A DNA stretch of 52,088 nucleotides, from positions 317,438-369,525 of the forward strand of contig JAUJNT010000001.1 of assembly GCA_030448005.1 (NCBI GenBank), in the 5' to 3' direction. Of the stretch, positions 1 to 52,088 are shown one piece after another. A model generated the notes under the pieces. That model was not told the origin of the DNA, made no database searches, and saw only the letters and a list, made by a program, of their open reading frames with translations. Within the stretch, counting starts at the first letter, position 1. The number at the start of each line of letters is the position of its first letter. The position numbers and the translations under genes are program-made. The stretch is from Thermoleophilaceae bacterium (GTDB lineage Bacteria > Actinomycetota > Thermoleophilia > Solirubrobacterales > Thermoleophilaceae).

Positions 1-271
1 CTTCGAAAGCGGCTCATGGGTCTTGGCGTCCTCCCGACGTCTCGTGAAGCTCCTGCCCTTCTAGCAGAACCAGGGCGGGACTCTACACAAAAGAGCACCC
101 CTTGCCCCAGGTTGTCGCTCCCTTCCTGCAACCCACTTCGGTAAAGACGCCACCCCGTACGGCGGCCAAAGGGCCAATCCTCGCGCGGATGGCACGTCGT
201 CGACCCCGCGGGACCCCAAAAGCGGCCTGAGGCCCCCTACCCCCGGGAGCGCCCTCCGATCGGCATCTGCG

Positions 272-1810
272 CTATCCGCTCCTCATCGATCGGTTCTCCC
301 CGCCCCCCTGCCGTGCGGCAACTGCCAGTGTCGCGAGCCCTACGAGCGCCAGGGCCCCTCCGCCGTAGCGCAGGGCAAACCGCAGTGCCACTGAGAGCCG
401 GGCCGGGAAAACCGCCTGAGCCGCGTAGATGTCCTGCTTGTTCGACGTCACGGTACCGGCCCGGGTGTCGGTCCAGACGGCGGTGGCTCGGGAATCGCCG
501 GCGAGCAGCCCGAGACGGCTGCCGAGGTCCGGCAGGTCGCGCTCGCTACCGAACCCGACCCTCGAGTCGAAAGCCCGCCGGGAGAGCCGCAGCCGCTTGG
601 TGAAGCTTTCGCCGTTGTCGAACGAGGACTGGAGCGACACCTCGTTCATCACGTTCTTCGGGTCGGAGCGGCGGTCGTAGTAGACGACGTCGAGGCGACC
701 GTCAGGTCCCGCCGCGAGCTTTGGCAGGTACTGGGAGGTTCGGTCCCCGGGCGCGTTGTCGTTGACTCGTGTCGGGCCCTGCCAGCTCGAGTCACCCCGG
801 GGCAGCGACCACACCAGCACGTCCGCGGCTCCCCGGCGCTGACTGTGAAACCCGGCGTAGACCCTTCCGTCGCGCTGATCGACCGCCAGGGAGGGGAAAG
901 CAGGGAGAAACACGAGAAAACGCTCGATGGGTGCCAGTCTGCGCTCCACCACCGACTCCTCCCAGCTGCGGCCTCCATCGACCGAGCGGCCGAGTACCAG
1001 CTGGTAGCGGCCCGCGAAGGGCGGCCCTCCGAGTCCGCTGTGGGCTCCCTCGTAGTCGAGGCGGTCCTGGCCGAGATCCAGGTAGAGAACGTAGATCTCA
1101 CCGCGGGGACCGACCGCCGTCGAGGGTGCAACCACCCGCTCACGGGAGGGCCTGCTCACGCGCACGGGGCGCCGCCAGGTGGCTCCACCGTTATCCGACC
1201 TGGAAAAGCGAATCGGGTTTCCCGGCTCAGCGAACCGAAAGAGAGCAACCTCGGACGCCTGCAGCCAGGTCAGGTAGAGCCGGCGCGGGTGAGCCGGGTC
1301 GGCGGTGAGCCGGACCTGGAACGCCAGCGGGCCGAGCACCCGCTGCGGCTTCGAGAGCGTGCGCCCGCCATCGGTCGAGCGAACGATCCAGGCGGCGTGT
1401 GGGACGTTGCCGCCCCCCCGCAGGGTGACGTAGGACAGGTACAAGGTGCCGTCGCCCCCGAAGGCAACGTCGGGCGCGAAGCACTTCGGCTCTTCTCCCC
1501 TCGGGATCGGCACGGAGACCGTCGGAGACCAGCGGACGCCGTTGTCGAAGGAGACGTGCAGGGCACAGGAGAACCGCGGAGTGTCGACGCGGTTGGCCAC
1601 CGCCAGGTTGCCGCGCCTGGTCGGATTACGGGCGATCGAGGGGGAGTTGTTGGCGCTGATGTCCCCCATGTCGCCTGCCCCTTGGTTGACCGGCCGATCG
1701 CCACCACGCAGGCTTCCCCGCGCGCGCTCCCCAAAGGTCACCGAGACCAGGACCGCGGTCAAGCCGGCGACCAAGAGCGCAACACCAAGGATCACCCGCC
1801 ACCGGCTCAC
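272..1810 (-). CDS. Exported Asp-box (BNR/sialidase-like) propeller protein
   Basis: 512 aa with a GTG start. Residues about 7-27 form a hydrophobic signal anchor, and a second hydrophobic stretch near residues 480-500 is followed by a short polar tail, so the protein is probably held at the membrane. The body carries repeated Asp-box motifs (S-x-D-x-G-x-x-W/T/F) at about 87-94, 145-152, 205-212 and 276-283, plus a further one near 400, which mark a sialidase-type beta-propeller. Asp-boxes are structural; I see no convincing set of sialidase catalytic residues, so glycosidase activity should not be assumed. It leads a co-oriented run of exported repeat proteins. A GGGAG lies about 10 bases upstream of the start. 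Likely role: extracellular propeller of unknown ligand. Confidence 0.8.
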   Translation of the reverse strand: MSRWRVILGVALLVAGLTAVLVSVTFGERARGSLRGGDRPVNQGAGDMGDISANNSPSIARNPTRRGNLAVANRVDTPRFSCALHVSFDNGVRWSPTVSVPIPRGEEPKCFAPDVAFGGDGTLYLSYVTLRGGGNVPHAAWIVRSTDGGRTLSKPQRVLGPLAFQVRLTADPAHPRRLYLTWLQASEVALFRFAEPGNPIRFSRSDNGGATWRRPVRVSRPSRERVVAPSTAVGPRGEIYVLYLDLGQDRLDYEGAHSGLGGPPFAGRYQLVLGRSVDGGRSWEESVVERRLAPIERFLVFLPAFPSLAVDQRDGRVYAGFHSQRRGAADVLVWSLPRGDSSWQGPTRVNDNAPGDRTSQYLPKLAAGPDGRLDVVYYDRRSDPKNVMNEVSLQSSFDNGESFTKRLRLSRRAFDSRVGFGSERDLPDLGSRLGLLAGDSRATAVWTDTRAGTVTSNKQDIYAAQAVFPARLSVALRFALRYGGGALALVGLATLAVAARQGGGENRSMRSG

Positions 1811-1958
1811 CCCGGATCAGCTCCCTCTGCCCCCCGACGCACTGCCCTGTCTGTCTCTGGCTGCGCTGCCCGGACGCCCGGCAGGAACGACACAGGCCGG
1901 CGGCGGGCCTGGGCCCGGCCGCCGGCCATGAACGTGTCGTCGAACTCGCTGCTACCTG

Positions 1959-2867
1959 CTACCTGACCGAGACCATGCTGTCCCGGCCGGCGCCGCCCGA
2001 CACGCGATCCTGGCCGTCGCGGTAGAGCAGGTCGCTGCCACTCCCGCCAAGCAAGCGGTCCCTGCCACTGCCACCCCGCAGGGTATCGCTGCCGCCGTTG
2101 CCTCGCAGGGTGTCGTTGCCCGCCCCGCCCGACAGCTTGTCGTTGCCGGAACCGGCCGCGATGATGTCCCTACCGGCACCCCCGGAGATGCGGTCGTTGC
2201 CGCCACCGCACCTGATCACGTCGTTGCCGCCCAGGCCGCGGACGGTGTCGTTACCGGCGCCGCAGCTGATGACGTCGGCGAACGGCGTGCCGGTGATCGT
2301 GTCGTTTCCACGCGTTCCGGTGATGAAGCTCGTGCCGATGCCCGAACCGGGCAGGAGGATATTTTGCGGAGCCTGCGGAGCCTGCGGAGTCGGCGGTGTC
2401 CCGGGCGCAGGAGGCGCCGTCGCCTCCGGTACCACGGCAAAAGTCTCCCTCGCCACGAGGGTCTGAGGCGCACCGTTGCGGATGCCCGTGGTCTGGACCC
2501 TGACGATGTAGTCCCCGACCGCTGCGGTGGCCGGAAGGACGAACGAGTCAGAGATGCCACCAGAAGCGTCGGTCTTCACGGGATTGCCGTCTGCCCCGCT
2601 CCCCACAGGTGTCTCGCCCCCGGATGGCGGCGTCAGCGTCATCTTGTACTCGGCGTTCGCATGGAAGCCTGTGGCGGAAACCCCTACCCTGGCGCCGGCC
2701 TTGTACTGGTAGGAAGCCGAGTCGAAGCCCATAGAAGTCGCCGGTACGCAAGCAAAGGCAACGGCTGCGGACAGCGCTCCGACGAGCCCAGCGGCCAGTG
2801 AGGCGCTGACCAGCACTCGCCGCCGGCTCGGGCGACCTCCTCTACTTATGGCGCAAAATCCAGTCAT
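1959..2867 (-). CDS. Exported RTX-repeat calcium-binding protein
   Basis: 302 aa from an ATG preceded at 4-5 bases by a strong GGGAGGGG ribosome site; a longer in-frame start at 2918 lacks one. The N-terminus has SRRR followed by a hydrophobic stretch ending near AFAC, a Sec or possibly Tat-type signal. A middle domain of about 110 aa has no family I recognise. A Pro-rich linker follows. The C-terminal third holds about ten nonapeptide repeats of the GGxGxDxxx/GNDxIxG type, which in RTX proteins form a Ca2+-binding parallel beta roll. Classical RTX proteins leave by type I secretion; the N-terminal signal here argues for general export instead. It neighbours another RTX-tailed gene. Confidence 0.85.
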   Translation of the reverse strand: MTGFCAISRGGRPSRRRVLVSASLAAGLVGALSAAVAFACVPATSMGFDSASYQYKAGARVGVSATGFHANAEYKMTLTPPSGGETPVGSGADGNPVKTDASGGISDSFVLPATAAVGDYIVRVQTTGIRNGAPQTLVARETFAVVPEATAPPAPGTPPTPQAPQAPQNILLPGSGIGTSFITGTRGNDTITGTPFADVISCGAGNDTVRGLGGNDVIRCGGGNDRISGGAGRDIIAAGSGNDKLSGGAGNDTLRGNGGSDTLRGGSGRDRLLGGSGSDLLYRDGQDRVSGGAGRDSMVSVR

Positions 2868-2955
2868 GCATCCCCTCCCGTGATCGTCAACTCTTGGCTT
2901 ATATTGCAAAGGTAGCAAGGTTGACTCATCTGTCCCAGCGCGCGGCCGATTTCGG

Positions 2956-3027
2956 CTACCGGGACCTCACCTTGACGGCCCTCGATCGTCGCCCAACTCC
3001 GCGTGAAACGTTGTCACGTGCGGCTAC
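2956..3027 (-). pseudogene. Orphan FN3 C-terminal tail remnant
   Basis: Read on the minus strand, this stretch encodes VAARDNVSRGVGRRSRAVKV then RSR and a TAG stop. It closely matches the last residues of the RCC1/FN3 protein ending at 5126 (VAARDNVSRRLGRRSTVVKV then RTR and stop). It lies in the same frame as the TolB/RTX gene, beginning nine codons after that gene's TAG at 3055-3057. It has no start codon or ribosome site of its own. The simplest reading is a remnant of a paralogous FN3-tailed gene whose body was lost or replaced. Stop readthrough that would add this tail is less likely. Confidence 0.7.
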
Positions 3028-3054
3028 CGGACGGCGCCCGGGCTCGCTTGCTAT

Positions 3055-5088
3055 CTATCGCCGTCTCACGCGCTCGCAGTTGCGCGAGACGCGGTCCTTG
3101 CGGTCGGCAACGACGCTGTCGCGGCCAAGCCCGCAGTTAACCCGGTCGCGCGCACCGTCGCGGGAGCTGATCCGATCGTTGCCCGAGTTGCCACTGATCG
3201 AATCGCTGCCCGAGTTGCCGTTGATCCGGTCGTGGCCTGCATCGCCGGCGATCCGGTCGCCGCTGCTTCCACCGGAGATCCGATCATTGGCAGAGCCGCC
3301 GTTGATCCGATCCCGCCCACGGCTACCGCTTATGACGTCCTTCCCGCTCACCCCGTGCAGACGATCATTGCCAAAACCGCCAAGCAGCTTGTCGTTGCCG
3401 GCATCACCAAAGATGCTGTCGTTCCCGCGGCCACCGTCAAGGCGATCGTTGCCCGGGTTGCCCCGCAAGCGGTCGCGCCCGGAGCTGCCGCTCATCCGAT
3501 CGTCTCCGGTGCCCGCCAACATCAGATCGTTGCCAAGGCCGCCCTGGCCGCGATCATCGCCTGTCCCCGTATCGACGCAGTCGTTGCCCGCGAGAGCGTC
3601 CACCACGTCGTTACCGGTGCCGCCGAAGATCCGGTCACCCCCCGGCGTGCCCGTGATCGTGTTGGCAGACGCCTCGCCGCGAATCACGTTCGCACTCGAA
3701 GCTGGACAGTCCTCGAAGGACGCCGGTTCGACCGGCGCCGCAGGCGTCGTCGGCGTCGGCGGTTGTGCCGCCGGGCGGGGCAGCGCTTGCCAGTCACACT
3801 TCCCGAACTGGACGCCGGTTTGCACCAGACGCTGTAGGCCGGCAGCCTCGCCGGCGCTGGAGTCCATCGAATAGACCACCAGGTCGTCGCCGGCAGGAGG
3901 CGGGCCGGTGCTCGTGCGACCGCTGGTGAACAGAATTCGCCTGCCGTCAGGAGAGAAGGTGGGGGTGTTGTCGAAGTCGCCCTCCGTCTCGGGCGTGTCG
4001 CCGGTCAGGTTCGAGGTCAGTCTGACCTGACCGCTCCCATCCCGGCTCATCTTGAAGATCTCGAAGTTCTGGTTTCCGGGGGTCACGCCGCTCCGCGTGC
4101 TGCTGAAAACGATCTGCTGCCCATCGGGCGAGAACTGTGGAGCGCTGTCCAGCGCGTCGGTGTTCTCGTTGATCTCCCTCGTGGCGGGGCTATCCGGAGT
4201 GCCGGGGCTGTTGCTCACGTTGGTGACGTCCGAACCGTCGGGGTTCATCGTGAAGACCTCGAGGTTCTGGGTTTGGCCGGCGGCGTTTTCGCGCAAGCTC
4301 TGAAACGCGATCTTGCTGCCGTCGGGGGACCAGTTCGGGGCTGCGTCCTGGCCCCTGACGTTGGTCAGGCGCTGGAGGTCCCCCTGCTCGCCCGTGACGG
4401 CATCCATCGAGTAGATCTCGAAGTCCCTCGCGGGGGTCGGCGCGCCGTCGCTGAAGGTGGTCTCCCGCCCACTGTGGAACACGATGCGAGTGCCGTCGGG
4501 AGACCAACTTGGATTCCGATCCGTGGCGGCGACCTGGTTGCGCGTGCCGCCGGTCAGCTCACCGTTGTTGAAGGTCAGGCGCCTTACGTCGGGACCTTCC
4601 AGGTCTCCGTCGTTGTTGGCGACATAGATCTCGGAGTTATCCGGCTGCCCCTCCACGCGGCGGGCCTCGAACGCGATCTTCGTGCCGTCGGGGGAGAAGG
4701 CGGCGTCGCCGTCGCGCGTCCGGTTGTTCGTCAGCAGCGTCTCTCCGGTGCCGTCGGGATTGATCGAGATGATCTCCGCGCGGGAGATGGCGGTCGGATT
4801 TGGACTTGGTATTCCGAACTCCCCCCGGTTGGCCTCACAGGCGATCCTGCCGTTCAGCCCCGGAAACGCGGCTTCCGCGGTGGACACCCCCGTGGCCGCG
4901 AGGCAGGCAAGCCCCAGGACTGTGGTGGCGGCAAGGAGCAAACGGATGGTCGTGGGTCGTTCGCCTGGGGGAAGAGCGAGCGGTGCGGAATCAGCCGCCC
5001 TCGGCGCAGCCGTGGCTCTCCAAGATCGGTCAAGATGCTTCAAGTGATCCTGCTGTCGGTACCGCATGTCGGGCGGGCGGTGCCCCAT
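3055..5088 (-). CDS. Exported TolB-like PD40 propeller with RTX C-terminus
   Basis: 677 aa. A long N-terminal lead precedes a signal peptide (hydrophobic about 49-70, cleavage near AEA-A at 74), so a later start is possible; the ATG used has AAGGAAG eight bases upstream. The propeller holds five PD40/WD40-like repeats of the form F/W-S-P-D-G-x-x-I-x-F between about residues 110 and 420, as in TolB and the DPP-IV propeller. A Pro-rich linker leads to roughly 15 RTX nonapeptides (GGxGNDxI/GNSGSDxI), and the protein ends in a basic Cys-containing tail. Likely a secreted or wall-associated protein that binds calcium; the partner is unknown. Its stop is followed in frame by an orphan FN3 tail. Confidence 0.85.
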   Translation of the reverse strand: MGHRPPDMRYRQQDHLKHLDRSWRATAAPRAADSAPLALPPGERPTTIRLLLAATTVLGLACLAATGVSTAEAAFPGLNGRIACEANRGEFGIPSPNPTAISRAEIISINPDGTGETLLTNNRTRDGDAAFSPDGTKIAFEARRVEGQPDNSEIYVANNDGDLEGPDVRRLTFNNGELTGGTRNQVAATDRNPSWSPDGTRIVFHSGRETTFSDGAPTPARDFEIYSMDAVTGEQGDLQRLTNVRGQDAAPNWSPDGSKIAFQSLRENAAGQTQNLEVFTMNPDGSDVTNVSNSPGTPDSPATREINENTDALDSAPQFSPDGQQIVFSSTRSGVTPGNQNFEIFKMSRDGSGQVRLTSNLTGDTPETEGDFDNTPTFSPDGRRILFTSGRTSTGPPPAGDDLVVYSMDSSAGEAAGLQRLVQTGVQFGKCDWQALPRPAAQPPTPTTPAAPVEPASFEDCPASSANVIRGEASANTITGTPGGDRIFGGTGNDVVDALAGNDCVDTGTGDDRGQGGLGNDLMLAGTGDDRMSGSSGRDRLRGNPGNDRLDGGRGNDSIFGDAGNDKLLGGFGNDRLHGVSGKDVISGSRGRDRINGGSANDRISGGSSGDRIAGDAGHDRINGNSGSDSISGNSGNDRISSRDGARDRVNCGLGRDSVVADRKDRVSRNCERVRRR

Positions 5089-5125
5089 GCGAGTCGCTTC
5101 CTTGCATTCGGTCTTAACATTTCGA

Positions 5126-7162
5126 TCACCGCGTCCTCACCTTCACGACCGTCGACCGCCGCCCGAGTCTGCGTGAAACGTTGTCCCGCGCAGCGACCGC
5201 GTAGTAGTAGGTGGTGTGCGGGCGCAGGTCGCCGACCTTCAGGGTGATCTTGGCGCCGACGCTGGTGACGGTCGGGAAACGGCAGGTCCCCTTGCACAGC
5301 GTCTGCGCGCGCCGGAAGCCGCGTGACCCACGGATCCGGCGGCGTGACTGCTTGACGAGATAGGTGCGTGCTGCCGGCGGGTTGGCCCCGTCGGTGCCGG
5401 GGGCGTTGAACTCGAGGACGACCCTGGTCCTCGATACAGCGCGTGCCTTCAGTTCCGTTACCCGCCCGGGCTTGCGCCCGTGGCGCTTGAGGCACGCCCG
5501 TCGCAACCTGCTCCGGTGGCTCCTCAGGTGGCGCTTGGCCCGAGCTCGCCTGCTCCCCGAGAGGCGCCGCGCTCTGCCGAGCTCCCGCCTCGTATGGCGC
5601 GCCGCGCGCCTGAGGCAGCTCCGAAAGGCTCTCGCGCGGGCCTTTTCGGCTTCGAGCGGATCGACGGGGGTTGCGGGGCCGGCTGGGGGTGCGGTCGGCC
5701 CCGGGGTCGGGCCCGGGGGGGCAGGCGCACAGGCGGGGGCGCCACTCCCGAGCGTTCCGAGGTCGACCGGACCCGCGGATCCCGGTGTCTCATTGTCGCC
5801 GACGTTCCGCTCGCTGCAGAGCCCGAGCCGCCCGTTGGCGCCATAGCCCCAGCAGCGCACGTTTCCATCATCGAGGCGCGCGCAGGTGTGGCGCCGGCCG
5901 AGCGCTATCGCGACGGCGCCGCGCCCGCCGAGGTCGACGGGCCCCGCCGAGCCGGGGGTCTCGTCGTCGCCGATGTCGACGGTGTGGCCATAACCGAGGC
6001 GCCCGTCGATGTTGAAGCCCCAGCAGCGCACGCTGGCATCGTCGAGCAGCGCGCAGGCGTGGCCGTCTCCGACGCCGATCGCCTTGGCGGTGCGTCCGGC
6101 GCCGAGGTCCACGGGCGCAACCGACCCGGGAGTCTCGCCCTTCCCGATCGGCGAGGTGTTGCCGTATCCGAGCCGGCCGTTGCCGCCAAAGCCCCAGCAG
6201 CGCACGTTGCCGTCGTCGAGCACAGCGCAGGTCTGGGCGGCCCCTGCGCTTACGGCCGTGGCGGTGCGGCCGGGCCCCAGGTCAACAGGCCCCGCGACAG
6301 CGGGGGGGTTGGTGCGGCGGTGACCGACGTTGTTCTCATTTCCGTAGCCGAGCTGCCCGTTGGTGCCTTGGCCCCAGCAACGGACCGTGCCATCGTTCAG
6401 CAGCGCGCACGTGTGAAGGTCGCCGGCGGTGATCGCCTTGGCCGGGCCGCCCAGGTTCACCGGCCCCACCTCGCCAGGCAGCTCGTTGTCACCGATGTCG
6501 TCCGGATCCGGCTCTTGATCCGGGGTCTCAGGGTTCGGTGGCGGATTGCCGTAGCCGAGCTCGCCCCAGAAGGCAAATCCCCAGCAGCGCACGGTGCGGT
6601 TGTCGAGGAGTGCGCAGGTGTGTGAGCCGCCGGCGGCGATCGCGGCGGCCGAACGCCCGGCGCCAAGATCCACTGGCCCGACAGACGCCGGGGTTTCGTC
6701 ATCGCCGATGTTCCGCTGGTTTCCGTAGCCGAGGCGGCCGTTGCCGCCAAAGCCCCAGCAGCGCACGGTGGCGTCGCCAAGCAGGGCGCAGGTGTGAAAG
6801 TCACCCGCGCTGAACGCCGCGACCTCACGCCCCTCGCCGAAGTCGACAGGGCCGGCGGCGGCCGGCGTCTCGTCGTCGCCGATCGTGCTCCTGTTGCCGT
6901 ATCCGAGCTCACCCTCGGCGCTGAAGCCCCAGCAGCGCATGGGGGCGGGCCCGGCCTCGGGGAGAAGCGCACAGGTGTGGCTGGAACCGGCGTCGAGCCC
7001 GCCGGCCGCGGGCGTCACGGGGTCTGAGCCCTGGTCGGCCGCGGTGCCTGCCGGCAGAGCCGCCACCATGACGGCCACCAGCAGAGCGGCCCCCAGGGCG
7101 AGCGTCGTCCGGCGGCGGCGGACGGTGTTGTCGGTGTGAGTGAGCGCTCGACCGGGTCGCAT
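5126..7162 (-). CDS. Exported RCC1-repeat propeller with FN3-like C-terminus
   Basis: 678 aa. The start is placed at an ATG seven bases after a TACCCT hexamer (leaderless promoter); a start at 7210 would lie upstream of that promoter. A signal peptide sits at about 15-40 (TTLALGAALLVAVMVAALPA). Seven RCC1-type repeats follow, each with HTCALL and VRCWGxxxxGxLGYGN elements, the number expected for one closed seven-bladed propeller. A Pro-rich linker and a strongly Arg-rich helical stretch lead to a C-terminal fibronectin type III-like domain ending in YYYAVAARDNVS. Bacterial RCC1-like proteins are diverse and mostly of unknown role. The paired Cys in each blade could form disulfides outside the cell. 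Confidence 0.85.
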   Translation of the reverse strand: MRPGRALTHTDNTVRRRRTTLALGAALLVAVMVAALPAGTAADQGSDPVTPAAGGLDAGSSHTCALLPEAGPAPMRCWGFSAEGELGYGNRSTIGDDETPAAAGPVDFGEGREVAAFSAGDFHTCALLGDATVRCWGFGGNGRLGYGNQRNIGDDETPASVGPVDLGAGRSAAAIAAGGSHTCALLDNRTVRCWGFAFWGELGYGNPPPNPETPDQEPDPDDIGDNELPGEVGPVNLGGPAKAITAGDLHTCALLNDGTVRCWGQGTNGQLGYGNENNVGHRRTNPPAVAGPVDLGPGRTATAVSAGAAQTCAVLDDGNVRCWGFGGNGRLGYGNTSPIGKGETPGSVAPVDLGAGRTAKAIGVGDGHACALLDDASVRCWGFNIDGRLGYGHTVDIGDDETPGSAGPVDLGGRGAVAIALGRRHTCARLDDGNVRCWGYGANGRLGLCSERNVGDNETPGSAGPVDLGTLGSGAPACAPAPPGPTPGPTAPPAGPATPVDPLEAEKARARAFRSCLRRAARHTRRELGRARRLSGSRRARAKRHLRSHRSRLRRACLKRHGRKPGRVTELKARAVSRTRVVLEFNAPGTDGANPPAARTYLVKQSRRRIRGSRGFRRAQTLCKGTCRFPTVTSVGAKITLKVGDLRPHTTYYYAVAARDNVSRRLGRRSTVVKVRTR

Positions 7163-7169
7163 CAGCCCG

Positions 7170-7175
7170 AGGGTA
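7170..7175 (-). promoter_or_regulatory. Leaderless -10 element of the RCC1 gene
   Basis: TACCCT on the minus strand ends seven bases before the ATG at 7162. No Shine-Dalgarno sequence lies between them. Confidence 0.6.
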
Positions 7176-7276
7176 GCCCATCCCCGCGAGCCCGATGACA
7201 CTTCAGCCATTCGATCAGCGATTTGAGTGAAGTGACCGGAGTCGAAGTCGAGCGCGGCTCGCGCCGCTCTCGCTCC

Positions 7277-8518
7277 TCATGCCATGAACGAGCCCCGCTC
7301 TTCCGATGGAGGCCCGTCGATGGCACCCACCCTCTCGAGCTCTGCGATCTCCTCTTCGCCGTAGCCCACGCCGCTCAGCACCGCGCGGGTGTGCTCCCCG
7401 AGCGCCGGCCCGGGGGCGCGCGGCCCACCCGGCGTGCGGCTGAGCTTGATCGGCACGCCGAGCTGCCTGACAGGTCGCTTCACACCGGGTTGATCGAGCT
7501 CGACTATCATCTCTCGCGCGCGCAAGAGCTCCGACTCGAGCGCCTCGTCCAATCCGAGCACGGGCTCCAGGCAGCAGTCGTGCTCGGCGCCGAAGCGAGC
7601 CCAGGCCTCGCGCCCTCGCCCTGCGAAGACCCTCTCCACCTCCACGTGGGCCTCCGATCCCGGGGCATCGAACGCTCGCTCGAGCAGATCCTCGCGTCCC
7701 ACGCCTCTACACCACGCCCGCCAGAACTTGGGCTCGAGCGCGGCCAGGGTGACCCACCCGTCGCTGCAGCGATAGGGCCGGTAGCAGATGTACCGGCCCG
7801 CGAGCTCGAGCTCTCCCCGCTGGGGCACCGCCCCGTCGGCCAGGTGCCTTGCGGCCACCAGACCGAGCAACGACAGCGCGCCGTCTGCCATCGAGACGTC
7901 CACGAACTGGCCCTCGCCCGAGCGCTCGCGCTCGCGGAGGGCCGCCATGATCCCGAAGGCGGCCATCAGCGCGCCACCGCCGATGTCGGCTATCTGCCCC
8001 GCCGGCTGAATCGGGGGGCCATCCCGCTCGCCGGTGAGCCCGAGGAGGCCAACGCGCGCCAGGTAGTTCATGTCGTGCCCGGCGCGATCGCGAAGGGGGC
8101 CATCCTGACCGTAGCCGGTGATCGCGCAGTAGACGAGCCGCGGGTTCTCGGCACGCAGGCGCTCGTAGCCCACCCCGAGACGGTCGAGCACACCCGGCCT
8201 GAAGGACTCCAGGAGGACGTCTGATCCCCGTGCCAGCTCGATCAGCACCCGCCGGGCCCGCTCTTGCTTCAGATCGAGGCGAATCGAGCGCTTGCCGCGG
8301 TTGAGCGCGAGGAAGAGGGCCGAGGCGGCCGAGCCCTCGGCGCCCTCGTAGAACGGCGGCGCGCAGCGGATGTAGTCGCCCATGCCCGTGTCCTCGACCT
8401 TCAACACGTCCGCGCCGAAGTCGGCTAACAGGAGCGAGCAGAAGCCGCCCGGCAAAAGGCGCGAGAGGTCGAGGACCTTTACGTCCGAGAGGGCACCCTC
8501 CTCAGGAGGCACGATCAA
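7277..8518 (-). CDS. CaiB/BaiF family III CoA-transferase
   Basis: 413 aa, a usual length for the family. The N-terminal domain has the typical VLDLSRLLPGGFCSLLLADF and GADVLKVE segments, and LNRGKRSIRLDLK. The catalytic Asp that forms the acyl-anhydride intermediate is D149 in GHDMNY. The family moves CoA between carboxylic acids or, in racemase members, epimerises 2-methylacyl-CoA; the substrate cannot be read from sequence. The TTG start overlaps the TGA of an upstream eight-codon reading frame; an in-frame GTG two codons later is an alternative. It follows a SHOCT protein and an ABC exporter on the same strand. Nearby crotonase debris and SCP2/SDR genes fit acyl-CoA metabolism. Confidence 0.9.
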   Translation of the reverse strand: MIVPPEEGALSDVKVLDLSRLLPGGFCSLLLADFGADVLKVEDTGMGDYIRCAPPFYEGAEGSAASALFLALNRGKRSIRLDLKQERARRVLIELARGSDVLLESFRPGVLDRLGVGYERLRAENPRLVYCAITGYGQDGPLRDRAGHDMNYLARVGLLGLTGERDGPPIQPAGQIADIGGGALMAAFGIMAALRERERSGEGQFVDVSMADGALSLLGLVAARHLADGAVPQRGELELAGRYICYRPYRCSDGWVTLAALEPKFWRAWCRGVGREDLLERAFDAPGSEAHVEVERVFAGRGREAWARFGAEHDCCLEPVLGLDEALESELLRAREMIVELDQPGVKRPVRQLGVPIKLSRTPGGPRAPGPALGEHTRAVLSGVGYGEEEIAELERVGAIDGPPSEERGSFMA

Positions 8519-8542
8519 GAGGCGCAGACCTCAGGAGGCACG
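8502..8542 (-). repeat. Direct repeat with eight-codon leader frame before CoA-transferase
   Basis: A 12-base direct repeat (tcaggaggcacg on the plus strand) occurs at 8502-8513 and 8531-8542. On the minus strand the upstream copy opens with GTG and reads VPPEVCAS then TGA at 8517-8515. That stop overlaps the TTG start of the CoA-transferase (TTGA). It may be a coupling leader frame or simply a local duplication of the gene's start. Confidence 0.5.
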
Positions 8543-8586
8543 GTCGATCGGTACGTTCCGGTGCCTACTCCAGGGCCCCCCGGGGA

Positions 8587-8964
8587 TCAGCCGTAGTTCT
8601 CGAGCCGCTTCTTCTCCCGCAGGAAGTCCTCCTCGTTCATCTTGCCGGATGCGCGCAGCTCGGTGAGCCGCTCGATGGCCGCCATCCGCGCGTAGTCGGG
8701 CGCGGGGGCGCCGAGGTCCGCCCGCAGCGCGGCCGCCGCCGCCCTGAGCTCGCGGCTGCTCAAGGCGCCTCGCTCGGCGGGGATCCGGCGGCGCCGTCCG
8801 TGCTCGTCGGTGTAGATCATCATGCCCTCGCCGTCCGCGCGCGCGTCGCTTGGCGAGGTCTGCTCGAGAAGGCTGTCCATCGACTCCTCGCCCTCGACCT
8901 TCCAGACGGGGTCTCGCTCAGGCTCTCCTTCTTCATCCTTGCGGGGTGGGGTCTTCTCGCCCAT
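8587..8964 (-). CDS. Small SHOCT-domain protein
   Basis: 125 aa from an ATG with GGAGGAG four bases upstream; an in-frame start at 8991 lacks such a site. The N-terminal half is acidic and charged, with no membrane segment. The middle has a short basic patch (HGRRRRIP). The C-terminus carries a SHOCT-type helix pair: IERLTELRASGKMNEEDFL followed by a Lys-rich end. SHOCT is a short C-terminal domain thought to mediate oligomerisation or membrane association in many actinobacterial proteins. Function unknown. It lies between the ABC permease and the CoA-transferase on the same strand, so it may be co-transcribed. Confidence 0.75.
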   Translation of the reverse strand: MGEKTPPRKDEEGEPERDPVWKVEGEESMDSLLEQTSPSDARADGEGMMIYTDEHGRRRRIPAERGALSSRELRAAAAALRADLGAPAPDYARMAAIERLTELRASGKMNEEDFLREKKRLENYG

Positions 8965-9054
8965 GTCGCTCCTCCGATCGCAGGTCCTCACTCAGGCATA
9001 TACACGGCAAGTGCCGGGAAACTCTACGCCGTGCTCGCTCGGCCGGCCGCGGGG

Positions 9055-9765
9055 TCAGGTCACATCGGTTCGCGCGAAGCGCGCCCAGGCCGCGGTCAGG
9101 AGGACCACCATCCACGCAAGCGTCACGCGGACGGCGTGCCCCACGTCCTGCTCTCCCGACCCTCCTTCGATTGCCCTCCCGATCTCGCGGAGTGCCGAGC
9201 CCAGGCTGATGTCCCCGACGGGCAGCGCCGTGAGCGCGGTGTCGAGCACGAAGACAAGTGCCAGCATCGCCGTCATGCCACCCGCCATGCTCCGCGCCAG
9301 CACCGCCACGCCGCAGCCGATCGCCGCATAGATGGGATTGGCCACCAGCGACTGCCCGCTCGCCGCGACGATGTCGCCGCCCGGCGACGGAGCGCCATTG
9401 GCTGAGGCGGCCAGCAGCAGCAGAAGCGCCGACGCGGCCCACACGATCACCGTGAGCGCCAGCGCGGCCGCCACCGCGAGCAGGACCTTGACGGCGAACA
9501 CACGGCCCCGTCGCGGGTCCGAGGAGAGCACGCGACGCATGGTGCCCTGCCCGTACTCGACGCCTGCCACCCATACGCCGAGCACGATCGAGCCGATCAC
9601 CGTGCAGATCCCGGTGATCACCTGTGCGGCATCCACATAGGTCGACTTGGCCTCCGAGCCGTCGAACAGCGCCACCACGGCGCCCATGGCCGCGAAGCCG
9701 AGGCAGACGAGCAGCGTCCACCGCGGGGTGGGCAGGAAGCGAAGCTTGTGTAGCTCAGCGGCCAT
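9055..9765 (-). CDS. ABC-2 type transporter permease
   Basis: 236 aa with about six hydrophobic segments (near 18-36, 50-72, 95-122, 140-160, 165-185 and 212-230). It has the ABC-2 pattern of a cytoplasmic N-terminus and a GVEYGQGTMRRVLSSDPRRG loop after the second segment. That loop motif is typical of permeases that pair with CcmA-like ATPases in drug, lipid or peptide export. Its start overlaps the end of the ATPase gene by 11 bases, so the two are translationally coupled and form one exporter. The substrate is not evident. Confidence 0.85.
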   Translation of the reverse strand: MAAELHKLRFLPTPRWTLLVCLGFAAMGAVVALFDGSEAKSTYVDAAQVITGICTVIGSIVLGVWVAGVEYGQGTMRRVLSSDPRRGRVFAVKVLLAVAAALALTVIVWAASALLLLLAASANGAPSPGGDIVAASGQSLVANPIYAAIGCGVAVLARSMAGGMTAMLALVFVLDTALTALPVGDISLGSALREIGRAIEGGSGEQDVGHAVRVTLAWMVVLLTAAWARFARTDVT

Positions 9766-10681
9766 GGGATCCCGGACGGGTCAGCGAGAGGAAGACCTCC
9801 TCGAGGGTGGCCTCGGTGCGCCGCAGCTCCGAGACATAGATCCCGGCCTGCGCGAGCGGGCGGCTGATGTGGGCGCCATCCACACCGGGGCCGCTCACGG
9901 TGAGCACGCCGTCGGAACCGCTGGCGATCATCCCCCTCGAGCTCAGGAGGGCGATCGCCCGCTCGGTTCCCTCCGGCTCGAAGACCACGTTGAAGCCCGT
10001 GCCGCCCTGGCGCGAGACGAGCTCGGAGATCGTGCCCTGGGCCACCATCCTGCCCCGGTCCACGATCGCAGCGCTGTCGCACATGAGCTCGACCTCCCCG
10101 AGCAGATGGGAGGAGACGAGCGCGCTGGTGCCACGCTCGGGCAGCCGCTTGATCAGCTCACGGATCTCCACGATGCCGGCGGGGTCGAGCCCGTTGGTGG
10201 GCTCGTCGAGGACCACGAGGCGCGGCCGGCCCAGGAGCGCCATCGCCAGCCCGAGCCGCTGCTTCATGCCGAGCGAGAACTCCCCGGCCTTGGTATCGGC
10301 GCGGTCGAGCAGTCCGACGACCGACAGCAGCTCGTCGATCTCCGAACCGCTCTCCCGCAGCCCCAGTGCGGCGGCCTCGATGCGCAGGTTCTGACGCGCC
10401 GTTGCCCGGGCATAGACCGCCGGCCCCTCGATCAGCGAGCCCACGGAGCGCACGGCCGGTGTGAAGGCCGGGGTCCCCGGGCGGGCGCCGAGCAGGCGGG
10501 TCGAACCGGCGGTGGGCGCCGCGAGGCCCAGGAGCACGCGGATGGCGGTGGTCTTGCCGGCGCCGTTGGGCCCGAGCAGACCGAAGACGCCGCCCTCCGG
10601 CACCTCGAAGGTGAGCTGCTCGATCGCGGAGATCTCGCCAAAGCGCTTGACGAGCCCCTCATAGGCGGCAAGAGGAGCCAT
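9755..10681 (-). CDS. ABC transporter ATP-binding protein (CcmA-like)
   Basis: 308 aa. The Walker A motif GPNGAGKTT is at 37-45. The signature FSLGMKQRLGLA lies near 136-147, in the LGM variant usual for ABC-2 exporters. Walker B with the D-loop (LVVLDEPTNGLDP) is near 155-167, and an H-loop follows at SSH. A C-terminal accessory domain of about 90 aa resembles that of multidrug-export ATPases. It works with the overlapping downstream permease. Nineteen bases separate it from the end of the arginase-family gene, so both probably sit in one minus-strand operon, although the functional tie to arginase is unclear. Confidence 0.9.
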   Translation of the reverse strand: MAPLAAYEGLVKRFGEISAIEQLTFEVPEGGVFGLLGPNGAGKTTAIRVLLGLAAPTAGSTRLLGARPGTPAFTPAVRSVGSLIEGPAVYARATARQNLRIEAAALGLRESGSEIDELLSVVGLLDRADTKAGEFSLGMKQRLGLAMALLGRPRLVVLDEPTNGLDPAGIVEIRELIKRLPERGTSALVSSHLLGEVELMCDSAAIVDRGRMVAQGTISELVSRQGGTGFNVVFEPEGTERAIALLSSRGMIASGSDGVLTVSGPGVDGAHISRPLAQAGIYVSELRRTEATLEEVFLSLTRPGSHGR

Positions 10682-10700
10682 CAGATGCGGGTGTGGCGGG

Positions 10701-11549
10701 TCATTCGTGGGTGCGCGCTGTCGCGTCGAGCAGGGGCTCGAGCACGTGAAGCGCGGTCGATGACGCGGCCTGTCGCTCGAGCGTGTCCTCCGGTGACTCG
10801 AATGCGGTGATCTCGAGACCGACGAGCTCGCAGTCGGCCGCCACGGCTTCCATCAGGTCGAAGAGCTTCTCGGGCGACAGCCCGCCGGGGGCGGGGAACT
10901 GGGCGGGAAAGTCCTCCGGATCGAGCACGTCGAGGTCGATGTGAAGGTAGACCGGCCCCCCGTCGAGCGCGTTCTTGACGGCCACGAGCGTCTCGACCGG
11001 GCTCGCCCCGATCACCGTGACCTCGCTGCCCTCGAGGGTCTCCCGCTCGCGTGCGTCGAGCTGACGCACGCCGGCGAGCACGACCCTTCCGGGGTCGGCC
11101 GGCTTGACCCCCAGGCCGGCGTCCCACAGGCCGCAGGCCCCGGCGAGAGCCATGCCGCCGAGGTAGCCGCTCGCCGTGGTGGCGGGCGTGTTGAAGTCGC
11201 CGTGGGCGTCGAGCCAGAGCACGCGGGCATCGGGGCGGTGGTCCAGCACCGTCCCGAGCGTGGCCAGGGCGATCGAGCACTCCGCCGCCAGCAACACCGG
11301 CATGTTCCCGCCGGACAGCGCGTCGTCGATCTGGCCCCCGGCCTCCAGCAGGCAGCCGCGGGAATCGCTCAGGTCATCGCGGAAGCGCCCCTCGCGGAAC
11401 TCGCCGGGGGCGCCTATCAGGCGCGGCTCGCATCCGAGGCGCTTGCCCACGAGCAGCGCCAGCTCGTGCGCCCCGCGCACGGCGGCGGGGGTGCGGTCCG
11501 AGGTGCGGCAGCGAAGGACGACCAGGGAGGGCGTCAGCGGTTCCTCCAC
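10701..11549 (-). CDS. Arginase/ureohydrolase-family protein with Cys at a metal-ligand site
   Basis: 282 aa, GTG start. Ureohydrolases cleave guanidino groups with a binuclear Mn centre. Ligand motifs present are DAHGD (D114, H116, D118) and IDLDVLDP (D205, D207, with D210). The first ligand motif, normally GGDHS, reads AAECS (88-92), putting Cys91 where His coordinates MnA in arginase and agmatinase. Some actinobacterial arginase-fold proteins carry Cys at this site, so the substrate may not be arginine or agmatine. The start overlaps a short crotonase remnant by 16 bases and no good ribosome site is visible, so translation is probably coupled to that frame. The ABC exporter genes follow. 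Confidence 0.8.
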   Translation of the reverse strand: MEEPLTPSLVVLRCRTSDRTPAAVRGAHELALLVGKRLGCEPRLIGAPGEFREGRFRDDLSDSRGCLLEAGGQIDDALSGGNMPVLLAAECSIALATLGTVLDHRPDARVLWLDAHGDFNTPATTASGYLGGMALAGACGLWDAGLGVKPADPGRVVLAGVRQLDARERETLEGSEVTVIGASPVETLVAVKNALDGGPVYLHIDLDVLDPEDFPAQFPAPGGLSPEKLFDLMEAVAADCELVGLEITAFESPEDTLERQAASSTALHVLEPLLDATARTHE

Positions 11550-11638
11550 TCCGGCTCGCGTCTCTCGACGTTGCGGTCCAGGGTGATGGTGGCCACGCCG
11601 CCGGGGGCCACGTCGTAGAGGATCTTCTCGTAGGGCAT
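11534..11638 (-). pseudogene. Enoyl-CoA hydratase N-terminal remnant
   Basis: A 34-codon frame with an ATG and a good GGAGG site nine bases upstream. It encodes MPYEKILYDVAPGGVATITL followed by DR, the standard opening of crotonase-family enoyl-CoA hydratases. The expected PE-K-x-NAL continuation is replaced by unrelated codons and a TGA that overlaps the arginase-family start. The first 22 codons look like the intact start of a lost crotonase gene; the rest was deleted. It may survive because it now provides translation initiation for the downstream gene. It begins 12 bases after the oxidoreductase gene ends. Confidence 0.75.
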
Positions 11639-11650
11639 CCCGCTCGCCTC

Positions 11651-13027
11651 CTACAGCCCGTACTCCTCCAGCAGGTCGAGCCAGACCTCGCTGCGGGTGG
11701 GGAAGGAGGGCACGGCGTGCCAGAGGCGCTCCAGCGGAACCTCCCCCACCACCGCGATCGTGGCGGCGTGCAGGAAGTCGGCCACCTCGAAGCCCGAGAA
11801 GGTGGCGCCCACGATCACGCGGCGGTCCTCGTCCACCACGAGCCGCGTGACGCCGGGCACGTTGCGCCCATAGAAGCTGGCGCCGGCGTTCCCAGAGGTG
11901 TCGCGGTCCACCGTCCTCACGTTCAGCCCGGCAGTCCGAGCGCTCTCGACGGTGTGGCCCACCGCCGCCACCTGCGGATCCGTGAAGATGACCCGCGGCG
12001 AGAGAGCCCCGTCCTCGGTGGCCTTCGCATCACCCCCCAGGATCACCGTGGCGGCCACCCGGCTCTGGTACTTGCCCATGTGCGTGAGCAGCGAGCGGCC
12101 GTTGACGTCACCGATCGCATAGAGCCAGTCGCCCTCCACGCCGCTGGCACGCATGTGATCGTCCACCTCGATCGACTCGCCCGGCTCGAGGCCGACTGTG
12201 TCCAGCCCGAGATCGTCCGTGTGCGGGCTACGCCCGATGGCCACGACCAGCTCGTCGGCAACCACAGGAGGGCCCTCCCCCAGCGAGATCGTGACCTCTC
12301 CGCCATCTGCGCGGCGCACATCCATGGCCTTCGCGCCAAGGCGGACGTCGACGCCCACCTCTCGCAGCGACTCGGCCACCTGCTCGCTCGCGAACCGCTC
12401 CTCGCGGGGGATCAGCCGGTCCATCGCCTCGAGCAATGTGACCTGCGCGCCGAGCCTTCGCCACGCTTGCGCCATCTCGACTCCGACGACTCCTCCGCCC
12501 AGGATCGCAAGCCTCGATGGGACCACCTCGGCTGTGGTCACCTCCCGGTTGGTCCAGGGCTCTGCCTCCCGCAGTCCCTCGATCGGCGGGATGAGGGCAC
12601 CGCTTCCGGTGGCCACCACGACGGCCCTCTCCGCGACCAGCAGCTCGTCGCCCGCCCTCACCCTGCGCTCCCCTGCCAGCCGGCCGTGCTCACGCACGAG
12701 CTCGATGCCGCGCTTCTCGAGCCACGGGAGCTGGCCCGAGTCGTCGAGATCGTGGATGACCTCGTCGCGGCGAGCGAGGACAGCGGGTACATCGAGCTCT
12801 GCCCTGACCGCCTCTGTCACTCCCGGGACCCGCCTGGCCTCTGCCAGGAGCTCGGCGGGGCGAAGGAGCGCCTTCGATGGCATGCATGCCCAGAACGCGC
12901 ACTCCCCGCCCACCAGCTCCGGCTCCACGAGGACCACTCGCAGCCCGCCGCCCGCGAGCCGACCGGCGCATGCCTCTCCGGCGGGACCGGCACCGATCAC
13001 GATCACGTCGAAGCTGCGCTCGCTCAT
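11651..13027 (-). CDS. FAD-dependent disulfide oxidoreductase (lipoamide dehydrogenase/MerA class)
   Basis: 458 aa; ATG with AGGAG five bases upstream. The FAD Rossmann motif GAGPAGEACAG is at 12-22. The redox-active pair is in GGECAFWACMPSK (C43, C48), which keeps the CxxxxC and PSK spacing of class I enzymes. The NAD(P) motif GGGVVGVEMAQ is near 178-188, and the second FAD motif YAIGDVNG near 300. The C-terminal interface has HAVPSFPTRSE instead of the usual HxHPTxSE, so the catalytic His-Glu spacing is longer than in lipoamide dehydrogenase. No E2 or lipoyl genes are nearby, so a general pyridine-nucleotide-disulfide reductase is more likely than a dehydrogenase-complex E3. Confidence 0.85.
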   Translation of the reverse strand: MSERSFDVIVIGAGPAGEACAGRLAGGGLRVVLVEPELVGGECAFWACMPSKALLRPAELLAEARRVPGVTEAVRAELDVPAVLARRDEVIHDLDDSGQLPWLEKRGIELVREHGRLAGERRVRAGDELLVAERAVVVATGSGALIPPIEGLREAEPWTNREVTTAEVVPSRLAILGGGVVGVEMAQAWRRLGAQVTLLEAMDRLIPREERFASEQVAESLREVGVDVRLGAKAMDVRRADGGEVTISLGEGPPVVADELVVAIGRSPHTDDLGLDTVGLEPGESIEVDDHMRASGVEGDWLYAIGDVNGRSLLTHMGKYQSRVAATVILGGDAKATEDGALSPRVIFTDPQVAAVGHTVESARTAGLNVRTVDRDTSGNAGASFYGRNVPGVTRLVVDEDRRVIVGATFSGFEVADFLHAATIAVVGEVPLERLWHAVPSFPTRSEVWLDLLEEYGL

Positions 13028-13093
13028 GCTCTCCTGTCATGCGCCGGAGTCCGGGATCGCCTCATCCTACGGACCGCCTGCGCTGCCAACGGA

Positions 13094-13112
13094 AGCCCGC
13101 CCAAGGCGGGCT
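13094..13112 (-). terminator. Hairpin after the transglycosylase gene
   Basis: Perfect 8-bp stem (AGCCCGCC/GGCGGGCT) with a 3-base loop, 57 bases past the stop of the minus-strand transglycosylase gene. Only a weak T-containing tail follows, so this is a probable but imperfect intrinsic terminator. Confidence 0.5.
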
Positions 13113-13169
13113 GAGCATGCGCTCTGCCCGCCTACAGCCAGGCGGCCCGAGAAGAGCGGCGCCGGACGC

Positions 13170-14621
13170 TCATCCGCTCGCCCGCAAAAGCGGCTCGAGG
13201 CGCTCGGCATCCCGGGAGACGGTGATGTGGATGGCCGAGGGCTCCCTGACCCAGGCGATCAGGTTGAGGGCTCGCAGACGGTCAAGGGCAAACTGGAACG
13301 CCTGCGCCTGAGATCGCGAGCGGTACCTGCGAAGCACGTCGAAGGCATAGCCGGTGGTGTGCAGCGAGTATCCCCGCGTGGCCTCGCGGTTTCGCTTCAC
13401 CAGCAGCCGCTGGTACTCCTCGTCGCGCACGGTGCTCGTGACCACGAGGGAGCTCCCGGGCCCGTCCACGGCCCGGACCATGCGAGCCAGGTAGGCCGCG
13501 AGCGCGAGGGCCTCCGGCCGAAGCCCGCGATAGAGGCGCGGGTCGCGGTCGAGCCGTTCGGCCAGCTCTCCCATCCGCCGGTCCCGAGCCAGGCCGAGCC
13601 GGCGGGGGGAGTGCGGGAAGGCGCTGATGTTCCCGTCGCGATAGGCCTCCTCGAGCGCCTCCCCATCGTCGAAGGCCTCCGTCTTACCCGCGGGGTGAAG
13701 GACCTCCTCAGAGGAGCCCTTCGCGGCGTGCAACGCCGCCGTGGACTCGAGCCCGGCGGGGTCCTCGCGGTAGCGGCGCATGATCTCTCGCGCGGCGAGC
13801 ACACGCCAGAGGTAGGTGGAGGAGTCGTCCCCCAGCGCGGCGAGGCGACGGTGTGGAGCCGGGCGTCCCCTCGGTGAGCTGCCGAAGTAGAGCTCGGCGT
13901 AGCTGCGGGGCGCCGACCCCGTGGCGGCGAAGTCACGGATCACGTTCTGGAGGTTGCCCACGCCCATGTGGTAGGAGGCCACCGCGAAGTCGGACCGGCC
14001 GAGGCGCTCCCGCGCGAACGTCAGATAGCGACCGGTGGCCGCGACCGACTCCGCCGGATCGAAGCGCTGATCCACCCTGGCGCGCCGGTCCCGCAGGCGG
14101 CGCGCGGCCGTGCGCTCGCCGCGCCGCTCGGCCCGCCGGATGCGCCGGGACAGCGCGCGCGCCGCCACCGGATCCACCCGCATCGAGAGCAGGTTGCGCC
14201 CGGTCTCGGCCAGGATCTGCATGAGCCCCACGGCGCCCTCGAGCTTTGGATCGGCCACCGCGTCGGGCCGACCAGCGCTCTCGAGGAAGACGATGGCCTC
14301 GAGGATGTCAGGCTCCACTCCCGCGTCGGGCGCCGCCGCCTCGATCTGCGCCCGGAACACCGCCGTGCGCTCCGCCGTGGCAAGCACGCCGCCGGGGCTC
14401 TTCTCGTAGAGCACGTGGCTGAGCCCCGCGGCGGCGCGGCGCTCGAACTCCTCGCGCCGGCCCTCCTCGTAGCGGAACGGGTCGGGCACGTCCGGGTCGA
14501 TGACCGCCGACTCACTCGGAGACGGCAGGCCGTCCTCGCGGGCGAGGGCCCAAGCGGCCGCGCCGGTCCCCAGGAGGATCAACAGGAGAAGGAGCCACCG
14601 GAGGCGCGGCGCACGAGGCAC
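13170..14621 (-). CDS. Lytic transglycosylase fused to DUF5715/M15-like domain
   Basis: 483 aa from a GTG seven bases after a TAGGGT hexamer. A single membrane anchor is at about 8-27. The SLT-type domain shows the catalytic Glu in ILEAIVFLESAGRPDA, the GLMQI motif about 20 residues on, and ASYHMGVGN, the usual lytic transglycosylase pattern; it would cleave the glycan strands of peptidoglycan. The C-terminal domain (VRDEEYQRLLVKRN, then SLHTTGYAFDV, then IHITV) matches DUF5715 and has the H-x6-D ... H arrangement of M15 D,D-carboxypeptidases, suggesting a second wall-cutting activity. The intervening Arg-rich helices are unusual. It precedes polysaccharide genes, fitting a role in the cell envelope. 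Confidence 0.85.
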   Translation of the reverse strand: MPRAPRLRWLLLLLILLGTGAAAWALAREDGLPSPSESAVIDPDVPDPFRYEEGRREEFERRAAAGLSHVLYEKSPGGVLATAERTAVFRAQIEAAAPDAGVEPDILEAIVFLESAGRPDAVADPKLEGAVGLMQILAETGRNLLSMRVDPVAARALSRRIRRAERRGERTAARRLRDRRARVDQRFDPAESVAATGRYLTFARERLGRSDFAVASYHMGVGNLQNVIRDFAATGSAPRSYAELYFGSSPRGRPAPHRRLAALGDDSSTYLWRVLAAREIMRRYREDPAGLESTAALHAAKGSSEEVLHPAGKTEAFDDGEALEEAYRDGNISAFPHSPRRLGLARDRRMGELAERLDRDPRLYRGLRPEALALAAYLARMVRAVDGPGSSLVVTSTVRDEEYQRLLVKRNREATRGYSLHTTGYAFDVLRRYRSRSQAQAFQFALDRLRALNLIAWVREPSAIHITVSRDAERLEPLLRASG

Positions 14622-14628
14622 CGGCTCG

Positions 14629-14634
14629 ACCCTA
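14629..14634 (-). promoter_or_regulatory. Leaderless -10 element of the transglycosylase gene
   Basis: TAGGGT on the minus strand ends seven bases before the GTG at 14621. No Shine-Dalgarno sequence is present, and this decides the start. Confidence 0.65.
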
Positions 14635-14703
14635 GCGAGGCGCCCGCGCAGGCAATGGCCGGGCGGCCCCGCCCCGCCCTCCCACACGCCTCAGCCTCAG
14701 GCC

Positions 14704-16209
14704 TCAGGCCGCCGGTGCCGGGCTGCCCCCGCGCGCCCGTCGCAGGTAGCCGAACATCTCGCGGAGCAGGTCCCGCTCGGCGAGGGCGGTGGCCAGGATC
14801 GTGACCGCCACGAAGGTGCAGAACTCGGCCAGCGCGGTCAGCCCGCTGCGCTCCCCGGACTCGAGCAGTCGCGCGACCGCCACCACCGCCACGGCCGGCA
14901 CCACCGGCAGCAGCGCGCGGGCGGCGTGGCGGGCCATCCCGAAGCCGTCGAAGATCCTGGTGAGGAAGTAGGTCCGGCCGACCACCGCGGAGAACCCGTA
15001 CACCGCCATCCCGACGGCGAAGCCCGACAGGCCCTCGAAAGCCAGCAGCGGGATGGCCACGGCCAGGAACACGACCGTCGAGAAGGTGGATACCGCCGCG
15101 ATCGGCTTGGTCTCCCCGCGGGCCCTGAAGAAGGCGTCCCAGTTGAAGCCCACGTGGCTGAAGGCCGAGATAAGCCCATAGGCCTGCAGCAGGCCGACCG
15201 CGGGCTCCCACTTCTCCCCGAGCACGTGGTCCACCAGATCGGGGGCGAACATGAGCAGCGCGAGCCCGAACGGCACCCCCCAGATCAGCACGAGCCGGTT
15301 GGACTTCACGAACGTCTCGAACAGCAGGGCCGTCTGGTCGCGCACCGCGCAGACGGCTGGGTAGATCGTCTGGGTGACCATCGCGTCCACCTTCTGCGTG
15401 AACGCGATGATGGCGCCACCGAGGGTTATCGCCCCCGCCGCGGCGAGGCCGACCTGCCATTCCCCCACGAGGATCGGCGCCTGGACCACCAGGAGACGAT
15501 TCACGTTGGCAACCAGGAGCGGCCACGAGAACGCCAGGTAGTCCCGCACCCCCTCACCCAGCTGCAGCCGCGGCCTATAAGGGGAGGTCGCGAGCGTCAC
15601 GAGCGCCGCCGACCACGTGCCCGCCACCGCCCCCACCACGAGGCTCCAGTAGCCCATCCCCGCGATAGCGAGCGCCACGGTGACCACGAAGCCGACGATC
15701 GGGTCGATTGCCTGCAGCGCGCGCTGGCGCACGAACTGCATCCGGCGGTAGTAGATCCACAGCGGGCTCAGCAGGCCGGCGGCGGGCATGGCCAGGGCCA
15801 GCACCAACCCGGGCGCCACGACGTCGGGTTGCCCGTATATCACCGCCAGGAGCGGTACGGCCGCCACCATGATCAGCGTGAACGCCAGGTTCACGATCAG
15901 GTTGAGGGTGAAGGCACGATCGAAGGCGCGGGCCTGGTCGGCCTCGGTCTGCTGGATGTACTTGTCCCCCACGCCCAGCTCGGACAGGAACGAGAGCGTG
16001 ACGATTCCGGCCAGGAGGATGCCCCAGATGCCGTAGTCCTCGGGCGTGAGGAAGGCCGCGACGACGAAGGCCTTGAGCAGTCCGAGGAAGCTCAGCCCCG
16101 TGAGGAACCCCGCGTTGATGACCGTGCCCCGCGCCGTGTGCTCTCGCAGGGTGCGCTCTCCCAGCGGGATCCGACCCGCATACAGGTCGCCGCTTCCGTC
16201 GCTTGACAC
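14704..16209 (-). CDS. Polysaccharide (Wzx/MOP-family) flippase
   Basis: 501 aa from a GTG seven bases after TACCTT. There are about 12-14 hydrophobic helices and no large soluble domain. The first helix block (GTVINAGFLTGLSFLGLLKA) and the LTPEDYGIWGILLA segment are typical of the oligosaccharide flippase/MOP family, which moves lipid-linked oligosaccharide across the membrane. Upstream in-frame sequence to 16344 has no start signal and overlaps the divergent gene. It is divergent from one sulfatase-like gene and near a second, so these probably build or decorate a surface polysaccharide. No glycosyltransferases or Wzy are in view. Confidence 0.88.
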   Translation of the reverse strand: MSSDGSGDLYAGRIPLGERTLREHTARGTVINAGFLTGLSFLGLLKAFVVAAFLTPEDYGIWGILLAGIVTLSFLSELGVGDKYIQQTEADQARAFDRAFTLNLIVNLAFTLIMVAAVPLLAVIYGQPDVVAPGLVLALAMPAAGLLSPLWIYYRRMQFVRQRALQAIDPIVGFVVTVALAIAGMGYWSLVVGAVAGTWSAALVTLATSPYRPRLQLGEGVRDYLAFSWPLLVANVNRLLVVQAPILVGEWQVGLAAAGAITLGGAIIAFTQKVDAMVTQTIYPAVCAVRDQTALLFETFVKSNRLVLIWGVPFGLALLMFAPDLVDHVLGEKWEPAVGLLQAYGLISAFSHVGFNWDAFFRARGETKPIAAVSTFSTVVFLAVAIPLLAFEGLSGFAVGMAVYGFSAVVGRTYFLTRIFDGFGMARHAARALLPVVPAVAVVAVARLLESGERSGLTALAEFCTFVAVTILATALAERDLLREMFGYLRRARGGSPAPAA

Positions 16210-16216
16210 CGCGCTC

Positions 16217-16222
16217 AAGGTA
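16217..16222 (-). promoter_or_regulatory. Leaderless -10 element of the flippase gene
   Basis: TACCTT on the minus strand ends seven bases before the GTG at 16209. It lies in the 34-base gap shared with the divergent sulfatase-like gene. Confidence 0.6.
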
Positions 16223-16229
16223 GCACCGC

Positions 16230-16235
16230 TACGCT
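16230..16235 (+). promoter_or_regulatory. Leaderless -10 element of the sulfatase-like gene
   Basis: TACGCT ends eight bases before the GTG at 16244. It lies 7 bases from the opposing flippase element, so the two promoters must compete for RNA polymerase. Confidence 0.6.
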
Positions 16236-16243
16236 GGCCGCCG

Positions 16244-17167
16244 GTGAGGCCTCCACTCGGCAAGCAAGCCCGCCGGTTGCCCCGCCGGCGCACCCAAGTG
16301 ATCGAACCGAAACCAATCCCGCGGCCGCCCGCGGGCGCGCGCAACTTCGTGGTGGTGATCCTCGACTCGCTGCGGTGGGACTCCTGGAAGGCCTCCCCGC
16401 CGTCGAGCGTGACCGCGGCCCTCGGCGATGCGGAGCGCCGCTTCAGCTATGCCACCTGGACGGCACCCTCCCACCTCAACCTCCTGATGGGACTGCTGCC
16501 CCACACGAGCCCCGCGCACGTCTACGCCTCGGAGTACTACAAGCGGGACTTCCTGCGCTACAGCGAGCGCCTCGGCGTGGCCGACATGGAGTTCAAGCGG
16601 CTCCTTCCCTCGATCTTCCTGCCCACCTACCTCCGTCATGCGCTCGGGTACAGGACCCACGCGCGAGTATCGATGCCCGTGCTCAACAAGTTCACCGTGA
16701 TCAACCGCGACTTCGAGAGCTACGAGCTGATGCCGAGCCACAACGACATGGCCGCCATGGTCGAGGAGGTGCACTTCGACCCCGAGCGCCCGAGCTTCTG
16801 GCTGCTCAACGTGGGGGAGACCCACTACCCCTATGCCAGACCCGGCGAGGACACCTCGGACCTTCCCCACATCTCCGGGGTCCACGGGGTCTTCAAGAAG
16901 CTCGACCAGATCCGCGCGGAAGGCGGGGAGGCAGGTGAGTTCTTCGACCAGGCGCGGCTGAGGGAGCTCCACGAGCGTCAGATCGCCGTGCTCGAGTACC
17001 TCGACGGCGTGCTCGAGCGGCTGCTCTCCAAGTTGCCGCAGGACACGTGGCTCGTGGTGACCTCAGACCACGGCGAGCTGTTCGGTGAGGAGGGCTACTT
17101 CGGCCACGGGCCCGTCGCGCACGAGAAGGTGCTCGAGGTACCGTTCGTCGAGGGCCTGGTGCGCTGA
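16244..17167 (+). CDS. Sulfatase-fold (alkaline phosphatase superfamily) hydrolase, Thr nucleophile
   Basis: 307 aa from a GTG placed by a leaderless promoter. The first metal-site segment VVVILDSLRWDSW is near residues 37-49. The active-site motif reads TWTAPSH where formylglycine sulfatases have C/S-x-P-S/A-R, so the nucleophile position is Thr, as in the phosphodiesterase and phosphotransferase branches of the superfamily. Later metal ligands appear in VVTSDHGELFGEEG and the GHG-to-HEK segment. The protein ends soon after, with a short C-terminal subdomain. The substrate is unknown; transfer or removal of a phospho-group on surface glycan fits its position opposite the flippase. No membrane segment is visible. 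Confidence 0.8.
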   Translation: MRPPLGKQARRLPRRRTQVIEPKPIPRPPAGARNFVVVILDSLRWDSWKASPPSSVTAALGDAERRFSYATWTAPSHLNLLMGLLPHTSPAHVYASEYYKRDFLRYSERLGVADMEFKRLLPSIFLPTYLRHALGYRTHARVSMPVLNKFTVINRDFESYELMPSHNDMAAMVEEVHFDPERPSFWLLNVGETHYPYARPGEDTSDLPHISGVHGVFKKLDQIRAEGGEAGEFFDQARLRELHERQIAVLEYLDGVLERLLSKLPQDTWLVVTSDHGELFGEEGYFGHGPVAHEKVLEVPFVEGLVR

Positions 17168-17177
17168 GCTGAAGCAG

Positions 17178-17194
17178 GGCCCGACGAGCGGGCC
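17178..17194. terminator. Small hairpin between convergent sulfatase-like genes
   Basis: GGCCCG and CGGGCC form a 6-bp stem with a 5-base loop in the 31-base gap between two converging genes. No T-run follows. Weak candidate for a bidirectional terminator. Confidence 0.3.
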
Positions 17195-17198
17195 GCCG

Positions 17199-18617
17199 TC
17201 ACATGTAGCCCAGCAGCTTCATCTGGCGCTCGAGCTCCGCCAGCTCCTCCGGGGACGCCTCCGGCGCGACCGGCGGTGCCCCGGTGGGCGCCGGCGCGAC
17301 CGGGGTGCGCTCCGCATCCCGGATGGCGGCGCGCAGGCGGTCGAAGTCTCCGCCCGCCGCCGATGAGGCGAGCGGCGACTCCTCGAGCGGATCTGCCTTC
17401 AGGTCGTAGAGCAGCTCGCTGCCATTGCGCAGCACGATCTTGCGGGCACCGTCGGAGGCGCTCGTGAGCACCGCGGTCAGCCGCTCGAGGCCCTCCTCGC
17501 CCAGGTCGAGGTCGCGGACGAACCTCTGCACGCGCGGGTGATCGGCCGGGCCGGGAGGATCGAACTGGGACACGGGCATCGACGGGATCTGCCCGTATGG
17601 GTGCTCCGTAAGGTCGGCCGCGTCGGCCACCATGCGGGGGAGGTCGGCGAGGCTGAACGCCCCACCCTCGTCGGGAGCGCCCGGGCCGGCGGCCACGAAC
17701 GGCACGTGGATCAGCCGCTCGTCCAGCGAGAAGGCGTGCCCGAAGAGCGCGTTCTCGCCGAGGTTCTCCCCATGGTCGGAGGTCACGATAACGAGCGTCT
17801 CCTCCAGCAGCCCGCAAGCTTCGAGTGACTCGAGCACGCTCCCCAGCCAGTCGTCGGCGTAGGCCACCGAGCGTCCGTAGAGGTATCGCATGCGCGCCAG
17901 CGCGGAGTCGTGTATCTCCCAGCGGCCCCCGCAGGTCTTGCACACCCCGTAGAAGGACTGGTGCTCACGCGCGTCGTCTCCGGCGCGGATGCGGTCGAGC
18001 GTGCCCAGATCGTTCCAGGGACGGGGCGGGAGGTAGGGGGAATGGCACTCAACCAGGTTCACGAACCAGAAGAAGGGACGCTCGCGCTCCTCCGCCACCC
18101 AGCCGCGCAGAACGTCCAGGGCGCGGGCGGCTCCGTCGTCGTTCACGGAGCGCAGGCCCTCCCGTGCCCACCCGAGCCGCTGCCGGGGGCCGCTCTTTCC
18201 CGCCACCTGCATCGCCATCTGGTGGCGGGGCTCGATGTAGCTGAAGCGCTCGAACCCGATGTCGAAGCCGCAGTGGGGGGACACCCACAGGTTGGCGCTC
18301 ACCGCGCGGGTCTCGTAGCCCCCGGCTCGCAGCACTTCGGGCAGCATCCGGTCCCTGACGGCCTCGAGTCGCGGGCGGGCGCTCTGCGGAGTCTCCTCGG
18401 GGGGCTGGGTCAGCCCCAGGGCGCGCGGCATGAGGCCCGTGAACATCGACGCGTGAGCCGGAAGCGTCCACGAGGCGGTGGAGTACGCGTGGGGCAGCGC
18501 CTTGCCCCCGCGCGCCAGGTCCGCCACGGCCGGGCTCGACCCCAGTGGCGCCCCGTAGGGCTCGAAGGCATCCGCCCGCGCGGTGTCGAGCACGACGCAG
18601 AGGACGTTGGGCGCCAC
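17199..18617 (-). CDS. Second sulfatase-fold hydrolase, Thr nucleophile
   Basis: 472 aa, GTG start. The opening NVLCVVLDTARADAFEPYG is the usual first metal-binding strand. The nucleophile motif is SWTLPAHASMFTG, again with Thr in place of Cys/Ser, and TSDHGENLGEN plus GHAFSLDE supply the second metal site. A CxxC pair (VCKTCGG) lies mid-protein near residues 229-232, possibly a structural zinc site. The C-terminal part includes LLYDLKADPLEESPLA, the D-P-x-E-x-x-N-L-like element found in sulfatases. It is longer than its convergent neighbour and not a close copy. Proteins of this type often lie in polysaccharide loci; the substrate is unknown. Confidence 0.82.
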   Translation of the reverse strand: MAPNVLCVVLDTARADAFEPYGAPLGSSPAVADLARGGKALPHAYSTASWTLPAHASMFTGLMPRALGLTQPPEETPQSARPRLEAVRDRMLPEVLRAGGYETRAVSANLWVSPHCGFDIGFERFSYIEPRHQMAMQVAGKSGPRQRLGWAREGLRSVNDDGAARALDVLRGWVAEERERPFFWFVNLVECHSPYLPPRPWNDLGTLDRIRAGDDAREHQSFYGVCKTCGGRWEIHDSALARMRYLYGRSVAYADDWLGSVLESLEACGLLEETLVIVTSDHGENLGENALFGHAFSLDERLIHVPFVAAGPGAPDEGGAFSLADLPRMVADAADLTEHPYGQIPSMPVSQFDPPGPADHPRVQRFVRDLDLGEEGLERLTAVLTSASDGARKIVLRNGSELLYDLKADPLEESPLASSAAGGDFDRLRAAIRDAERTPVAPAPTGAPPVAPEASPEELAELERQMKLLGYM

Positions 18618-18693
18618 TCAGCGGACCGCTCAGCAGGGCGGCGTCCGGAGTGTCCGCAGCGGCACGCGACGCCGCACCCCCCTGGGCAACGCG

Positions 18694-18963
18694 CTACGCC
18701 GCATAGCGCTCAGCCGCGCGGGCGCGCGCCTTGGCCGCCTCGACCTCGCGGTCCTTGGGCGGGGCCGAGGTCACCAGCTCGCCCAGCAGCCGAGAGGAAG
18801 CTCCGGCCACGGCCTCGACGGCCCGCTCGAAAGCCGCCTCGTTGGCCTTCGAGGGCTTGGCGGCACCGCTGATCTTGCGAACGTACTGGACTGCCGCCGC
18901 GCGGATCTCATCCTCGGAGGCGGGGGGGTCGAAATTGTGGAGTGTACGAATGTTTCGGCACAT
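18694..18963 (-). CDS. DUF2277 family protein
   Basis: 89 aa. The opening MCRNIRTLHNFDPPAS, then AAVQYVRKISG and the PSKANEAAFERAVEAVA segment, is the DUF2277 signature, and length matches the family. It is a small helical protein of unknown function, widespread in actinobacteria. The C-terminal tail is Ala/Arg-rich and charged. The ATG follows TAACCT by six bases, so the mRNA is probably leaderless. A 76-base gap separates it from the sulfatase-like gene downstream. Confidence 0.92.
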   Translation of the reverse strand: MCRNIRTLHNFDPPASEDEIRAAAVQYVRKISGAAKPSKANEAAFERAVEAVAGASSRLLGELVTSAPPKDREVEAAKARARAAERYAA

Positions 18964-18969
18964 GCCGAG

Positions 18970-18975
18970 AGGTTA
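18970..18975 (-). promoter_or_regulatory. Leaderless -10 element of the DUF2277 gene
   Basis: TAACCT on the minus strand ends six bases before the ATG at 18963. Confidence 0.65.
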
Positions 18976-19078
18976 ACCGGCGGGTCAGCGGCGCCGGCTC
19001 GAGCCGCCTGCCGTCCAGAGCCCTCGGGCCCGCATCGTCATCATGCCCCGCTCACCTAGTGGACCCAAAGGAGAATCA

Positions 19079-19906
19079 GTGGGAGTTCTGGACGGAAAGG
19101 CAGCGATCGTCACCGGATCGGCGCGAGGCATCGGCCGCGCCACCGCCGATCTGCTCGTGGAGCACGGTGCGAGGGTCCTGATCAACGACCTCGACGGCGA
19201 CGTCGCCCAGGAGGCGGCCGCCGAGATCGGCGGTGAGACGGCCACCTTCGCCGGCGACCTCACCAAGGAGGGCATCCCGGAGAAGCTGATCGAGACGGCC
19301 GTCGAGGCCTTCGGGCAGATCGACATCCTGGTCAACAACGCCGGCTACACCTGGGACGGACCGGTGCACAAGATGTCCGACGAGCAGTTCCAGGCCATGC
19401 TCGACATTCACAACGTCGTGCCCTTCCGCGTGCTGCGAGCCGCCGCCCCGCATCTGCGCGAGCCGGCAAAGAAGGAGCGCGAGGAGGGAGTCGAGGTGTT
19501 CCGCAAGGTGGTGAACGTCTCGTCGGTGTCCGGCACCATGGGCAACGCCGGACAGGCCAACTACGCCTCGGGCAAGTCGGGCGTCGTGGGGTTGACCAAG
19601 ACCGTGGCCAAGGAGTGGGGTCAGTTCAAGATCAACGTGAACGCTGTGGCCTTCGGCTTCGTGGAGACGCGCCTGACGGCCGCCAAGGAGAACGCGGAGG
19701 CCTTCGACAAGGACGGCCAGAAGATCGAGCTCGGGATCCCGGAGCAGCTGCGCCAGGTGGCCTCCATGCTGATCCCCCTCGGCCGTCCGGCCACGCCCGA
19801 GGAGGCGGCCGGCGGCGTCTTCTTCCTCTGCTCGCCGTGGTCGAACTACGTGCACGGCCAGGTGCTGAACGTGACCGGCGGGCAGTTCACCGGGATGACG
19901 AGCTAG
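19079..19906 (+). CDS. SDR-family 3-oxoacyl-ACP reductase-like oxidoreductase
   Basis: 275 aa from a GTG with AAAGGAG five to six bases upstream; the in-frame ATG at 19043 has no such site. The NAD(P) motif TGSARGIG is at 12-19 and the NNAG motif near 90. The catalytic set is S (VNVSSVSG), Y and K (ANYASGK), as in FabG. An insert with EPAKKEREEGVEVF before the catalytic Ser is longer than in classic FabG. The C-terminus VLNVTGGQFTGM is typical of FabG-like members. The substrate is probably a beta-ketoacyl thioester or a hydroxy compound. It stands alone and is followed by a strong hairpin. Confidence 0.9.
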   Translation: MGVLDGKAAIVTGSARGIGRATADLLVEHGARVLINDLDGDVAQEAAAEIGGETATFAGDLTKEGIPEKLIETAVEAFGQIDILVNNAGYTWDGPVHKMSDEQFQAMLDIHNVVPFRVLRAAAPHLREPAKKEREEGVEVFRKVVNVSSVSGTMGNAGQANYASGKSGVVGLTKTVAKEWGQFKINVNAVAFGFVETRLTAAKENAEAFDKDGQKIELGIPEQLRQVASMLIPLGRPATPEEAAGGVFFLCSPWSNYVHGQVLNVTGGQFTGMTS

Positions 19907-19913
19907 GAGAATC

Positions 19914-19935
19914 CCGGGGGGCTCGCGCCCCCCGG
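19914..19935 (+). terminator. GC hairpin after the SDR gene
   Basis: Perfect 9-bp stem CCGGGGGGC/GCCCCCCGG with a TCGC loop, eight bases past the SDR stop codon. No T-run follows, as is common in GC-rich actinobacteria. Confidence 0.6.
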
Positions 19936-20020
19936 AACCCCCAGCGCGTTTGAGTTCTCCGCCGGCCTCCGGCGAGGGCCCGGTTTGGTTAGGGCTCAGG
20001 CTCCGGCTTGCGACCCCTGG

Positions 20021-20088
20021 CCCCTGCGGGGCCGCGGTCGCCCCTGCGGGGCCGCGAGCGCCCCTGCGGGGCCGCGGTCGCCCCTGCG
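20021..20088. repeat. 20-bp tandem repeat, 3.4 copies
   Basis: Units start at 20021, 20041 and 20061, with an 8-base partial at 20081. The unit is CCCCTGCGGGGCCGCGGTCG, with a two-base difference in the second copy. Each unit contains a CCCC-TGC-GGGG hairpin. The repeat sits in the 373-base gap between the SDR and the first ferritin-like gene, where I see no coding sequence. Direct abutting units with no spacers rule out a CRISPR array. Confidence 0.9.
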
Positions 20089-20122
20089 CGCCCTCGGAGC
20101 GCGAGCCGCCGGCGCCAGATCA

Positions 20123-20161
20123 CTTGTTCCCGAGCACTCGAGGGAGCTTTTCAGGAACAAG
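20123..20161. repeat. Inverted repeat CTTGTTCC ... GGAACAAG
   Basis: Two perfect 8-base arms are separated by 23 bases that include a CTCGAG palindrome and a TTTT tract. It may form an RNA hairpin or be a protein site. It lies in the SDR to ferritin-like intergenic region, about 120 bases downstream of the minus-strand ferritin-like stop. Confidence 0.5.
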
Positions 20162-20242
20162 AGGTCCGTCCGGCACCGGGGCAACCCCACCTCGCGGCCG
20201 CGAGCGTTGAAACGGTCACGGGTGGACGTAGGGCAAGGGGCG

Positions 20243-20270
20243 CCGGGGGCTCCGGGGCGGGAGCCCCCGG
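20243..20270. terminator. Strong hairpin downstream of first ferritin-like gene
   Basis: Perfect 11-bp stem CCGGGGGCTCC/GGAGCCCCCGG with a 6-base loop, ten bases past the minus-strand stop at 20280. On the plus strand it is followed by GTTTCTC. Likely a bidirectional terminator. Confidence 0.6.
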
Positions 20271-20279
20271 GTTTCTCGC

Positions 20280-21077
20280 TTAGACAGGCTTGAGGGTGTT
20301 CACCCTCGTCCTGCCAACCGACGGGGTGCGCTTGCGGACCTCGTCGAAGTCGTAGAACCTGCCCGGTGCGCTGCCCTTGGCTCCGAACCCGAACCCTGCG
20401 TCCTGGAGCAGCTTCACGGCGTCGCCGATCTGCGTGAACGTGTACTTCATGAACACGCGATCGTTGCCGAGCTTGCCGAGCGACTGGCGCGCGAGCGCCC
20501 GGTGGACGGCCTCGGTGCCCATGAACTCTCCGGTGAAGCGAGCCTCCTTGCCCTTGCCCGCGTTGGCGAAAACGGTGGTGCCGATGAGGTAGGCGTTGAT
20601 GAAGATCTGATCCCCCGCCTCGAGGGTGGTCAGAAGTCCCTTCGGGCTCTTGAAGACGGCGTTCGGGACCCAGATCTTCTTCGTGAGCGACTTTGCCCCC
20701 AGGCTCGCCAGCACGTCGTGGTGGATGAGCTCCTCACGGGCGGCTGCACGCACGTTGCGGTAGGTGACCTTGTCGAGGCGCCGCTTGTCGGCCACCCGCC
20801 TGCCGCGGCGGTTGACCGTGCGGGGCTTGAGCTTCTCGGGCCCGACCGTGTTGACGATGGTGGCCAGCACCTCGGCGGTAGCAGCCACGTTAAGGATGGT
20901 CGTGGCGTCGTTGGCCAGCATCTGGGCGTGCGCCTGGTCGTTGTTGACGAGGCTCAGAAGGCCCATGCTGCCAACGGCCGCGGCCGCACCTCCCACGAAG
21001 CGGCGGCGCGTGTGTGCGGACTGCTCGGCGTTGTCGCGGTCGATCGCCGCGTAGGCGATGTTCAAAGCTTCTGACAT
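20280..21077 (-). CDS. Tat-exported ferritin-like domain protein (copy 1)
   Basis: 265 aa; ATG with AAGGAAGG about 6-7 bases upstream. The N-terminus has about 24 polar residues, then TRRRFVGGAAAAVGSMGLL, a Tat-like signal, with a cleavage-like AHAQ site. The mature part is a helical ferritin-like (Ferritin_2/DUF4439-type) domain with Glu/His positions in TAEVLATIVN, REELIHHDVL and FTGEFMGTEAVHRALARQSL that could bind two metals. Family members are exported and poorly understood; metal or oxidant handling is inferred. About half the residues match the gene at 21258. Relative to that copy, it has a basic insertion (RTVNRRGRRVADKRRLDK) before the central helix. Confidence 0.85.
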   Translation of the reverse strand: MSEALNIAYAAIDRDNAEQSAHTRRRFVGGAAAAVGSMGLLSLVNNDQAHAQMLANDATTILNVAATAEVLATIVNTVGPEKLKPRTVNRRGRRVADKRRLDKVTYRNVRAAAREELIHHDVLASLGAKSLTKKIWVPNAVFKSPKGLLTTLEAGDQIFINAYLIGTTVFANAGKGKEARFTGEFMGTEAVHRALARQSLGKLGNDRVFMKYTFTQIGDAVKLLQDAGFGFGAKGSAPGRFYDFDEVRKRTPSVGRTRVNTLKPV

Positions 21078-21128
21078 GCATCCCTTCCTTGAGTTTCCGG
21101 TATCCCCCCCTGCGCGCCCCGGAGCCCT

Positions 21129-21164
21129 ACCGGATCACCCAGACACAGGGGTGCGCGGGCGCCA
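21129..21164 (-). promoter_or_regulatory. Shared element upstream of ferritin-like copy 1
   Basis: On the minus strand it reads TGGCGCCCGCGCACCCC, a spacer, then GGGTGATCCGGT, starting 52 bases upstream of the ATG at 21077. The same two blocks precede copy 2 at nearly the same distance. Candidate promoter or operator for joint control. Confidence 0.5.
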
Positions 21165-21257
21165 ACCGACGGGCAGTCACGGGATGACTCGTAGCCCGGT
21201 CTGGATCGGATCGGGACGGGCGCGCCGGCGCCCGTCCCAACCGATCTGCCCCGGCTA

Positions 21258-22019
21258 CTAGCGGGGCTTGCGAGTGTTGACCGCCCGTGGGTTCGGCGTG
21301 CGCTTGCGCACGTCCTTGAAGCTGTAGAAGGCACCGGGGCCCTTGCCCCGCTTGCCAAAGCCGAAGCCGGCCTTCTGCAACATCGCCACAGCCGTCTCGA
21401 TCCTCGAGAAGGAGTACCTCATGAACACGCGGTCGTTTCCGAGCTTCCCCAGCGACTGACGCGCCAGCGCCCTGTGCACGGCTTCAGCCCCCATGAACTC
21501 CCCGGTGAAACGCGCGAACTTGGCGTTCTTGGCCCCACCCGCGGTGGCAAACGCGGTCGTCCCGATCAGGTATGCGTTGATGAAGATCTGATCACCGGCC
21601 TCGAGCGTCTTCAGAAGCCCGTCGCGCGACGCGAAAACCGCGTCGGGAACCCAGATCTTCGTCGTCAGCGGCTTGCCACCGACGGACGTCAAGACGTTGT
21701 AGTGGATCAGCTCCTCGCGCGCCGCCGCCCGCACGTTCGCGAGCGTCTCATCCCTCCCTAGCTCCCTGACGAGCCGCTCGGCCCCGACCGTGTTCACGAT
21801 CGTGGCGAGGACTTCCGCCGTAGCCGCAATGTTCAGAATCGTCTGCGGGGTGTTCCTGGCCGCACGCGCGGCCCACGCGTCATCGTTGACCAGGCCCAGG
21901 ACGCCCAACGTCCCCAGCGAAGCCGCCGCGCCTCCCACGAGCTTGCGACGGGTCAGCGCGGACTCCTCACCTGCCTGCTCGTCGATCGCGTCGTACGTGA
22001 TGTTCAAGGCTTCTGACAT
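21258..22019 (-). CDS. Tat-exported ferritin-like domain protein (copy 2)
   Basis: 253 aa; ATG with GAGGAGGG about 3 bases upstream. The opening MSEALNITYDAIDEQAGEES nearly repeats copy 1, then LTRRKLVGGAAASLGTLGVL gives the Tat-like signal. The helical domain shows the same candidate ligands: TAEVLATIVN, REELIHYNVL and FTGEFMGAEAVHRALARQSL. The C-terminus keeps the AGFGFGKRGKGPGAFYSFKD block. The 180-base gap to copy 1 holds the shared element, suggesting each gene has its own promoter. A tandem duplication followed by divergence is the clear origin. Molecular role unknown; metal binding is inferred from the fold. Confidence 0.85.
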   Translation of the reverse strand: MSEALNITYDAIDEQAGEESALTRRKLVGGAAASLGTLGVLGLVNDDAWAARAARNTPQTILNIAATAEVLATIVNTVGAERLVRELGRDETLANVRAAAREELIHYNVLTSVGGKPLTTKIWVPDAVFASRDGLLKTLEAGDQIFINAYLIGTTAFATAGGAKNAKFARFTGEFMGAEAVHRALARQSLGKLGNDRVFMRYSFSRIETAVAMLQKAGFGFGKRGKGPGAFYSFKDVRKRTPNPRAVNTRKPR

Positions 22020-22074
22020 GCACCCTCCTCGAGTCTTTTCGGGATCAACCCCCTATTGGCGAGGCAGCGGGGTC

Positions 22075-22107
22075 ACCGGATCACCGAGAACGGGTGCGCG
22101 TGCGCCA
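22075..22107 (-). promoter_or_regulatory. Shared element upstream of ferritin-like copy 2
   Basis: On the minus strand it reads TGGCGCACGCGCACCCG, a short spacer, then CGGTGATCCGGT, starting 56 bases upstream of the ATG at 22019. It matches the element before copy 1, with a spacer about three bases shorter. Confidence 0.5.
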
Positions 22108-22149
22108 GCTTCCCGCGAGCCGCTCGCTCCCTTCGCGTCGGGCGGCGGC

Positions 22150-22155
22150 TAGGGT
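22150..22155 (+). promoter_or_regulatory. Leaderless -10 element of the MBL-fold gene
   Basis: TAGGGT ends six bases before the ATG at 22162. There is no Shine-Dalgarno sequence. Confidence 0.65.
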
Positions 22156-22161
22156 CTGGCG

Positions 22162-23067
22162 ATGGGCACCGCCGCAGAGCCCCGGCCCGCAGAGCTACCG
22201 CTCTCCGGCGGGAGGGACGGTGCCACCGTGCGCCTTCATCCCCTGCTCTGCGCGCGGATGATCGCGCCGCCGGCGTTCCTCGAGCGGGTCGACGGGCGCA
22301 TGGGCCGCTTGAAGGCGCTGGGGGTGCGCGTACCCCGGGAAGAGTGGGTTCAGATTCCGGTGGTCGCCTTCCTCGTCGAGCACCCCACGGCGGGGCCGGT
22401 CCTCGTTGACACCGGCCTCCACCCGGCCGCGGCGGTTGACCCCAAGCAGGCGCTCGGCTCGCTTCTGGGCATTCTCTTCAAGGATCTGGAGATGGACGCG
22501 AACGAGGCGGTGGCCGCCCAGCTGCGCGATCGGGGAGTGGATCCGGCGAAGGTCAAGACCGTGGTGATGACCCACCTGCACTCTGACCACGCGAGCGGCA
22601 TCGCCGAGTTTCCCGGCGCCACCTTCGTTCTGAGCGCCAAGGAGTGGGAGGCGGCCTCCGACGGGCGCCAGACCGACGGCTACCTGCGCAGGCAGTACGA
22701 CCACGCCTTCGACTACCGCACGCTCGACTTCGACGCCGCCGACGCCGACTCGTTCGCCACCTTCGGCCGCTCCTTCGACATCTTCGGCGATGGCAGCGTG
22801 CGGATGGTGTACACCCCCGGCCATACGCTCGGGCACTGCTCGGTGATCCTGCGGCTCAAGGGAAGGGAGGCACTGATCGCCGGGGACGCCGCCTACACCA
22901 TGCGCACGATCCGGGAGTCCCACCTGCCGTTCAAGATGGACGACGAGCACCGCTTCAGGCGCTCGCTGCGCGAGATCGAGCTCTACCTGAAGGCAACCCC
23001 GGACGCGCTCGTGATCCCGGGCCACGACATGGAGGCCTGGCGCCGGCTCGACTCGGTCTACGAGTGA
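22162..23067 (+). CDS. MBL-fold hydrolase, N-acyl-homoserine-lactonase-like
   Basis: 301 aa. The metallo-beta-lactamase motif HLHSDH is at 138-143 (H138, H140, D142, H143). Further ligands are in GHTLGHCS, AGDAAYT and the PGHDME segment near the C-terminus, so both zinc sites look complete. The VDTGLHPAA strand and overall layout resemble the AttM/AiiA-type lactonase group, which opens acyl-homoserine or other lactone rings. Many members of that group act on other lactones or are untested, so quorum quenching is only a possibility. No signal peptide; cytoplasmic. It is divergent from the ferritin-like pair and ends near a hairpin facing plsC. Confidence 0.85.
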   Translation: MGTAAEPRPAELPLSGGRDGATVRLHPLLCARMIAPPAFLERVDGRMGRLKALGVRVPREEWVQIPVVAFLVEHPTAGPVLVDTGLHPAAAVDPKQALGSLLGILFKDLEMDANEAVAAQLRDRGVDPAKVKTVVMTHLHSDHASGIAEFPGATFVLSAKEWEAASDGRQTDGYLRRQYDHAFDYRTLDFDAADADSFATFGRSFDIFGDGSVRMVYTPGHTLGHCSVILRLKGREALIAGDAAYTMRTIRESHLPFKMDDEHRFRRSLREIELYLKATPDALVIPGHDMEAWRRLDSVYE

Positions 23068-23085
23068 TGCACAGGAGACCGCGCC

Positions 23086-23105
23086 CCGCCGGAGGACCCC
23101 GGCGG
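23086..23105. terminator. Hairpin between convergent MBL and plsC genes
   Basis: 7-bp perfect stem CCGCCGG/CCGGCGG with a 6-base loop, 19 bases past the MBL stop and 35 bases past the plsC stop. Probable shared terminator without a T-run. Confidence 0.45.
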
Positions 23106-23139
23106 CGTGGCACAACAGCGGTTTCTGCGGAGCCGGCTG

Positions 23140-23931
23140 CTAGCGCCCGGCAGCTGTGGCCTGGCCGCCACGCCGCGCGGCCCGGGCTGCCCTCACCGTG
23201 GCGCTGCGGCCGTTCTCGCGGAGCCCGCGCCAGAGCGCCTGGATGCGAGCGAAGATCTCCTCAGAGGCGGCCTGGCACTGCGCGCGGTCGGGCGCGTCGA
23301 CCCGCTCGAAGCGGATCGGGTCGCCGAACTGCAGCGTCACCTTGGGGAACTGGAGGCGCTTCCAGTCGCGCACTCGCTCGGATCCCGCCAGACCGCAGGG
23401 TACGACCGGGGCACCCGACTCGAGCGCCAGCCGGCCGATCCCTGGCTTGGCCTCCCCGAGCTCACCGGTCCGCGAGCGGCCGCCCTCGCAGTACATCACC
23501 ACGATCCCGCCCCGCGCGAGCACGGCGTGAGCGGTCTTGAAGGCCTCCTCGTCGCGGTGGCCGCGGCGCACCGGGAAGACACCGCCGTTGTGGTAGACGA
23601 CCTGCATCGGGAAGGTGAAGAGCTGGGACTTGGCCATGAACTGGACCTTGCGCCGGAGGTAGATGGCCACGAAGAAGTGGTCCAGGAACGAGAAGTGGTT
23701 CGGCGCGATGATCACCGGTCCGTCGGCCGGGACCTTTTGCGAGTCGATCGCCCGGGTGCGGAAGAAGAGCAGCAGGTAGGGGGTCACGATGAGGCGCACC
23801 ACCTCGTACATCCAGTTGGGCGGCTTGGCGCGCGTACGAGCGTGGAAGCGGGCGAAGTGCTCGGCGGGTCGCTCGTCCCTATAGACCTGCGGCTTCAGCG
23901 AGCCCTTCGGCTGAGATCGCTCCGGCGACAT
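23140..23931 (-). CDS. plsC: 1-acyl-glycerol-3-phosphate acyltransferase (PlsC-like)
   Basis: 263 aa. The acyltransferase H-x4-D motif is NHFSFLD (H79, D84). The substrate-binding motif is CEGGRSRTGE near 155, and the PVVPCGLAG strand follows. A hydrophobic segment near 44-58 would place it on the membrane. The family adds the second acyl chain to lysophosphatidate in phospholipid synthesis. It starts nine bases after glpK ends, so the pair is an operon that turns glycerol into glycerol-3-phosphate and feeds lipid assembly. The exact acyl acceptor is inferred from family and context. Confidence 0.88.
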   Translation of the reverse strand: MSPERSQPKGSLKPQVYRDERPAEHFARFHARTRAKPPNWMYEVVRLIVTPYLLLFFRTRAIDSQKVPADGPVIIAPNHFSFLDHFFVAIYLRRKVQFMAKSQLFTFPMQVVYHNGGVFPVRRGHRDEEAFKTAHAVLARGGIVVMYCEGGRSRTGELGEAKPGIGRLALESGAPVVPCGLAGSERVRDWKRLQFPKVTLQFGDPIRFERVDAPDRAQCQAASEEIFARIQALWRGLRENGRSATVRAARAARRGGQATAAGR

Positions 23932-23940
23932 GCCCCCCGT

Positions 23941-25413
23941 CTACCCGCCGTCTCCTGTTTCGTTACGTGCCCAGTCGCGGGCGCGCTCGAGCGCTCTGCC
24001 CCAGCCCGCCAGGAGCTCCTCGCGCTCCCCGTCGCCCATGCCGGGCTCGTAGCGCGCCGCCTCGCGCCACATCCGCCGCGTGTCTTCCTCGCTCCAGAGG
24101 CCCGCTGCCACGCCCGCGAGGTAGGCGGCGCCGAGGGCCGTGGTCTCCGAGACCTCCGGCACGACCACCGGCACGCCGAGCACGTCCGCCTGAAAGCGCA
24201 TGAGCCACGCGTTGTGCACCGCGCCGCCATCGGCCTTCAACTCCGCAAGCGCGACTCCCGAGACGTGCTCCATCGCCCGAACGGCGTCCACGGTCTGGTA
24301 GGCGATCGCCTCGAGGGCGGCGCGGGCCAGATGGGCGCGCCCAGAGCCGCGCGTCAGCCCCACGACCGTCCCCCGCGCGTAAGGGTCCCAGTGCGGCGAG
24401 CCAAGTCCCGTCAGGGCGGGCACGAAGTAGACGCCGTCGTTTGACTCGAGCGAGCGCGCTAGCGCCTCCGTCTCGTCCGCCGCCTCGATGATCCCGAGAC
24501 CGTCCCTCAGCCACTGGACCGCCGCGCCCGTCACGAAGATCGCCGCCTCGAGCGCGTAGTCCACGCGCCCGCCGACTCCCCAGGCCACCGTGGTCAGCAG
24601 GCCCTCGGCCGGCGGGGGCCTCTGCCCGCCCGCGTTCTCGAGCACGAAGCTGCCCGTGCCATAGGTGTTCTTCCCCATGCCCTGCCCGTGGCAGGCCTGA
24701 CCGTAGAGCGCGGCCTGCTGATCGCCCGCGATGCCCGCCACCGGCACGCTCCCGCCGAACTCCGAGGTCCTCCCGTACACGTGGGCGCTCGGGCAGGGCT
24801 CGGGAAGCGCCTCCACCGGCACGCCGAGCAACCCGCACAGCTCGGCGTCCCACTGAAGCTCGCCGGTGTGGAAGAGCAGCGTGCGCGAGGCGTTCGAGTA
24901 GTCGGTGGCGTGGCGGCCCGTGAGCTTGTGCACGAGCCACGAGTCCACCGTGCCGAAGGCGGCCCTCGCGGGGTCGACGTCGCCCTGCCGGATCAGCCAT
25001 TCGATCTTCGTGCCGGAGAAGTAGGGGTCGAGAACGAGTCCGGTGCGGTCCCTGAAGAGCGGCTCGTGACCCGCCTCCCGCAGCTCGTCGCACCGCTGTG
25101 CCGTGCGTCTGTCCTGCCACACGAGCGCCCGGTGCAGGGGCTTGCCGCTCTCCCGGTCCCACGCCACCACGGTCTCGCGCTGGTTGGTGATGCCGATCCC
25201 GGTCAGGCGGCGCCCGTCCATACCCGCCGCCTCGAGCGCATCCCGCCCCACCCGGCGGGTCACCTCCCAGATCTCGTCCGCATCGTGCTCGACCCATCCG
25301 GGCCGGGGAAAGTGCTGCCCGAACTCGCCATAGCCGCGACCCACCGGGCGCCCTTCACCGTCGAACACGATCGCCGTCGTGCCCGTGGTGCCCTGGTCGA
25401 GCGCGAGGATCAT
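23941..25413 (-). CDS. glpK: Glycerol kinase
   Basis: 490 aa, the normal length. The FGGY-kinase N-terminus LALDQGTTGTTAIVFD, the EQH-like FGQHFPRPGWVEHD segment, TNQRETVVAWD, and the substrate loop TGLVLDPYFSGTKIEWL are all glycerol-kinase specific. The C-terminal ATP lobe has LTGLGSPHWDPYARG and KADGGAVHNAWLMRFQADVL. It phosphorylates glycerol to sn-glycerol-3-phosphate in the cytoplasm. ATG start six bases after TAGGGT, leaderless. No glpF or glpD is in view; plsC follows in the same operon. Confidence 0.95.
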   Translation of the reverse strand: MILALDQGTTGTTAIVFDGEGRPVGRGYGEFGQHFPRPGWVEHDADEIWEVTRRVGRDALEAAGMDGRRLTGIGITNQRETVVAWDRESGKPLHRALVWQDRRTAQRCDELREAGHEPLFRDRTGLVLDPYFSGTKIEWLIRQGDVDPARAAFGTVDSWLVHKLTGRHATDYSNASRTLLFHTGELQWDAELCGLLGVPVEALPEPCPSAHVYGRTSEFGGSVPVAGIAGDQQAALYGQACHGQGMGKNTYGTGSFVLENAGGQRPPPAEGLLTTVAWGVGGRVDYALEAAIFVTGAAVQWLRDGLGIIEAADETEALARSLESNDGVYFVPALTGLGSPHWDPYARGTVVGLTRGSGRAHLARAALEAIAYQTVDAVRAMEHVSGVALAELKADGGAVHNAWLMRFQADVLGVPVVVPEVSETTALGAAYLAGVAAGLWSEEDTRRMWREAARYEPGMGDGEREELLAGWGRALERARDWARNETGDGG

Positions 25414-25419
25414 GGCGCG

Positions 25420-25425
25420 ACCCTA
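25420..25425 (-). promoter_or_regulatory. Leaderless -10 element of glpK
   Basis: TAGGGT on the minus strand ends six bases before the ATG at 25413. Confidence 0.65.
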
Positions 25426-25536
25426 CCCCGATCCCCCGCGCATGGCACGTCAGCTGGGGCGAAGCGGCGCGCGTGCGCCGTCGGTGCCGGTAGATAAGGT
25501 CTCGCCGCGCGACCGCTCCCACAACAGGAGGACGCT

Positions 25537-25749
25537 TTGCCCAACGTCGAGGCTCACATCACCGGCATCGTCTGGAGTGTCGACTGCGAGGTAGGCCAGG
25601 AGGTGAAGGAGGGAGACACCGTGGCCATGCTCGAGTCGATGAAGATGGAGATGCCCGTGGAGACCGAGTACGACGGCACGGTCAGCGAGATCAAGTGCGA
25701 GGTGGGCCAGTCGGTCAAGGAGGGCGACGTCCTGGTGGTCCTCGAGTAG
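25537..25749 (+). CDS. Biotin carboxyl carrier domain protein
   Basis: 70 aa, one complete biotinyl/lipoyl domain. TTG start with AGGAGG about five bases upstream. The biotinylation motif is ESMKMEMP with Lys36 as the acceptor, and hairpin symmetry puts VGQEVKEGD and VGQSVKEGD on either side. Stand-alone carriers of this size serve acyl-CoA carboxylases (acetyl-, propionyl- or similar) in actinobacteria together with separate carboxylase and transcarboxylase subunits, which are not in this window. It lies just upstream of biotin-synthesis genes, linking cofactor supply to its acceptor protein. Confidence 0.93.
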   Translation: MPNVEAHITGIVWSVDCEVGQEVKEGDTVAMLESMKMEMPVETEYDGTVSEIKCEVGQSVKEGDVLVVLE

Positions 25750-25802
25750 GGACCGCGAGCGGAGGTCGCCCGCGCAGCGGAGATCGGGCCCGATGAACCG
25801 CC

Positions 25803-25854
25803 TCATTCGAGCTCCGTGCGTCCTACCTTCATTCGAGCTCCGTGCGTCCTGCCT
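25803..25854. repeat. 26-bp tandem duplication upstream of bioB
   Basis: Two head-to-tail copies of a 26-base unit beginning TCATTCGAGCTCCGTGCGTC, at 25803 and 25829, differing at one or two bases. They lie in the 241-base gap between the carrier gene and bioB. A regulatory role is possible but not shown. Confidence 0.7.
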
Positions 25855-25990
25855 CCGCATCAGGACATCCACGAGGGGTACGCCGGGGTGCGTTGCGGCA
25901 TCATGTGCGATGGTCTCGGACTTGCCGTCCGGGCTCCGTCCGGTGCCCGCCCTACCGTGCGCGTAATCGTTCCCCAGGGAGGTCGAGAGC

Positions 25991-27157
25991 TTGCCGCCGC
26001 TCATCACCTACGAGGAAGCCCTGCAGCTGGGTGAGATCGAAGATCACGCCCAGATCGAGGCGCTCATCGACCGGGCATGGAAGGCACGGCTCGAGAGCTT
26101 CGGCGACTCCACGGACCTCTGCTCGCTGGTCAACGCCAAGTCGGGCGGTTGCGCCGAGGACTGCGGTTTCTGCGCACAGTCGCGCTTCGCCGAGGCCGAC
26201 ACGCCGATGCACGCGATGATGACCCCCGAGCAGATCCTCGAGCACGCGCGGGCGGCCGAGGCCGCGGGCGCGCACCGCTTCTGCATGGTCACCCAGGGTC
26301 AGGGGCTCTCGAAGCGCGACTTCCAGAACATCCTCGACGGCGCGAAGCTGGTCGCCGAGAACACCAACCTGAAGCGCTGCGCGTCTGTCGGGCACATGTC
26401 GGTCAAGCGTGCGCAAGAGCTGAAGGAAGCCGGGATCCAGCGCGTGCACCACAACGTGGAGACCGCCGAGAGCTATTACGACGAGGTCTCCACCACGGTG
26501 CGCTACGAAGGCCGGCTGCGCACGATCCAGGCGGTCGAGGAGGCCGGTCTCGAGACCTGCGTGGGCGGCATCCTCAACCTGGGCGAGTCGCGCGAGCAGC
26601 GCGTGGAGATGGCCTTCCAGCTGGCGAAGATCGACCCCACGAGCGTCCCGATCAACATGCTGAACCCGCGCGCCGGAACGAAGTTCGGCGACCGCGACCA
26701 CATGGATCCCTGGGAGGCGGTCAAGTGGATCGCGATCTTCAGGCTGATCCTCCCGGCCGCGCTCTTCCGGCTCTGCGGTGGCCGGGTGGAGAACCTCGGC
26801 GAGCTGCAGCAGCTGGCCGTCAAGGCAGGCATAAACGGCGTGATGATGGGCAACTTCCTCACCACCCTCGGCTCCGAGCCCCAGGACGACCGCGCGATGT
26901 TCGAGGAGCTGGGGCTGAACGTGGCGCGCCAGCCCGACAACGGCTCGGAGCCGCGACCGGACAACCGCTCGGGCTGGCTCGAGGGGCAGACCCCCAAGAC
27001 ACCGGTCGACGATCTGATCGACAGCCAGGCCGAGGCCAACTTCTGGAATCCGGAGGTGCAGCTCAGGCGCAAGAAGAAGAGCTCGGTACCGCCACGTCCG
27101 GACGGCGCGGCCAATCGCGGGCTCGAGATAGTCCAGGTCGAGGGAGACGGGCGATGA
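25991..27157 (+). CDS. bioB: Biotin synthase
   Basis: 388 aa. TTG start with GGGAGGT about seven bases upstream. The radical-SAM cluster motif is CAEDCGFC (C54, C58, C61), followed by AQSRF as in BioB. The conserved HHNVET segment, the GGILNLGES region and the NMLNPRAGT stretch support function. It inserts sulfur into dethiobiotin. About 50 residues after the usual end form a charged C-terminal extension (from NGSEPRPDN on) without a known domain. Its TGA overlaps the bioF ATG (ATGA), so the two are translationally coupled. Confidence 0.95.
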   Translation: MPPLITYEEALQLGEIEDHAQIEALIDRAWKARLESFGDSTDLCSLVNAKSGGCAEDCGFCAQSRFAEADTPMHAMMTPEQILEHARAAEAAGAHRFCMVTQGQGLSKRDFQNILDGAKLVAENTNLKRCASVGHMSVKRAQELKEAGIQRVHHNVETAESYYDEVSTTVRYEGRLRTIQAVEEAGLETCVGGILNLGESREQRVEMAFQLAKIDPTSVPINMLNPRAGTKFGDRDHMDPWEAVKWIAIFRLILPAALFRLCGGRVENLGELQQLAVKAGINGVMMGNFLTTLGSEPQDDRAMFEELGLNVARQPDNGSEPRPDNRSGWLEGQTPKTPVDDLIDSQAEANFWNPEVQLRRKKKSSVPPRPDGAANRGLEIVQVEGDGR

Positions 27158-28458
27158 CCGACATCGAGGGCCTCTTGGAGGACATCCGCGACCGCGGGCT
27201 CATGCGCCGCATGCGCATGGTCTCCGGGCCACAGGGGCCGAGGGTCCTTCTCGACGGCAGGCCGGTGCTCTTGCTGTGCTCGAACAACTACCTCGGGCTG
27301 GCAGACCATCCCCGCGTGCGGCAGGCCGCCGCCGAGGCCGCGATGCGCTACGGGGCGGGCGCCGGGGCCTCGCGGCTCGTGTCGGGCAACATGCGGATCC
27401 ACCGTCGCCTCGAGGAGCGCCTCGCGGATTTCAAGCGCAGCGAGACCGCGCTGCTGTTCGGCTCGGGCTACCTGGCCAACGTGGGCGTCGTGCAGGCGCT
27501 GGCGCGGGCCGGCGATGTCGTCTTCTCCGACTCGCTCAACCACGCCAGCATCGTGGACGGCTGCCGTCTCGCCGGCGCGGAGACCTTCGTCTACGGGCAC
27601 TGCGACGTCGAGCACCTGGCCTGGGGCCTCCAACAGGCAGGTGGACGAGGCAGCCTGATCGTCACCGACGGCGTGTTCTCCATGGACGGCGACGTCGCGC
27701 CCCTCCGGGAGATCGTCGAGCTCGCTCAGCGCCACGACGCGCGCGTCATGGTCGACGAGGCGCACGGCACCGGCACGGTCGGCCCCGATGGGCGCGGCGC
27801 GGTGGCGGCCGCGGGCCTCGAGGACGAGGTGGACCTGCTGGTCGGCACGCTCGGCAAGGCGCTCGGGTCCTACGGCGCGTATGTCTGTTGCGATCGCCGG
27901 ATGGCCAAGTACCTGCTCAACACCGCCCGCACGCTGATCTACTCCACCGCGATCGGCCCACCCGCGGTGGCCGCGGCCATGGCGGCGCTCGAGCTGCTGC
28001 GCGAGCAGCCGCGCCGGGTCGAGAAGCTCCAGCGAAACGGTGCCGTCCTGCGCGAGGCGCTGGCCGCGGAGGGGCTGCCGGTCCCCGCGGGCCACACCCC
28101 GATCGTGCCGCTCGTGATCGGCGATGCCGAGCACGCCGTCGCGGTCAGCGAGCGGGTACTCGAGCAGGGCGTGTTCGCACAGGCCATCCGTCCTCCCACC
28201 GTCCCGGCCGGAGGCTCCCGGTTGCGGCTCACGGTCATGGCCTCGCACACGAAGACCGAGCTGCGCGAAGCCGCCAAGGCGGTGGCGGGGGCCGTGCCCC
28301 CATCCGTCAGAGCGGCGATCGCCCAGCGCACAGCCGACACGGACGCGTCCGTAGACGTGCGGGCGGCGCGCTCGACGGTCACCGAGTCGGACACCGTCTC
28401 CGACTCGGCGCGCGCGCGCGCGTCCCGAGTCTTCGACGGGCTCGCCGACGCGGCCTGA
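27154..28458 (+). CDS. bioF: 8-amino-7-oxononanoate synthase
   Basis: 434 aa from the ATG inside the ATGA overlap with bioB. PLP-dependent alpha-oxoamine synthase: [14 protein letters not shown] at the start of the core, [25 protein letters not shown] at 201-210, and the PLP Lys235 in [11 protein letters not shown]. It condenses pimeloyl-thioester with alanine in biotin synthesis. The core ends near residue 385; about 48 further residues rich in Ser, Thr, Asp and Ala have low complexity and no known role. It is followed 15 bases later by bioD in the same operon. Confidence 0.94.
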
Positions 28459-28473
28459 CAGCCGCGCACGGCC

Positions 28474-29148
28474 GTGCGCGGGATCTTCGTAACCGGCACC
28501 GACACGGGCGTCGGCAAGAGCGTGGTGGCGGCGGCCATCTGCGCCGCGCTGACCGGCCGCGGGGAGACGGTGGCAGCCTTTAAGCCGGTCGTCACCGGTT
28601 TGGACGAAACCCCCCCCGGTGGGTGGCCGCCCGACCATGAGCTCCTCGCGGCGGCCGGCGGCGGAAGGCAGGCGCCGAGCGAGGTCACGCCCTACACGTT
28701 CGGGAGACCGGTGTCCCCTCACTACGCCGCGCAGCTCGAGGGGGAGCCGATCGACCCCCGACGGATCCGGGCGGCGGCCGGTTCCGCCGCAAGAGGAGCG
28801 GATGCCCTCGTGTGCGAGGGCGTGGGAGGCCTGCTCGTGCCGATCGCGCTCGGCTATTCGGTGCGAGACCTCGCGGTCGAGCTGGAAATGCCGGCCCTCG
28901 TGGTGGCCCGCAGCGGCCTCGGCACGATCAACCACTCGCTTCTCACGGTGGAGGCCGCACGGGCGGCGGGGCTGCGCGTTGCGGGCCTCGTGATCTCGCC
29001 GTGGCCCGAGCGTCCCAAGCCGATCGAGCAGTCCAACCGCGCGACGGTCGAGGAGCTCACCCGGATCCGCGTGAGCTGCCTGCCCCCAACCACCCCGTCG
29101 GAGCTGGCCTCCGCCGGCGACACGCTTCCGCTCGAAGAGTGGATCTAG
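28474..29148 (+). CDS. bioD: Dethiobiotin synthetase
   Basis: 224 aa, GTG start. The P-loop GTDTGVGKS is at 8-16, with KPVVTG as the substrate Lys/Thr segment and CEGVGGLLVPI as the second nucleotide motif. ARSGLGTINHSLLTVEA completes the BioD pattern. It closes the ureido ring of dethiobiotin using ATP and CO2. It ends the bioB-bioF-bioD run; bioA is about 10 kb downstream and no bioC/bioH is visible, so the pimeloyl source lies elsewhere. Confidence 0.95.
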   Translation: MRGIFVTGTDTGVGKSVVAAAICAALTGRGETVAAFKPVVTGLDETPPGGWPPDHELLAAAGGGRQAPSEVTPYTFGRPVSPHYAAQLEGEPIDPRRIRAAAGSAARGADALVCEGVGGLLVPIALGYSVRDLAVELEMPALVVARSGLGTINHSLLTVEAARAAGLRVAGLVISPWPERPKPIEQSNRATVEELTRIRVSCLPPTTPSELASAGDTLPLEEWI

Positions 29149-29213
29149 CCGAGCTCCAGCGAGCCCACCGGCTCCTCCGCGCGCGAAAGGCAGCGGTCGA
29201 ACTCGGCAGCCTT

Positions 29214-29219
29214 TAGCCT
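29214..29219 (+). promoter_or_regulatory. Leaderless -10 element of the PGPGW gene
   Basis: TAGCCT ends eight bases before the ATG at 29228. It favours this start over the TTG at 29219, which overlaps the element. Confidence 0.6.
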
Positions 29220-29227
29220 TGACCCGC

Positions 29228-29680
29228 ATGGCCACCACGCCAAGACCACCGGAGGCGGCACACGAGGACAGCCGCGGGGAGGATGCCGTCAGAGAGGACG
29301 GCGGCAAGGACGATCGCCCTGACATGCTGATCAAGCTCGAGGAGCGCAAGCGGCGACACGCCGAGCGCGGCATCGTGGCCCGCGTCCTCGTGGTCATCGG
29401 CGGCGTCCTTCTCATCCTGGCCGGCATCGTGCTCTCCGGTCCGGGGATCCCTGGCCCGGGCTTTCTCTTGGTCCTGCTCGGGCTGAGCTTCCTCGCGCTC
29501 GAGTTCGACCGCGCGGAGCGGCTGCTGGCCAAGGCGATCGTCTGGGCCGACAAGGCGAAGGGGCGCGCGGAGAGCGCCAGCCCGCGGCAGAAGGTGCTTA
29601 CGGCGGTGCTCACGGTCATCGCGCTCGGGGCGTTCGTGGCCGCGGCGATCCTCTACGACATCCCGCTGCTACCCGTGTGA
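29228..29680 (+). CDS. Small membrane protein of the PGPGW/TIGR02611 type
   Basis: 150 aa. The N-terminal 45 residues are charged and cytoplasmic. Two membrane segments surround the signature GIPGPGFLLVLLGLSFLALE (near 72-91), and a third hydrophobic segment is at the C-terminus (VLTVIALGAFVAAAILYDI). The PGPGF/W motif with following LEFDRAERLL marks the TIGR02611/PGPGW membrane protein family, function unknown. It sits alone between bioD and the decayed island. Confidence 0.8.
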   Translation: MATTPRPPEAAHEDSRGEDAVREDGGKDDRPDMLIKLEERKRRHAERGIVARVLVVIGGVLLILAGIVLSGPGIPGPGFLLVLLGLSFLALEFDRAERLLAKAIVWADKAKGRAESASPRQKVLTAVLTVIALGAFVAAAILYDIPLLPV

Positions 29681-29910
29681 CCCTTTTTCCGCGCTCGTAA
29701 GACGGCCACGCGGCGGCCGGCGGCCGTCCTGCCGAAGGGTGGGAGTGCGACCAGAGGCAGGACGGTGGAGCCGCGCCGGCCCGCCGGGGGCCCGCGCTTC
29801 GGCACCGCCCTGCTCTGGAGAGCGGCTCGCCCCGCAGCGGGCAGCGACCCGAGCGGTGCGACCCAGTTGAGCATCGAGCGGTGCGCCGGAGCGACTGCCA
29901 CGATTGTGGC

Positions 29911-31774
29911 GTGACCACCGCCGCACCAGAGACGTTCGCGACCGCTGCCCGCGCCCGTCTCCAGGCCCTCACCGGGGACCCGGCGGCGAACTTTCGCCCC
30001 GATCAGCTCGAGGCGATCCGCGACGTCGTCGTCGACCGCGCCCGGGTGCTTTGCGTCCAGCGCACCGGATGGGGCAAGTCGGCGGTCTACTTCGTCGCCA
30101 CGGCACTGCTGCGCGACGCCGGCGCGGGCCCGACGCTGATCCTCAGCCCGCTGCTCGCGCTGATGCGCAACCAGATCGGCGCGGCCGAGCGCCTCGGCCT
30201 GCGCGCCCACACGATCAACAGCACCAACCGCGAGGACTGGAGCGGTGTGCGCGATCGGCTCGCCGCGGGGACGATCGACCTGCTGCTGATAAGTCCCGAG
30301 CGGTTGAACAACCCGCGCTTCCGCGACGAGATGCTGCCGCTGTTCGCGGCGTCGGTCGCCCTGCTCGTGATCGACGAGGCCCACTGCATCTCCGACTGGG
30401 GGCACGACTTCCGCCCCGACTACCGTCGGGTCAAGGACGTGCTCGACGCCGTCGGTCCCGAGGCCGGAGTGCTGGGCACTACGGCCACCGCGAACGACCG
30501 CGTGGTGGGCGACGTGCTCGAGCAGCTCGCCGGTCACAGCGGCGAGCAGGAGCCCGCCCAGCGCATCCTCACCGAGGACCGCCTGCTGCGCAACGAGGTC
30601 AAGGCCGTGGTGGCCACCAGCGCACTCGGCATGCTATGACAAGGCGGACCTAACCTTTGTCGTGCACTTCCAGGCACCGGGCTCGGTCGTCTCCTACTAC
30701 CAGCAGGTCGGCCGCGCCGGGCGCGGCGTCGATCACGCCGACGTCGTCCTGCTGCGTGGCGGCGAGGACCGCCGCATCCAGGACTTCTTCATCGAGCAGG
30801 CGTTCCCCGCGCGGGAGCGCGTCCGCGCCGTGCTCGACGAGCTCGAGACCGCGGGCGGGGAAGGTCGCACCACGCGCGAGCTGATGGGCGTCGTGAACCT
30901 CGGCATGGGACGCATCGAGGCGATGCTGAAGATCCTCGACGCCGAGGGCGCGGTGCGCCGCAGCGGCAACCGCTGGCAGGCCGTGCCCGCCGGCGGCTGG
31001 AGCTACGACGCCGACCGCTACGAGCAGGTCACCGCCTTGCGCCGCGCCGAGCAGCGCGCTATGGCCAACTACGGAATCGACGGCCGCTGCCTCATGCGCG
31101 TCCTGCAGGAGGAGCTGGACGAGCCCGACCCGCGCGACTGCGGGCGCTGCTCGGTGTGTGCGGGGCCGCGCTTCGCGCGGCCGCCCTCCCCCGTGCTCGT
31201 CGAGATCGCCCAGCGCCACCTGCGCTCCCGCCCACTCGAGCTCGAGGTGCGAAAGATGGCGCCGGACGAGGCTGGGACGATGCGCAAGATCCCCGAGGAC
31301 GCGCGGACCGAGACCGGCTGGGCCCTCGCGCGGCCCGGCGACGGCGGCTGGTGGCCCGCGATCGAGCGCGGACTGAGCGCCGGATGGCTGGACGACGAAA
31401 TCGTCGTGGCCCTCGCCGAGGCCCTACGCGCCTCCGAGACGCGCGCCGACTGGGTCACGAGCGTTCCGTCGGCGCACTTGGGCGGTGTCTGCAACGAGCT
31501 GGGCGAGCGGCTCGCCGCCGAGCTCGGAGTCGAGTACGTGGCCCTCGTCGAGCGGACCGAGCCGCGCCCGCCCCAGCGCGAGATGGCGAACGCCGTCCAG
31601 CAGGTCGCCAACGTCCGCGGCGCGTTCGCGATCACGACCCCTCCCCCGCCCGGCACCGGCGTACTGCTCGACGACCGCCGCCTCTCGGGCTGGACGCTGG
31701 CGATGGTCGGCGGTCAGCTTCGCCGGGCCGGAGCGCAGGCCGTCGTCCCGGTCGCCCTCTCAACGCTGTCGTAG
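29911..31774 (+). pseudogene. Broken RecQ-family helicase gene
   Basis: The first part (29911-30639) carries the DEAD-box core: QRTGWGKSAVYF (Walker A region), LILSPLLALMRNQI, DEAHCISDWGHDFRPDY and GTTATAN. At about 30520-30535 it jumps from VLEQL directly to GHSGEQEPAQRILTEDRLL, losing roughly 80-100 residues of the second RecA lobe including motif IV. At 30634-30637 the frame shifts: the sequence ends ATSALGML-stop, while the next frame continues YDKADLTFVVHFQAPGSVVS and YYQQVGRAGRG. The remaining C-terminal part keeps a winged-helix region and a CGRC-x2-C zinc cluster (to 31774). Two independent lesions make the gene non-functional. An intact homologue would have about 700 residues. Confidence 0.85.
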
Positions 31775-31857
31775 CGGCCGAAGCGACGGCCTTCTGCGGT
31801 CGCCTCGTTCCGAATGATAGGTGGACTAACCGGACTAGGCACGCTAAAACTTAGATC

Positions 31858-32085
31858 ATGAAGCCCGTGAAGATGCATGAGGCAAAGACGAACTTCTCAC
31901 GCCTGATCGGCTTGGTGGAGGCGGGCGAGGAGATCATCGTGCAGCGTGACGACCGTCCCGTGGCGAAGATCGTCCCGTATCCGTCCGATGCCCATGCGCG
32001 AAAGGCCGGGGCGCTGAAGGGCCAGATCGCCCTTGCCGATGACTTCGATGCGATCCCGGATGGCTTCGAGGATTATGTCGGTTGA
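31858..32085 (+). CDS. Phd/YefM-family antitoxin
   Basis: 75 aa. MKPVKMHEAKTNFSRLIGLV and then GEEIIVQRDDRPVAKIVP are the Phd/YefM DNA-binding fold signature. The acidic C-terminus (DDFDAIPDGFEDYVG) would wrap around the toxin. The antitoxin binds the PIN toxin encoded by the next gene and represses the pair's promoter. Upstream are direct repeats (GGACTAaccGGACTA, about 31823-31836) that could be its operator. A TAAAAC hexamer lies seven bases before the ATG. The TGA overlaps the toxin start. Intact, unlike its neighbours on both sides. Confidence 0.9.
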   Translation: MKPVKMHEAKTNFSRLIGLVEAGEEIIVQRDDRPVAKIVPYPSDAHARKAGALKGQIALADDFDAIPDGFEDYVG

Positions 32086-32462
32086 GCGCCTGGCTGGTGG
32101 ACACGCAGGCGCTGCTTTGGTTCCTCGCCGACGATCCACAACTCTCCGAGACCGCGAAGGCCACGATGGAGTCCGGCGACAGCGTGCTGCTGGTCAGCTC
32201 AGCGTCGATTTGGGAGATGGCCATCAAGCGCAGCCTCGGCAAGCTCCAGGCACCGGCCGACCTCCCCGCGGTGCTGCGCGGGCAAGGGTTCGAGAGCCTC
32301 GCGATTCAACCTGAACACGTCTGGGCGGTCGGGCACCTGACGCCGGGCGCCCACAACGATCCGTTCGACCGCCTGCTGGCGGCTCAGGCGAAGTGGGAGA
32401 ACCTGGCATTGATCAGCAACGACGCGCAACTCGACCAATACGGGATCAAACGCCTCTGGTAG
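32082..32462 (+). CDS. VapC-like PIN-domain toxin
   Basis: 126 aa from a TTG that overlaps the antitoxin stop (TTGA). The PIN catalytic acids are visible: D7 in WLVDTQALLWF, E45 in SIWEMAIKRSLGKL, D93/D97 in HNDPFDRLLAAQA and the final D in LISND. PIN toxins are Mg-dependent ribonucleases that cut tRNA or rRNA when the antitoxin is lost. Length and motif spacing are normal, so the toxin looks active. The pair stands in the middle of decayed genes, which suggests it may be retained by addiction. Confidence 0.9.
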   Translation: MSAWLVDTQALLWFLADDPQLSETAKATMESGDSVLLVSSASIWEMAIKRSLGKLQAPADLPAVLRGQGFESLAIQPEHVWAVGHLTPGAHNDPFDRLLAAQAKWENLALISNDAQLDQYGIKRLW

Positions 32463-32542
32463 GTCAGCCGGGGGCGAGCCGTCCCAGCAGCCTGAGCCGG
32501 CCGGTTGCGCAACGTTCGCGTCGGCGCAGTGGTCCTGACGCC

Positions 32543-33054
32543 GATAGAAATGTCGACCCGACCTGGCATTCCGGTAGCGCGGTGTCGGCGGCGCCTTCGT
32601 CGCGAAGTTCGCGTGGTCGCGGGTGGCGGCCGGCCGCACTCAGCGCGAAGGTCAGCTGCTCCTGGCTCTTCGGTCGGCTGCTCCTCACCTCCAGCTCCCG
32701 GAAGTGGTCGCGTTCAGCACGGATCCGGTGCTGATCCCTACCCGAACCCGAATCGTCCCGGGTGCCCCGCTCACGTACACCGGGATCGCCGCCCTCGACG
32801 ATGCTGGGTCAGACCAGGTCGCGGCAGACCTCGCCGCCTTCCTCGCCCGGCTTCACGACCCCTTGGTCCTCCACAAGGTTCAACTGGTTGCCCCGATGGT
32901 GGCTTCTGAGCCGCAGGCCGACACGAACTCGCTCCGTCAGCGCTTCGGTAGGTGGGTGAGCGCTGGGCGGCGCGACGCCGGCGACCCCTCCACCTGGGTG
33001 GATGAGCTTGCGCAGACGATGCTCGAGGCCGGAGTCGAGGCGGCGTGCCGTTGA
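32543..33054 (+). pseudogene. Decayed APH-family phosphotransferase
   Basis: One frame (from about 32543) reads DRNVDPTWHSGSA, then the sequence shifts at about 32582-32587 to a second frame reading GGAFVAKFAWSRVAAGRTQR, PEVVAFSTDPVL, TRTRIVPGAPLT and DLAAFLARLHD. These blocks follow the N-lobe and hinge of aminoglycoside/choline-type phosphotransferases (nucleotide-binding Lys in FVAKFAW). A further RFGRWVSAGRRD block fits, but the frame ends at 33054 before the catalytic HGDLHxxN loop, and no such loop follows. So it has one frameshift and a lost catalytic lobe. Non-functional. Confidence 0.65.
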
Positions 33055-33076
33055 CAAGCCGCTCCTCGCTGGATCC

Positions 33077-33488
33077 CAGCGCCTGCGCGTTGAGGCACAA
33101 GCGGCAGCCGAGGCTCGCGCCCACGATCGAGACGGGTGGGTAGGCCTCTTCGACGAGCGCGCGGAGCTCGAGGCGCCGGGAGGCCTCCGAGTCTCGGGCC
33201 GAGCCGGCGCAGAGCAGTTCTATGACACGTGGAATGAGGCGTTTCCAGACAGCGCCATTCAGGATGCTCGCGTCTTGGGGGCTGGCAGCGAGGGCGCCGA
33301 GGAAGCGAAGTTCGGCGGAACCCACACGGGCACGCTGCGATCGCCTGCCGGCGACATCCCCGCAACGGCAAGACCGTGCTCTCACGCTACGCGGCGGTCT
33401 CGCGTGTCGAGGATGGTGAAGAATCACGTCGTTTCACATGTACTTCGACCTTGTTGACGTCCTGACGCAGCTCGGGGTCATGCCCTGA
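33077..33488 (+). pseudogene. Decayed SnoaL-like (NTF2-fold) gene
   Basis: Three frames are needed to follow the domain. The first gives RAHDRDGWVGLFDERAELEA, GRAGAEQFYDTWNEAFPDS and GTHTGTLRSPAGDIPAT. After a shift near 33368 the next frame gives KTVLSRYAAVSRVEDGE, and after another near 33425 a third gives FHMYFDLVDVLTQLGVMP then TGA. This order and spacing match SnoaL-like polyketide cyclase/nuclear transport factor 2 family proteins. Two frameshifts make it a pseudogene. It abuts the APH-like remnant. The following 245 bases to the MMPL gene hold no gene I can support. Confidence 0.7.
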
Positions 33489-33733
33489 CGCGACCGGCGG
33501 ACCTGTTCGCGCGTCCCTGCTCCTATTCGAGCTGTTGGGAAACCCTCGGCGAGCTCGCTGGATCGCTTCGAAGGGTGGCTCCGAAAACGGCCAGCACGAC
33601 CGTCACGCGCGCGATGTGCGTTTCCGACCCAGCCAGCGCGCGCGTGTGCTGCGGGGAAGCGCCGCACGTTGCGCGTTGTCCGAGCTTGCCGTCGAGCCGC
33701 GGTGCTTGACGGGCAGCGCGAGGGTGATCGGCT

Positions 33734-35884
33734 CTACGCCCGTCCCTCCGCGGCACCGAGGGCGACGCGCTCGACGTCCAGTCGGGGAAGCGTCCGCTCC
33801 AGCCAGCTCGGGATCCACCAGTTGCGGCTGCCGAGTAGCTGCATCACAGCCGGGACCAGCACCATCCGCACCAGGGTGGCGTCGAGGAAGATCGCCGAGG
33901 CGAGTCCGACCCCGAACAGCTTCAGGAAGACGTCCGGCGCCGCCAGGAAGGCGAGGAAGACGACGACCATGATCGCAGCGGCCGCGGTTATGACGCGCGC
34001 GGTCTTGGCCAGGCCGTCGGCAACTGCCCGTCCCGTGTCTCCGTGCTTCAGGTACTCCTCGCGGATCCGCGAGATCAGGAACACCTCGTAGTCCATCGAG
34101 AGCCCGAAGAGGATCGCGAACATCATCACCGGCATGAACGGCGCCACGGGCACCTCGTGATCGACTCCGATCAGCTCGCCGACCGTCCCGCCCTTCGCCA
34201 CCAGCGTCATCACGCCGTAGGCCGCGCCGACCGAGAGCAGATTCATGACGCCGGCCTTGAGCGATATGAGGGGTGCGCGGAAAGCGAACAGCAGGAGCAG
34301 GAACGAGAGACCGACGACGCCGGCTATGAACAGCGGCATGCGGTCCTTGATGTACTCGCTCTGATCTTCGAGCGACGCGGTCACGCCCCCGATCTTCGCG
34401 GTGATTCCAGAAGCGCCGAGCGTCTCGGGGAGGATGTCCTCGCGCAGCCGGTTGACCAGGTCCTCGGTCTCCTGGTCCTGGGGTGAGCCTCTCGGAATCA
34501 CGGTGATGATGGCCGCGTCGGCCTTCTCGTTTATCTGCGGATCGGGGACGAACGCGACCCCGGGCTCGCCGCGAAGCCGTTCCGCGAAGGAGGCGATCTT
34601 GGCCTTCCCGGTCGAATCGGGCAGCTCGGCGGCGATCACCAGCGGCCCGTTCGTGCCTGGTCCGAATCCCTCGGTGTTGAGGTCGTAGGCCTGGCGGGTC
34701 ATCGTGTCCGGTGGGTCGTTGCCGGCGTCGGGGAAGCCGAGGCGCATGCCGAGCGCCGGGGCTGTCAGCGCGAGCAGTACGGCGGTCGCGGCTATCGCGG
34801 CGGTCCAGGGCCGCCGCTGGACCGCGTGGCTCCATCGCGCCGCAGGCGAGTTGCCGTCTCCCTCCGCCTTCAGCGTCCGACCGAGGAAGGGGAGCCGCAG
34901 GCGGTCGACTCGCGGCCCCAGGTACGAGAGGAGCGCCGGCAGCAGGGTGACCGCGGCGAGCAGCACGACCAGGACGGCGAGCGAGGCCGAGATGGCGACG
35001 CCATACATGTAGGGCAGGCCGGTCAGGAAGAGGCCGAGGACGGCGATCACCACCGTGCCGCCGGCGATGATCACGCTGCGTCCGGCCGTGGTGACGGCCT
35101 CCACCACGGCGGCGTGGCGGTCCTTGCCCTCGTTCATCGCGGCACGGAACCGGGTCAGGACGAGCAACGCGTAGTCGATGCCGACCCCGATGCCGATCAG
35201 CCCTGAAACCGCCGTGGTCCAGTCGGGGACGGCCACGATGTTGGCGAGCAGGAGGATCAGGCCCCCCGACGAGATGCCGAGGCCGACGAGGGCGATCACG
35301 AGCGGCAGGCCGGCGGCAACCACGGAGCCGAAGGCGATCAGCAGCACGATCGCGGCGCCGAGAAACCCGATCCCCTCCGGGCTGGTCTCCTCCTGTGCGT
35401 TGTAGATCGGATCCCCGCCGAGCTTGATCTCGAGCCCATCGCCGCTGTTCTCCTCGGCGGCGGCGATCAGCTTCTCGCCGTCCTCCTTGGGGACGTCCCA
35501 GCCCTCGACGGTCAACGGGAGCGTGGTGGACCCGATCGTGCCGTCGCGCGAGACCCGGATCGGGGTCTGCTCAGCGACGTGATCGACCTGCTTTGCCTCG
35601 GTGAGGAACGCGTCGACGCGTTTCTTGGCTCCAGCGCTCGTGGCACCCGCCGGGTCCTTCCAGACGACGTAGATCTCCTGGCCGGAGTAGCCGCTGAAGC
35701 GCTGCTCAGTGAGCTCGCTCGCCGCCTTCGAGTCCGATCCCGGGGTGTTGTAGTCGGCGTTGTACTCCCCCGCCAGCGAGGAGCCGACGCCGATGATCAC
35801 GACCGTCGCTGCGATCCAGGCCAGGACCATGCGGCCGCGGCGCCGGTAGGCGAGGTCGGCGAGACGGGCTAGAAGACGCGTCAT
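33734..35884 (-). CDS. MMPL-family RND transporter
   Basis: 716 aa with the RND layout of two repeats: one N-terminal helix, an extracytoplasmic domain, then about five or six helices, each half repeated. The conserved intramembrane Asp-Tyr pairs are in GIGVGIDYALLVLTRF (231-246) and LFGLSMDYEVFLISRI (near 605), as in MmpL3. MMPL proteins export lipids or hydrophobic compounds using the proton gradient. It is far shorter than mycobacterial MmpL3 and lacks a long C-terminal tail. It follows an acyl-CoA synthetase on the same strand after 230 bases in which I see no gene, so a lipid substrate is plausible but unproven. Confidence 0.9.
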   Translation of the reverse strand: MTRLLARLADLAYRRRGRMVLAWIAATVVIIGVGSSLAGEYNADYNTPGSDSKAASELTEQRFSGYSGQEIYVVWKDPAGATSAGAKKRVDAFLTEAKQVDHVAEQTPIRVSRDGTIGSTTLPLTVEGWDVPKEDGEKLIAAAEENSGDGLEIKLGGDPIYNAQEETSPEGIGFLGAAIVLLIAFGSVVAAGLPLVIALVGLGISSGGLILLLANIVAVPDWTTAVSGLIGIGVGIDYALLVLTRFRAAMNEGKDRHAAVVEAVTTAGRSVIIAGGTVVIAVLGLFLTGLPYMYGVAISASLAVLVVLLAAVTLLPALLSYLGPRVDRLRLPFLGRTLKAEGDGNSPAARWSHAVQRRPWTAAIAATAVLLALTAPALGMRLGFPDAGNDPPDTMTRQAYDLNTEGFGPGTNGPLVIAAELPDSTGKAKIASFAERLRGEPGVAFVPDPQINEKADAAIITVIPRGSPQDQETEDLVNRLREDILPETLGASGITAKIGGVTASLEDQSEYIKDRMPLFIAGVVGLSFLLLLFAFRAPLISLKAGVMNLLSVGAAYGVMTLVAKGGTVGELIGVDHEVPVAPFMPVMMFAILFGLSMDYEVFLISRIREEYLKHGDTGRAVADGLAKTARVITAAAAIMVVVFLAFLAAPDVFLKLFGVGLASAIFLDATLVRMVLVPAVMQLLGSRNWWIPSWLERTLPRLDVERVALGAAEGRA

Positions 35885-36114
35885 CGTTTGTGCATCCCTT
35901 CTGTTGTCAGGGCCTTGGTTCCCCTAAGACCGCGGACGGCACTCGAACTCATCGCCATGCACTTTGGTCAGCTTGGTTGTCTGCGCCAATGGGGCTTGCC
36001 GGTGAATCGAGGTGCGGCTACCCGAACCGCGCGGAGCCCCGCAGCTTCACGATGCGCTCGAAGCGGTCAGCGTCGACTTGCCGACCTTTCGCGGCGTGCC
36101 GTAGCCCTCGCGGC

Positions 36115-37743
36115 TCAGTCGGTGCCCAGCTTCTTCACGCGCTCGGCCTCGCGCAGCTCGATCCGCCGGATCTTGCCAGTGAGCGTCTTGGGCAGGTCCT
36201 CGACGAACTCGATCTCGCGCGGATAGGCGTAGGCCGAGTGGCGCTCGCGCACGAAGCGCTTGATCTCCTCGGTGGTCCCCTCGTCGGCGAAGTGGCCCTC
36301 GGCGAGCACGATGAACGCCTTGACCACGTCACCGCGCTTGGAATCCGGTGAGGCGACCGCGGCGGCCTCCCGCACCGCCGGGTGCTCGACGCAGGCCGAT
36401 TCCACCTCGAACGGACCGATCCGGTAGCCGGCGGAGATGATCACGTCGTCGGCACGGCCGGCGTACCAGACGTAGCCGTCCTCGTCGAGCTCGGCGGCGT
36501 CCTTCGTGTGGAACCACTCGCCCCCGAAGACCTCCTCGGTGTCCTCCGGCCTGTTCCAGTAGCCGAGCGGGAAGTGGGGGTTCGAGCGCGCGCGCAGGCA
36601 GATCTCTCCGCGCTCCCCCGCAGGCAGCGGACTCTCGTCCTCGTCGAGGATCGCCACGTCCCAGCCGGGCATCGGGCGCCCCATCGAGCCCTCCCGCACC
36701 TCGACCGTCGGGAAGTTCCCGCACAGCGGGTAGCTCTCCGTGAGCCCGTAGTAGTCGAGCACCGTGAGGCCGTACTGCTCCCGAAACCAGCGGATCACCT
36801 CGGGGTTGAGCGGCTCCCCCGCGGAGCACACGTTGCGCAGGCGCGCGAGCGGAAAGCGCTCACCAGCGTTTGCGATGCCGGTCATCGCGCGCAACGCGGT
36901 AGGCGTCGTGAACATGCCCTCGACGCCGTGCCTGGCCAGGAAGCTCAACTGCTCCTCGGGGTCGAAGCCGCCCTTCCGGGCGTAGACCAGCGCGGTGGCA
37001 CCGTACCGCCAGGGGCCGAGCAGAGGGCATATGCCGGCCGCCCACGCCCACTCGCCCATTCCGTGGAAGAGCTCCCCGTCCTGCACGTCGTGGCAGAACT
37101 CGAACTCCTCGTGGCCCAGCAGGTAACGGTGGGCGTGGAGGATGCCCTTGGCGAGGCCGGTGGTGCCCGAGGAGTAGTAGAGCTGCGCCGGGTCGTCCGC
37201 CGAGGTGTCGGCAATCTCGTAGGAGGGGGCCGCATCCTCCAGCGCCCGCTCCAGGTCCACCTCCGCCCCCTCCCCCTTGCCGCCGATCACGAAGACGTGC
37301 TCGACGCTTCCCCGCGGAATGCGGTGGCGGTTCTCCGCATCGGTCACGAGCACCCTCGGGCCGGAGTCCTTCAGCCGGTGCTCGATCCCCTCGTCGCCAT
37401 AGAGCACCGACATCGAGAGCAGGATCGCGCCCCGCTTGAACGTGCCGAGAAAGACGGCCGCGGTCTCCGGCAGGGAGGGCAGCAGCGTCGCCACGCGGTC
37501 GCCGCGCTCGACCCCGTGCCCCTCGAGCACGTTCGCGAACCGGTTCGAGAGGTCCTGCAGCTCGCCGAAGCTGACCCTCCGATGGTTGCCGCGCCAGTCC
37601 TCCCACACCATCGCGAGCTTCTCGCGCGGGTGCTTGTCACAGACATCCCGCGCGATGTTGTAGCGCTCGGGCACCTCCCAGCGGTGGCGGGCGCACATCT
37701 CCTCGTACCCGCCCAACTCGTACCTTCTGTGGCTCATCGGCAC
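36115..37743 (-). CDS. AMP-dependent acyl-CoA synthetase
   Basis: 542 aa. Adenylation motifs in order: YYSSGTTGLAKG at 189-200 (P-loop), DYYGLTESYPLCGNF, GRADDVIISAGYRIGPFEVE, and the C-terminal LPKTLTGKIRR with the catalytic Lys. The layout matches acetyl-/medium-chain acyl-CoA synthetases. It activates a carboxylic acid to its CoA ester via an acyl-AMP; chain length cannot be told. Starts at GTG (37743) and ATG (37737) are both possible, with GAGGAG 4 or 10 bases upstream. It lies 23 bases after the spermidine synthase-like gene, so they probably share a transcript. Confidence 0.92.
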   Translation of the reverse strand: MPMSHRRYELGGYEEMCARHRWEVPERYNIARDVCDKHPREKLAMVWEDWRGNHRRVSFGELQDLSNRFANVLEGHGVERGDRVATLLPSLPETAAVFLGTFKRGAILLSMSVLYGDEGIEHRLKDSGPRVLVTDAENRHRIPRGSVEHVFVIGGKGEGAEVDLERALEDAAPSYEIADTSADDPAQLYYSSGTTGLAKGILHAHRYLLGHEEFEFCHDVQDGELFHGMGEWAWAAGICPLLGPWRYGATALVYARKGGFDPEEQLSFLARHGVEGMFTTPTALRAMTGIANAGERFPLARLRNVCSAGEPLNPEVIRWFREQYGLTVLDYYGLTESYPLCGNFPTVEVREGSMGRPMPGWDVAILDEDESPLPAGERGEICLRARSNPHFPLGYWNRPEDTEEVFGGEWFHTKDAAELDEDGYVWYAGRADDVIISAGYRIGPFEVESACVEHPAVREAAAVASPDSKRGDVVKAFIVLAEGHFADEGTTEEIKRFVRERHSAYAYPREIEFVEDLPKTLTGKIRRIELREAERVKKLGTD

Positions 37744-37766
37744 ACGTCTCCTCGGGAGACCCTAGA

Positions 37767-39272
37767 TCAATCCTCGCCTGCCGCGTAGTTCACGATCGAC
37801 TTGTCGATCAGCCACTCCACTGGCGCCCTGTCGTCGGTGTACACCCGCCCGCCCTCGAGCGGGGCGGCGATGCGGCCCGCGGCCTCCCGAGCCGTATCCC
37901 GCAGCCCCGCGGGAAGGCTCGGGATGGCCCGCCGGAGCGCCATGGCCGACAGGGGGCTATCGCCGCCCACGATCAGCGTGTTCGTGTCCTCGATCGGATC
38001 GCGAAGCACATGCGGGAAGACCGCCTGCATCGTTGCCGTCAGCACCTTCTCCAGCTCGTCCTGATCCTCGGGGTGGCCGGCGTTCACGATCACGACGCCT
38101 CCCGGCGCCAGCCGGTCACGGACCAGCTCGAAGAACTCCTCCGTGGCGAGGTAGAACGGTATGTAGGGCTGCCGGTAGGCGTCCACCGAGATCACGTCGT
38201 AGCGCGCATCGGTGCGGCGCAGGTAAGGCCTGGCGTCCTCGTGGAAGAGGCGGAGCCGCGGGTTGCTCATGTCGAAGAAGCGGCGGCCGATCTCCGACAG
38301 CTCCGCATCGATCTCGACTCCATCCACGCGCGTTCCGGGAAAGAACCTCTCGTAGGCGCGCGAGGTGGTGCCCGCGGCGTTTCCCAGGATGGCCACGCGC
38401 CGCGGCGGCCGGCCGAGCGCGGTGAACGGAAGCACCAGGTGCCCGTCCCACACATCACCGGTGAGGACCGAGTCGCGGTTGTAGATCGAGTGCTGGGCCT
38501 GCCCTTCGTTGAGCTCGAGCGCCCGGCTGCCGTCGGTGCGCTCGACCACGCGCGCGTACTGGTACTCGGTGTCGGCCTCGTGGATCACGCGCCCGCCGTC
38601 GGCATCCGCCTTGAGCGTGCCCACGGGCAGGGCGATCAATGCGGCGATGGCCGCCGGCGCGAGCGCGTAGCGGCGAGCGGGGCGCAGGCCGATCACCGCC
38701 ACCACCGCGATCGCCAGGGCGAAGATGAGGAAGGTCCTGCGGGTGCCCACGAGCGGGATGAAGAGGAGCGCGGAGAGCAGCGTGCCGACGAGGCTGCCCG
38801 CCGTGGAGAGGGCATACAGGCGACCGGCCACCTCGCCCGCCCGCTCCACCTCCTTCACGCCCAGGCGCACGGCGTAGGGGGTGACCGCGCCGAGCAGCAG
38901 AACCGGGACCGCCACGAGCCCTAGCACCCCGATCAGGGAGCCGACGAATGCTCCGGCGGAGATGGAGTCGAGGGCATCGACCGCCACGTCGAGCAGGGGG
39001 TCGGCCACGAACGGCACCACTGCCAGGAGGACCGCCGCGGTGAGCGCGAGCAGGCAGAGGCTTCGCATGTCAGGCCGCCGGTCCGCCCAGCGGCCCCCCA
39101 GCCAGTACCCCACCGAGAGCGCCACGAGCACCACCCCGATCGTGTTGGCCCACACGATCGTGGAGGCACCGAAATAGGGGGAGAGCAGGCGGACCGCCGC
39201 GATCTCCGCGCCGAGAGAGCCTGTCCCGACCACGAAGACGAGGAGCGGGAGCGGCGGCATTCCGACCTTCAC
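37767..39272 (-). CDS. Membrane spermidine synthase-like (fused) protein
   Basis: 501 aa. The N-terminal half has about seven membrane segments with a VVGTGSLGAEIAAVRLLSPY start and GYWLGGRWADRRPD loop as in fused MFS/spermidine synthase proteins. The C-terminal half is an aminopropyltransferase/methyltransferase fold: VAILGNAAGTTSRAYERFFP (nucleotide loop), VDGVEIDAEL, and YDVISVDAYRQPYIPFYL where the substrate Asp is found. It would use decarboxylated SAM or SAM; the acceptor is unknown and many fused members may not make spermidine. Its GTG start is 20 bases from the divergent bioA start. Confidence 0.85.
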   Translation of the reverse strand: MKVGMPPLPLLVFVVGTGSLGAEIAAVRLLSPYFGASTIVWANTIGVVLVALSVGYWLGGRWADRRPDMRSLCLLALTAAVLLAVVPFVADPLLDVAVDALDSISAGAFVGSLIGVLGLVAVPVLLLGAVTPYAVRLGVKEVERAGEVAGRLYALSTAGSLVGTLLSALLFIPLVGTRRTFLIFALAIAVVAVIGLRPARRYALAPAAIAALIALPVGTLKADADGGRVIHEADTEYQYARVVERTDGSRALELNEGQAQHSIYNRDSVLTGDVWDGHLVLPFTALGRPPRRVAILGNAAGTTSRAYERFFPGTRVDGVEIDAELSEIGRRFFDMSNPRLRLFHEDARPYLRRTDARYDVISVDAYRQPYIPFYLATEEFFELVRDRLAPGGVVIVNAGHPEDQDELEKVLTATMQAVFPHVLRDPIEDTNTLIVGGDSPLSAMALRRAIPSLPAGLRDTAREAAGRIAAPLEGGRVYTDDRAPVEWLIDKSIVNYAAGED

Positions 39273-39278
39273 GATAGC

Positions 39279-39284
39279 TAGGGT
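39279..39284 (+). promoter_or_regulatory. Leaderless -10 element of bioA
   Basis: TAGGGT ends eight bases before the GTG at 39293. It lies inside the 20-base gap to the divergent gene. Confidence 0.65.
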
Positions 39285-39292
39285 CCTACGCG

Positions 39293-40612
39293 GTGGACGG
39301 ACGCGCCGAAGACCCCGCCAAGCTGGTCGAGGACGATCGGACCTGCCTCTGGCACCCCTTCACCCAGCAGCGTGGGTGGGAGGAGGAGGACCCGGTGATC
39401 GTTGCGCGGGGCGAGGGCACCGACCTCCTCGACGTCCACGGCCGGCGCTACATCGACGGCGTCTCCTCGCTCTGGTGCAACGTGCACGGGCACCGCCATC
39501 CGCGCATCGATGCCGCGGTTCGCGCGCAGCTCGACCGGGTGGCCCACTCCACCATGCTGGGCCTCACGCATCCCACCGCCATCAGCCTGGCGCGGCGCCT
39601 GGTGGACCTGGCGCCCCCGGGTCTCACGCGGGTCTTCTACTCCGACAGCGGCTCGACGGCCACCGAGATCGCGCTCAAGATGGCCTTTCAGTTCTGGCAC
39701 CAGCGGGGAGGTGAGGATCGCCGGCGCACGCGCTTCGTCGCGCTGCGTGACGCCTACCACGGGGACACGATCGGCTCGGTGTCCGTCGGCGGCATCGACC
39801 TCTTCCACTCGCTGTACCGCCCCCTGCTCTTCGACACGCTGAAGGCCGAGCCGGGCGACGTCGCGGACATGGCGCGGCTCTTCGACCGCCATCCCGGCGA
39901 GATTGCGGCCGTGATCATGGAGCCGCTCGTGCAGGGGGCGGCCGGCATGTTGGTGCACCCGCCGGGCTATCTGGGTGCGGTGCGCGACCTCTGTCACCAG
40001 CACGGCGCCCTCCTGATCTGTGACGAGGTGGCCACGGGGTTCGGGCGCACCGGCAAGATGTTCGCCTGCGAGCACGAAGAGGTCGCGCCCGACATCCTGT
40101 GCCTGGCCAAGGGCCTCACCGGCGGCTACCTGCCGCTGGCGGCCACGCTGGCCACCGAGAGGATCTACGAGGGCTTCCTCGGAGAGCACGGGGACTTCCG
40201 CACCTTCTTCCACGGCCACACCTACACGGGCAACCCGCTGGCGTGCGCCGCCGCGCTCGCCACCCTCAACGTGTTCGAGGAGGACAGGACCCTCCAGCGG
40301 CTCGGTCCCAAGATCGAGCTGCTGGGCGAGCTGCTCGAGCCGATCGCGGCCCGCCCCGCGGTGGCCGGGGTCCGCCGTTGCGGCACCATGACCGGCATAG
40401 CGCTCGCCGACTATCCGGTCGACCTCCGCATGGGCCACCGCGTGACGCTCGAGGCCCGTCGCCGGGGCGCGATCATTCGCCCCCTCGGCGACACGGTGGT
40501 GCTCATGCCGCCCCTCTCGATCTCAGAGCGCGACCTGAGGCGCCTGGTCACGATCACCGGGGTGGCGATCGACGAGGCCACGCGCCGCAGCGGCCTCGCC
40601 GAAGCCGCATAG
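39293..40612 (+). CDS. bioA: Adenosylmethionine-8-amino-7-oxononanoate aminotransferase
   Basis: 439 aa, GTG start. Class III aminotransferase with BioA features: LWHPFTQQ near 19-26, [42 protein letters not shown], the PLP Asp244 in [14 protein letters not shown] and the Schiff-base Lys273 in [11 protein letters not shown]. The WHP-x-T and GHxxP segments are BioA-specific. It transfers an amino group from SAM to 8-amino-7-oxononanoate, the step between BioF and BioD, and completes the late biotin pathway in this window although it is separate from bioB-F-D. It converges on the rubredoxin gene. Confidence 0.94.
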
Positions 40613-40631
40613 CCGGACCACCTACACCGAT

Positions 40632-40814
40632 CTATCCCTCGTGTGGCTCGAAGTCCTTCTTGCGGGCGCCGCAGACCGGGCAGAACCAGTCGTCCGGGAT
40701 GTCGTCGAACGCCGTCCCGGCGGGAATGCCGCCATCAGGGTCGCCCTGCTCCGGGTCGTAGATGAACCCGCAGGAGATGCATATCCACTGCTGCGCCGTT
40801 GCTGTCTCACTCAT
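40632..40814 (-). CDS. Rubredoxin
   Basis: 60 aa. Iron ligands are in two knuckles, [10 protein letters not shown] and [11 protein letters not shown], and the [19 protein letters not shown] stretch between them is canonical. It carries one electron on a single FeS4 site, for example to an alkane hydroxylase or to oxygen/peroxide reductases; no partner reductase is adjacent. ATG eight bases after TACATT. It converges with bioA at a 19-base gap and is divergent from the NUDIX gene. Confidence 0.97.
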
Positions 40815-40822
40815 TGGGGGTC

Positions 40823-40828
40823 AATGTA
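40823..40828 (-). promoter_or_regulatory. Leaderless -10 element of the rubredoxin gene
   Basis: TACATT on the minus strand ends eight bases before the ATG at 40814. Confidence 0.6.
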
Positions 40829-40857
40829 CCGATCCATGGGATCGCTTGGCCGGTCGG

Positions 40858-40863
40858 TACGCT
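40858..40863 (+). promoter_or_regulatory. Leaderless -10 element of the NUDIX gene
   Basis: TACGCT ends six bases before the GTG at 40870. It lies in the 55-base gap to the divergent rubredoxin gene. Confidence 0.6.
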
Positions 40864-40869
40864 CGCCCG

Positions 40870-41565
40870 GTGGACTCGGACCGTGCCAGGGAGGGCAGTT
40901 CTCGCCCGTTGCCGGCGGCCGGAGCGGCGCCGGCGGCTCGCCCTGCGCCGGCGGCCGGAGCCGCGCCGGCGGCAGGGGAGGAGCTGAACGGCGGTGAGCT
41001 CTCCGAGGCGAGGGAGGCGGCCACCCTGATCCTCCTGCGCGACGCGCCGGGCGGGCCGGAGGTCTTGCTCGTCGAGCGCAACCCGGAGCAGCGGTTCATG
41101 GGCGGGGCCTGGGTGTTCCCCGGGGGCGCCACGCACCCCGAGGACGCCGACGAGCTGCAGGCGGCCGTACGGGAGCTCCGGGAGGAGGCCGGCATAGCGC
41201 TCCCGCAGGATGCTGAGCTGATCAGGTTGTCCCGCTGGATCACGCCGGCCGAGGTGAGCGTTCGCTTCGACACCCACTTCTTCCTTGCGCGCGCGCCGAA
41301 GGGTGCACAGCCGGAGGTGGACGGCATGGAGTGCGTCGACGCCCGCTGGCTGCGCCCCCGCGACGCACTCGAGGCGGGGGCGCGCGACGAGCTGCTGCTT
41401 GTCTTCCCGACGGTCAAGCACCTCGAGCAGCTTGCCGAGTTCGATTCGGTGGCAGGCGCCCTCGCCGCCGCCCGCCACCGAAAGGTCCTGCCGGTGCAAC
41501 CGCGGGTGCTGGGGGAGGGAGGCGTGGCTCGGGTGCTCCTGCCGGGCGAGCCTGGCTATGACTGA
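40870..41565 (+). CDS. NUDIX hydrolase with Ala/Pro-rich N-terminus
   Basis: 231 aa from the GTG that follows a leaderless promoter; a longer frame to 40762 would run through the rubredoxin gene. Residues 15-37 are a low-complexity Pro/Ala/Gly stretch from a GCCGGC-rich repeat. The NUDIX box reads GGATHPEDADELQAAVREL then REEAGI, two residues longer than the standard G-x5-E-x7-RE spacing but with all metal-binding Glu present, as seen in NUDT19/CoA-diphosphatase-like members. The GGAWVFPGG strand precedes it. The substrate is unknown. The DMT transporter gene follows 57 bases later with its own promoter. Confidence 0.85.
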   Translation: MDSDRAREGSSRPLPAAGAAPAARPAPAAGAAPAAGEELNGGELSEAREAATLILLRDAPGGPEVLLVERNPEQRFMGGAWVFPGGATHPEDADELQAAVRELREEAGIALPQDAELIRLSRWITPAEVSVRFDTHFFLARAPKGAQPEVDGMECVDARWLRPRDALEAGARDELLLVFPTVKHLEQLAEFDSVAGALAAARHRKVLPVQPRVLGEGGVARVLLPGEPGYD

Positions 41566-41608
41566 GCCGCCGCGCGCCATGCTGCGCGGGCCCGACCCCG
41601 TCCCGCTC

Positions 41609-41614
41609 TAGCCT
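41609..41614 (+). promoter_or_regulatory. Leaderless -10 element of the DMT transporter gene
   Basis: TAGCCT ends eight bases before the GTG at 41623. Confidence 0.65.
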
Positions 41615-41622
41615 TCACGGCC

Positions 41623-42519
41623 GTGAGCCCCTCGGTACAGCTGGGACTCCTGCTTGCGGTGGTCTGCGCGTTCACCTCGATCGTCGGGTTCCTCTACAAG
41701 CACCGCGGAGCGGTCGAGTCCCCGCCCGTGGACTGGCGCCGCCCCGTGCGCTCATCGATCGGACTGTTCCGGTCGCGCTGGTACATCCTCGGCATCCTGG
41801 TGGCTCTCGGGTCGTGGGGCTTTCACGTGGCGGCGCTCTCCCTTGCCCCTATCTCGCTCGTACAGTCGGTGATCGCGGGCGGCCTAGTCCTGCTCACCGT
41901 CGTGGCGGACCGGCTGTTCGGCTTCACGGTGACCAGGCGCGAGTGGATCGGGGTGGCGCTCACCGCCGCCGGGCTTGCCTTCCTCGCCGCAACCCTCGAG
42001 GGCACCGGCGACGCGGCACACAGCGGCCACGGCAACGGAACCCTCGCTTTGTACGTGGGTGGAGCCGCCGCGCTGGGCCTGTTCGCCGCGGCCGCAGCCG
42101 CTCGTCAGGAGCGACACGGCGGCAGCCTGCTGGCGGCGTCCGCAGGGCTGGTGTGGGGAGCCTCGGACGTCGCGATCAAGGCGCTCAGCGACAGCCTCGA
42201 CGACGGGATCGGCGTGCTCCTGCACCCGCTCGCGCTCGTGATACTCGTGGCGTCGCTCGTGGGGCTCGCCATCTCGGCCCGCTCGCTGCAGGTGGGCAAG
42301 GCGGTACCGGTCATCGCCGTCACGAGCGCCACCGCCAACGTCTGCACGATCGCCTCCGGGCCGCTCGTCTTCGGAGAGCCGCTCCCCGAGGACCCGCTCG
42401 GGCTCACCCTCCGGATCCTCGCCTTCACGCTCGTGATCGTGGCCGCGGCGCTCACACCGCCCCCGATCGGAGCCGCCGGCGCCGACCCACAGCCCGAAGC
42501 CAAGCCGCAACCCGCCTGA
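41623..42519 (+). CDS. DMT-superfamily (EamA-like) membrane transporter
   Basis: 298 aa with about nine to ten hydrophobic helices. The two-fold repeat typical of drug/metabolite transporters is seen in ALSLAPISLVQSVIAGGLVL and in the later SARSLQVGKAVPVIAVTSAT, which pairs with a GPLVFGEPL segment. Members of this type include EamA exporters and NIPA-like Mg transporters; the long loop after helix one and the LQVGKAVPV feature are NIPA-like, but the substrate is uncertain. The C-terminus is a short Pro/Ala tail. It lies between NUDIX and epimerase genes on the same strand. Confidence 0.75.
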   Translation: MSPSVQLGLLLAVVCAFTSIVGFLYKHRGAVESPPVDWRRPVRSSIGLFRSRWYILGILVALGSWGFHVAALSLAPISLVQSVIAGGLVLLTVVADRLFGFTVTRREWIGVALTAAGLAFLAATLEGTGDAAHSGHGNGTLALYVGGAAALGLFAAAAAARQERHGGSLLAASAGLVWGASDVAIKALSDSLDDGIGVLLHPLALVILVASLVGLAISARSLQVGKAVPVIAVTSATANVCTIASGPLVFGEPLPEDPLGLTLRILAFTLVIVAAALTPPPIGAAGADPQPEAKPQPA

Positions 42520-42594
42520 GGTCGGCTCGCGGGGGTGTGAGCGAGGCGGGCCGTCGCGGCGTGGGGCACCCCCGGATCGGGTAGAACAGGAGGC

Positions 42595-43617
42595 GTGGCC
42601 GCCCAGGGGCTGACCGTCGCGGTGACCGGCCCGACCGGCGACCTCGGCGTGGCCGTGGTCTCAGCGCTCGAGCGCTCGGGCTCGGTGAGGCGAGTCGTGG
42701 GAATGGCGCGCCGTCCATTCCACCCTGGCGAGCGGGGGTGGAAGAAGACCGAGTACCGCCAGGGCGACGTGCAGGACCACGGCAGTGTGCGCGACCTCGT
42801 GAAGGGCGCCGACGTGGTGGTGCACCTTGCTTTCGCCATCGTCTCCGCCGGGGAAGCCACGCGCGAGCTGAACGTCGGCGGGTCGCGTCGGGTGTTCGAG
42901 GAATCGGCCAAGGCCGGGGTTAGGCGCATCTGTTACGCCTCGAGCGTGGCCGCGTACGGCTTCCATCACGACAACCCCGACTGGCTGACCGAGGACTGCG
43001 CCGCGCGGGGCACGCCCGAGCACTTCTACTCCAGCCAGAAGGCCGAGGTCGAGCGGGTGCTCGGCGAGGTGCTGCTTCGCCACCAGGGGCTGGCAGCCTA
43101 CGTTTTCCGGCCCTGCTTCGTGGCGGGCCCGAACGCGCAGATGCTGCTCGAGGAGCTTCCCTACATGCGCCTCTCGGACGCGTTGCCGGGCGCGGTGCGG
43201 TCGCTTCTCTCCCAGGTGCCCGCGCTCAAGCCGGTGATGCCCGACCCTGGGATCCGCTTCCAACTGGTGCACGAGGACGACGTCGCTGCCGCCTTCCTCG
43301 CCGGCGTGCAGGGAAAGGGCGAGCCGGGGCCCTACAACCTCGCCGGGGCCGGCACGCTCACCGTGCGCGACCTGGCAGACGCGCTCGGCTGGTACTCCGT
43401 CCCCGTGCCCGAGCCGGCCGTGGACTTGACTGTCGAGGTGGTCTCGCGGCTGCCACTCCCGGCCGCCGCCTCCTGGATCCACAGCGCGCGCAAGCCGGTG
43501 CTGATGAAGACGGGCCGCGCCGAAGAGCAGCTCGGCTGGAAGCCGGAGCACACGAGCAGGGGAGCCCTTCACGAGCTGGTGTCAGCCAGGCGCTTGGGCG
43601 ACCCGCCCCTGAGCTAG
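42595..43617 (+). CDS. NAD(P)-dependent epimerase/dehydratase-like (extended SDR)
   Basis: 340 aa, GTG start. The Rossmann motif is VTGPTGDLG at 10-18, with a GDVQDHGSVRDLVKGADVVV strand typical of extended SDRs. The active-site Ser lies in ICYASSVAAYG, and the Tyr/Lys pair appears as YSSQK. The C-terminal part (VHEDDVAAAFLAGV, YNLAGAG) binds the substrate. The family acts on nucleotide sugars, sterols or flavonoid-like ketones; the substrate cannot be named. A TAGAAC hexamer seven bases before the GTG resembles the leaderless elements but ends in C; an AGGAGG is only one base from the GTG, too close to act as a ribosome site. Confidence 0.82.
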   Translation: MAAQGLTVAVTGPTGDLGVAVVSALERSGSVRRVVGMARRPFHPGERGWKKTEYRQGDVQDHGSVRDLVKGADVVVHLAFAIVSAGEATRELNVGGSRRVFEESAKAGVRRICYASSVAAYGFHHDNPDWLTEDCAARGTPEHFYSSQKAEVERVLGEVLLRHQGLAAYVFRPCFVAGPNAQMLLEELPYMRLSDALPGAVRSLLSQVPALKPVMPDPGIRFQLVHEDDVAAAFLAGVQGKGEPGPYNLAGAGTLTVRDLADALGWYSVPVPEPAVDLTVEVVSRLPLPAAASWIHSARKPVLMKTGRAEEQLGWKPEHTSRGALHELVSARRLGDPPLS

Positions 43618-43716
43618 CGCGATCTCGCTCTGCGCCAGGTAGCCGCGGGCCCGAGGCGGCTGGTGAGGCGCGGGCCCGAGACGCGTCCGCCCAGGAGGCG
43701 CCACGGGACGACCCGG

Positions 43717-44937
43717 CTACAAGGCGCGGCGAAACAGCTCGACGTAGTCCTCCTCGGTGGGCTCGCGCGGATTGAGCAGCGTCAGGCCGTCTCCCATGGC
43801 GCCGTCGGCCAGCGCCGGGATACCCTCCTCGGGCACACCCACCTGCGACAGGCGGGTGGGAAGCCCCATCCGCTCGATCATGCCCTCCACGTGTGTCGCC
43901 AGGCGGTCCCCGACCGCTGAGTCAGAGCCACCGCTCTCCAGGCCCAGCACCTCGTTGAGGTCGCGGTAGCGGTCCGCGATGTCGGCGCCTCCGCCCGCGT
44001 TGAAGCGGATCACGTGGGGCAGGTTGATCGCGTTGGCCACCCCGTGGGGCACCCCGAACCGCGCTCCGCACGGGTGGGACATCGAGTGGGTCGAGCCCAG
44101 GCCGATCGTGATCGCCAGTGAGGCCGCGATCAGCATGTTGCCGCGCGCCTCCTCGTCCGATGTGTCCTCGACCGCCCGCTCGAGGTTGTCCCGGATCATC
44201 CGCAGCGCCACCAGCGAGCGGCCATCCTGGTAGGGGTTGGCGTCCAGGGAGACGTAGCCCTCGACGGCGTGTGTCAGCGCGTCCATGCCCGTTGCGGCGG
44301 CGATCGCGGCCGGCAGGGTGGCGGTGGACTCCGGATCGAGGATGGCAAGCCGCGGGAACAGCGGGAAGTCGGCGATCTCGAGCTTGACCTTGTTCTCGTG
44401 GTCCTTGACCACCGCCCCCATCGACACCTCCGATCCCGTGCCGGCGGTGGTGGGGATGGCAGCCAGGGGCGCAATCGGCAGCGGGGCGCCCATTCCGTCG
44501 TCTGCGCGCGGCATCAGGTAGAAGCCCTCCGACTCGCGGGCGCTGCCGCCGTGGGTGAACACGGAGTCGGCGACCTTCGTGGTGTCGATCACCGAGCCTC
44601 CCCCGACGGCGAGGAACGCGTCGGCTCCGGCTGCACGCGCCTGCTCGGCGCACCGGTCACAGACCTCGGTCGAGGAGTCCTGCGGGACCTCGTCGAAGAT
44701 CCCGACCACCTCCAGGCCGCCATCCATGAGGCCAGCCTCGACCTTGTCGACCAGCCCGGTGGCGCGGATAACCTGGTCGGTGACCACGAAGACGCGGTGG
44801 GCGCCCTCCTTGGCGAACTCAAAGCCCGCGCTGCTCAGCAGATCGCGCCCCGCGATCACCCGGGTCCCGTGGGCGAACTGGCAGAAGTCCTTGAAGCCGG
44901 ACAGCTGGCGAGCGCCGAACTGGGGGGCCGCCTCCAT
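43717..44937 (-). CDS. Iron-containing alcohol dehydrogenase
   Basis: 406 aa. The NAD(P) motif AVGGGSVIDTTK is near 115-126 and IPTTAGTGSEVS follows. Metal ligands are the Asp in PAAIAAATGMDALTHAVEGY, its following His, and the two His in GLGSTHSMSHPCGARFGVPHG, the usual D-H-H-H set of group III alcohol dehydrogenases. It oxidises or reduces a primary alcohol/aldehyde. The gene begins three bases after the SCP2 gene ends, so the two form an operon, pointing to a lipid or sterol-derived substrate, although this is inference. Confidence 0.92.
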   Translation of the reverse strand: MEAAPQFGARQLSGFKDFCQFAHGTRVIAGRDLLSSAGFEFAKEGAHRVFVVTDQVIRATGLVDKVEAGLMDGGLEVVGIFDEVPQDSSTEVCDRCAEQARAAGADAFLAVGGGSVIDTTKVADSVFTHGGSARESEGFYLMPRADDGMGAPLPIAPLAAIPTTAGTGSEVSMGAVVKDHENKVKLEIADFPLFPRLAILDPESTATLPAAIAAATGMDALTHAVEGYVSLDANPYQDGRSLVALRMIRDNLERAVEDTSDEEARGNMLIAASLAITIGLGSTHSMSHPCGARFGVPHGVANAINLPHVIRFNAGGGADIADRYRDLNEVLGLESGGSDSAVGDRLATHVEGMIERMGLPTRLSQVGVPEEGIPALADGAMGDGLTLLNPREPTEEDYVELFRRAL

Positions 44938-44940
44938 CCC

Positions 44941-45357
44941 TCAGGCCTCCTGCAGGTCCTGGCGCCCGGCCTCCTCGAGCATCTGGCGATAGCGCGGAAA
45001 GACCGGCTTCACGAGCGGCACGAGCTTGAGGATCTTGGCGACGGGGCCCTTCGCCTTCATCTGACCCCTCGCCAGGGCCACCGTCACGTTGACCTTGCCA
45101 AGCCAGAACCTGTGGGCGGTGTCAGCCTCCATGGTCATGACCACCTCGGGCTCCATGTCGGTCTCGCCGAGGTCCACCTGGCCCTCCTCCCCCTCCCGCA
45201 TCTTCACCGTGATCTGCGACTCGGGGTTGCGGTACTGGTACTGCACGGTGGTGTCGGCCTTCCGAAACTTCGGCCCGAGCTCCTCGTCGTCGGAGAGGTC
45301 CTGAAACAGCCTGCCGATGAACCGGTAGACCTCGTCGGCGTCCTTGAAGTAGGGCAA
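44941..45357 (-). CDS. SCP2 sterol-binding domain protein
   Basis: 138 aa. TTG start with GAGGAG seven bases upstream. The SCP2 fold is seen in the beta strands YQYRNPESQITVKM and the ADTAHRFWLGKVNVTVALAR then GQMKAKGPVAKILKL block, which forms the hydrophobic tunnel wall. SCP2 domains bind fatty acids, acyl-CoA or sterols and hand them to enzymes. It is co-transcribed with the Fe-alcohol dehydrogenase just downstream, which could be the partner. Cytoplasmic, no signal. Confidence 0.88.
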   Translation of the reverse strand: MPYFKDADEVYRFIGRLFQDLSDDEELGPKFRKADTTVQYQYRNPESQITVKMREGEEGQVDLGETDMEPEVVMTMEADTAHRFWLGKVNVTVALARGQMKAKGPVAKILKLVPLVKPVFPRYRQMLEEAGRQDLQEA

Positions 45358-45790
45358 GAGTCTTCTCCTCGTGGTTGGTGGGCCTCTTTACCGCCAGGAG
45401 CGCCCTGCCGTGTTCGGACCCTACAGGCTAGGAGTCGCCGGTCGGCCCCTTTTGGTGACCCTCGGCGAAGCCGGGATGCACGCCCCGCGGGCCGGTCTGC
45501 TCGACCTGCAGCCGCTGCAGCAGATCGATGAGCTGATCGCCCCCGTCAAGTGGTGCGGGCCTTCGTGACGTGGAGGGTATCCATGGCGCCGTCGCCCCGA
45601 CCGACCCGGGCTGGCGGCGGTAGGGAACGCCCTCGTGGAGGCGATTCCCGCGCCCGACAGCGGGTCGGACGAGGGGCGAGGACACGCTGGCGGGGGTGCG
45701 TGAGACCGCACGCGGGCGGGATCGGATGTGCTCGTCGGTGGAGAGCCCGCCTCGGCCAGGCCGACTCGCAGCCGCCCGGCGGGTGCGCGG
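45358..45790. other. 433-base region with no supported gene
   Basis: Short frames on both strands (for example 45371-45568 plus and 45428-45685 minus) have no family resemblance, no ribosome site and unfavourable composition. I see no tRNA and no hairpin with a T-run. It lies upstream of the SCP2 gene and downstream of an SDR gene on the same strand, so it should contain the SCP2 promoter. It may also hold a decayed gene that I cannot identify. Confidence 0.5.
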
Positions 45791-46642
45791 CTAGCCAGGG
45801 CGCGGGAACTGCTTGGCCACGAAGGCGTCCCACATCCGATCCGTGAGGATCGCGCGCTGGCCCATGAGCAGCCGTGCCGAGGGCGTGACCCGGTAACGGG
45901 CCCTGGGGCGCCGGCTCGTGATCGCCTTCTCGATCGTCCTAGCCACGGTGCCCGGGCCGCCGCCGAGCATTGCCGCGGTCGGACCCTCGTAGGCCCCCAC
46001 CGTCAGCGCCGCCACCGCCTGGTTGAACTCGCCGTAGGGACCCCCGTCCTCCGTGCCGGAGTTCAGGGCACCGACTGCCGCCGCCGCAAACTCGGTCTGG
46101 ATGACGCCGGGCTCGATGAGCACGACGTCCACCCCGAAGCCCTTGACCTCGAAGCGCATGGCATCGCTGATCGCCTCGACGGCGTACTTCGTGGCGTGGT
46201 AGATGCCGCCGCCGGGAAGCGTGAGCTTGCCACCCATGGAGCCCACGTTCACGATCCGCCCGCAGCCCTCGCGCCGCATCCCGGGCAGCACGAGCTGGCT
46301 CATGCAGATGAGGCCGAAGACGTTGGTCTCGAACTGCGCGCGAACCTCGTCGAGCTTCACCGACTCGACGGCGCCCGACTGGCTGTAGCCGGCGTTGTTC
46401 ACGAGCGCCCCCACGGCGCCCTCGGCCTCCTCGACGGCGGCGACGGCCGCTGTCATCGACGCCTCGTCGGTCACGTCGAGCTGCAGGACGCGGCAGCCGG
46501 CCGTCTCGAGGTCCCGTACCGATTCGAGCCTGCGGGCGCTGGCGTACACCGTGTGCCCCGACCCGGCTAGCCGCTCCGCCGTGGCGCGTCCGATCCCGGT
46601 CGAGCAACCCGTGATGAGCACCGCCTGCGCTCGATCCGCCAT
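45791..46642 (-). CDS. Classical short-chain dehydrogenase
   Basis: 283 aa; ATG with GGGAG about 5 bases upstream. NAD(P) motif TGCSTGIG at 11-18, NNAG near 89-92, catalytic Ser in VNVGSMGGK and Tyr/Lys in IYHATKYAVEA. The layout (VYASARRLE, IQTEF, a C-terminal helix pair) resembles the retinol/17-beta-hydroxysteroid dehydrogenase-like classical SDRs, which fits a lipid or steroid substrate, though this cannot be confirmed. Divergent from the desaturase gene. Confidence 0.88.
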   Translation of the reverse strand: MADRAQAVLITGCSTGIGRATAERLAGSGHTVYASARRLESVRDLETAGCRVLQLDVTDEASMTAAVAAVEEAEGAVGALVNNAGYSQSGAVESVKLDEVRAQFETNVFGLICMSQLVLPGMRREGCGRIVNVGSMGGKLTLPGGGIYHATKYAVEAISDAMRFEVKGFGVDVVLIEPGVIQTEFAAAAVGALNSGTEDGGPYGEFNQAVAALTVGAYEGPTAAMLGGGPGTVARTIEKAITSRRPRARYRVTPSARLLMGQRAILTDRMWDAFVAKQFPRPG

Positions 46643-46706
46643 GCCTGCTCCCTTCGTGGGGGACGAGGGAGCGTAGAAGGTCTCGGCGGGGGGACACGCG
46701 AACGAG

Positions 46707-46712
46707 TAGCCT
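46707..46712 (+). promoter_or_regulatory. Leaderless -10 element of the desaturase gene
   Basis: TAGCCT ends seven bases before the GTG at 46720. Confidence 0.65.
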
Positions 46713-46719
46713 CCACGCC

Positions 46720-47673
46720 GTGAGCGGCTCTCCGTCTAGGGGGTCAGCGCTCCGACCGGGGGCAGGCGACGTGCAGCCGGTCGACAACGAGACGCGTGAC
46801 CGCATCATCACCGGCATCGTGACCGGCGTCCCCTTCCTGGCGCTCGGCCTGGTCGGCTGGCAGCTCTGGGAGAGCGCCCTGCACTGGCATGACCTGCTGG
46901 TGCTCGCAATCGTCTACGTGGTCACCGGCCTGGGGATCACCGTCGGCTTTCACCGGCTGCTCACTCATCGGGCCTTCGAGACCAAGCGGTGGCTGCGCGG
47001 GGTGCTGGCGGCCTGCGGCTCGGCGGCCATCGAGGGGCCGGTGATCTCGTGGGTGGCCGATCACCGCAAGCACCATGCCTTCGCCGACCGCGAGGGGGAC
47101 CCCCACAGCCCGCACGTGGATCACGGCGCCGGCTGGCGCGGTGCCCTGCGGGGACTCGCCCACGCGCACGTGGGATGGCTCTTCATCCACACTCAGCGCG
47201 GCGCCAAGGACCGCTTCGCGCCCGACCTGATGAACGATCCCGTGATCAAGTTCGTGGACCGCACCTTCGTGCTCTGGGTGGCCCTTGGGCTGGCCGTGCC
47301 CTTCGGCCTCGGCTTCGCGATCGGGGGCGACCTCCATGCGGGGCTCACGGGACTGCTGTGGGGCGGCGCTGTCCGGATACTCCTCCTGCACCACGTGACC
47401 TACAGCATCAACTCCCTCTGTCACTTCTTCGGGAGGCGGAGGTTCGTCACGGACGACCAGTCGCGCAACCTGTTTTGGCTCGCGCCGCTCTCCTTCGGCG
47501 AGTCGTGGCACAACAACCATCATGCGTTTCCGACCTCCGCCCGGCACGGCCTGCGCGCGTGGGAGCTCGACATCTCGGCGCTCGTAATCCGCGGCCTCGA
47601 GCTCACCGGCCTCGCGTGGAACGTGCAGCGGGTAAGCCCGCAGCGCCAGCTCGCCCGCACGGCCTCCACCTGA
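46720..47673 (+). CDS. Acyl-CoA/acyl-lipid fatty acid desaturase
   Basis: 317 aa, GTG start. The three His boxes of membrane desaturases are HRLLTH (78-83), HRKHH (115-119) and HNNHH (near 266), set among four or more hydrophobic segments (36-50, 58-75 and others). HRLLTHRAFE and the HRKHHAFADREGDPHSP stretch are typical of delta-9 stearoyl-CoA-type enzymes. A di-iron site inserts a cis double bond using O2 and reducing equivalents; rubredoxin or ferredoxin could supply these. Regiospecificity is inferred from family. Confidence 0.92.
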   Translation: MSGSPSRGSALRPGAGDVQPVDNETRDRIITGIVTGVPFLALGLVGWQLWESALHWHDLLVLAIVYVVTGLGITVGFHRLLTHRAFETKRWLRGVLAACGSAAIEGPVISWVADHRKHHAFADREGDPHSPHVDHGAGWRGALRGLAHAHVGWLFIHTQRGAKDRFAPDLMNDPVIKFVDRTFVLWVALGLAVPFGLGFAIGGDLHAGLTGLLWGGAVRILLLHHVTYSINSLCHFFGRRRFVTDDQSRNLFWLAPLSFGESWHNNHHAFPTSARHGLRAWELDISALVIRGLELTGLAWNVQRVSPQRQLARTAST

Positions 47674-47860
47674 CCGGGACGGCGGGACCGACGTTGGCGG
47701 CAACCGCATGCTCGCCGAGGCCGGTACCGTGCCCGCTGTGGGCGTCTACCCGGTCGAATGCAGGGTGACCCCCTACCGCTCGTGGCCCACCACATGAAAC
47801 GGGAGAGGCCTGTACCGTGTGCGACGGCCGTGAGACGCTCGAGATCGTGATGGCACCCTG

Positions 47861-48496
47861 ATGGACCCGCGCGTGATGGCTGCCTTCGGGCTCCAGCTCG
47901 ACATCTGGCGTTCCGCCCTGGCCGAAGGTGCGGAGCGGGTGGGATGGAAGATCGGCTTCAACACGCCGGCTGCACAGCAGGAGGCCGGCATCATCGAGCC
48001 GGTCGTCGGCTACCTGACCTCCGCCTCCACGGTCAAGTACGGAGCCCACCTCTCGCTCGAGGGAGCGACCCGCGCGATGGTCGAGCCCGAGGTGGCGATA
48101 GAGGTCGGAGACGACGGTGAGGCGGTGGCGCTCGCGGCCGCCCTCGAGGTGGTGGACGTGAACGCGCCGTTCTCGGACCTCGAAGGGATCGTGGCCGGCA
48201 ACATCTTCCACCGGGCCGCGCTGCTCGGCGACTTCCGTCCGAACTATCCGCCCCCTCGCACGGCTGCCGTGCTCGTGAACGGCCACGCCCAGCAGCAGGC
48301 GGAGGTGAGCGGCTTCGACGCCCCGGAGACCATCGATCTCGTGGCCCGGACCCTCGCCGAGGCCGGCGAGCGCCTCGAGCCGGGGGACAAGATCATCGCG
48401 GGCTCCCAGACGCCCCCCGTGGAGGTGTCACCCGGCGATATCGTAGGCGTCCAGCTGGACAACCTCGGCATGGTTCAGCTGATCTTCAAGCCGTGA
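47861..48496 (+). CDS. 2-keto-4-pentenoate hydratase/FAH-family protein
   Basis: 211 aa, ATG. The fold is that of MhpD-like 2-keto-4-pentenoate hydratases: GWKIGFNTPAAQQEAGI near 28-44, metal-binding Glu in MVEPEVAIEVG, and the later LEPGDKIIAGSQTPPVEVSP strand. These add water to 2-hydroxypenta-2,4-dienoate in aromatic catabolism, or decarboxylate related acids. It is shorter than MhpD (about 260-270 aa), mainly in the N-terminal helices, but the core is complete. No other meta-cleavage genes are nearby, so its pathway is open. The 187 bases before it contain no ribosome site close to the ATG. Confidence 0.82.
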   Translation: MDPRVMAAFGLQLDIWRSALAEGAERVGWKIGFNTPAAQQEAGIIEPVVGYLTSASTVKYGAHLSLEGATRAMVEPEVAIEVGDDGEAVALAAALEVVDVNAPFSDLEGIVAGNIFHRAALLGDFRPNYPPPRTAAVLVNGHAQQQAEVSGFDAPETIDLVARTLAEAGERLEPGDKIIAGSQTPPVEVSPGDIVGVQLDNLGMVQLIFKP

Positions 48497-48536
48497 CCGC
48501 CTCGCCGAGGCGACCCCGAGCAGGGAGTACCTGGAG

Positions 48537-49766
48537 CTAGCGGCTGCGCGCCAGGCGGAAGACGCCGCCGTCGAGCGACACGGCATGTACCCGCCCGCTC
48601 GCGTCCTCCCCGAAGGAGACCAGCGACGGAAGGCGCGGTCCGAGCGTGCGGTCGCCTTGCGCGCGCCCGGCTCGCAGCCGCGCCACGCGCAACCTCGCGT
48701 CGCAGAGATCGCCATACACGTAGGCCCCGTACAGGCTCCCGAGCGATCGGTCCCGGATCACATATCCCCCGGTGATCGAGCAGAAGCCCTGGCGGTGGGT
48801 GCGCTCGAGCGCGGGCGGCACGTGCCCCGCGGCGCTCGGCGAGCTTCCCTTCGGGTTCCGGCCGCGGCCCTCGAAGGGATCCCAGCCGAAGTTGACGCCG
48901 CCGCGTGGGCGCCGCGCGCGGCGCGAGGCCTTCACGAAGTTCACCTCTTCGGCGGCGTCCTGCCCGACGTCCGCCAGGGCAAGGTCACCCGTGCGGCGGT
49001 CAAACGAGAAGCGGTAGGGGTTGCGCAGGCCGTAGGAGAAGACCTCCGGCCGGGCGCCCGCACGCCCGACGAAGGGGTTGTCACGCGGCACGCGATAGCC
49101 GCCCCCCGGCCTCGGGTCGATCCTCAGCAGCTTGCCGAGAAGGGTTCGGAGATCCTGGGCGTTGTCATCGGGATCGTGTGCGCCACCCCCGTCGCCAAAG
49201 CCCATGTAGAGCATTCCGTCGCGCCCGAACTGCAGCTGGCCGCCCTTGTGGTTGCGTCGGGTGTGCGGCTGGGCGATCACGCTGCGCCGGGATCCGCGCT
49301 CGGCGCGATCGGCACTGCTGGCCGAGCGGCGGTAGCGGTCCACGCGCAGGGCTCCCGATCTGTCCACGTAGTAGACGTAGAGCAGCCGACTCCTGGCGTA
49401 GTCGGGCGAGAAGGCCATCGAGAGCAGCCCGCCCTCGCCCTCGGTGCTCACCCGGCTCCGGATGTCAAGGAACGGGGCGCGAAGCTTGCGCCTGCCGAGC
49501 ACCACCCTGATGCGTCCGGCGCGCTCGGTCACGAAGCGCCGCTCGCGGTCGCCCGGCGGCGAGGCCAGGTAGGTCGGCTGATCGAAGGAGGCCACCCGCA
49601 GGAGGCGAACGCGGACCGCCGCGCTGTTGGCCGCTTTTTCCTCGCCGGCGCGCCAAGCCGATCCCGATCCACCGTTTCCCGCGGACTTCGGGGCCTCGGA
49701 GTAGCCCGCGGGGGCGGCGAGCGAGAGGCAGCCGACGACGAGGGCGACAGCGAGGGTTGCCTTCAC
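48537..49766 (-). CDS. Exported PQQ-type glucose/sorbosone dehydrogenase-like protein
   Basis: 409 aa from a GTG; a longer frame to 49871 would run through a tRNA gene and is rejected. The signal peptide VKATLAVALVVGCLSLAAPA is at the start. Propeller motifs of the GSDH family follow: GEGGLLSMAFSPDY, LQFGRDGMLYMGFGDGGGAH, RTLLGKLLRIDP, EVFSYGLRNPYRFSFDR and LALADVGQDAAEEVNFV. These enzymes oxidise aldoses with PQQ and Ca2+. Whether the organism makes PQQ is unknown. A CATACT lies seven bases before the GTG, a weak leaderless element. Divergent from the tRNA gene. Confidence 0.88.
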   Translation of the reverse strand: MKATLAVALVVGCLSLAAPAGYSEAPKSAGNGGSGSAWRAGEEKAANSAAVRVRLLRVASFDQPTYLASPPGDRERRFVTERAGRIRVVLGRRKLRAPFLDIRSRVSTEGEGGLLSMAFSPDYARSRLLYVYYVDRSGALRVDRYRRSASSADRAERGSRRSVIAQPHTRRNHKGGQLQFGRDGMLYMGFGDGGGAHDPDDNAQDLRTLLGKLLRIDPRPGGGYRVPRDNPFVGRAGARPEVFSYGLRNPYRFSFDRRTGDLALADVGQDAAEEVNFVKASRRARRPRGGVNFGWDPFEGRGRNPKGSSPSAAGHVPPALERTHRQGFCSITGGYVIRDRSLGSLYGAYVYGDLCDARLRVARLRAGRAQGDRTLGPRLPSLVSFGEDASGRVHAVSLDGGVFRLARSR

Positions 49767-49812
49767 CAGCTCGAGTATGGCAAGCGGTAGGCTGAGTACC
49801 CTGTCATCGCCA

Positions 49813-49886
49813 CGGGCTGTGGCGCAGTCTGGTAGCGCGCTCCGTTCGGGTCGGAGAGGTCCCCAGTTCAAATCTGGGCAGCCCGA
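49813..49886 (+). tRNA. tRNA-Pro (anticodon CGG)
   Basis: A complete cloverleaf of 74 bases. The acceptor arms CGGGCTG and CAGCCCG pair fully, with A as discriminator. The D arm is GCGC-AGTCTGGTA-GCGC. The anticodon stem CTCCG/CGGAG holds the loop TTCGGGT, giving anticodon CGG, which reads CCG proline codons. The T arm CCCAG-TTCAAAT-CTGGG is standard. The 3' CCA is not encoded. The codon it reads is frequent in this GC-rich DNA. Confidence 0.95.
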
Positions 49887-49903
49887 TCAACTGCTCATCC
49901 CGT

Positions 49904-50164
49904 CTAGCGCTCAGGCCCGTCGCAGCTCGGGTCGTTGGGCACCACGTCCAGCCGGTCATTGCCCTTCGTCGTGACGTAGAGGCGATGGCCGTTGTCGCAC
50001 TTCGTCTCGACGTTGGGATACTTGTTGTTGAAGGCGATCACGTGAGGCGGGCTCTTGTCGACGTCTTGGCTGTCCCGTGCGTCCTCGCGCGAGGCGTCGC
50101 CTCCGCAACCGGCGGCGAAGGCAAGGACCGAGGTGCAGAGGAGAACGGTTGTGAAACGCCGCAT
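49904..50164 (-). CDS. Small lipoprotein of unknown function
   Basis: 86 aa from an ATG with AAGGAG six bases upstream; the longer frame to 50224 has no such site. The signal peptide MRRFTTVLLCTSVLAFAAGC ends in a lipobox-like FAAGC, so the Cys is likely lipidated. The mature part is short and polar with a Cys pair (KCDNGH and PSCDG) that could form a disulfide, and a YVTTKGNDRLDVVPN strand. I do not recognise the family. It is downstream of the tRNA and opposite in strand. Confidence 0.75.
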   Translation of the reverse strand: MRRFTTVLLCTSVLAFAAGCGGDASREDARDSQDVDKSPPHVIAFNNKYPNVETKCDNGHRLYVTTKGNDRLDVVPNDPSCDGPER

Positions 50165-50349
50165 CAAGGACTCCTTGTTCGGGGAGGGCTCGTAAACGCT
50201 GCTGGTGGCGGGCCTGGATGTCAAGTCACCGGGGCCGCAGGTTTCACTGTCTGAATCGGTTCGGAGAGTGGTGGCTGATGTCCTTCCGTGCTGCGTCCAC
50301 CTGGCTGCCGAGCGCTCATGATCGATCCCGATCGGTCGATGAGGTACCT

Positions 50350-51372
50350 GTGATCCACGCGCGAGTGCTCTTCATCGTGCTCCTGGCCTGCCTGCCGGCG
50401 CCTGCCGCGGCTCACGGCGCGGCATACGCGCCGGAGCGCGGAGAGGTCTTCCACTCAGGCATCGGCGGCTACGACGCCGGCGCGATCGAGGACTTCACCG
50501 CTCAGTCCGGCAAGCACCCGGCGGTCTTCCAGTACTTCGTCTCCTGGCGCAGCGGGGCCTCCGACGTGCGCTTCCTCGAGCGGCTTCTGCACACCAGTGA
50601 CCGGGCCCGGTCGCGCGCGGCCTTCGCCGTGTCTACGAAGGGAACGGGCCTGTCGCCGGCAGACCTTGCCGCCGGGGAGGGCGACGGCTTCCTGCTCGCG
50701 CTGAACCGAATCCTCGCCGCGCACGGACGGCCGACATACCTGCGGCTGCTCTCGGAGATGAACAACGCGAACAATCCCTACTCGGCGTACACCCACAGCG
50801 GCCGCTCGCGCGGTAGCGCCTTCTCGACGCGGATGTTCAAGCGGGCCTGGCGGCGCGCGGTCCTCGTGGTCCGTGGTGGAGACGTCGCCGCGATCAACGC
50901 GCGCCTGGGCCGCCTCGGCATGGCGCCCGTGCGCACCGTCTCGGCCGCGCTCGCCACGCCGCCTGTGGCGTTCATGTGGGTGCCGCTCTCGTTCGGCAAC
51001 CCCGAGATCCCGCGCAACCATCCGCGCCACTGGTGGCCGGGCTCGGAGTACGTCGACTGGGTCGGCACCACGTGGTACTCCCCGTATCTCGCCGTCCGCG
51101 CGTTCGAGCGCTTCTACCGTTTCCGCCTGTGGCGGCACAAGCCCTTCACCTTCAGCGAGTACGGGGTGTGGGGCAGAGAGAGCCCGCGTTTCCTGCGCCT
51201 TTTCTTCAGGTTCGCAGCACGGCACCGGCGCGTGCAGATGATCTCCTACTACCAGTCGGCCACGCTGAAGCCGGAGTTCCGGCTTTCGACGCACCCCCGC
51301 TCGCGGAGCGTCCTGCGGCGACTGCTGGGCCCCAGGCGCTACCTGCCTTTCGCGCCCGAGTACCGCCCGTAG
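50350..51372 (+). CDS. Exported GH26-like glycoside hydrolase
   Basis: 340 aa from a GTG just before the signal peptide (VIHARVLFIVLLACLPAPAA then AHGA); earlier in-frame starts to 50218 add a polar lead before it. Glycosidase clan-A features: the acid/base Glu in YLRLLSEMNNANNPY (E136) and the nucleophile Glu in FTFSEYGVWG (E270), with WVGTTWYSPY between them. This arrangement matches GH26 (beta-mannanase-type) and related endo-glycosidases. The polysaccharide cut is unknown; the surface glycan locus at 13-18 kb is distant. No carbohydrate-binding module is seen. Confidence 0.78.
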   Translation: MIHARVLFIVLLACLPAPAAAHGAAYAPERGEVFHSGIGGYDAGAIEDFTAQSGKHPAVFQYFVSWRSGASDVRFLERLLHTSDRARSRAAFAVSTKGTGLSPADLAAGEGDGFLLALNRILAAHGRPTYLRLLSEMNNANNPYSAYTHSGRSRGSAFSTRMFKRAWRRAVLVVRGGDVAAINARLGRLGMAPVRTVSAALATPPVAFMWVPLSFGNPEIPRNHPRHWWPGSEYVDWVGTTWYSPYLAVRAFERFYRFRLWRHKPFTFSEYGVWGRESPRFLRLFFRFAARHRRVQMISYYQSATLKPEFRLSTHPRSRSVLRRLLGPRRYLPFAPEYRP

Positions 51373-51394
51373 CGAGGTCCTAGCCCCGCGGCCC

Positions 51395-52031
51395 TCACGA
51401 GAGGGCGCTTGCCACGCTGCGCAGGTCGGAGGCGAATGCCTCCCGCTCGGACTCGCGCGCGTCCTCCTCACGGGTGCGCAGAATGGCTGCGGGATGGATC
51501 GTGGCGCTGACCACCGGCGCGATCCCCGACTCGAGCAGCCGGCCGCGCTCGAGGCTGACCCGGAAGGAGGAGCCGAACAGCGCCTTGGCCGCCACGGCCC
51601 CGAGCGCGACCACCGCCTCGGGGGCCAGCAAGTCGATCTCCTCGTCGAGCCACGGCCTGCAGGCCTTGATCTCGATCTGGCGGGGCGTCTGGTGGATCCG
51701 GCGCTTGCCACGCTCCTCGAACCTGAAGTGCTTGACCACGTTGGTCACGTAGACCTCGCCGCGATCGATGCCGGCCGCGACCAGCGCGCGGTCGAGCTCA
51801 CGTCCTGCCGGCCCCACGAACGGCCGGCCCTCGAGGTCCTCGCGATCACCCGGTTGCTCCCCCACGAGCACCAGCCGGGCACCCTCGGGTCTGGCCGAAG
51901 ACGGTCTGCGTGGCGGGCCGCCAGAGATGGCAGCCCCGGCAACCGGCGGCGGCCTCGCGCAGCCGTTCGAGCGACGGCGGGCCGTCGGTGAAGGCGGGGA
52001 TGAACGGGGTGGCGTCGCCGGGCTCGGTCAT
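51395..52031 (-). pseudogene. udgX: udgX-type uracil-DNA glycosylase with one frameshift
   Basis: The gene reads in two frames. The first (from ATG 52031) gives the iron-sulfur GCRGCHLW and ATQTVFG. After about 51890-51900 the frame shifts by one base and the second gives LVLVGEQPGDREDLEGRPFV, then GPAGRELDRALVAAGIDRG, VYVTNVVKHF, the UdgX hallmark GKRRIHQTP and IHPAAILRT. UdgX removes uracil from DNA and becomes covalently bound to the site through the His in this RRIH loop. Without the single shift the protein would be complete (about 210 aa), so either a very recent mutation or a base-call error is involved. The ATG is preceded by GGGGAG about nine bases away. Confidence 0.85.
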
Positions 52032-52088
52032 CTCCTCAGAGCTCCCCGCCGGCGTCACACGAAGCGGGGGTAGAGCGTCATTCCGCCA
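52032..52088 (-). other. Possible C-terminal end of an upstream gene
   Basis: One minus-strand frame reads GGMTLYPRFV then TGA within the last 57 bases, which could be the end of a gene beyond the window, upstream of udgX. Too short to identify. Confidence 0.3.

Follow-up and report, generated by a model that had tools for sequence, protein, structure and literature searches.

A crotonase gene cut to its two ends by in-frame deletion within an overlapping gene row in a Thermoleophilaceae genome

Results

A 34-codon ORF between the lpd-like and arginase-family genes

The window (i.e., the whole stretch of 52,088 nucleotides of Thermoleophilaceae DNA that was analysed) contains, on the minus strand at positions 11534-11638, a 34-codon ORF with the translation MPYEKILYDVAPGGVATITLDRNVERREPEWRNR, as reported in the first-pass annotation of this DNA. 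The good ribosome site assigned to this ORF in that annotation was confirmed, corresponding to an AGGAGG sequence (11647..11652, minus strand) that ends 8 nt ahead of the ATG start codon, overlaps the stop codon of the preceding gene and is predicted to form an anti-SD duplex of -10.3 kcal/mol. The preceding gene (11651..13027, minus strand), found 12 nt upstream of the ORF, encodes a dihydrolipoyl-dehydrogenase/mercuric-reductase-like flavoprotein (PF07992 and PF02852) and is referred to here as the lpd-like gene. The ORF is followed by an arginase-family gene (10701..11549, minus strand; PF00491, E 2.1e-26), the putative GTG start of which (11547-11549) lies within the last codons of the ORF.

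Where canonical arginases have a GGxHS-like metal-ligand motif, the arginase-family protein of the window (10701-11549, minus strand) presents AECSIAL, and its relatives present GECS, GDCS or, in the case of G186, GDPS. As such, the usual first metal-ligand His seems, from the alignment, to be replaced in 18 arginase-family sequences.

Both ends of a crotonase gene are retained

Examination of G004, a genome of the same genus, revealed an lpd-like gene (82% identical to that of the window), an intact 261-codon crotonase gene and an arginase-family gene (81% identical to that of the window), in the same order as in the window. Codons 1-21 of the 34-codon ORF (MPYEKILYDVAPGGVATITLD; 11576..11638, minus strand) correspond to the start of the G004 crotonase gene, with codons 2-21 showing 85% identity at both the amino acid and nucleotide levels. 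The first-pass annotation had matched the first 22 residues to a crotonase start; the match itself was upheld, although it covers 21 rather than 22 codons when G004 serves as reference. It had also considered the rest of the crotonase gene to be missing, which proved incorrect, since the last 10 codons of the ORF, ERREPEWRNR, together with its stop codon (11534..11566, minus strand), are the crotonase gene's own 3' end, reading EKREPEWRNR* in G004. Relative to the G004 gene, the net loss is 227 codons (681 nt) and is in frame. Judged from this alignment, the 34-codon ORF is a crotonase gene cut to its two ends by internal in-frame deletion. In terms of the lpd-like gene to remnant spacer (11639-11650, minus strand), 12 nt are found in the window vs. 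54 nt in G004, while the start codon is ATG in the remnant and TTG in the G004 crotonase gene. An lpd-like gene is found upstream in three of 13 other genomes of the family (G004, G001 and G023).

With the same neighbours and with homology at both gene ends, the remnant can be classified as a decayed crotonase orthologue. It cannot be counted as a functional PF00378 (ECH_1) member, given that the codons of the catalytic core are gone; rather, it is a non-enzymatic micro-frame, with no room for a crotonase active site. A Pfam search with the 34-residue sequence returned no family at E <= 1, nor was any family found at E <= 0.001 in an NCBIfam search, while the best match in another genome was to the congener G002 (E 1.4e-5). 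At codon positions 1 and 2, the remnant is 0.875 identical to G004, as compared to 0.89 for both neighbouring genes. The remnant is found in one genome only, and its undecayed codons fit a recent event and constraint equally well.

Origin of the junction codons

Between the two ends of the remnant lie three junction codons, CGC AAC GTC (R-N-V; 11567..11575, minus strand). In the intact crotonase genes of G004 and G002, the junction 10-mer ACCGCAACGT is found again at codons 151-154 (YRNV), such that the junction codons are probably the mid-gene R152-N153-V154 (G004 numbering). CGCAACGT was, moreover, present in 29 of the 39 YRNV-like sites among 46 loci of relatives. When the codons of the G004 crotonase gene were shuffled 5000 times, the 10-mer appeared in 0.24% of the shuffles and the bare 7-mer CGCAACG in 12.5%, meaning that the 7-nt core alone proves little. 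Derivation of the junction R-N from codons 26-27 (TRNAL) is a less likely possibility, this origin matching 7 nt, as opposed to the 10 nt matched by the mid-gene origin. Because the junction RNV matches the mid-gene YRNV, the history probably involved two in-frame deletions, removing codons 22-151 and 155-251, or else a single event with a copied patch.

Distribution of the crotonase gene at this locus

The arginase-family gene was detected in 14 of 31 genomes of the family, that containing the window included (E <= 1e-40), and in all 13 others a crotonase gene is found directly upstream, although in G003 this gene is known only by its last 51 codons due to a contig end. Crotonase codons are present at the locus in all four congeners (again, in G003, the last 51 only). 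Across the order, the arginase-family gene was detected in 51 of 232 genomes. When 50 of these (all save G118) were examined, a crotonase gene was found directly upstream in 45 of the 49 genomes other than that of the window, with two of the 45 being cut by contig ends (G003 and G099). As such, the deletion of a crotonase gene proposed in the first-pass annotation is strongly borne out by orthologous loci, where the intact gene that it advised seeking is indeed found. In none of these 49 genomes was the short frame found, such that neither of the two findings named in that annotation as refuting it, a conserved stand-alone peptide or loci that never contained a crotonase, is borne out. The recurrent adjacency of the two genes in 45 of 49 genomes suggests that their products serve a common pathway.

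No adjacent upstream crotonase gene was seen in the remaining four genomes (G049, G119, G207 and G141, the last offering only 428 bases upstream), and tblastn searches to E 10 yielded no convincing crotonase trace upstream of the arginase-family gene in any of them. The best trace in G207 (E 0.096; 36% identity over 50 residues) lies some 220 nt upstream, in a region where long frames are on the opposite strand, while that in G119 (E 0.033) is antisense to the arginase-family gene.

Full-length orthologues of the crotonase were found in 22 of the 30 other genomes of the family (E < 1e-100). The genome containing the window (3.23 Mb in 9 contigs, 96% complete and 2% contaminated, with the window on a contig of 1.05 Mb) encodes four PF00378 (ECH_1) crotonases. 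As their identity to the G004 query is only 34-37%, no second copy of the orthologous crotonase was found in this genome by searches using that query and PF00378.

The overlap with the arginase-family gene predates the deletion

As the first-pass annotation had stated, the 34-codon frame stops inside the first codons of the arginase-family gene, with the two overlapping by 16 nt. These 16 nt are, however, base for base identical in G004, where the crotonase gene is intact, and the overlap thus predates the deletion. The description of a truncated crotonase gene joined to the arginase-family gene accordingly has to be abandoned, since both crotonase ends are in place and the overlap is ancestral. 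In both the window and G004, the genes present the same-strand stop/start overlap that marks coupled gene pairs.

Arginase start codons were next compared in 46 crotonase/arginase pairs, the window included, with the end of the crotonase stop codon as the reference for positions. The arginase frame is in register with positions -16 and -4 in 39 of these pairs. In the other seven it is not, as in G005, a genome of the family in which the pair has moved apart, such that the overlap is dispensable within the order. Among the 39 in-register pairs, usual start codons are found at both positions in 11, at -4 only in seven, at -16 only in 21 and at neither in none, a distribution for which Fisher's test, ignoring kinship, gives p 0.002. 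In seven of the 21 pairs with a start at -16 only, the crotonase stop codon is TAG or TAA, making NTGA impossible there; a few of the 21 have a further start downstream (e.g., G012, at -1). The window belongs to these 21, its only usual arginase start being the GTG at -16, with CTG found at -4. This makes the GTG at 11549, inside the last codons of the crotonase gene, the likely start of the arginase-family gene. At the same time, a GGAGG sequence 5 nt ahead of the CTG of CTGA, seen in both the window and G004, makes a CTG start possible.

Predicted ribosome supply to the arginase-family gene

Predicted anti-SD pairing is stronger at the remnant start (-10.3 kcal/mol) than at the arginase GTG (-3.0 kcal/mol), while the TTG start of the G004 crotonase gene is predicted to pair at -6.3 kcal/mol. 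Given the strong site of the remnant and the weak site of the GTG, delivery of ribosomes by the remnant to the arginase start is plausible. RNA folding predicts that the GTG pairs with remnant codons 18-19, pairing that translation of the remnant would open; the predicted fold is no more stable than those of shuffled sequences (z 0.05 and -0.10). A review (PMC12548453) describes delivery of ribosomes by short frames to the gene that follows, and coupling is also said there to weaken as the overlap grows beyond -4 nt. On that description, a -16 overlap is not ideal.

Discussion

Comparison of orthologous loci demonstrates the deletion, the retained frame, the ancestral gene order and the ancestral overlap. 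The account that we consider likely builds on these. In the ancestor, the lpd-like, crotonase and arginase-family genes would have formed a row in which the crotonase end overlapped the arginase start. In the lineage of the window, 227 of the 261 crotonase codons would then have been lost by internal in-frame deletion, probably in two steps, with the start, the stop and the overlap being spared. The strong ribosome site of the remnant most likely still supports its translation, which would bring ribosomes to the weakly marked arginase start or unfold it, a role that would earlier have fallen to the intact gene, with selection presumably acting to keep the remnant frame. Whereas the first-pass annotation had the remnant now supplying ribosomes to the next gene, the fact that the overlap predates the deletion fits better with the remnant having kept a supply that the intact gene may already have given.

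The same locus could also be read as an inert scar, left by a chance in-frame deletion, with the arginase-family gene being translated independently, its start being either the -16 GTG or the CTG within CTGA. Retention of the net frame has a one in three chance in the absence of selection, a point that counts against the account favoured here, and the GGAGG ahead of CTGA in both the window and G004, the unexceptional predicted fold and the seven of 46 pairs that are out of register likewise agree with an inert scar. CTG is, however, a poor start codon, all 21 of the 39 in-register pairs that lack a usual start at -4 have one at -16 and, if two deletions occurred, the frame was kept both times. 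Overall, an inert scar seems unlikely. Going beyond continued ribosome loading by the remnant, it could be proposed, albeit only tentatively and with clearly more doubt than belief, that selection for arginase expression shaped the decay itself, each deletion being frame-keeping, so as to leave a minimal 34-codon ribosome-loading leader, the ends of which are the ribosome site and the overlap.

An assembly error or a minority strain variant would be a different kind of explanation, the genome probably being metagenome-derived. The nearest named relatives are indeed metagenome-assembled Thermoleophilaceae (e.g., JACCUO010000038.1), and all four congeners hold crotonase codons at the locus; yet the contig is 1.05 Mb long in a genome of 9 contigs and the net loss preserves the frame exactly, rendering this explanation improbable. 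Least credible of all is retention of the 34-residue peptide as a functional micro-protein. Although the frame is intact, the ribosome site strong and the codons undecayed, the sequence amounts to the N-terminal stretch of an enzyme plus its C-terminal tail, matches nothing in Pfam (E <= 1) or NCBIfam (E <= 0.001), and was detected in none of the other 49 genomes examined within the order.

The locus adds an instance to event types that are already known, namely, internal in-frame loss of a crotonase gene within a conserved overlapping gene pair. As a clean natural instance of a gene lost within an overlapping row, with both of its ends and the downstream overlap surviving, it would make directly testable whether translational coupling limits how operon genes can die. 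No description of a decayed gene retained as a coupling leader was found among the papers listed in literature searches, as judged by titles and the openings of abstracts.

In terms of known systems, both remnant ends align with the orthologous 261-residue crotonase of the crotonase/enoyl-CoA hydratase family (PF00378) encoded at the same locus in relatives; by contrast to members of that family, the remnant is without 227 codons and hence without the catalytic core, and is matched by no Pfam or NCBIfam entry. The co-directed stop/start overlap, found in 39 of 46 pairs in the order, resembles systems of overlap-based translational coupling and termination-reinitiation (PMC6728339, PMC10666635 and PMC12548453). 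In place of ATGA, the window has a usual start at -16 and a CTG at -4, and coupling here is putative. Finally, like the short upstream ribosome-delivering ORFs presented in PMC12548453, the remnant is short, has a strong ribosome site and overlaps a weakly marked start; unlike these, it is what erosion has left of an ordinary enzyme gene.
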